Positions 1-33,325 of a stretch of DNA of 33,325 bases are shown in pieces (within the stretch, counting starts at the first letter, position 1; every line of letters begins with the position of its first letter). The stretch spans positions 1 through 33,325 of the forward strand of contig QXHL01000030.1 of NCBI GenBank assembly GCA_003584005.1. Reading direction: 5' to 3'. This DNA is from Alicyclobacillaceae bacterium I2511 (lineage in GTDB: Bacteria; Bacillota; Bacilli; Alicyclobacillales; Alicyclobacillaceae). The notes under the pieces are model-generated. The model made no database searches. It was not told where the DNA came from and worked only from the letters and a program-made list of their open reading frames with translations. Position numbers and translations under genes: made by a program.

Positions 1-202
<202 letters not shown>

Positions 203-1567
203 TTACACCTCCATCATTAACAAACGAGGATTCCCTAATAAGACTTTGATTTCATTGATAAAGTTCTGTCCCAAGGCACCGTCAATGACTCGGTGGTCAA
301 AGCTTAAAGAAAGGGCCATCATCTGTGCCCCCACTACCACACCGTCGCGCAGGATGGGCCGCTCTGTAATTCGCCCGAGGCCGAGAATTGCCACTTCCGG
401 GTAGTTGAGGATGGGGGTAAAGAACATGCCCCCTGCGGATCCAATGTTCGTAATGGAAATTGTGCTTCCCTTCATTTCGCTGGGTCCGAGTTGATTGTTA
501 CGGGCCCGCTTGGCCAGGTCCGCAATTTCTACGGCGATTGTCCACAGGCTCTTTTTGTCCGCCTCCTTGACGACGGGCACCAGTAACCCCCTGTCCGTAT
601 CTGTGGCGATACCGATGTGATAATAGTGTTTCAACACCAGTTCTTGCCTTGCTTCGTCCAGACTGGCATTGATCTGTGGATACTTGCGCAACCCAGCAAT
701 CATGGCCTTGACAACAAAGGGTAGGTACGTCAGTTTGACACCGCGCTGTGTCGCCAAAGGTTTTAATTCAGCGCGTAATTGCACCAGTTGCGTCACATCG
801 ACCTCGTCCATAACGGTGACATGGGGTGCCGTGTACTTGGATTTTACCATCGCTTGGGCAATCAAGCGTCGGAGATTGGTAAGCGGCACCCGTTCTTCCA
901 GGAACACTTGCGATTTTTCTGCTTCTGCCTCTACAACAAATTGTGTCAATGCGTTACCCGCGTCAGGCAAGTCCACGAGGGGTTTCACAATTGGTGATTC
1001 TTTGAACACCCCCTGAATACCTGTGGCAGAGTCTGAACGGAGAAATTCATCAATATCCGCCTTTGCAATTTTACCATTTTCGCCCCTGCTCGTAACCTGG
1101 GACAAGTCGACTCCCTGCTCGCGGGCGTACTTACGCACTCCTGGGGTGGCCAGTACCTCCCGGCTAACCCTGCCCGTCGCCTCCGTGTGTGTATGATGGC
1201 TGGCTGGCTCACTGTCGGACACAAGTCTTTGCTCCGACTGCACGGGATGGGTTGCGGTTTCCCCGGCCTGGGCCACGGCAGTCGTTTTAACGTCTTCCTC
1301 GGGAGCTACTGCCGCGTTGCCTGCACCAGCCACGTCGAGAGTCAGCAGAATGTCCCCCACAGTCGCGCTAGAGCCCGCTTCCACCAGAATATTCAGGATT
1401 TTACCGTCCACAGGACTGGGCAACTCGACCATTGACTTGTCATTTTCTACCTCTGCCAGGGCATCGTCCTCATGGACCCCGTCGCCTGGCTTCACTAACC
1501 AGCGTTCGATTCTGCCTTCGTGCAGTCCTTCACCCAACTCTGGCAGTTTGAATTCATAAATGGCCAC
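203..1567 (-). CDS. pdhC: Pyruvate dehydrogenase complex E2, dihydrolipoyl acetyltransferase
   Basis: The 454-residue protein has the classical E2 order. A lipoyl domain fills residues 1-80, with the lipoylated lysine in ENDKS at K44. A long Ala/Glu/Thr-rich linker follows, then an E3-binding domain at about 140-176 (TPGVRKYAREQGVDLSQV) and a catalytic acetyltransferase domain ending in SFDHRVIDG, with the active histidine near 425. It transfers acetyl groups to CoA and forms the complex core. A longer TTG start at 1573 is possible, but the ribosome site GAGGTG at 1581-1576 is only two bases from it and eight from GTG at 1567. The GTG start also gives MAIYEFKLPELGEG, as in related proteins. 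A branched-chain 2-oxoacid E2 is the alternative; its END-K-SMVE lipoyl sequence and the gene order favour pyruvate. Confidence 0.93.
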   Translation of the reverse strand: MAIYEFKLPELGEGLHEGRIERWLVKPGDGVHEDDALAEVENDKSMVELPSPVDGKILNILVEAGSSATVGDILLTLDVAGAGNAAVAPEEDVKTTAVAQAGETATHPVQSEQRLVSDSEPASHHTHTEATGRVSREVLATPGVRKYAREQGVDLSQVTSRGENGKIAKADIDEFLRSDSATGIQGVFKESPIVKPLVDLPDAGNALTQFVVEAEAEKSQVFLEERVPLTNLRRLIAQAMVKSKYTAPHVTVMDEVDVTQLVQLRAELKPLATQRGVKLTYLPFVVKAMIAGLRKYPQINASLDEARQELVLKHYYHIGIATDTDRGLLVPVVKEADKKSLWTIAVEIADLAKRARNNQLGPSEMKGSTISITNIGSAGGMFFTPILNYPEVAILGLGRITERPILRDGVVVGAQMMALSLSFDHRVIDGALGQNFINEIKVLLGNPRLLMMEV

Positions 1568-1579
1568 TGGCAATACACC

Positions 1580-3651
<2,072 letters not shown>

Positions 3652-3671
3652 TCATTTACTTCAGATTTGAT

Positions 3672-3691
3672 GAGCCTATTACAAAAGGCTC
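3672..3691 (-). other. Hairpin in the pdhA 5' leader
   Basis: GAGCCT and AGGCTC form a six-base stem around an eight-base loop, about 30 bases before the pdhA start. No T-run follows, so it does not look like a finished terminator. It could modulate leader structure or be chance; no known riboswitch class was recognised. Confidence 0.3.
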
Positions 3692-3836
3692 CTATGTGAG
3701 ACTTTCAGCCGACTGGAATCTTTTCAAAACGGGACCCCATAGTTTCATTTAAACCACTCATGTTGGATTGTTTATCCTGATACATTCAAACTGTTGAGCA
3801 TCCCCCGTGCGGACTGGTACAGAAGAACTATAATAT

Positions 3837-3865
3837 ATAATACACTACTTTAATTACGAATTAAA
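3837..3865 (-). promoter_or_regulatory. Candidate pdh promoter with AT-rich palindrome
   Basis: On the minus strand TTTAAT (3865-3860) is followed 17 bases later by TATTAT (3842-3837), a plausible sigma-A pair with a weak -35. The -35 lies in a 17-bp palindrome, TTTAATT-ACG-AATTAAA (3849-3865), which could be an operator. If this promoter is used, the pdhA leader is about 190 bases. Apart from this palindrome and the hairpin at 3672-3691, I see nothing clear in the 509-base gap 3643-4151. Confidence 0.35.
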
Positions 3866-4151
3866 CACTAATAGAGTAATGTTTTTCTGTATACATCCTT
3901 GTTCGTATTTCAATATAACAGTTTCAAAACAAAATTATATACTTCCTTATTTCCCCCACATGTATACGAAACAGCAGGGATTGCGGTGAAATCAGATAGG
4001 ATTAAAAAAGTTCATTGAGGGGAAAATTGATTGCTCACACAGGGAGGGATTAGAATGCAGTCTGTAGGAAAAAGATCTCAACGAGAAGGCTACCCCAAAA
4101 TGCGTACAGAGCATGTGTTTTCGGTACGTGAAGGTGCCTTGAGTGCGAGTT

Positions 4152-5180
4152 TTACTTCAAGCGGTCACTTAAAATACGACCAAACGATATCATCGCACCC
4201 ACCCCAACATACAGCCAGCACCCTAATGCAAACAGGGTGCTAGGTAAAATAAAGCGTTGAAGAAAGGTCAGCCCCGGTTGACTGACCATCATAGTTAGTG
4301 CAGTCGTATACATGCCGAGTGGAAAAACTATGCTCCATAGACTGGGATGGTACACAAATTTTTGACTTGGATATTTCCACACTTCCATAATAATGAGTAG
4401 AGGAATCCACCATGTTCCCCATGCCCACATCATGACGGATATGGCTCGAATGAACGCGTGGATTGAATTTAAAAACAAAGAGTCGCCCACGCGTTGCTCC
4501 AAGTGAATCCCAGCAACAGTGGTGATGGCCATGGCACCCATGTTAATCCAATAAGGTGGGGACCAGTCTGCCAAATTAACATTTCGAAAGAAAAGCCGAT
4601 AAATGATAAGTATGATAAATAGAACGTAAATCAAAATCCCAAATGCCCAAAAACAATAAGCTGCAAACAGGGAAAAGTCATTTCCAGTACTCTCTGTAAG
4701 GGTTAAGGATGACAGGATAATCGATAGGGATTGGGTTGCAACAACAAAAATAAGCCAAGAGCCATTCACAGACTGTTGGATTGGACGCGTGTTTCGAATA
4801 ATAAGAAATATAAATACAAAATACGCAAGAACGACCCATGTTACAAGTGCAATACCACTGAGAATTAATGCGATGGTGATCCAATGCACAACGATACTCC
4901 GTAAAGCAAGCACATCTGACGCCGCAATAAAAGTAAAATATCCGAACATCTTCATTGGATCACATAAGTCACGCCATACATCCGTTGAAAAGTAATACAG
5001 CCGTACGCTATAAAGAACGATGAGAGTAAGATAACTAATCCATCCAATTGAAAAGAGGATGGCTGATATCCAATACCATTGAATAATAAATGTAAGAATC
5101 GAAATAATTCCTGTGGCCATCACACTTGCAAAGTACCCAGTGTACAGTGTTCGCAATTGAAATTTGTCCCCGCTCAACAT
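4152..5180 (-). CDS. TDT/SLAC1-TehA family membrane transporter
   Basis: The 342-residue protein is almost entirely hydrophobic, with about ten membrane segments. It opens with YTGYFASVMATGIISI, which resembles the PxWFAxVMGTGxxS entry motif of tellurite-resistance/dicarboxylate (TDT) and SLAC1-type anion channels. Those families move C4-dicarboxylates, malate, sulfite or small anions, and the substrate cannot be told from the sequence. A GTG nine bases upstream gives a longer reading, but ATG at 5180 is better placed after AAAGGGTGG (5194-5186). The gene looks more A+T-rich than its pdh neighbours, and it stands alone, not overlapping either neighbour. Confidence 0.7.
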   Translation of the reverse strand: MLSGDKFQLRTLYTGYFASVMATGIISILTFIIQWYWISAILFSIGWISYLTLIVLYSVRLYYFSTDVWRDLCDPMKMFGYFTFIAASDVLALRSIVVHWITIALILSGIALVTWVVLAYFVFIFLIIRNTRPIQQSVNGSWLIFVVATQSLSIILSSLTLTESTGNDFSLFAAYCFWAFGILIYVLFIILIIYRLFFRNVNLADWSPPYWINMGAMAITTVAGIHLEQRVGDSLFLNSIHAFIRAISVMMWAWGTWWIPLLIIMEVWKYPSQKFVYHPSLWSIVFPLGMYTTALTMMVSQPGLTFLQRFILPSTLFALGCWLYVGVGAMISFGRILSDRLK

Positions 5181-5333
5181 GGGAACCACCCTTTGGTTTG
5201 AACAGTGTCAATATTGAGATGAGACCATTTTTTAATTTAATCTTGTCGTTGCTAAGAAGGGAACATTAAATTCCCTGTATTATGTATAAGAAACACGCAT
5301 TATTCGCCTATTTTCTCACATAAAACATTCTTA

Positions 5334-5366
5334 GTCAAAAATACGCTGTCAAATGTGCGCGTATTT
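5334..5366 (-). terminator. Probable rho-independent terminator after the EamA gene
   Basis: Read on the minus strand, AAATACGC and GCGTATTT form an eight-base stem with a 12-base loop, followed directly by a run of T (GTATTTTTGAC). It lies about 93 bases past the EamA-family stop. The stem is only half GC, so termination may be moderate. Confidence 0.5.
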
Positions 5367-5405
5367 CTAACTCTTTAAGGGTTGCAAAGAAACGACTTAT
5401 TCCAT

Positions 5406-5465
5406 CTACTCACAGAGTCTACCGACTACTCACAGAGTCTACCGACTACTTCTCGAGTCTACCGA
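5406..5465. repeat. Three tandem copies of a 20-bp unit
   Basis: The unit CTACTCACAGAGTCTACCGA occurs at 5406-5425 and 5426-5445 without change. A third copy at 5446-5465 differs in the middle (TCTCGAG for CACAGAG). The third copy overlaps the stop codon and last codon of the EamA-family gene, so the array appears to have grown out of the end of that gene. Confidence 0.95.
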
Positions 5466-6409
5466 TCTGATACCTTAAATGTTTCTTTACGAATCGGCGT
5501 TTTCTTTCCAACCGCCACCCACAGCACCACAACCAAAGCCGCTGCTATGGTGGGTATGGTGAGCATCTCACCGAGCAACAACCACGAGAAAAAAAGGGTG
5601 AAAAAAGGTTGAAGATATTGCATTTGGCTCACTCTTGCTACACCCCCAATGCCCATCCCCATGTACCATGCGACAAATCCGAAGAATTGGCTACCGATGC
5701 CCAGGTAGAGAAGTCCCACCCACGCCATCCAAGATGCATGCATAATGTGCATGGTTCCGTTCCACGCAACGTCGCCAACCAACAAAATGACGACTATTGG
5801 TGTGGACAACAGGACCGACCATGCAATCACCTGCCATCCTCCAAGGTTGCTTGCCATCCGGCCACCTTCCGCATATGCGAATGCGACAACAACCACCGCC
5901 CCGAGCAACGCCAAGTCTGCCCAGTGTACCCCACCGAGATTTGTGAACCAAGTGTAAACAACGACCGTTAATGCCCCTCCGGCACTGCATACCCAGAACA
6001 GCCAAGATGGCCGCTCCCCATGTCGGAGTGCAGAGACTCCGGCAGTTGCCAGCGGAAGCAATGCAAGTTCTACGGCTCCATGGGATGCGGGCACCCTATC
6101 CATCGCCCACGCGGAAAGCAGTGGGAAGCCTAAGATGGCACCAGCTATAATAACCACGAAGCCAGAAAAATACCTCCTTCCCGGCCATCTTTCATGCTTC
6201 AGCCAGAGAAATAGGGTTGCAAATACGGCGGCTATTAGCCCCCTGCCTGGACCGACAATGATGGCTCCAAACGCCCCAACCGCTGCACGAGAGGCAGGCA
6301 AGGTAAGGCTAAATACCAGAACGCCAACAAGCCCGTAGAACAATCCTAGTGATTCATTTCCCTTTTGGGACGTTCTCGCCGTTTGTTTTGAGATCCCGTT
6401 CACAGCCAT
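5459..6409 (-). CDS. EamA/DMT-family transporter
   Basis: The 316-residue protein has about ten hydrophobic helices in two five-helix halves, the layout of the drug/metabolite transporter superfamily. Supporting motifs are the early GLVGVLVFSLTLPASRAAVG, the inner repeat ending VPASHGAVELALLPLATA, and the second-half YLQPFFTLFFSWLLLGE, which matches the typical EamA 'P...LLGE' signature. The substrate is unknown; members export amino acids, metabolites or drugs. The start is uncertain: the GAGG before ATG 6409 is unusually close. The gene is divergent from the HPP-like gene 78 bases away. Its stop lies inside a tandem repeat. Confidence 0.85.
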   Translation of the reverse strand: MAVNGISKQTARTSQKGNESLGLFYGLVGVLVFSLTLPASRAAVGAFGAIIVGPGRGLIAAVFATLFLWLKHERWPGRRYFSGFVVIIAGAILGFPLLSAWAMDRVPASHGAVELALLPLATAGVSALRHGERPSWLFWVCSAGGALTVVVYTWFTNLGGVHWADLALLGAVVVVAFAYAEGGRMASNLGGWQVIAWSVLLSTPIVVILLVGDVAWNGTMHIMHASWMAWVGLLYLGIGSQFFGFVAWYMGMGIGGVARVSQMQYLQPFFTLFFSWLLLGEMLTIPTIAAALVVVLWVAVGKKTPIRKETFKVSDR

Positions 6410-6487
6410 TCCTCATCTCGCTGTGGTGAACTCGTATACGCTCATTGAGCACATCCATCATGGTCACAGGTAACGTGGTTTGCTATT

Positions 6488-7024
6488 ATGCTAAGTCTGT
6501 GGGTCTGGTTAGAGGGATTGACACAGGGTATATGGTTAGTAGCGCCATTTGGCGCTACCCTGACAATTCTAATATTACTGCTTAAAGCACCCATAGCCCA
6601 CCCTTTTCCCGTGATTCTCGGATCCACCCTGGGTGCCGCACTGGGCGGTATATGCGCACTCTGGGTTCACGGTCCGTTCTTTGCAGCCACCGCCGCATTA
6701 TTGACCTGTGTCCTGTTGCCTCGATTTCGAATGTACCAACCGCCTGGTGTTGCGCTGTCCATGTATCCCCTGCTACTTCATCCAGGAAATTGGTTTTTTC
6801 TGCAGACGGTTCTTCCATTCACGCTAGTTGCGGTCCTCAGTTCATCCCTCCAACAACAAGGATTCAGGGTCTTCCAACATCCCCTTGACGGAAACCAAAA
6901 ACCGTACGGCTTCACTACCCTCGACAATACGGTGGTCATAGGACAAAGCAAGGTACATCATCGGCCGGATTTCCACCTGCCCATGTATCGCCACGGGGCG
7001 TTCTTGTATGGTGTGCATTCCTAA
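6488..7024 (+). CDS. HPP-family membrane protein, possibly damaged at both ends
   Basis: Residues 1-115 match the HPP family: an APFGAT entry motif at 19-24, an alanine/glycine-rich second helix, and PPGVAL in place of the family HPPGGA, followed by a last helix. Some HPP proteins are reported as nitrite transporters in plastids and cyanobacteria, so a nitrogen link is possible but unproven. Two features are odd. Upstream of ATG 6488 the frame continues as a plausible helix (VTWFAI) without any canonical start before a TGA, and there is no good ribosome site. The last 61 residues are read from the antisense strand of sucB, whose stop is at 6842, and look unlike the family. The original start and stop may both be lost. 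Confidence 0.5.
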
Positions 7025-7951
7025 AATCCCCACCTGGGGGCCGTTAAGAATAGGAGTGGACAGCAGGGACCCAAACACCCCCCCGTTGGTAAGAGTGAAC
7101 GTTCCCCCCTGCAATTCCGCTAGACTGAGGGCCCCCGCCCTGGCTCTGGTGGCCATGTCTGCAATCTGGCGTTCAATTTCCGCAAAGTTGAGTGTGTCTG
7201 CGTCGTGCAACACAGGCACCACCAGTCCAGACTCGGCGGCAACGGCAATTCCAATGTCGTAGTGATACTTGAGTACAAAGGTATCTGCCACAATTTCCGC
7301 ATTTAAGCGCGGAAATTCCTTGAGTGAAGCCACCACAGCCTTAGTGAAAAACGACATTAGGCCCAGATTGACGCCATGCTTTTCTTTGAACCCATCCCGC
7401 CGACGCTTACGGATATCTAAAATGGCTGACATGTCCACCTCGTTGAAAGTGGTCAGCATCGCTGCCGTGTGCTGGGCTTGCACCAAACGACTGGCTAAAG
7501 TACGCCGCCTTCTACTCATGGGTATCCGCTGTTCCTTCTGTGTCCGCTCGCTGTTCAGCGCTTGGGGCTCTCCCAGAGGTTGCTGTGGGGCGACGGCTGT
7601 CGCTGCATCTACAGCAAGACGGCGCCGCAGCGAAGGTGACAATCTGCCCACCGTATTGCTGGACACGGCAACAATTTCTTCGTCAACGGAAGGTGCCGGG
7701 ACGGGTAAATCTGCACCTGTCGTCTCCACCAAAGTTGCTAAGGTGTCGCCCACGTGTACGGTCGCACCGGTTTGTATAACTTCTGACAACCTGCCAGACG
7801 CTTCCGCAATGACCTCCAGGTTCACCTTATCTGTCTCCAACTCCACCACCGCCTCCCCAGCAATCACGGAGGCACCCGTTGGTTTCAACCATTGTCCCAC
7901 AGTAGCCTCAGTGATGGACTCTCCTAATTCCGGAACCTGTATGCTGGCCAT
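6842..7951 (-). CDS. sucB: 2-oxoglutarate dehydrogenase E2, dihydrolipoyl succinyltransferase, lacking most of the E3-binding domain
   Basis: The 369-residue protein begins with a lipoyl domain typical of E2o ([18 protein letters not shown]; lipoyl lysine K42 in ETDKVN) and ends with the catalytic domain (residues about 140-369). Between them only a stub, [14 protein letters not shown], recalls the E3-binding domain, and its GxGxxGRxxKxDV half is absent. That accounts for a protein about 40-50 residues shorter than Bacillus OdhB. The catalytic motif reads YDHRIVEG: the histidine (340) is present, but the usual aspartate at 344 is glutamate. ATG 7951 is chosen over the overlapping GTG 7960 because AAGGGG at 7966-7961 is nine bases from it. 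It follows sucA in one operon. Confidence 0.92.
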
Positions 7952-7956
7952 GGCTT

Positions 7957-10857
7957 TCACCCCTTAGAAATCGAATTGGGTCGCTCGTTACTCCCCACAG
8001 TGATATCTTCGCTCAAGGCCCCTTGCAAAAGTTTACTCTGCGCCCATTCGTGCATCTGTGGCAATCCCTCTGCCGGGCTGCTGCGTTCCTCGCGACCCAC
8101 GTAAGAAATAGACATTCCCGCAGGCATTCCCTGACGTATTCGTGGTTCGACATAGCTCCAAGCCCCCATATTGCGTGGCTCTTCTTGCACCCACCTCACC
8201 TGCTTCACGTTCTTCCACTTCAACCACATTGCGGCAATCTCCGTTTCCGGGAATGGGTACAACTGTTCCAAGCGCAAAATCGCGGTGGTGGAGCACATAC
8301 CAGGCGAATCATTCAATGCCGCCTCCAGGTCTAAAGCCACCTTGCCACTGCACAGGAGTACTCGCGTAGGCTGGGGGGACCCCGTAACCAGTACCGGAGA
8401 AAATTGACCCGAAGTAAATTCCTGCCAAGCAGAGGCAGTCCGCGGACTGCGCAGCAAACTCTTTGGGGTCATCACCACCAAAGGCCGGCCCTGTTCTCCG
8501 AGCCGCTGCGCCTGCCGCCGCAACAGGTGAAAATACTGTGCCGAAGTGGTGGGGACAGCCACCTGTAAATCGTTTTCTGCCGCCAACTGCAAGTACCGTT
8601 CTAAACGCGCGCTGGAGTGCTCAGGGCCCTGCCCTTCATAGCCATGGGGCAACAGCAAAACTAGTCCACTGGGTTGCCTCCACTTGGCATGTCCAGCTGC
8701 CAGAAATTGATCTATGATGACCTGTGCCGCATTGGCAAAGTCTCCGTACTGTGCTTCCCACAATACCAGGGTTTCAGGTGCCTGCACACTGTAGCCATAC
8801 TCAAATCCCAGCACCGAGGCCTCAGACAACGGGCTGTTGTGAACTGCAAAGGTGGCCTTCCTATCCAACAGGTGCTGCAGGGGTGTGTAGGTCTCCTGCT
8901 TATTCACATCATGCAATACCAGGTGTCTTTGGCTAAACGTGCCCCGTTCTGTATCCTGACCAGTAAGACGAATGGGTGTCCCTTCCTGCACCAGGGTGGC
9001 CAAAGCCAGCACTTCAGCCTGTGCCCAGTCCACCACACCCGCTTCGTTAAAGCTGTGTTCCCGCCGCTTCAATATGCGGTCCAATTTGGGATATATGGTG
9101 AATCCCTCCGGCCACTTCAACAACTGCGTATTTAGGTCTTGCAAAACAGCTAGGGGGACACCGGTTTCTATGGCAGCATCCCCCCCATTTCCCGGGGCCT
9201 CCGGGAGATCCACAGGGACCCCCGTGTCCCGCGTTGTGGCCAGTGATTCTTGCAGACGGGCCTGCACACGCTGTTCCATGTCGGACACCTGCTCCTCGGT
9301 GACGTGTCCCTGTGCTAGGAGGTGTTGCGCGTACAGACTGCGCACGCGCGGGTGATTCTGGATGACCGCGTACAATTGCGGCTGGGTGACCATCGGATCG
9401 TCCATTTCATTGTGTCCATAGCGACGGTAGCCAATAATTTCAATCAGCACATCTTTATGAAACTCGGTGCGGTAGGCATGGGCCAAGCTGGCAGCGGTCA
9501 GGCAGGCCTCTGGGTCATCTGCGTTCACGTGAATCACAGGAATTTCAAACCCTATTGCCAAATCGCTGGCATAGTGGGTGGAGCGGGTTTCTTTGGCCAC
9601 AGCTGTAAACCCCACCAAGTTGTTGACCAGAATGTGGACCGTTCCCCCCGTCCCGTAGCCGGGCAACCGCGACAAGTTCAGCGTTTCTGCCACGACACCC
9701 TCCCCAGGAAAAGAAGCATCCCCATGTACTAGAATAGCCAAAGCCGCCTGCACGTCTTGCGGTGGGGCACCCCCGACATCGCGACAATCCTGGGCGGCCC
9801 GAGTGTACCCCTCCACTACCGGATCCACAAACTCCAAATGGCTAGGGTTGTTGGCCAGTACCAGACGCGCCTGAAGTACCGCCTGCTTGGCCAGTGTGCG
9901 CCTGGCCCCCAGGTGGTACTTTACGTCACCTGTCCAGCCAAAGTTCATTCCCATCGATCCCTCGGACGGAACCAGGTCCTTGTGGGGCGATTGGTGAAAC
10001 TCAGAAAAAATGGCTTCATACGGCTTGCCCAGTACATGTGCCAGCACGTTTAGGCGCCCCCGGTGTGCCATGCCCATCATTACCTGCTGGGTGCCGAGAG
10101 CCAAAGATTGGTGAATAAGTTCATCCAAGATGGGCACAAGAATATCTACACCCTCAATAGAGAAGCGCTTTTGCCCGACGAACGTCCGCTGCAAAAAAGT
10201 TTCAAGGCCTTCTACTTCCGTCAAGCGACCCAGTAACGCCCGTTGCTCCTCTGCATCCAGGTGGACGGCAAAGCGCCCGGATTCCACTGCGTCTTGAAGC
10301 CATTCGCGTTCCCCTTTTTGATGTACGTGGGCAAATTCATACGCCATCGATCCGGTGTACACCTCTAGCAGCCGCTGGTACACGTCCCAGCCAGTGGCGG
10401 TTGTGTCTGTGATTTTTGTGGTATCGGTCCCATTTGTGGTTCTTGGTCCACCCCCCGCTAGACTTTTCAAATCCGTTGGCCACAGCAAGCGAGCTGGAAT
10501 CTGCCGCAAGTCTGCACCAGTCAAGCCCACCGACGCAGGATTCAACAGACCTTCGTCCGCAAATGGATCGCTTTGTTTTAAGGGATAGGTGTCCGCCACT
10601 AAATGCCCATACTGCCGCACACTGCGCATCAGGTCCTGGGCTGCAACCAATTGTTCAGCTGCCCACGCATCTACCTGCACAACTTCCCCAATCTCCTCCA
10701 TAGACACAGGATTCCCAAAGCGTTCAAATAAATCTCGCACGTCTGCTGGAATCGCGGTGGGGTTTACGAGATATTCTTCGTAAAGTTCCGCCACATAGGC
10801 CAAGTTAGGCCCAACAAAGTCTTCCCAAGCCCGACGACTTTCGTATCCATTCGACAT
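7957..10857 (-). CDS. sucA: 2-oxoglutarate dehydrogenase E1
   Basis: This 966-residue thiamine-diphosphate enzyme decarboxylates 2-oxoglutarate in the TCA cycle. It has the N-terminal arm of the family ([16 protein letters not shown]), the substrate-loop region [20 protein letters not shown], the ThDP motif [10 protein letters not shown]...NNLVGF, and the C-terminal transketolase half ([19 protein letters not shown]). The length agrees with Bacillus OdhA (about 940). Three start codons occur in a row (GTG, GTG, ATG); ATG 10857 is nine bases from GGGGG at 10871-10867 and is preferred. Its stop lies just before the sucB start, with the sucB ribosome site inside the sucA end. Confidence 0.96.
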
Positions 10858-10888
10858 CACCACATACCCCCTTTACCAGATGGAAATG

Positions 10889-11104
10889 CTATTTAAGCAC
10901 TTGAATCACACCCCCATAGGAATTATCTTCAACACAGACCAAGGCATCGTCGAGTGTGCCTGCGGTACAGATAATTCCAATTCCCAGTTCCTCCAAAATC
11001 CATTCACCCGAATTATCATTCTCATATAATGCATTTGCAACATCATCCAACAGAAATTCTACTCGCTTATTTTGAATGGCCAAATCCTTCAATTTATCCA
11101 TCAT
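10889..11104 (-). CDS. Small acidic protein of unknown function, first in the sucA-sucB unit
   Basis: The 71-residue soluble protein has a predicted N-terminal helix rich in charged residues (MDKLKDLAIQNKRVEFLLDD) and a C-terminal half with alternating hydrophobics (GIGIICTAGTLDDALVCVED). There is no signal peptide or membrane segment. The translation signal is excellent: GGGGTGG, four bases, then ATG-ATG. It lies 31 bases upstream of sucA on the same strand, so co-transcription is likely and a role near the TCA cycle is possible. I do not recognise the family. Confidence 0.75.
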   Translation of the reverse strand: MMDKLKDLAIQNKRVEFLLDDVANALYENDNSGEWILEELGIGIICTAGTLDDALVCVEDNSYGGVIQVLK

Positions 11105-11464
11105 AAAACCACCCCTATTGCTTTAAATGCAAACGTCAATTCAGTTTAAACAGTACGCCGTTTCTCTCGACTCATTACTGGATCTAAATATCATCTGTAT
11201 TATACACAATTATAATCTGTATCCATGTGATCTACCTAACAATCCACTTCTGCACACCTGAATCAATCTGTTAGAGACCAATTTTCGAGATCCTATGAAT
11301 TCCCCTGTTAAAGTGAGCCAGACGTATAAAAGTGAAGAAAATAGCGGATACTCATCAAAAATAAATAGCTCACTGTAATTAAAAAAATAATCCATGTTAA
11401 CCTTGACATCTTATCATGTAGTATAATCGATATGAACAAAGGGATCCCATCACATGAGTACAGA
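11105..11464. other. Divergent intergenic region between the sucA-side gene and ndh
   Basis: The region is A+T-rich and holds no convincing gene. On the minus strand two TATAAT hexamers (11214-11209 and 11204-11199) lie upstream of the 71-residue gene, but neither has a recognisable -35 at 17 bases. A TTGACA at 11403-11408 on the plus strand is followed by TATAAT only 13 bases later, too close for a normal promoter. Confidence 0.4.
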
Positions 11465-11500
11465 TTGACCTGCTATTTTGTATCAGGTGTTATACCTGAT
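11465..11500 (+). promoter_or_regulatory. Candidate ndh promoter with operator-like palindrome over the -10
   Basis: TTGACC (11465-11470), a 17-base spacer and TGTTAT (11488-11493) form a sigma-A-like pair. The -10 lies in a perfect inverted repeat ATCAGGT-GTTAT-ACCTGAT (11482-11500). An additional ACCTG half site occurs at 11468-11472. This arrangement suggests a repressor that blocks the -10; the regulator is not recognised and the repeat does not match the Rex consensus. Confidence 0.5.
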
Positions 11501-11547
11501 GTTTTGTCCGTGTGTTAACAGACATACAAAAGGGAGCGCGAAAGACA

Positions 11548-12732
11548 ATGACGAAAAAAGTATTGGTTTTAGGCGGCGGTTATGGTGGGCTGCAAGCAGC
11601 CTTAGAAACCCGACGAAATTTAACCCCAGATGAGGCCACAATTACTTTGATAGATAGAAATCCATACCATCAGTTAATTACCGATCTACACCTTTCCGCA
11701 GCGGGTACCGTTCCCGTTCAAAAAATCCAGTTGTCACTGAAAAAACTGATGGCAAATAAACAGGTGCACTTTATTTCAGACGCTGTCGTGGCAATTCACC
11801 CTGTGGAAAAGCAGGTGGAATTGCCTGAAGGACGGAGAGTTTCCTACGACATTTTGGTCATTGGACTGGGCAGCGAAATGGAGTTTTTTGGAATCACCGG
11901 TTTAGAGAAATACAGTTATATTCTCAAATCAGTGGACGACGCCATACACATTCATGAACATATTGAAGAGTGTTTTGTGCAATATCAGCAAACGCAAGAT
12001 CTCACCTATCTGACGTTTGTAATTGGCGGTGCAGGTTTAACTGGCATTGAATTGATTGGCGAATTGGCAGACCGCCTGCCCTTACTGGCAAAGAAGTATC
12101 CCGTTGAAGCGAACAAGATTCGCCTTTTGTCTATAGAAGCATCGTCTTCTATTTTACAGGGCTTCTCGGAAACCCTCATTCAAAGAGCAAAGGAGAGTTT
12201 ACAGTCCCGGGGAGTTGAGTTCATAACCGATATGTCCATTGTCAAAATGGAGCCAGAGGTAGTTGTATTGAAAAATGGGGATGTGGTACACACGCACACC
12301 TTAGTTTGGACCGGTGGAGTGAGAGGGAACTCCGTTGTGGCTCATTCAGGTTTGGCAGTAGACCATCGGGGCAGAGCTCAAGTGAATGAATTTTTGCAAT
12401 CCATCACCCATCCGTCGATCTTTGTGGTGGGGGACAGCGCTCTGGTTATCGATTCAGGGAGTGGACGTCCCTACCCGCCGACCGCCCAATTGGCGGGTAA
12501 AATGGGGGTTCATGTGGGACGTCAAATTTCTTCTATACTACGGAATGAAAATTTAGTGGCATTTAGGCCACATCTTTCTGGTACCCTTGCTTCCTTAGGT
12601 CAGAAGGACGCCATCGGCATGATTGGACAACATCAAATCAATGTGAAGGGAAAGCCTGCAGTTTGGTTAAAAACAGGCAGCAAAGTCCGCTGGCTATCCG
12701 ATATTGGCGGCCTGTTCTCCAGAGTTCGCTAA
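11548..12732 (+). CDS. ndh: Type II NADH dehydrogenase (NDH-2), NADH:quinone oxidoreductase
   Basis: The 394-residue flavoprotein has the FAD-binding motif VLVLGGGYGGLQAA at the N-terminus and a second dinucleotide site VIGGAGLTGIELIGELA around residue 155. The family signatures LVWTGGVRGN and IFVVGDSALV follow. It passes electrons from NADH to quinone without pumping protons and sits peripherally on the membrane. ATG 11548 follows AGGGAG at 11 bases; an upstream in-frame ATG (11512) lies in the leader and is not supported. A sulfide:quinone reductase is a relative, but the C-terminal WTGG motif and the absence of the characteristic cysteine pairs favour NDH-2. It heads a plus-strand group that continues to OsmC. 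Confidence 0.88.
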   Translation: MTKKVLVLGGGYGGLQAALETRRNLTPDEATITLIDRNPYHQLITDLHLSAAGTVPVQKIQLSLKKLMANKQVHFISDAVVAIHPVEKQVELPEGRRVSYDILVIGLGSEMEFFGITGLEKYSYILKSVDDAIHIHEHIEECFVQYQQTQDLTYLTFVIGGAGLTGIELIGELADRLPLLAKKYPVEANKIRLLSIEASSSILQGFSETLIQRAKESLQSRGVEFITDMSIVKMEPEVVVLKNGDVVHTHTLVWTGGVRGNSVVAHSGLAVDHRGRAQVNEFLQSITHPSIFVVGDSALVIDSGSGRPYPPTAQLAGKMGVHVGRQISSILRNENLVAFRPHLSGTLASLGQKDAIGMIGQHQINVKGKPAVWLKTGSKVRWLSDIGGLFSRVR

Positions 12733-12814
12733 GTCAAAGTCGGGACTTTTCCAGACTCCCAATGAAAAGCTAAAATGCGGAGAAAGAAATCTCAATTTTA
12801 TAGGAGTGATACCT

Positions 12815-13246
12815 ATGACACAGAACCTTTTCACATACGCATTCATTGATAAACCCACTGGTCAAATTAAAGAGGCTTTCTTTCAGACACTTTCTAAGTA
12901 CCCAATAATCTTGTATGCAGTTATTGATCACCAAAAAGATATGTTGGCCCGAGAAGTTATCAATCCGCCTGAGGCATATACCCTTATCTTTGGTAATCCG
13001 GAACTCGGCGCACGTTTTCTAGCCCTCTCACCCAATGCTGTCGTAGATATGCCTATGCGCATAGGATTAGTTCCAGATGTAAACAACCCAAATAATCGAA
13101 CCCGCGTGGTATATCGATCCATGGTCTCACTTCTCAAAGACCACACTGAGCTATTAGAAGACTTGGCACTCCAAGCGGACGCCTTTGTTACTAAGGTAAT
13201 AGCAGAAGTACAGCAAGCAGGGTATCGGGAAACACCTGAGGTATAA
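12815..13246 (+). CDS. DUF302-domain protein
   Basis: The 143-residue protein matches the DUF302 pattern: an early 'VIDHQKDM' segment, then YTLIFGNPELGARFLALSP, then a 'VVDMPMRIGLVPD' strand and a closing helical part. DUF302 proteins are small, soluble and of unsettled function, often near heavy-metal, redox or stress genes. The start is ATG 12815, seven bases after AGGAGTG. An upstream in-frame extension overlapping ndh has no such site. It lies 82 bases after ndh on the same strand and may share its transcript. Confidence 0.75.
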   Translation: MTQNLFTYAFIDKPTGQIKEAFFQTLSKYPIILYAVIDHQKDMLAREVINPPEAYTLIFGNPELGARFLALSPNAVVDMPMRIGLVPDVNNPNNRTRVVYRSMVSLLKDHTELLEDLALQADAFVTKVIAEVQQAGYRETPEV

Positions 13247-13391
13247 TTTTTTCTTTTGTTGATGCAGTATCAGTGGCAGGACAATCCGGTTGTGCATTAT
13301 CAACGTATGATGTGGCAGATATCACACACGGGTTTTCCAAATAGCTTTACTATGAAATTACCACAGAAACAATTGAAAGGGGTGTTTGTAC

Positions 13392-13553
13392 ATGGAACAA
13401 GCAGCCGAAGACATATTTTTTGTGGACACTTTCCCTCCAGTTCACTCAGAAATCGAACGAATGGAGAATGAAGGCGGCGTTTCTCAAATTGTGCATGTAA
13501 ATGCTCCATGCTGTGACTTGCATGCGGACACAGATCCCCGCTTAATGAATTAA
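13392..13553 (+). CDS. Small Cys/His-containing protein, family not recognised
   Basis: This 53-residue reading frame begins with ATG after a strong GAAAGGGGTG site and has balanced codon usage. The protein is acidic, with an N-terminal part MEQAAEDIFFVDTFPPVHSE and a C-terminal part QIVHVNAPCCDLHADTDPR. The paired cysteines flanked by histidines suggest a metal site or a redox pair. It sits between the DUF302 and transglutaminase-like genes on the same strand, which supports expression. No known family was recognised; chance is still possible for an ORF of this length. Confidence 0.55.
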   Translation: MEQAAEDIFFVDTFPPVHSEIERMENEGGVSQIVHVNAPCCDLHADTDPRLMN

Positions 13554-13662
13554 AGCTATGTTCTCTTTCCTTTTGGGGAATCCCCACTTTCTGCCGAATT
13601 CAACCCCGACAGAAAATATAAATGTGTAAGATTATGTAGGTTAAAAAGGAGTGTAGATTTTA

Positions 13663-14286
13663 ATGAAACTTATCTTAGAAAGCCCCAATGTAAATGCCTA
13701 TTTGGAAAATACGGAGGTCATTAATTTTCATGATCCTGTCGTTGCACAAAAAATCTCGGAAATTCAAGCAACCACCTCTACTGTTGAAACACAGGCCGCC
13801 CTAGCGTTTGACTTTGTACGTGACCAGGTGCGTCATTCCTTCGATGTAGATGCACTAAAGGTTACCGTGGCAGCCCCAGAGGTATTGACTGAAGGTGTGG
13901 GAATTTGCTTTGCCAAGGCACACTTGCTGGCGGCTTTATTCCGCGGTCTTGGAATTCCCACAGGGTTTTGTTATCAACGAGTGATGCGCAAGGGCACGCC
14001 AGAATCCGGCTTTGCCCTGCACGGACTCAACGCTGCCTATTTCCCACAGGTGGGCTGGGTTCGGTTGGATCCGCGAGGAGATAGGGCGGGGGTTCATTCC
14101 GAGTTCAATTTGCATGTGGAGCACTTAGCCTACACTCTAAACCTGGACGCTGGTGAGGTGGATTATCCCTTTGTGTATACCCGCCCACTCTCGTCGGTCC
14201 TACGCTCCATGTGGGAGTCTACAGACTGTCATGAACTGTTCTACCTTAGACCCCCACAACTAGAAGTTGAAGAAATGCTGGCTTAA
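13663..14286 (+). CDS. Transglutaminase-like cysteine protease-fold protein
   Basis: The 207-residue soluble protein contains the transglutaminase-like core. Cys82 lies in LTEGVGICFAKAHLLAALFR, His120 in FALHGLNAAYF, and Asp136 in WVRLDPRG, giving the complete Cys-His-Asp triad in the usual order. There is no signal peptide, so it probably acts in the cytoplasm as a protease or amidase. Its substrate is not evident. The start follows AAGGAGTG. It is 23 bases upstream of the OsmC gene, so co-transcription is very likely. Confidence 0.88.
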   Translation: MKLILESPNVNAYLENTEVINFHDPVVAQKISEIQATTSTVETQAALAFDFVRDQVRHSFDVDALKVTVAAPEVLTEGVGICFAKAHLLAALFRGLGIPTGFCYQRVMRKGTPESGFALHGLNAAYFPQVGWVRLDPRGDRAGVHSEFNLHVEHLAYTLNLDAGEVDYPFVYTRPLSSVLRSMWESTDCHELFYLRPPQLEVEEMLA

Positions 14287-14309
14287 TCTAACAAATAGGA
14301 GGTTAAAAA

Positions 14310-14771
14310 ATGGCTGATCTTTCTTTTTCAATCCATGCCCAATGGTCTGGAACGGGAAAGCAAGGTGAGGGAACCGTCTACCTTGATGGTCAAGATCTCA
14401 TATATTCTGCCCCCAGCAGTATGGGCGGCAAGGGAGTTGGAACCAGTCCAGAGGAACTTTTATTGTCCGCAGTAACCGCGTGCTACAGTGGCACTTTGTT
14501 TCGACTTTTAGTGAAATCAGGCTTACCCGTGGAAGACCTCACCATTGAAACAGAAGGGACGGTGACCGGCTTTCCCTTGAATGCAGTTTTTTCTAAGGTA
14601 CGCGTCCATCCTACCATTCACGGAGGAGATGCAGAACACTTTGAAGCATACCAGGTCTTAACGAAAACAGCTCGGGATCGCTGCTTTATTGGCAAGACCA
14701 TCATGGGAAACGTTGCTTACGAAGTTGGTAATGTCACCATCTTGGAACCTGCGGCTGTAGTCAGCCAGTAA
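14310..14771 (+). CDS. OsmC/Ohr-family peroxide reductase-like protein
   Basis: The 153-residue protein has the OsmC fold signature with both family cysteines: Cys58 in LLLSAVTACYSGTLFRLL and Cys125 in ARDRCFIGKTI. These pair as a thiol peroxidase centre for organic or lipid hydroperoxides in studied members. The sequence suits the general OsmC branch better than Ohr, but this is a judgement. ATG 14310 follows TAGGAGGT. It is the last gene of the plus-strand group and is followed by a strong terminator. Confidence 0.9.
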   Translation: MADLSFSIHAQWSGTGKQGEGTVYLDGQDLIYSAPSSMGGKGVGTSPEELLLSAVTACYSGTLFRLLVKSGLPVEDLTIETEGTVTGFPLNAVFSKVRVHPTIHGGDAEHFEAYQVLTKTARDRCFIGKTIMGNVAYEVGNVTILEPAAVVSQ

Positions 14772-14822
14772 CTATTCAGTATCGGGCAATTTCTTAAATT
14801 AGTAATTCTCTTGTCCATCACA

Positions 14823-14861
14823 CCACCGTCATCCATTTGAGGGACGACGGTGGCTTATTTT
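14823..14861 (+). terminator. Rho-independent terminator after the OsmC-family gene
   Basis: CCACCGTC (14823-14830) and GACGGTGG (14846-14853) form an eight-base GC-rich stem, with three further inner pairs after one mismatch, followed by CTTATTTT. It lies 51 bases past the OsmC stop. The rest of the gap to 15110 is A+T-rich with no gene or clear signal. Confidence 0.85.
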
Positions 14862-15110
14862 CGACAAGAGGATTGGTCACACTCATACCTCACTCTCCAT
14901 TTTCTTTTGGGTTTTACACTCCTCTGTTTTCATAAAGACTCAAGAAATTTATCGATTTAATGACTATCAAATACAGTCAAGCACAGATCGTTTGATTAAT
15001 TTTAATAAACACCTACAAAGTGTTAATATATAATAAATATTTTATAGATCTCATCTTGAGTGATTTGCGTTCTTCGTGGAGGCTCTATGAAGTTTAAAGA
15101 CTTTAATTAT

Positions 15111-16250
15111 TCATTTTAGAACATCACTTGCAATCTTGATCAACTGCATTTCTACTGTCCCTGTATATATTTGGCATATTCTTGCGTCTCTTAACAAACG
15201 TTCCACAGGATAGTCACGAATAAAACCGTATCCTCCAAAAATTTGTATAGATTCATTCGCAACCTCTACAGCAATCGTGGACACATACGCTTTCGCCATA
15301 GCTGATTGTAGAGCAAATGGCACACCCTGTGACTGAAGCCAAGCCGCTTTATAAACCAACAATCTAGCCGTTTCGAGTTTTACAGCCATTTCAGCAAGCT
15401 TGAATTGAACTGATTGAAATTCTGCAATCGGTTTTCCAAATTGGATTCGTGACTTTGCATAATCACGCGCGTGTTCGAACGCAGACTCTGCAATACCTAG
15501 GGCTTGAGCACTCATACCGAGGCGTCCACCCTCTAGACCCCGCATCGCAATGGCAAGTCCATGCCCCTCTTCTCCAAGAAGATTCTCCTCCGGTACATGA
15601 CAATCTTCGAAGTTTAACGCTGCCACCGTATGTGCGCGAATCCCTAACTTTTGTTCTGGTCTCCCAATTGTGAAACCTGGCCAATCTTTTTCGACAATAA
15701 AGGCGCTCATTCTCTCATTCTCGGCGTTCGCATTGGTTACGGCGAACACGACATAGATGTCAGCAACTCCTCCATTAGATGTAAATACCTTTCCACCATT
15801 CAGAATATATCCGCCTTGTTCGCGAACGGCTGTGACTCGAATATTCGCTGCATCCGACCCAGCGCTAGATTCGGTTAAGCTAAAGGCACCCAACCATTGA
15901 CCCTCAGCCAAGGGCTGCAGATAATGGCGTTTTTGCGCAACTGTCGAGAACTCGGAGAGAACCCATGACGTAAGGGAACTGTGAATGGACAAATCTGCCC
16001 CAACGGATGCGTCCACTTTAGATATTTCTTCAATGGCCATAACGTTTGCCAAATAATCCATTTCAGCACCCCCATACTCTTGAGGATACGGAATTCCTGT
16101 TATACCTAATTTAGACATTTTATCAAATAATGAACGGTCAAATCTTTCTTCCTCATCCCGTTGGTGTGCCCCGGGTGCAAGTTCTTTTTGCGCAAATCCT
16201 TTGATAAATTCCCGTATTTGTTTATGCGTTTCGTCCACCCCAAAATCCAT
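15111..16250 (-). CDS. Acyl-CoA dehydrogenase
   Basis: The 379-residue flavoprotein has the whole acyl-CoA dehydrogenase fold. An N-terminal helical domain is followed by the FAD/substrate signature GAFSLTESSAGSDAANIR, then GGRLGMSAQALGIAESAFEHA and the C-terminal IQIFGGYGFIRDYPVERLLRD. The catalytic base appears as Glu367 in YTGTVEMQ. It oxidises acyl-CoA to enoyl-CoA, passing electrons to ETF; chain-length preference cannot be read reliably, although the Glu position is that of short/medium-chain enzymes. ATG 16250 is chosen because GGGAGG is nine bases upstream; a TTG two codons earlier is too near the site. It stands alone between the OsmC group and the qNor unit. Confidence 0.93.
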   Translation of the reverse strand: MDFGVDETHKQIREFIKGFAQKELAPGAHQRDEEERFDRSLFDKMSKLGITGIPYPQEYGGAEMDYLANVMAIEEISKVDASVGADLSIHSSLTSWVLSEFSTVAQKRHYLQPLAEGQWLGAFSLTESSAGSDAANIRVTAVREQGGYILNGGKVFTSNGGVADIYVVFAVTNANAENERMSAFIVEKDWPGFTIGRPEQKLGIRAHTVAALNFEDCHVPEENLLGEEGHGLAIAMRGLEGGRLGMSAQALGIAESAFEHARDYAKSRIQFGKPIAEFQSVQFKLAEMAVKLETARLLVYKAAWLQSQGVPFALQSAMAKAYVSTIAVEVANESIQIFGGYGFIRDYPVERLLRDARICQIYTGTVEMQLIKIASDVLK

Positions 16251-16340
16251 TGTCAAATTCCTCCCAACAGGTTCTCATGTGTTGTTTCACTACATTTTCA
16301 AAATACATCGGGAAAATTCAGAGTTGTGGAAAATCAGCGA

Positions 16341-16386
16341 TGGCGGCACAACTCCAGGAAAAGAACCACTCCTTGTTGTGCCGCCA
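16341..16386. repeat. Perfect 12-bp inverted repeat with 22-base loop
   Basis: TGGCGGCACAAC (16341-16352) is repeated in inverse at 16375-16386. It lies between the qNor stop and the acyl-CoA dehydrogenase start. It would form a strong GC-rich hairpin in RNA, but no T-run follows directly on either strand. It may end the qNor transcript or belong to the acyl-CoA dehydrogenase leader. Confidence 0.9.
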
Positions 16387-16475
16387 CATAAGGAAGCAAA
16401 AACGGATTGACTCACAAGCACCCCACCATCAGATGAAGAAAGCCTTTAAACGGCGTTCCAGATGGCAAGTAGGCA

Positions 16476-18749
16476 TCAGCTCAATGTTTTTCCATGAGTC
16501 GTTTCAGCCCTTTGTGTGCTCAAGTAAATTTTGTGTGCAATACTGACTTTTTTTATAAAATCCCATGCAATGACAACTCCACCGGCGCCAAACGCAATAT
16601 CCCCTGGCATACGCAGCCACTGCCACAGCAAAGTTGTATTATAAAATTGTAGGCTGCGCGCATAGACGTAGCTGTGCGTATAAACCGCCAGCAGTTGTGC
16701 AAAACCGATGGGAAAGAAGTTGAGTACACACCAGAGAATCATCCCAATGTTGAATAACCAAAATGAAACCACTGCAGGTTTATCCGACCACCTAGAATCG
16801 TCTCCGACAATGTACCGTAGAGCAAAATAGGCCAAGCCGATGCCCAACATTCCAAAAGCACCAAACATGGAGGTGTGGGCGTGTCCCAAAGTTAAAAATG
16901 TACCATGTTCATAGTAATTGATTAACGGAGCGTTAATCATTCCGCCAAACACACCAGCGCCAAAAAAGTTCCAGACTCCAGAACCAACAAGATAGGTAAA
17001 AGCCGATTTTTGAACGAAATGTGGACTATCTTTCATATGTCGGTGGTTCTCCACAGCTTCCACAATCATTAACAACAATGGCATCACTTCAATAAACGAG
17101 AACATGCTGCCCAACCCCAGCCAAATCCATGGTTCCCCCACCCAGTACATGTGATGGCCGGTTCCGACAATTCCACCGAGAAATACTAAAATCATCTCAA
17201 ACCAGGTGACTCGTTCTGCGGTTCGACGTGAAACAAATCCTAATTCAACCAGTAAGTACGAGGTGGCCACAATCGCAAAGAACTCGAATGTTCCTTCCAC
17301 CCACAGATGAACCACCCACCAGCGCCAAAAGTCTGTGAGGGTAAAGGAATTCATAATCCATGTAACTGGGAACATTCCAAACACGTACATAAAAGCAATC
17401 GACATTCCAGAGTACAAGAATAGGTGTTCTAGTGTCCCAAATCCTTTTTTTCCTCTCAACACAGGCCACATCGCGCGTGCAAGAATATAAACCCACAACC
17501 ACAATCCTGCGAATAAGGCCAATTGGTCAAACCGCCCCAATTGCAAATACGATAACCCCTGGTTGCCAAACCAAAACCAACTGTTTCCCGGCAACCAGCC
17601 TTTAATTCCTGCGTAAAGACCAAACAGTGTGGAGAGACCCACCACCCATAAAGCAACAAACAAAATGTCGACCAATAAACCTTGGTGCTTTGGTTCCTTG
17701 CCACTGATGAGGGGTGCGAGGAACAGACCAGCCCCAATCCAGGCCACGGCAATCCAGAAGATTGCTAGTTGAATATGGACAGCTTTCAAAGCATTAAACG
17801 GTAACACTGTAAGCATATTAATGCCAAAAAAGGTGCTGCGTTCGGAGTAGTAATGGGCCAAACCCATCCCAGCGCCAATCTGGATTAGAAACAAAATTGC
17901 TACACTGACAAAATACTTCCCCGTTTTACGCTGGCTTAAAGTAATTGCGGGGAATCCTTTAATAACCGCCTCCTCTTTTTCGCCCTCCATCTTTGGAGAA
18001 GTAATATGTGCAAAGTACAAGTAAATTGTCACACCAATCGCTGCCAGTAAAAGTCCAATGGATGCCCAACTCCAAATAAATGTAGCCCCCGTTGGCTGAT
18101 TTCCCACTAACGGATCATAGGGCCAATCATTCGTATAGGAATAGTCTAATCCCGGACGGTGTGCCACCGCAGTCCAACCGGTATAAACCAAAAAGTCTCC
18201 CACGTTTTGTGCCGATTGAGGATTCAAAGCTGCCGCGCCCGCATACCCCGCCTGCTGGTTAGTATGTAACACACTGTAAGCAAGCTGATGGCTGACTTGA
18301 TTAATGGCCGTTGCTTCGGTTTGTGAAACAATGAGATTTTTGCCTTGAAACACTGGATTTTGTAGCTCATGATTTGTTACGGCTCGAATATCGTACTGTT
18401 GTCCACCGCTAAGTGCGTTATAGGATTTCCCATACTTAATTTGAGCATAGGCATTATCCATATTTAAGGCAATTTGATGAAGACTTAATGCCGTCCAATC
18501 TTCCTCAAAATATGCGCCATTTCCATACACACTCCCATAATCCATCAAATCAGCTTCTTGAAAACCTGCTTTACCACCAATAATCTGGTTCTGGGTCATG
18601 ACCACCAATCCATTAGACGTCTGGATCTGGTTGGGAATAGGTGGTGCGCCCTGGTACGTTTTCACAGTCCCCCAAATAAATATCGTGGCACATGCCAGCA
18701 ATACAATCACAAAAACACGTTTTAATACACGCGTAACCGGATCGTTCAT
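16476..18749 (-). CDS. norZ: Quinol-dependent nitric oxide reductase (qNor)
   Basis: This 757-residue integral membrane enzyme reduces NO to N2O with electrons from quinol. The N-terminal about 230 residues form the qNor-specific extension: one helix plus an external domain containing the NorC-like part. A heme-copper-oxidase-like core of about 12 helices follows. Core features are visible in HLWVEGTFEFFAIVATSYLL, GIVGTGHHMYWVGEPW, and HGTFLTLGHAHTSMFGAFGM, which carry the histidines for the hemes and non-heme iron plus the conserved glutamates. No separate cytochrome c subunit gene is adjacent. It is third in a probable unit with two ABC genes, 58 bases after the permease. Confidence 0.95.
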   Translation of the reverse strand: MNDPVTRVLKRVFVIVLLACATIFIWGTVKTYQGAPPIPNQIQTSNGLVVMTQNQIIGGKAGFQEADLMDYGSVYGNGAYFEEDWTALSLHQIALNMDNAYAQIKYGKSYNALSGGQQYDIRAVTNHELQNPVFQGKNLIVSQTEATAINQVSHQLAYSVLHTNQQAGYAGAAALNPQSAQNVGDFLVYTGWTAVAHRPGLDYSYTNDWPYDPLVGNQPTGATFIWSWASIGLLLAAIGVTIYLYFAHITSPKMEGEKEEAVIKGFPAITLSQRKTGKYFVSVAILFLIQIGAGMGLAHYYSERSTFFGINMLTVLPFNALKAVHIQLAIFWIAVAWIGAGLFLAPLISGKEPKHQGLLVDILFVALWVVGLSTLFGLYAGIKGWLPGNSWFWFGNQGLSYLQLGRFDQLALFAGLWLWVYILARAMWPVLRGKKGFGTLEHLFLYSGMSIAFMYVFGMFPVTWIMNSFTLTDFWRWWVVHLWVEGTFEFFAIVATSYLLVELGFVSRRTAERVTWFEMILVFLGGIVGTGHHMYWVGEPWIWLGLGSMFSFIEVMPLLLMIVEAVENHRHMKDSPHFVQKSAFTYLVGSGVWNFFGAGVFGGMINAPLINYYEHGTFLTLGHAHTSMFGAFGMLGIGLAYFALRYIVGDDSRWSDKPAVVSFWLFNIGMILWCVLNFFPIGFAQLLAVYTHSYVYARSLQFYNTTLLWQWLRMPGDIAFGAGGVVIAWDFIKKVSIAHKIYLSTQRAETTHGKTLS

Positions 18750-18807
18750 TTCTTTCTCTCGCCTCCGTCGAATTGTCCGGACTTATTGAGCAAAGCACCT
18801 GTTTCCC

Positions 18808-19551
18808 TTAGCTAGCAGGGCGTTTGATAAACCACGTAGCTAAAAGCCAGAGTCCTCCAGCATATAAGATCAATCCTATGGCGACAACGCCACCTTGCAA
18901 CGTTCCTAAACTTGAAAACCCAGGTAACAGATGTAATGCATATGTGGAAGGGAGAATCCACAAAAGCATATTTGCCAGTTTACCTCCAATTGGAACCATC
19001 CCGCCAAACAGAATTCCCATCATGACAATATTTCCAATTAAACCCGCTAGCCCTTCGTCAGGTGCCAAGAGGCCAACAAGAATACCTATACTTCCAAGCG
19101 CAACACCTTCCAGTAGAAATACAGGAATATCCGCTAAAGTCCACGCCAGATACACATGGTCTAGGTACTGGCCTTCCAGCCCAATCAGCAAAATTCCCGG
19201 CCATGCAAATAGGCTGTAAACCATGGTCATGGATAAAACCAATATCGACATTGAAATAGGTAACACACGGTAATGATCTAGCGCCTTGGAGGCTTTTAAT
19301 GCAGCAAGTTGTTGTGATAGCATGACAACACCTGCGATAGACTCGGATAAAACCATAGCCCCTAAAATAACTTGATAGCGTGCGGACAGCAACATCGCAG
19401 GCGCAATCAAATGTAGCAAAAGCACAATACCGGCTGGCATTACAGCACTCACAATGACATAGGGACGCCAACTCTGTCGAAGTCGAGCAAACTGCATTTT
19501 GATGAGAACCTCAGTCATTTTAGGACCTGTAGCTGAGAGCAACGCTTCCAT
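18808..19551 (-). CDS. ABC-2 type transporter permease
   Basis: The 247-residue protein has six hydrophobic segments and an N-terminal cytoplasmic part, the layout of small ABC-2 permeases. Its ATG overlaps the ATPase stop codon (TGATG), and GGGGGG at 19564-19559 is seven bases upstream, so it is the partner of that ATPase. The DEGLAGLIGNIVMMGILFGG segment resembles the conserved ABC-2 loop and helix. Substrate is unknown. The position immediately before qNor suggests a role in NO stress or in maturing the reductase; both are inferences. Confidence 0.85.
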   Translation of the reverse strand: MEALLSATGPKMTEVLIKMQFARLRQSWRPYVIVSAVMPAGIVLLLHLIAPAMLLSARYQVILGAMVLSESIAGVVMLSQQLAALKASKALDHYRVLPISMSILVLSMTMVYSLFAWPGILLIGLEGQYLDHVYLAWTLADIPVFLLEGVALGSIGILVGLLAPDEGLAGLIGNIVMMGILFGGMVPIGGKLANMLLWILPSTYALHLLPGFSSLGTLQGGVVAIGLILYAGGLWLLATWFIKRPAS

Positions 19552-20513
19552 CAATTTGCCCCCCGTTGAAGATCTGGTGTGTGAAGTTGATCCCGAATCC
19601 GCAAATACATTTCTTCCAAGCTGGGTTCTGAAACTTGGATACTCTCAATTTCTTCAGCAAGCCCGCCCCTTAATATTGTCGTCAATCGTTGCACGGCTTC
19701 AGACTGTGCCACGTGCAACGTCAACACAGCACCGTCCACTTCTGGGCGTTCCCCCACTACACCTGCCACCTTTGCCACCCATTCTTGGACGTGTGCCTTC
19801 ACAGATAAGACAATCGTCGTAAACCTCCCCACCTCATCCCGGATGGTTTGTGGGGAGCCACTCCGAACCACTTGGCCCTCTGCCAAAATGACGACATAAT
19901 CCAACACAGTTTCTGCTTCTAACACATTGTGTGAGACGAGCAATACCAGCCGATTTTCTGAACGGAGATTACCAATTCGTTCCCAGACCTGTTTTCGCAT
20001 CAATGGATCGAGCTCATTGGTTGGCTCATCCAAAGCCACCACAGGCGTAGGAGCAACCAACACGCTCGCGACACTCACTAATCGGCTTTCTCCCCCAGAA
20101 AGTTGGCTAACCAGGCGGCTCCGCATCGACGATAAATCAAAATCCCGTAATAATTCTTCTGTTCTTTCCCTTGCAACTTCAGGCTGCACACCGCGTAACA
20201 ATGCGCTATAGCGAATCGCCTCCTCCACTTTCAGATCACTTAAAGCCAGTGGATGTTGTGGAAGATAAGTAATCATCTCCTGTACCCAACGTTGCCCTGG
20301 ATGGATGACGCGATCCGACAAACGAATGTCTCCAGCAGTAGGCTTTAAAAGCCCCACCAACATTCTCAGCAAGGTGGTCTTGCCAGCTCCGTTTGGCCCC
20401 AAAATGCCTACAATCTGGCCAGCGGGAAAAGATAAAGTAATGCCCCGATTCGCCCACTGCCCGGTTCGGTATTGTTTTGAAACCTGATTAAAAGTGAGAA
20501 AGGATTGTTCCAA
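19551..20513 (-). CDS. ABC transporter ATP-binding protein
   Basis: The 320-residue protein has all ABC ATPase motifs: Walker A GPNGAGKTT (Lys45), Q-loop, signature LSGGE (138-142), Walker B VVALDEPT (Asp162, Glu163) and H-loop SHN (His194). A C-terminal domain of about 100 residues follows, as in ABC-2 exporters of the CcmA type. Start TTG 20513 is preferred to ATG 20528 because GGGAGG (20526-20521) lies seven bases before TTG and overlaps the ATG itself. It is the first gene of the unit with the permease and qNor, downstream of an Fnr-type box. Confidence 0.92.
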   Translation of the reverse strand: MEQSFLTFNQVSKQYRTGQWANRGITLSFPAGQIVGILGPNGAGKTTLLRMLVGLLKPTAGDIRLSDRVIHPGQRWVQEMITYLPQHPLALSDLKVEEAIRYSALLRGVQPEVARERTEELLRDFDLSSMRSRLVSQLSGGESRLVSVASVLVAPTPVVALDEPTNELDPLMRKQVWERIGNLRSENRLVLLVSHNVLEAETVLDYVVILAEGQVVRSGSPQTIRDEVGRFTTIVLSVKAHVQEWVAKVAGVVGERPEVDGAVLTLHVAQSEAVQRLTTILRGGLAEEIESIQVSEPSLEEMYLRIRDQLHTPDLQRGAN

Positions 20514-20632
20514 TTTTCCGCCTCCCATCCTCTTGTATCGTTACAAACCCACAACGTTCATTCACCTCTGCACCTCCCTTGTAGTCCGGATTTCTACTAC
20601 CTCTAGAGACTAATGCATGCAGACTATAAAAT

Positions 20633-20648
20633 TGTGATGAAAGTCACA
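20633..20648 (-). promoter_or_regulatory. Fnr/Crp-type binding site before the ABC-qNor unit
   Basis: TGTGA-CTTTCA-TCACA on the minus strand is a perfect match to the TGTGA-N6-TCACA consensus of Bacillus Fnr and the wider Crp/Fnr family. It is 120 bases upstream of the ATPase start. The expected -10 for a site centred at -41.5 would fall at 20612-20607 (TAGTCT), which is poor. A better -10, TATAGT at 20628-20623, would put the site between the -35 and -10, a repressing position. The mode of action is therefore open. Confidence 0.7.
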
Positions 20649-20757
20649 GTTAAAGTAAGAAAATACGGGGGGATTATGACAGTACCAATTTTCGTGGAGC
20701 CAGGAAAGCTATTCCACACAAACCCGTTTTTTTCGCATGGTTTAGCCAAATTAGAGT

Positions 20758-21240
20758 TTACGCCTCGGAAGCTGGTTTCTCAGATCGTTTGCGTTCATAC
20801 TCTTTCTGATTCTCGGTCTGGGGAATTGCGCGGTCTGGGTGTAAACGTTCATACTCCAGTTCGTTATGATATAACCAGTGCATATCCAAGTAAAAGTCAT
20901 CCCGATTATAACTTGCGAGTTCAAATTTGTCTGACATCAGGATGGCTTCCGTTGGGCAAACCTCCGTACATAGATTGCAAAGAATACAAATATCATAATT
21001 AATATCATAGGTTTCTATTCTTAATTTTCTTTTTTCATCACGACTCCCCGATAAGGAAATACAGTCTGTCGGACAAATTCGGGCACATTGGTTGCATACG
21101 GTACACAACTCTGGAATAAACCGATGCACACCTCGAAACCGTTCCGGATAACTAATTTCTTGTTCCGGGTACATCAGCGTGACTTTCTTTTTTGGTAACT
21201 GGCGGATGGTTACAGCCATCCCTTTTAACAATCCAAACAT
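20758..21240 (-). CDS. NuoI-like ferredoxin with two [4Fe-4S] motifs
   Basis: The 160-residue protein carries two complete CxxCxxCxxxCP motifs, CTVCNQCARICP and CILCNLCTEVCP, separated by about 30 residues. The preceding YPERFRGVHRF matches the 'RFRG' signature of NuoI, the 8-Fe subunit of complex I. No other complex I gene is adjacent, so it may be a stand-alone electron carrier or a remnant of a dispersed complex. ATG 21240 follows GGGGGTG. It lies 54 bases after the FixX-like gene on the same strand. Confidence 0.87.
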   Translation of the reverse strand: MFGLLKGMAVTIRQLPKKKVTLMYPEQEISYPERFRGVHRFIPELCTVCNQCARICPTDCISLSGSRDEKRKLRIETYDINYDICILCNLCTEVCPTEAILMSDKFELASYNRDDFYLDMHWLYHNELEYERLHPDRAIPQTENQKEYERKRSEKPASEA

Positions 21241-21294
21241 CAGCTCACCCCCTATACACTTTTTACTTCAGCACTCTTATAGGCTATAGAATGA

Positions 21295-21579
21295 TTAACC
21301 TAACTTATAGGAAATCCCATATCCACCGGTGGGGTATTCCCATTCGATATTATAATAGGGACAAGCTAAACGACAGGTTCCACACTCCACACAGTTTTCA
21401 TAAGCCACAGAAGTCATTTTTAAATCTTCGTGCCACAGATAAACATCTGATGGACAGAAGTAATTACAATTTTTTAATTCGCAATGATCACACACCACCT
21501 GATCCGTTATTCTAAGGTGAGGTAACTCTGCCGCCTTGTAGCGAATTGTGTACAGTCGTTCTTCAATACTTGCATTCAT
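21295..21579 (-). CDS. fixX: FixX-like ferredoxin
   Basis: The 94-residue protein matches FixX-type ferredoxins: CDHCELKNCNYFCPSDVY, then CVECGTCRLACPYYNIEW and a C-terminal GGYGISYKLG. FixX proteins partner the electron-transfer flavoprotein:quinone oxidoreductase FixC. The partner genes fixA, fixB and fixC are not in the window. A GGGAGGTT ribosome site precedes the start at slightly long spacing. It forms a pair with the NuoI-like gene. Confidence 0.87.
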   Translation of the reverse strand: MNASIEERLYTIRYKAAELPHLRITDQVVCDHCELKNCNYFCPSDVYLWHEDLKMTSVAYENCVECGTCRLACPYYNIEWEYPTGGYGISYKLG

Positions 21580-21718
21580 CGATGGTTCAACCTCCCTATT
21601 TTAGGTCAGGACGTTAAAAACTCATTTTTTGTGTGCAACATCGAACCGTATTTTGGAATCACTCCACACAAAATATTTACCTAACAACAGTAAAAATTTT
21701 AACGATATACTAGAATCC

Positions 21719-21755
21719 GCCCGATAAAATAAGTGGAACTACTTTTTTATCGGGC
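21719..21755. repeat. Long AT-rich hairpin between two ferredoxin genes
   Basis: GCCCGATAAAATAAGT and ACTTTTTTATCGGGC pair over 15 bases with one bulged T and a six-base loop. It lies in the 302-base gap between the seven-iron ferredoxin and the FixX-like gene. No T-run follows on the minus strand, so it may be a weak terminator, a processing site or an RNA stabiliser. The rest of the gap (21580-21881) holds no gene that I can support. Confidence 0.8.
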
Positions 21756-21881
21756 GTGCTAGAACAAGTTTTACCGTGTCTCTCGAATCATACGTTAAAT
21801 ATCCTTTGCGACTCCGGCCAATACCTAAACTTAAGTTTCAGCTAACTTTTGTACAAGACAAATGCTTCGCGTCGAAAAAAA

Positions 21882-22118
21882 CTACTTGTTATAAAAGTCC
21901 TTATTGATCTGAATCCACTTTTGTTCTGTGTCAGGAACAAAATCATCCTGAAAAATTGCCGCCACTGGACAAACCGGCTCACACGCACCGCAATCAATAC
22001 ACGTATTGGGGTCAATGAGAAAGGTCTCTCCAGCATCATGAATGGCGTCAACAGGGCACACTTCCACACAATCTGCAGCTTTTTCATCAATACATGGGGA
22101 CGTAATTACAAATGCCAT
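21882..22118 (-). CDS. Seven-iron ferredoxin ([3Fe-4S][4Fe-4S])
   Basis: The 78-residue protein follows the Bacillus/Thermus seven-iron ferredoxin pattern. The first motif, CIDEKAADCVEVCP, lacks the second cysteine of a full [4Fe-4S] set, as for a [3Fe-4S] cluster. The second, CIDCGACEPVCP, is complete. The N-terminal MAFVITSPC and the aromatic/acidic tail are also typical. It is a soluble low-potential electron carrier. The start follows GGGAGTGA. It lies upstream of the FixX-like and NuoI-like genes. Confidence 0.92.
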   Translation of the reverse strand: MAFVITSPCIDEKAADCVEVCPVDAIHDAGETFLIDPNTCIDCGACEPVCPVAAIFQDDFVPDTEQKWIQINKDFYNK

Positions 22119-22202
22119 AACACTTCACTCCCAAATTTATTAAATTTTTTGATACCGTTTATGAAAGGCAAAAATTAGGAACCAAAAGATACACTTTACT
22201 GT

Positions 22203-22511
22203 TTAAGAAATGCCCCGCGCTTGATATCGAACGACAAGATCCTCATGAAAATAGCCTTGTTCCGAAGGCTGTGGTTTCCTAACTTTCATAACCATTTCTG
22301 CATTCTTCCACACTTCGGCTGCAGTAGATACAAGCTGCGCTTTTGCCGCTAAATACTCTTCATCTGCAAACCCCCGTCCAAGCCCTGCTCCTGACTCCAT
22401 TACGAGTGTGTGCCCCACTTTTACAAGTGCCTCCACCCCAGCAGGTGATACTGGAACACGGACCTCGTTGTTCATTACTTCTTTTGGGATCCCAATTTTC
22501 ATAATTTTCAT
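22203..22511 (-). pseudogene. ald: Truncated alanine dehydrogenase (N-terminal fragment)
   Basis: The 102-residue reading frame reproduces the N-terminus of alanine dehydrogenase: MKIGIPKEVMNNEVRVPVSP, then GHTLVMESGAGLGRGFADEEY and VMKVRKPQPSEQGYF. After HEDLV the family sequence stops and an unrelated tail leads to TAA. The intact enzyme has about 370 residues with a NAD-binding domain, which is missing here; the next gene is a ferredoxin. The GGAGGG site is intact, so a short protein could still be made, but it cannot be a working dehydrogenase. This is probably a deletion remnant. Confidence 0.85.
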
Positions 22512-22784
22512 CCAGTTTCCCTCCTACTTGTGAACCTATGCATTGCAACTACACAAAAAATTGTGATATAGAGTCTTAAAAAATGCCAAGTTTTATTTAA
22601 GTATTGCCTTGTACAGCCATATTATAAATCAATTTTTCGATAACACTTCATTCCCAACAAATTTTATGCAAATATTTAAGCCACTGAATGGGCAGTATTC
22701 GTTACAAGACACATTTTGAAATTATGGAAGCGTTACGAAAATCAATCTGCACACACCAACAAAGCAATTTGACTGGGGATGACA
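22512..22784. other. Gap with no recognisable gene
   Basis: This A+T-rich stretch between the alanine dehydrogenase fragment and the hydrolase remnant has no open frame that resembles a protein on either strand. A short inverted repeat CACAA-AAAA-TTGTG occurs near 22550-22565 without a clear role. Confidence 0.4.
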
Positions 22785-22922
22785 TTACGCAAAATTAGAC
22801 ATAACCTGTTTGTTATGACTAAACCCACTTCCGGCTAACTCTGTACCTATACTTTTGGCAGGATCATTTAACCCATAAATTTCATGAAACACTAAGAGGG
22901 TCGAAGCAATTCCATCCCGATG
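22785..22922 (-). pseudogene. Dienelactone hydrolase-like remnant
   Basis: Directly after the fumarylacetoacetase-family stop, and in the same frame, about 45 codons read GIASTLLVFHEIYGLNDPAK followed by SIGTELAGSGF and then TAA. The HE-x-x-GLN motif followed by 'LA-x-x-GF' is the pattern of the first strand and helix in dienelactone hydrolases, which are about 230 residues long. There is no start codon and the catalytic nucleophile region is missing, so it is a fragment. The match rests on one motif. Confidence 0.45.
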
Positions 22923-23606
22923 TTACCTGTTTTTAAAATCCACAGTCACTGAAAACTCACCTATTTTCTCTATTTGTATCTGGATTTTATCACCGGCTGT
23001 AATGAGTCCCGCTCCCTCCGGAGTTCCAGTTGTTAGAATGTCTCCTGGATTAGGGTCATCGCACTCGAGACCACCTCAAGAAAACGATAGCAGTCATAAA
23101 CCATATTACTGGTATTAGATGATTTGCTAATTATTACATTCGTCCAGAGTCGAATTTGAACATCGTTCGGATTGCCAAACTCGTCGGACGTCACAATCCA
23201 GGGACCAATGGGTGTGAATGTATCAAAGGATTTTCGATAGGATCGCTCTTCTTTCCCTTGCACGGTGATGTCCATCAATGCCAGGTATCCAAATATATAT
23301 TGAGAGGCCTCGGATGCTGGTACATTTTTTGCGGTTTTACCCACGACATAGGCTAACTCTGCTTCGTGATGGATGGGGCGATTCTGAAATGGAAGCCGCA
23401 CCATTTCGTTTGGTCCAATAATCGAAGAAGGGGCTTTAAGAAAAAAAAACAATTCTTCCACTGTCGAGTCTATTCTCATTTCCTGTTGATGCAGCTTGTA
23501 GTTTTCTGCCGCAGCCACGATTTTACTTAGTTGTAAAACTGGGAGTCTCTGCCGCCTGTTGGACAACATCCCCCAACCGGTTATTCTGAAAGATTGCCAC
23601 TTTCAT
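22923..23606 (-). pseudogene. Fumarylacetoacetate hydrolase-family gene with two frameshifts
   Basis: Three reading frames join to one FAH-family protein. The start MKVAIFQNNRLGDVV (23606) is in one frame. The body (KIVAAAENYKLHQQEM, FFFLKAPSSIIGP, HHEAELAYVVGKTAKNVPAS) is in a second frame. The end (NPGDILTTGTPEGAGLITAG) returns to the first frame and ends with TAA at 22925. One shift lies near 23550 and the second near 23050, where ATGACCCTAATCCAGGA appears to lack one A. The shifts compensate. Related enzymes hydrolyse or isomerise aromatic ring-cleavage products. Either the gene is inactive or the sequence holds two errors. Confidence 0.8.
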
Positions 23607-23649
23607 TTGCTCACGCTCTTTACAGCAAATATACCCTGCTCAGTCAGCC

Positions 23650-24021
23650 CTATATCAGTTGCACAGCCTCACGGATATGCAATATCATGACTGCCCTGGC
23701 CCATGAAAAGTTTAATTTTACCTGTTCAAATTGTGCACCTGAATTTTCAAATTTTGCTGTTCCTTTCAACAAAAAACCTGCACCGTTTCCGTGCATCCCC
23801 TGCACACCTTTGGCAGCAATGAGCAGTTGTACCCCACTGCCCTGTTTGATATTCAGTTCTGTTTGAAATAAGGACCCGGCAGGAATTAGCAGTTCGTCGT
23901 TCTCATTTAATTGAATATAGCTGTTCCAAGTGGCCACCATGTGGGGACCATCACTCCCCATTGTGACAAAACTTGCAGGGCCTTCTTGTGTTAAAATCCT
24001 TTGAATTGTATTGTTCAGCAT
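23650..24021 (-). CDS. Pyridoxamine 5'-phosphate oxidase-like (FMN split-barrel) protein
   Basis: The 123-residue soluble protein has the split-barrel layout, with an N-terminal helix, the GPASFVTMGSDGPHMVATWN strand pair and a middle 'LLIPAGSLFQTELNIKQ' stretch. Such proteins usually bind FMN, F420 or heme and act as small oxidoreductases; the ligand here cannot be told. ATG 24021 is used because GGAGGG lies eight bases upstream. The decayed FAH gene begins 43 bases after its stop, so they were probably an operon. Confidence 0.7.
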   Translation of the reverse strand: MLNNTIQRILTQEGPASFVTMGSDGPHMVATWNSYIQLNENDELLIPAGSLFQTELNIKQGSGVQLLIAAKGVQGMHGNGAGFLLKGTAKFENSGAQFEQVKLNFSWARAVMILHIREAVQLI

Positions 24022-24061
24022 CCGTATACCCTCCATTGAAACGATTTTTCCATGAACACAA

Positions 24062-24124
24062 TTAACCCACTAAGCATTTTGTTCCCCTGCAGCCTTCACA
24101 CAGGGCACCCCAATTTTCATCCAT
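24062..24124 (-). CDS. Possible 20-residue cysteine-rich peptide or ald remnant
   Basis: After a good AAAGGGGAG site, ATG opens MDENWGALCEGCRGTKCLVG and a stop; three cysteines in 8 residues are notable. A second ATG four bases on, in another frame, gives MKIGVP, which repeats the opening of the alanine dehydrogenase fragment at 22511. The segment may therefore be a peptide gene, a leader, or debris related to ald. Confidence 0.25.
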   Translation of the reverse strand: MDENWGALCEGCRGTKCLVG

Positions 24125-24209
24125 TTTCTCTCCCCTTTGGATGCACTTGAATTCTTACTACACAGCGTATCCTCTGGTATAAACCAAGGCAGTATGACAG
24201 GTGTATCAC

Positions 24210-24722
24210 TTACTCGAACGGATGATCTTCTTCTTCAGTTGTGTCTTTAAGATTAGATTTTGTAAGAGCAAACAATGCCTCCTCTTCTGTTTGAGAGTGC
24301 AGTCGATTCAACTGTAATAAAGTGATGAATCGGTCCAGCAACGTTTCTTGCCAGCGTCGTTCATTCATAAGCCCCTCAATTTCGTCGATAAGTTCCCCCA
24401 TTAATTGGTGGTCTCTTTTCAGTTCAACGAGTTGGCTCGCCAACCCCGGGTCTTTCTCCTGCAACTCCAAATACCATCCTTGTTCCTCCGCCGTTGCATG
24501 TGCAAGTACCCGCGACTTCCAATGTTCCAAAAGAACTTCCGCCACCGCCACAGCTCTTAACTCGTTTTCCTGACGATCCATTTGACGAAGCAAAAAAGTA
24601 ATGCTCTCCGCCTCACGTAGTGACGCTTCATGAATGTCGTGATGAGAATTGCGTTGTTTTAGAGCGGGTCCTGCTTTGTAAAACGTATTTTCCTGATTAT
24701 CATCGCCATTTTTCCTCATCAT
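24210..24722 (-). CDS. Hemerythrin-like (HHE) iron-binding protein
   Basis: The 170-residue all-helical protein carries histidine/glutamate motifs of the HHE family: LLEHWKSRVLAHATAEEQ (His67, His75, Glu79/80), KRDHQLMGELIDEIEGLM (His105) and LHSQTEEEALF (His142, Glu146/147). These could hold a di-iron site that binds O2 or NO. ATG 24722 or the adjacent ATG 24719 follows GAGAGGTG; a longer frame to 24806 would overlap the nirK end and has no such site. It starts 37 bases after nirK, so a role in NO or nitrite stress is a fair inference. Confidence 0.7.
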   Translation of the reverse strand: MMRKNGDDNQENTFYKAGPALKQRNSHHDIHEASLREAESITFLLRQMDRQENELRAVAVAEVLLEHWKSRVLAHATAEEQGWYLELQEKDPGLASQLVELKRDHQLMGELIDEIEGLMNERRWQETLLDRFITLLQLNRLHSQTEEEALFALTKSNLKDTTEEEDHPFE

Positions 24723-24759
24723 GGACACCTCTCTCTCAAAATAAAAGTTCTCTTTGTCA

Positions 24760-25797
24760 TTAATTAGTGACATCAAATTTGCCAACAGCACCCTTGCCAT
24801 AGGCATTCATGGCGTGCGACAAAAATGGGTAAAGGCCCGGTTGCGGAAACTGCAGGTGCACGAGCATTCCGTCCCCAGGTGCCACGGTATAGGTTTGCAC
24901 GTCATACAGGTTGTTTTGCGGATTGCCTGAGGCGTTCACATCACGCAAAATGGTACCCACCACGTGGAAAGCGGAAAACTCATCCGGTCCAGCATTGACA
25001 AAAGCCACGGTGACGGGTTCATTCACTTTGACTGGCAGCGGGTGGTCCACATAACGATTGGCAAATCCATTGAAGGCCACGTAGTTGGGTTGATCACTTA
25101 AAACCGCCTGCAAATCATCGGGAGGATAGAATTCACTCTGAACGAGGGTATAAGTCGGGGGGGCCTGATTAGGCGGCGTCACCACCACTGCTCCGTACAT
25201 TCCTTGAGCGATGTGCAAGTCCATTGGCGGAGTAGCGCAGTGATACATGAATACACCAGGCAAACTGGCGACAAACGTGAGGGTTTTTGATTTTCCTGGC
25301 CAAACGTCCGAAAAGGCAAGATTTGGCGCAACTTGGGCCGCATGCAGGTCAATAGAGTGAGGCATATTGGGATCAAGGTTATGCAGGGTTATGGTAACAT
25401 GATCTCCCTGACGCAAATAAAGAACGGGTCCGGGCACAGTCCCGTCAAAAGTCCAGGCGGGAAAGTTGACCCCCGGCGCGATTTGCACGACCGTTTCTTC
25501 TGTGTACAGGTCCATCGACACATACTGTCCGTGGCGAATAAATTTCATGGGGTACGGTAACTGGTTCAATGGATTCATTGAGGCGGACGACGGCTGGCTT
25601 TCAGACGATCCAAAGGAATTTTGGCTCGTAGCAGCGTTGCCGGAATGCGTCGCAGATGGGGTGTCTGTGTGAATTGGAGTGCTTGGCAAACTCTGCTTTG
25701 TGTTGGGGGCGCACGCTGTCAAACTGGCGATACCTAGGACAACTGTCAGGGCAGCAAATGCACGAGACCCTTGTTTGAGATGGACTTTTGGGGGCAT
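24760..25797 (-). CDS. nirK: Copper-containing nitrite reductase, lipoprotein type
   Basis: The 345-residue protein has a lipoprotein signal peptide (ASLTAC, lipid cysteine at 29), a Ser/Thr-rich spacer to about residue 75, and two cupredoxin domains. All NirK ligands are visible: type 1 copper His147, Cys187, His195 and Met200 (FMYHCATPPMDLHIAQGMYG), type 2 copper His152, His186 and His328 (PFLSHAMNAYG), and the catalytic pair Asp150 and His278. It reduces nitrite to NO on the outer face of the membrane. The gene lies between a 12-helix membrane protein and a hemerythrin-like protein. The upstream AAGTAGGCG site is only moderate. Confidence 0.93.
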   Translation of the reverse strand: MPPKVHLKQGSRAFAALTVVLGIASLTACAPNTKQSLPSTPIHTDTPSATHSGNAATSQNSFGSSESQPSSASMNPLNQLPYPMKFIRHGQYVSMDLYTEETVVQIAPGVNFPAWTFDGTVPGPVLYLRQGDHVTITLHNLDPNMPHSIDLHAAQVAPNLAFSDVWPGKSKTLTFVASLPGVFMYHCATPPMDLHIAQGMYGAVVVTPPNQAPPTYTLVQSEFYPPDDLQAVLSDQPNYVAFNGFANRYVDHPLPVKVNEPVTVAFVNAGPDEFSAFHVVGTILRDVNASGNPQNNLYDVQTYTVAPGDGMLVHLQFPQPGLYPFLSHAMNAYGKGAVGKFDVTN

Positions 25798-25927
25798 GAA
25801 ATTCGCCTACTTTCGGTGATAAAGATGTCAACTACTCCTGCTTTCATTATGCTTAAAAGTGGGAGCCAGTAACTGACCTAACGAAATTGGCACCTGACTA
25901 ACTATTCATTACCGACAATCTGAGATC

Positions 25928-25969
25928 ACCATACCGCTTTCGCCAAAAAGGGATGTGCGCTATATCACT
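25928..25969 (-). promoter_or_regulatory. Candidate nirK promoter with Fnr-like box
   Basis: AGTGA-TATAGC-GCACA (25969-25954, minus) matches eight of ten bases of TGTGA-N6-TCACA. TATGGT at 25933-25928 would be a -10 that places the box centre near -41, the standard activating position for Fnr. The nirK start is 131 bases from the -10. Both elements are imperfect, but their spacing is right. Confidence 0.45.
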
Positions 25970-26029
25970 GGTCGGACGGGAGCCATATGCATTGCAGGAA
26001 TAGGAGAGATGGCATTTTCGACCGCTGCC

Positions 26030-27319
26030 CTATGAGTAGTTCGTGTTGCAATCCACAGGTCTCGTTCCCCCAATTGTCAGCACAAAGCGCAGCGCTACAA
26101 ATAACAGCATGCTGCCCAAAGTCATGCAAACGGCACTGACCCAGGACAACCACAAAAGCAACGGATGAATCCTGAGGTCTAGCAACCCCACGACACCAGC
26201 TATGACCCCCATGAAATAAAGGACCATCCCCCATTGAGCGATCCGCTTTGGCACCATGTCGTCTATGAGGGGGGCTGTTTTACGTTCTGGCCGTTTGCTG
26301 AAGCGATACTCGAACCAGAGAAACGGGACCATCTTTTGCATATAGGAATACATCAAAGCAATCAATCCGCCGAATGCAAATAGATAGGCCGAAGGATACA
26401 CCCAGAAAGTTGTGTGAAAAGCCGTCGCAATCACGATTCCGGCTTGGCCAAGGACAAGAAAAACCATGGCTAAACTTGCATCCCACATGGGTAAAACGAT
26501 GGTACGTTTTTTGTGCGCTCGGCCAATTGCAATCATATCGCGCACGTATAGCACCAAGCTGGTCAGGAGCAACACGCAGCTGACGCCTTGGACGACGCGC
26601 GAAAGCAGTTCGTCCGGCAACCAGTTTGACACAATCCACAGGGCCACTGCGACAAAATAAAGACTGCCACTGCGAATCAGAGATGTCTTGTAACCGTGAC
26701 TAATGATAAACATGGGGACCAATTTATAAGAAAATACAAGGACTAGTCCCCCCCAGAATGCAAATCCCCCCAGCAATACGTGCGTCAGTAAGAGGGGGAG
26801 ACTTATCTGTGATGGGAAAAATGCTTGAAATAATCCCACGAGAATGACCAACCCCATGGCAGACAGTGGGATGGATAGGGATTTGTGAACAGCTGTTTTG
26901 TTGCGTGCGTAAAAATAGCTGCGACCCAACAGCAGAAAGTACGCTACAGTATTGCAAAAAAGCAGTATACCGCCACTGCCGACGACAAAGAATTGCAGGC
27001 GCAAAAAACCAATAACCATGAGAATGATCGACAAAATGTGGATTGGAAGGTGCCAATACAGGACATGTCGTGGAATTGGCTGAGCCTGAAAAGCAATCGG
27101 CACAATTTGATAAAGCACGCCGAAAGCGATGGTCCACATAGAACCAAGCACAAGCAAATGAACTGTTGCAAGGGACAGTGCTAAAGAAATCGCTCCCTGT
27201 TGCCACGCTGGAAGTAAATCACCTGTCGCCAACAGGCCTGGCCATCCCAAGGCCAGGCCTGCGAGCAGATAATAGACAGTTGCGGATAATCGCTTTTTCG
27301 GAGAATTTATGAATTTCAT
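26030..27319 (-). CDS. Polytopic membrane protein, NnrS- or heme-copper-like
   Basis: The 429-residue protein has about 12 hydrophobic helices with spaced histidines: ATVHLLVLGSMWTIAFGVLY, YWHLPIHILSIILM, LLLTHVLLGGFAFWGG and ATAFHTTFWVYPSAY. This pattern is like NnrS and heme-copper oxidase-like proteins seen with denitrification genes, which bind heme and relieve NO stress in some bacteria. The exact family is not certain. ATG 27319 follows GGAGGGG; a GTG 13 codons upstream gives a longer frame with no site. It lies 39 bases after the split-barrel gene, and nirK follows. Confidence 0.6.
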   Translation of the reverse strand: MKFINSPKKRLSATVYYLLAGLALGWPGLLATGDLLPAWQQGAISLALSLATVHLLVLGSMWTIAFGVLYQIVPIAFQAQPIPRHVLYWHLPIHILSIILMVIGFLRLQFFVVGSGGILLFCNTVAYFLLLGRSYFYARNKTAVHKSLSIPLSAMGLVILVGLFQAFFPSQISLPLLLTHVLLGGFAFWGGLVLVFSYKLVPMFIISHGYKTSLIRSGSLYFVAVALWIVSNWLPDELLSRVVQGVSCVLLLTSLVLYVRDMIAIGRAHKKRTIVLPMWDASLAMVFLVLGQAGIVIATAFHTTFWVYPSAYLFAFGGLIALMYSYMQKMVPFLWFEYRFSKRPERKTAPLIDDMVPKRIAQWGMVLYFMGVIAGVVGLLDLRIHPLLLWLSWVSAVCMTLGSMLLFVALRFVLTIGGTRPVDCNTNYS

Positions 27320-27358
27320 CCCCCCATCCCCTCCACACTTAACGCAATATCCAACCAC

Positions 27359-27871
27359 TTAATGTCTGAGGCCTTCACTCCGTTTGCCTGTTAAAATTCC
27401 TAATTCGACTTCGTACAGCACAATCTTTTGTAGGGCAGGATATCCCGGTTCAAACGACCACTCGGGATTTCCGTATTTTTCGAGCAATCGATCAAAGAAC
27501 CAGATTTTTGTCTTCTCATCTTCCACAATCGTGGTGTCTCCATAAGCCACAACACTGGTATAAACCAAGGCCGAGTTACAGGCATATCGCTTGCCAGGTT
27601 GTAAAGGTCCCATTTCACTAATCTCCAGACAAATACGGGGCTCGCGCTTGACATTATCCAAAAATTGGCTCATTCGGATGGCCCCCGTATGTAAATACAA
27701 ATGATTGCCACCCTCGTACACATAAACGAGTGGAATCACATAGGGGCCCCCATCGTTACAAATGGTTGCGACGTGTGCCACTTGCCCGTGCTTTAGAAAC
27801 TCACGGGCATCCGCATCGAGCATTATTCTGTCGGGCCGTTGCACACTTCCTCGGTCAGGTGGGTTCATCAT
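27359..27871 (-). CDS. Pyridoxamine 5'-phosphate oxidase-like (FMN split-barrel) protein
   Basis: The 170-residue protein has the split-barrel pattern of the Pyridox_ox_2/NimA group: AREFLKHGQVAHVATICND, GGPYVIPLVYVYEGG and LYLHTGAIRMSQFLDNVKRE, with a C-terminal VLYEVELGILTGKRSEG. It likely binds FMN or heme. It is not closely similar to the other split-barrel protein at 23650. ATG-ATG follows AGAGGGAG. It sits between the DUF488 gene and the membrane protein in the run from nar to nir. Confidence 0.75.
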   Translation of the reverse strand: MMNPPDRGSVQRPDRIMLDADAREFLKHGQVAHVATICNDGGPYVIPLVYVYEGGNHLYLHTGAIRMSQFLDNVKREPRICLEISEMGPLQPGKRYACNSALVYTSVVAYGDTTIVEDEKTKIWFFDRLLEKYGNPEWSFEPGYPALQKIVLYEVELGILTGKRSEGLRH

Positions 27872-27928
27872 TAGACTCCCTCTTTTCTGTTGTGTTGTGA
27901 TATTTTGAATAAAAAGTCAGTCTGTAAT

Positions 27929-28288
27929 CTAATCCATTTTTTGTAGATAGTGCAATAACACCATGGCTTGGTTGTGGATTGGGTCCCGTGCCCCATACAC
28001 CAGGGTCAATGTCCCCTGGGAAGCCCAGTCTAAAAGTTGGGCCACTCCTGCCCGAGCCTCTTCACGAGTGGCCAACTCCACCACATAGAGTTGTGAAAAC
28101 TCCGCAAACCGGGCAGGATCATGGCCAAACCACTTGCGCAACGCTGCAGTCGGTGCCACCCCACGCAGCCAGCCCGTCAGTTGTGCCTGGTCTTTGGTCA
28201 CCCCTCGGGGCCACAGCCTATCCACCAAAACTCGGCGACCGTCGGCCGCTTCAGGTGGATCATAGACCCGCTTCACTTGCACCTGCAT
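27929..28288 (-). CDS. DUF488 family protein
   Basis: The 119-residue protein is a typical short DUF488 member: VKRVYDPPEAADGRRVLVDR, LWPRGVTKDQAQLTGWLRGV, LRKWFGHDP near the middle, and LTLVYGARDPIHNQAMVLL at the end. Function of the family is unsettled. ATG 28288 follows AAGGGGTG; an upstream extension has no such site. It starts 44 bases after narI, and is probably co-transcribed with the nitrate reductase genes. Confidence 0.88.
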   Translation of the reverse strand: MQVQVKRVYDPPEAADGRRVLVDRLWPRGVTKDQAQLTGWLRGVAPTAALRKWFGHDPARFAEFSQLYVVELATREEARAGVAQLLDWASQGTLTLVYGARDPIHNQAMVLLHYLQKMD

Positions 28289-28332
28289 GAAAACACCCCT
28301 TTTGCAACGGATTTCTATATGCGGGTCCCGTC

Positions 28333-29079
28333 TCAATCCCCTCTCCTAGTTTCAGGTGTCCCCGTCACAGGAACATCCTCACGCCTCGCCGCGCGTCTTT
28401 CCAGGTAGCGGGTACGTGAACGGTACTGCATGGGCGCTCGCCAGGGATAGCGGACAGGAAAACTCCACACGTGCACCAAGCGGGTAAAGGGAGAAACAGC
28501 AAACACCAAAAAAGCAAACAAAATGTGTATCTGCAAAATGATGGGAACGTGTACCATTAGGTTAGGATTCACGTGTAATGTCAGCAGTTCCCGTGCCCAG
28601 GGCCCCACCGTGGCGCGATATTCATAGGGTCCCACAATATTGTTATAGCCAATCGTTTCCATGTCTCCCAAAGTGATGGTCACAAATAGCAAACCCAAAG
28701 CCAGAAAATCGGCAAAGCTGGAGTTGGCCCGTACGCGGCGATTTCCCACCCGACGCACCAATAAAATTAAGCTGCCCAGCCATGTCACCAACCCAGCCAG
28801 CCCGCCAATCATATCGGCTACCAAGTGATACACCTCTGTGGGGATACCTGCCGCCTGATACCAGGCCATAGGAATCAACAAGCCCATGACATGGCCCCCT
28901 ATTACAAACAACAGGCCCCAGTGAAACAACAGACTCCCCCAACGCAGCCACCTTTTTTCTAACCACTCACTGGACTTGGCACTCCAGGTCACTGGCCGCA
29001 AAACCAGCCGATACAGTGTCCCCACCCCCATCACACTCAAAGCGAGATAGGGAAAGGCTCCCCAAAGAAACTGCGTCAT
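28333..29079 (-). CDS. narI: Respiratory nitrate reductase, gamma subunit (cytochrome b)
   Basis: The 248-residue membrane protein has five helices and the heme histidines of NarI, visible in SLLFHWGLLFVIGGHVMGL and the later VHVPIILQIHILFAFLVFA. It takes electrons from quinol and passes them to NarH. A short charged tail of about 35 residues follows the usual end. ATG 29079 is preferred to GTG 29088 because GAGGAGGTG lies six bases upstream. It is 30 bases after narJ. Confidence 0.95.
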   Translation of the reverse strand: MTQFLWGAFPYLALSVMGVGTLYRLVLRPVTWSAKSSEWLEKRWLRWGSLLFHWGLLFVIGGHVMGLLIPMAWYQAAGIPTEVYHLVADMIGGLAGLVTWLGSLILLVRRVGNRRVRANSSFADFLALGLLFVTITLGDMETIGYNNIVGPYEYRATVGPWARELLTLHVNPNLMVHVPIILQIHILFAFLVFAVSPFTRLVHVWSFPVRYPWRAPMQYRSRTRYLERRAARREDVPVTGTPETRRGD

Positions 29080-29109
29080 ACTTTCCACCTCCTCACAGTC
29101 TCTGCCAAT

Positions 29110-29784
29110 TTACACAAAGAACAGGGGATAGGGCATTTCCTCTTCTGCATCTGTATCTCCACCCTCTCCCCGCTGTATTGCCAAGACTGTGTTACGAACC
29201 GAGTCCTCATTGCCGATGCCCGCAGTGGTCTGTGCCAACAGCTCTGTCGCCGCTGCGAGTACAAAGAAATAGGGGTGCTCCTCTCCCAGCCTGTCCCGAA
29301 TCGTCTCACAAACTTTTTGCATCCGTACAGCCACCTCGCTACTTTGACCTTGAACCCCCAGCACCGCAAAAAATTCTAACCAAAGGGGCAAATAATCGGG
29401 CAACTCTGTGGGCCCCTCATACATTCCTTCGGCCGCCAGAATTTGATGCAAGTGAATTAAAGCCGCGCCGCGTTCGCGGCTGTCACCCAACTCGTGCGCC
29501 GTGAGGTAGAGCGTTTGCTGCTCCGTAAAGTCAAAGGTTTCCACATAGATACGGGCCAACTCAGCCATTTCTATGTCAACAAGTCTACTCAGTGCTGTTA
29601 CCAAAGAACGGGACACAAGCTGTTGTGTGTTTAAGTTTTCCTGTGCCCACAGCTTTGCAGCGGCCAACCCCTGCGCAAAGTCCGCCGGGTCTGGATAGGA
29701 CAACAGAAATGCCAGTATCTTAAATTCTGCCGCCTGCAACGAGTGAACGTCCTTCGCGTCCCAAGCTTCCCACAGCGAGTTCAT
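29110..29784 (-). CDS. narJ: Nitrate reductase assembly chaperone NarJ
   Basis: The 224-residue soluble protein belongs to the TorD/NarJ chaperone family, seen in LLSYPDPADFAQGLAAAKLW, YVETFDFTEQQTLYLTAHEL and the ELPDYLPLWLEFFAVLG motif. It helps insert molybdenum cofactor into NarG and is not part of the final enzyme. ATG 29784 follows a GGAGGGGGCGG stretch. The longer frame to 29856 has no ribosome site. The 72-base gap from narH is unusually wide for this operon. Confidence 0.93.
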   Translation of the reverse strand: MNSLWEAWDAKDVHSLQAAEFKILAFLLSYPDPADFAQGLAAAKLWAQENLNTQQLVSRSLVTALSRLVDIEMAELARIYVETFDFTEQQTLYLTAHELGDSRERGAALIHLHQILAAEGMYEGPTELPDYLPLWLEFFAVLGVQGQSSEVAVRMQKVCETIRDRLGEEHPYFFVLAAATELLAQTTAGIGNEDSVRNTVLAIQRGEGGDTDAEEEMPYPLFFV

Positions 29785-29856
29785 TTTCCGCCCCCTCCCC
29801 CTTTGTATGATAAAGTTGTCCGTGCGAGCCTGCGGTGAAATCCCCGCCAGATACAC

Positions 29857-31344
29857 TCACTTGTCCCGTTGCACGGGGGGTAAAACACCCTCTGGTGGAG
29901 CAATCTCCTCCAGACTGCAGGCTCCCTGTGTGTACGCCAAATTGCGGTCCCCATTGCGATTTCCCGTCGGAATGACAAACCGCTCCGCATACTTGGCCAC
30001 GCCAAACAGCCGCGCCATCTCTTCCACCTGCACTTGAGTGATGCCAGCTTCTTGAAGCAAGACGTCATCGATAGGCCCATGCAGTTGCTTGGAACGCATG
30101 GATACCCGCATGGCTACAAGGCGTAACAGCACTTTACGAATGACAGATTCATCTCCTGCTGTCAGAATTGAAGCCAAGTAGGACACCGGAATACGCATTT
30201 CATCTACGGTCGTGATATACCCTTGTGCAGATAGTTCAGCCTCATTTTGTAGCAGATTTACCATGGGACTGAGGGGGGGGACGTACCACACCATGGGTAG
30301 GGTCCGATACTCTGGATGCAAAGGCAGGGCCACACCCCACTCTACCGCCATTTTGTAAACTGGTGATTGCTGTGCCCCTTCAATCCACGCCTCCGATATC
30401 CCCGCCTCCCTGGCAGCGTGGATGACCTCTGGATCGTGCGGATTTAAAAATACCGACAGTTGGGAGGGGTACAGTTCCCGTACATCTGTAACTGCGGCGG
30501 CCTCCTTCACCCGGTCTGCATCGTAAAAAACCGGACCCAGGTAGCGAATGCGGCCCACGCAAGTTTCCGAACAAACCGTTGGCAACCCGGACTCAATGCG
30601 GGGAAAACAGAAATTGCATTTTTCCGCCTTGTGAGTGTTCCAGTTAAAGTACACCTTTTTGTATGGGCATGCAGTCATACAAAACCGCCAGCCTCGACAC
30701 GCCTCCTGATCCACCAAGACGATGCCATCCTCATCGCGTTTATACATCGCCCCCGATGGACAGGCGGCGACACAAGAGGGGTTCAGGCAATGCTCACAGA
30801 TCCGTGGCAAATACATCATAAAGGCCTGTTCATAGGCAAACGCCACCTGGTCCTCAATACCCCGTAGATTTGGATCTCTAGGGGCGATTTCCTTTCCCCC
30901 CGCCAGGTCATCATCCCAATTGGGCCCCCAGACAGGTTTGTCCATCCTTTTTCCTGTGAGTAGCGAGCGCGGACGGGCCACCGGTTGATGTTTCCGGTGT
31001 GGACTGTGAATGAGATTCTCATAGTCATAAGTCCAGGGTTCATAGTAATCGTCCACGGTAGGTAAATCTGGGTTGTAGAAAATATTAGCCAACCGACTCA
31101 ACGCATTGCCTGAGCGCAGTTCCAGTTGACCTTGACGATTGAGCATCCAACCCCCACGGTAGTGGTCCTGGTCTTCCCAGGCCTGGGGATAGCCTGGACC
31201 GGGGCGGGTCTCCACATTGTTAAACCACATGTATTCCGTACCCGGACGATTCGTCCAGGTATTTTTGCAAGTAACGCTACAGGTGTGGCAGCCAATGCAC
31301 TTGTCCAGGTTCATGACCATGGCAATCTGCGCCTTAATCTTCAA
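29857..31344 (-). CDS. narH: Respiratory nitrate reductase, beta subunit (Fe-S)
   Basis: The 495-residue protein carries four cysteine clusters: CIGCHTCSVTCKNTW, CEHCLNPSCVAACP, CRGWRFCMTACPYKK and CNFCFPRIESGLPTVCSETC. The tryptophan in CRGWRFC marks the [3Fe-4S] site, as in other NarH proteins. It links NarI hemes to the NarG cofactor. The start is TTG 31344, supported by GGAGGTG seven bases upstream; it overlaps the narG end by 11 bases. Confidence 0.97.
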   Translation of the reverse strand: MKIKAQIAMVMNLDKCIGCHTCSVTCKNTWTNRPGTEYMWFNNVETRPGPGYPQAWEDQDHYRGGWMLNRQGQLELRSGNALSRLANIFYNPDLPTVDDYYEPWTYDYENLIHSPHRKHQPVARPRSLLTGKRMDKPVWGPNWDDDLAGGKEIAPRDPNLRGIEDQVAFAYEQAFMMYLPRICEHCLNPSCVAACPSGAMYKRDEDGIVLVDQEACRGWRFCMTACPYKKVYFNWNTHKAEKCNFCFPRIESGLPTVCSETCVGRIRYLGPVFYDADRVKEAAAVTDVRELYPSQLSVFLNPHDPEVIHAAREAGISEAWIEGAQQSPVYKMAVEWGVALPLHPEYRTLPMVWYVPPLSPMVNLLQNEAELSAQGYITTVDEMRIPVSYLASILTAGDESVIRKVLLRLVAMRVSMRSKQLHGPIDDVLLQEAGITQVQVEEMARLFGVAKYAERFVIPTGNRNGDRNLAYTQGACSLEEIAPPEGVLPPVQRDK

Positions 31345-33325
31345 GCCAGTTCACCTCCCGTAAAGGTCGAATGACCGTGAGCACATCCCGCTGATGTCCC
31401 GTGGGTCCGTAATAGTTAAATCCGTAACTCAACTGTGCATAGCCACCAATCATGTGTGTGGGTTTCGGAATAATGCGGGTGACGCTGTTGTGTGTGCCAC
31501 CCCGGTCGCCTGTGACCTGACTGCCGGGAACCCCAATCGTCCGGTCTTGCGCGTGATACATCATGGCAATCCCCGGCGGCAGCCGATAAGTCACCACGGC
31601 CCGGGCCACAATAGCGCCGTTGCGGTTGTAAACCTCCACCCAGTCGTTGTCCGCAATGCCTAGGCTATTTGCATCTTGTTCACTCATCCACACGGTTTGG
31701 CCACCCCGAAACAGGGTCAACATGTGCAAGTTGTCCGCATAGGTGGAGTGAATTCCCCATTTTTGATGTGGCGTTAGATACCGCACCACCACCGTCTTGC
31801 TCCCGGTGTCCGCAACTTGTACATCACCTTTGCGAAAAGGGAGTTCTCCCAGTGGAGGGCGATATAACGGCAGTCCTTCCCCAAAATCCAACATCACTTC
31901 GTGATCCAGGTAAAACTGCTGCCGACCTGTCAAGGTTCGCCAAGGAATTCGGTGTTCCACGTTAGCGGTAAAGGGCGAGTAGCGTCGATCCGCTCCCTCC
32001 AAACCACTCCACGCCGGTGTCGCCAGCGACAAGCGGGGCTGAATGGTCAAATCCTGCAAGGTATAAAACGTTTCTTCATGTCCTGCTGCAATGCCCGCCA
32101 ACGACAATCCAGTCGATTTCTCTAAGGCGGTCCACGCTTCTTTAGCCCGGTGCCCATTGGTAGCCCCAGACAAAGTCAAAATTGCTTCCACAGCTTGCCG
32201 TTCATCAAACAGATTAGGCCGCCCCTGGCCCCTGCCCGGACGCTTCACTGGCCCGACGCGATGCAACAATTCGGCGTAGGCCGCCTTTCCAGAAGTCACA
32301 ATTCCCTTACTGGCAATAGACTGTTCCGCCAACGGTCCAAGGCTAGTCATCTGTTCATAGACATGCGGATAATCCCGTTGAACCACGACAAACTTGGGCA
32401 TGGTCTGGCCTGGGATGGCCGCTACCTCACCCTTCCGCCAGTCCTGCACCTTTCCCCCCGGTTGGGCCAGTTCTTCCGGTGTGTCGTGTGCCAGTGGAGC
32501 CATCACCAGGTCTTCCTGGGCTGGTAGGTGTTTCGCCGCCAGTTCTGAAAACACACGAGCAATTTCCCGGAAGGCAACCCAGTCCGTTTTTGCTTCCCAT
32601 GGTGGAGAGATGGCTGCATTAAAGGGATGCACAAAGGGATGCATGTCGGTGCTGCTCAGATCGTATTTCTCATACCACGTCGCTGCGGGTAGCACAATGT
32701 CCGAGTACAACCCTGTCCCTGTCATGCGAAAATCAATGTCCACCAACAGGTCCAATTTGCCTCTCGGGGCCACTTCAGGCAGTCGAATGGTTGTCGGTTG
32801 CCAGGAAGAAGGTTCCTCTGCCAAAACGTGGCCGTCTGCTCCCAACAGGTGCCGCAAAAAGTACTCGTGTCCCTTGCCGCTGGACCCCAACAAATTGGAC
32901 CTCCAGACAAACATCACGCGTGGGAAATTGGCAGGGTTGTCCGGGTCTTCCACCGCCCATTGCAACCTGTCCTGCAGTAATTCTTCAGCCACATACTGGG
33001 CCACCTGTGGGCCTGACTCAGCACCCGCTGCACGTGCCTGTTGCAGAACCTGCAGGGAGTTTTGCGTAAACTGGGGAAAGGAGGGTAACCACCCCAAACG
33101 GGCCGCCAGCGCGTTCACATCTGCGGGATGCATGCTCTGAAAGCGACCCCTGCCCGTTGGAGCGCCCAAGCTTGAGGTATCCAATTCCTCATAGCGAAAT
33201 TGGTCGGTGGCAAAATAGAAAAATGAAGTACCATTTTGCTGTCGCGCGGGTCGCACCCAGTCTGCTGCAAAAGCCAGTGTGGACCATCCCTCCAGGGGTC
33301 GCACCTTTTCTTGTCCCACATAGTG
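31334..33325 (-). CDS. narG: Respiratory nitrate reductase, alpha subunit, C-terminal part
   Basis: About 663 codons of the C-terminal half are present, from HYVGQEKVRPLEG at the right edge to VNWLED. The intact subunit has about 1,220 residues. The molybdopterin-binding parts visible are PRVMFVWRSNLLGSSGKGHE, the GTGLYSDIVLPAATWYEKYD region and the C-terminal barrel domain (KWGIHSTYADNLHML). It reduces nitrate to nitrite at a bis-MGD cofactor. The N-terminal [4Fe-4S] and twin-arginine-like region lie outside the window. It is the first visible gene of the nar operon. Confidence 0.97.
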   Translation of the reverse strand, partial: HYVGQEKVRPLEGWSTLAFAADWVRPARQQNGTSFFYFATDQFRYEELDTSSLGAPTGRGRFQSMHPADVNALAARLGWLPSFPQFTQNSLQVLQQARAAGAESGPQVAQYVAEELLQDRLQWAVEDPDNPANFPRVMFVWRSNLLGSSGKGHEYFLRHLLGADGHVLAEEPSSWQPTTIRLPEVAPRGKLDLLVDIDFRMTGTGLYSDIVLPAATWYEKYDLSSTDMHPFVHPFNAAISPPWEAKTDWVAFREIARVFSELAAKHLPAQEDLVMAPLAHDTPEELAQPGGKVQDWRKGEVAAIPGQTMPKFVVVQRDYPHVYEQMTSLGPLAEQSIASKGIVTSGKAAYAELLHRVGPVKRPGRGQGRPNLFDERQAVEAILTLSGATNGHRAKEAWTALEKSTGLSLAGIAAGHEETFYTLQDLTIQPRLSLATPAWSGLEGADRRYSPFTANVEHRIPWRTLTGRQQFYLDHEVMLDFGEGLPLYRPPLGELPFRKGDVQVADTGSKTVVVRYLTPHQKWGIHSTYADNLHMLTLFRGGQTVWMSEQDANSLGIADNDWVEVYNRNGAIVARAVVTYRLPPGIAMMYHAQDRTIGVPGSQVTGDRGGTHNSVTRIIPKPTHMIGGYAQLSYGFNYYGPTGHQRDVLTVIRPLREVNWLED

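Follow-up and report, generated by a model that had tools for sequence, protein, structure and literature searches.

The window, by which we mean the whole 33,325-nucleotide stretch analysed from Alicyclobacillaceae bacterium I2511, carries a unit of three genes in the order ABC ATPase, ABC-2 type permease and quinol-dependent nitric oxide reductase (qNor), and no other gene belongs to this unit. A CRP/FNR-type palindrome lies upstream (Table 1). The layout given in the preliminary description is confirmed by the coordinates: the ATPase and permease genes overlap (4 bases if the TTG start is taken, 1 base for the ATG at 19551), the permease is separated by 58 bases from a complete qNor gene, and an exact TGTGA-N6-TCACA precedes the ATPase.

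Table 1. Features of the ATPase-permease-qNor unit, in window coordinates.
Feature	Position	Strand	Details
qNor	16476-18749	minus	757 aa
Permease-qNor gap	18750-18807	minus	58 bp; likely qNor ribosome-binding site GGAGGCGAG, read by eye
ABC-2 type permease	18808-19554	minus	248 aa
ABC ATPase, DrrA-like	19551-20528	minus	325 aa
CRP/FNR-type palindrome TGTGATGAAAGTCACA	20633-20648	.	exact TGTGA-N6-TCACA, 104 bp 5' of ATPase ATG

Given this gene spacing, the ABC pair and qNor are presumably co-transcribed as an operon. The ATPase may instead start at the TTG at 20513, which lies behind GGGAGG. A weak terminator-like hairpin is found inside the 3' end of the permease gene (18861-18846). Terminator-like matches (6 in the window versus 5.7 ± 2.3 in shuffles) and promoter-like matches (10 versus 8.7 ± 3.1) both occur at shuffle level, and the unit may be transcribed by read-through from ferredoxin-like genes upstream.

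The reductase is of the NorZ type. For a qNor we required a single chain in which a NorB/COX1 core follows an N-terminal cytochrome-c-like domain. The window protein contains both defining domains, PF22085 at residues 39-211 (140.9 bits) and PF00115 at residues 277-718 (186.2 bits), and its best match among solved structures is 3ayf (E 3.4e-151, aligned over residues 8-712). The ATPase is identified as an ABC ATPase by PF00005 (104 bits) and by the motifs GPNGAGKTT, LSGGE and DEPTNELDP. PF13732 matches at 27.4 bits, exactly at its cut-off, and the best NCBIfam model, TIGR01188 (DrrA), scores 179.6 bits against a cut-off of 312.45, which leaves the protein outside the DrrA subfamily. Its best matches among solved structures are ABCA-family chains (E 1e-62), a likeness at the level of the broad superfamily.

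No Pfam or NCBIfam model matches the permease itself; three of its homologues (L054, L055 and L049) match PF01061. A structure model built on a 43-row alignment (mean pLDDT 91.9) aligns to ABC-2 type permeases and is predicted to have the ABC-2 permease fold. Among the 50 matches listed in a structural search with this model, NosY chains take the first four places (Z 18.0-19.1), the best aligning over 227 residues at 3.9 Å with 12% identity (Z 19.1). Further NosY rows follow at Z 17.1 and 15.8, ABCA, ABCG and ABCH chains lie in the range Z 15.5-17.7, and sequence identity to the model is 9-15% in all listed matches. Since the ABCA, ABCG and ABCH chains score too, the likeness to NosY appears to be that of the shared ABC-2 fold, and likeness in a predicted model is by itself no proof of NosY function.

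The palindrome TGTGATGAAAGTCACA is the sole exact TGTGA-N6-TCACA in the window. With up to two mismatches the window holds 13 matches versus 17.3 expected, and therefore nothing but an exact match placed as in a promoter is informative. The whole genome contains nine exact sites versus four for the reversed-pattern control, so that the pattern by itself is weak evidence. Of the other eight exact sites, one is followed after ~225 bp by a NarK-type gene (TIGR00886 238.6 bits, under the 311.7 cut-off) and another after ~22 bp by a gene weakly resembling the CuNIR-like gene (32%, E 2e-6); at the remaining six no denitrification gene was recognised. TTGAT-N4-ATCAA sites in the same genome number three, versus 11 for the control. 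The palindrome had been named a perfect Fnr box. It is indeed exact, but Fnr is only one possible regulator, as the box fits other members of the CRP/FNR family too, among them HcpR, whose consensus wTGTGAnnnnnnTCACAw, as given in passages of PMC1274295, is the same as the window box.

It had also been proposed that the pair might help mature the reductase, as NosFY does for N2O reductase. The distribution of the two systems does not support a dedicated role of this kind. The seven closest qNors (68-71%, from family or order relatives) have no such pair in the 15-17 kb examined around each, and among 50 loci with a qNor ORF, the window included, the pair is present in the window only (two of 52 stretches, L041 and L242, were dropped as the ORF script gave no qNor ORF). 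No match of this ABC family was found at 19 further qNor loci from the class of genome G420, two of them on very short contigs; three of the 19 have other ABC ATPases, of 26-33% identity.

The ABC family itself was reached through an ATPase alignment search in which the best 80 of 385 relatives were kept. Among 154 genomes of the G420 class, a close pair (best E below 1e-70) is present in 21, and 21 have a qNor match at E 1e-20. The sole overlap is G885, where the qNor (64%) lies ~81 kb away from the pair. Thus 20 of the 21 pair genomes in this one class, some of them 76-91% complete, are without a qNor match. The pair thus mostly occurs in relatives without a qNor match, the outcome that the preliminary description had named as counting against its proposal. 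Permease searches gave a similar picture. A single-sequence search of 101 genomes (own and kin) matched only the window's genome and one other, at 23%, and the latter has no qNor match. With a two-row permease profile, 183 of 398 phylum genomes gave a match at E 0.001, distant ABC-2 relatives being common, and 12 of the 398 besides the window's did so at below 1e-25; a qNor match is present in 31 genomes, none of which is one of these 12. Genome G209 has both a qNor and a permease match (4e-23), on separate contigs. A single-protein permease scan of genome contigs and a tblastn search against plasmids returned no match.

Several qNor loci have other ABC genes nearby that were not counted as this family. 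In L033 a nos cluster with NosZ (797.8 bits), an ABC ATPase, a PF12679 permease and a YtkA-like gene lies upstream of qNor, the ATPase at a distance of 1.45 kb. The ABC set of L217 is 1.6 kb from qNor, beyond an opposite-strand gene; L227 and L239 have ABC genes on the opposite strand; the ABC sets of L356 and L358 lie downstream of qNor and are importer-type by eye; and L362 has two ABC ATPases that match the family at 26-28% identity. Among the 50 loci, ATPases close to a qNor other than the window's reach at most 34% identity (L239).

Boxes of the same type are common at qNor loci. A box with at most one mismatch lies within ~350 bp upstream of qNor at 22 of 45 other loci, where 0-5 of 100 shuffles do as well; this count omits four loci whose qNor ORFs do not exceed 600 aa (L051, L237, L244 and L246). 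Five of the seven closest qNors have such a box directly upstream, and a sixth has one with two mismatches. The further loci of the G420 class behave likewise, with a site of at most one mismatch at 11 of the 17 that were testable (two without upstream sequence were left out). In the window, the best site directly upstream of qNor has four mismatches to the CRP/FNR consensus. The box sits before the ATPase, so that the ABC pair fills the space between box and qNor.

The box also precedes related pairs away from qNor. After merging of loci that share identical ATPase starts, both for this count and for that of neighbours, the relaxed pattern GTGA-N6-[TG]CAC, chosen after the sites had been inspected, was found within 200 bp upstream of the pair at 14 of 22 close loci versus 2 of 67 distant loci (p 4e-9, kinship ignored). 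The strict pattern GTGA-N6-TCAC gave 6 of 22 versus 0 of 67 (p 1e-4, kinship again ignored). These counts are not independent, as 10 of the 14 box-positive close loci belong to one family, f163. All ten f163 loci have the relaxed box, nine with at most one mismatch to the full consensus and one with three. Relaxed boxes occur at four of the 12 close loci outside f163, each with two mismatches to the full consensus, and the four f115-type sites, with two mismatches, are matched by ~10-14% of shuffles. Eight of the 22 close loci have no box; one of these is G885, where the site stands at the head of the entire operon.

At that locus (L338), where the genes are tightly spaced and the reading frames were established partly by eye, the order is a CRP/FNR gene, a GTGA-N6-TCAC site, DUF2249, FeS_assembly_P, DUF2249, a DUF2249-like stretch, a multi-TM protein, the ATPase and the permease, with the start of the ATPase overlapping the end of the preceding gene. 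The site has two mismatches to the full consensus, and a scan of the locus at one mismatch found no box. In genus g307 of family f163, three of four genomes (G462, G841 and G843) have the permease, a multi-TM protein and DUF2249 on one strand; the fourth, G842, has no DUF2249 or multi-TM neighbour. G462 and G843 carry a one-mismatch box 69-70 bp before the ATPase, and in the third case the contig ends. The opposite gene orders in G885 and g307 suggest two separate associations, to which the window, with qNor, would add a third.

The multi-TM neighbours match no Pfam family above cut-off, their best match being COX1 (E 5e-4, in L073). An identification as NnrS was rejected, Pfam support being absent even at E 5, and we therefore refer to them by their weak match as COX1-like. 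DUF2249/COX1-like neighbours lie within ~5 kb at 4 of 24 close versus 0 of 65 distant loci (p 0.004), in two lineages; three of the four are from one genus, and 20 of the 24 close loci have no such neighbours. At a further locus, L055, genes for a radical SAM protein and a hemerythrin-domain protein lie 3-5 kb from the permease. DUF2249 presumably corresponds to COG4309. According to passages of PMC1274295, COG4309 is often co-transcribed with norB in some proteobacteria and is possibly relevant to NO reductase, and nnrS is a core member of NO regulons.

In a tree of 91 ATPase rows the window ATPase groups with rows of the f115 type (9-10 rows, support 100/93), and G885 and then L061 lie outside this group. 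Tree row L343 is a Sulfobacillus harzensis sequence (L057), and the f115 group was therefore taken as a Sulfobacillus group. The window permease is 55-57% identical to four f115-type relatives, 36% identical to a fifth row and 60% identical to G885 (tblastn). The absence of the pair from kin and its position in the ATPase tree suggest that it was probably acquired horizontally, or it may be an old gene that the kin have lost. More distant relatives are widespread, for example in Paenibacillus and Tumebacillus.

With moderate confidence, we propose that the pair is an exporter belonging to a CRP/FNR-controlled regulon for NO or anoxia in several Bacillota lineages, expressed with qNor, and not an assembly factor for it. 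One ATPase and one half-size permease would form an ABC-2 type exporter, presumably as a two-plus-two complex. Because the pair lies between the CRP/FNR-type box and qNor, exporter and reductase would probably both be produced under anoxia or nitric oxide. qNor would clear NO through its quinol-dependent reduction to N2O. The exporter would form another, distinct arm of this response, using ATP to move some amphipathic compound out of the inner leaflet or the cytoplasm. We infer the identity of the regulator, the direction of export and any connection between the substrate and NO.

Alternatively, an exporter of general type, for drugs or lipids, may have been transferred horizontally and have landed by chance between box and qNor; it would then have nothing to do with NO. 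We regard such hitchhiking as unlikely. It would account for the presence of the pair at only one examined qNor locus, for the DrrA-like ATPase, and for the close loci that lack a box or a DUF2249/COX1-like neighbour. It does not sit well with the same box type preceding the pair in other lineages, nor with two lineages joining the pair to DUF2249/COX1-like genes in differing orders.

These same observations bear on the earlier suggestion that an NO-derived product is exported. With relatives under the same box type, and two lineages placing the pair beside DUF2249/COX1-like genes, the pair may export an NO-related product. A fuller version of this reading is tentative and in our judgement unlikely: several Bacillota lineages would use CRP/FNR-type boxes to induce an ABC-2 family in response to NO or anoxia, and this family would export an NO-derived or NO-damaged compound. 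The cargo may be, for instance, a nitrosyl-iron-thiol, nitrosylated haem or a damaged lipid, exported alongside qNor or the DUF2249/COX1-like proteins.

It is improbable that the exporter instead handles haem or another cofactor, moving haem for haem-copper-type membrane proteins of anoxic cells (qNor here and the COX1-like proteins in relatives). Haem transport is reported for CydDC and CcmB, the partners of the pair are qNor or the multi-TM proteins with their below-cut-off COX1 match, and the L055 genes would be in keeping with it, but no such partner is found within ~5 kb at 20 of 24 close loci and the other examined qNor loci have no such pair. A NosFY-like factor dedicated to maturing qNor is very improbable: the pair does adjoin qNor and NosY chains give its permease model the best alignments, but the fold is common to ABC-2 permeases, most pair genomes have no qNor match, the closest qNors have no pair, the unit has no further gene, and in the window genome (98.36% complete) no NosZ exceeds the cut-off of TIGR04246, the sole match to that model (25.6 bits) being the CuNIR-like gene.

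The preferred reading, a co-regulated exporter, can be set against known systems. DrrAB-type exporters (TIGR01188, PF13732, PF01061) likewise have a DrrA-like C-terminal ATPase domain, a separate half-size permease and overlapping genes, but the window ATPase falls well under the DrrA cut-off and the window pair has a CRP/FNR box and a qNor neighbour. NosDFY, which serves nitrous oxide reductase maturation, also places an ABC ATPase and an ABC-2 permease of similar fold next to a denitrification enzyme. It differs in that the window unit has no NosD-type third gene, and in that the permease of the L033 nos cluster is best matched by PF12679 whereas homologues of the window permease match PF01061 and the window permease matches neither. 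CydD and CydC are half transporters with membrane and ATPase parts fused, and the window system is a split ABC-2 pair. CydDC of E. coli is similar in being an ABC exporter with an NO link, its loss leading to NO sensitivity according to PMC4785604. In the NO regulons of HcpR, DNR, NnrR and NsrR, as presented in parts of PMC1274295, sites of CRP/FNR type or of NsrR control nnrS, COG4309 and the nor and nir genes; the consensus identical to the window box is that of HcpR, but the word ABC is absent from the main text of that paper. In the titles and abstract openings of the literature surveyed, subscription papers being mostly outside its coverage, there is no description of such a pair with qNor.

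Defence against NO is described mainly as NO-removing enzymes and damage-repairing proteins. If the preferred reading is true, a recurrent box-controlled exporter beside such genes would add an efflux arm to this defence, and the pair may be an unstudied component of bacterial nitric-oxide defence and not a reductase helper.

The window genome has ten matches to PF13545, two of which are CRP/FNR-family proteins by reading (L255 and L256). L256 has one Cys and L255 four scattered Cys, and the cysteine spacing that we take to be that of Fnr is absent from both; it is possible that an Fnr was missed in the genome. As candidate regulator of the box we favour L256 (~G000:C153:21136-21807) over a classical Fnr. 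It matches CRP/FNR-family structures (best E 6.5e-19), including the NO sensor DNR (3dkw, E 1.5e-15). The cluster that contains its gene also has DUF2249, multi-TM and radical SAM (TIGR04053) genes and one resembling the FeS_assembly_P gene found in G885. Of 51 other qNor stretches, 19 contain homologues of L256 (21 ORFs, 24-42%), some of which may be other CRP/FNR members.

In a family relative (genome G021), the nos cluster at the qNor locus (L033) includes NosZ as well as a YtkA-like protein and is followed directly downstream by a qNor that shares 70% identity with the qNor of the window. An adjacent qNOR is reported for a Nos cluster of a Brevibacillaceae genome (PMC11388526). A FixX-like gene (55%) lies approximately 5 kb from qNor in L033 too, as an observation alongside the ferredoxin genes of the window listed in the table below.

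Among the relatives of the ABC pair, the match to the permease in Sulfobacillus harzensis (L057, 5256-7657) falls in two pieces with approximately 1.6 kb between them, as if split by an insertion. In a second relative (L055) the transglutaminase-like gene near the ABC pair has 62% identity with positions 13663-14286 of the window. The COX1-like protein adjoining the ABC pair in a further genome (G885) has distant similarity (25%) to the hydrophobic protein of the window, for which no match was found in Pfam at E < 0.03, nor any in NCBIfam.

The CuNIR-like gene of the window scores 177 bits against TIGR02376, below the cut-off of 296. On visual inspection the short ORFs resemble pieces of two proteins, alanine dehydrogenase and one of fumarylacetoacetase type, and are possibly decayed genes.

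Features in the window, in a relative of the ABC pair (L055) and in other loci of the window's own genome (L266, L267)
Feature	Locus	Position	Remark
NuoI-like and FixX-like ferredoxin genes	window	20758-21579	same strand as ABC-qNor genes, directly upstream
Short ORFs	window	22203-22511 and 23033-23569	
Hemerythrin-domain gene overlapping CuNIR-like gene	window	24210-25797	
Hydrophobic protein, 442 aa	window	26030-27358	
Transglutaminase-like, radical SAM and hemerythrin-domain genes	L055	11869-14592	near L055 ABC pair
Cluster of FeS_assembly_P-like gene, CRP/FNR regulator, DUF2249, multi-TM protein and TIGR04053 radical SAM	L266	5821-9898	
Exact TGTGA-N6-TCACA site	L267	3578-3593	~225 bp upstream of NarK-type gene
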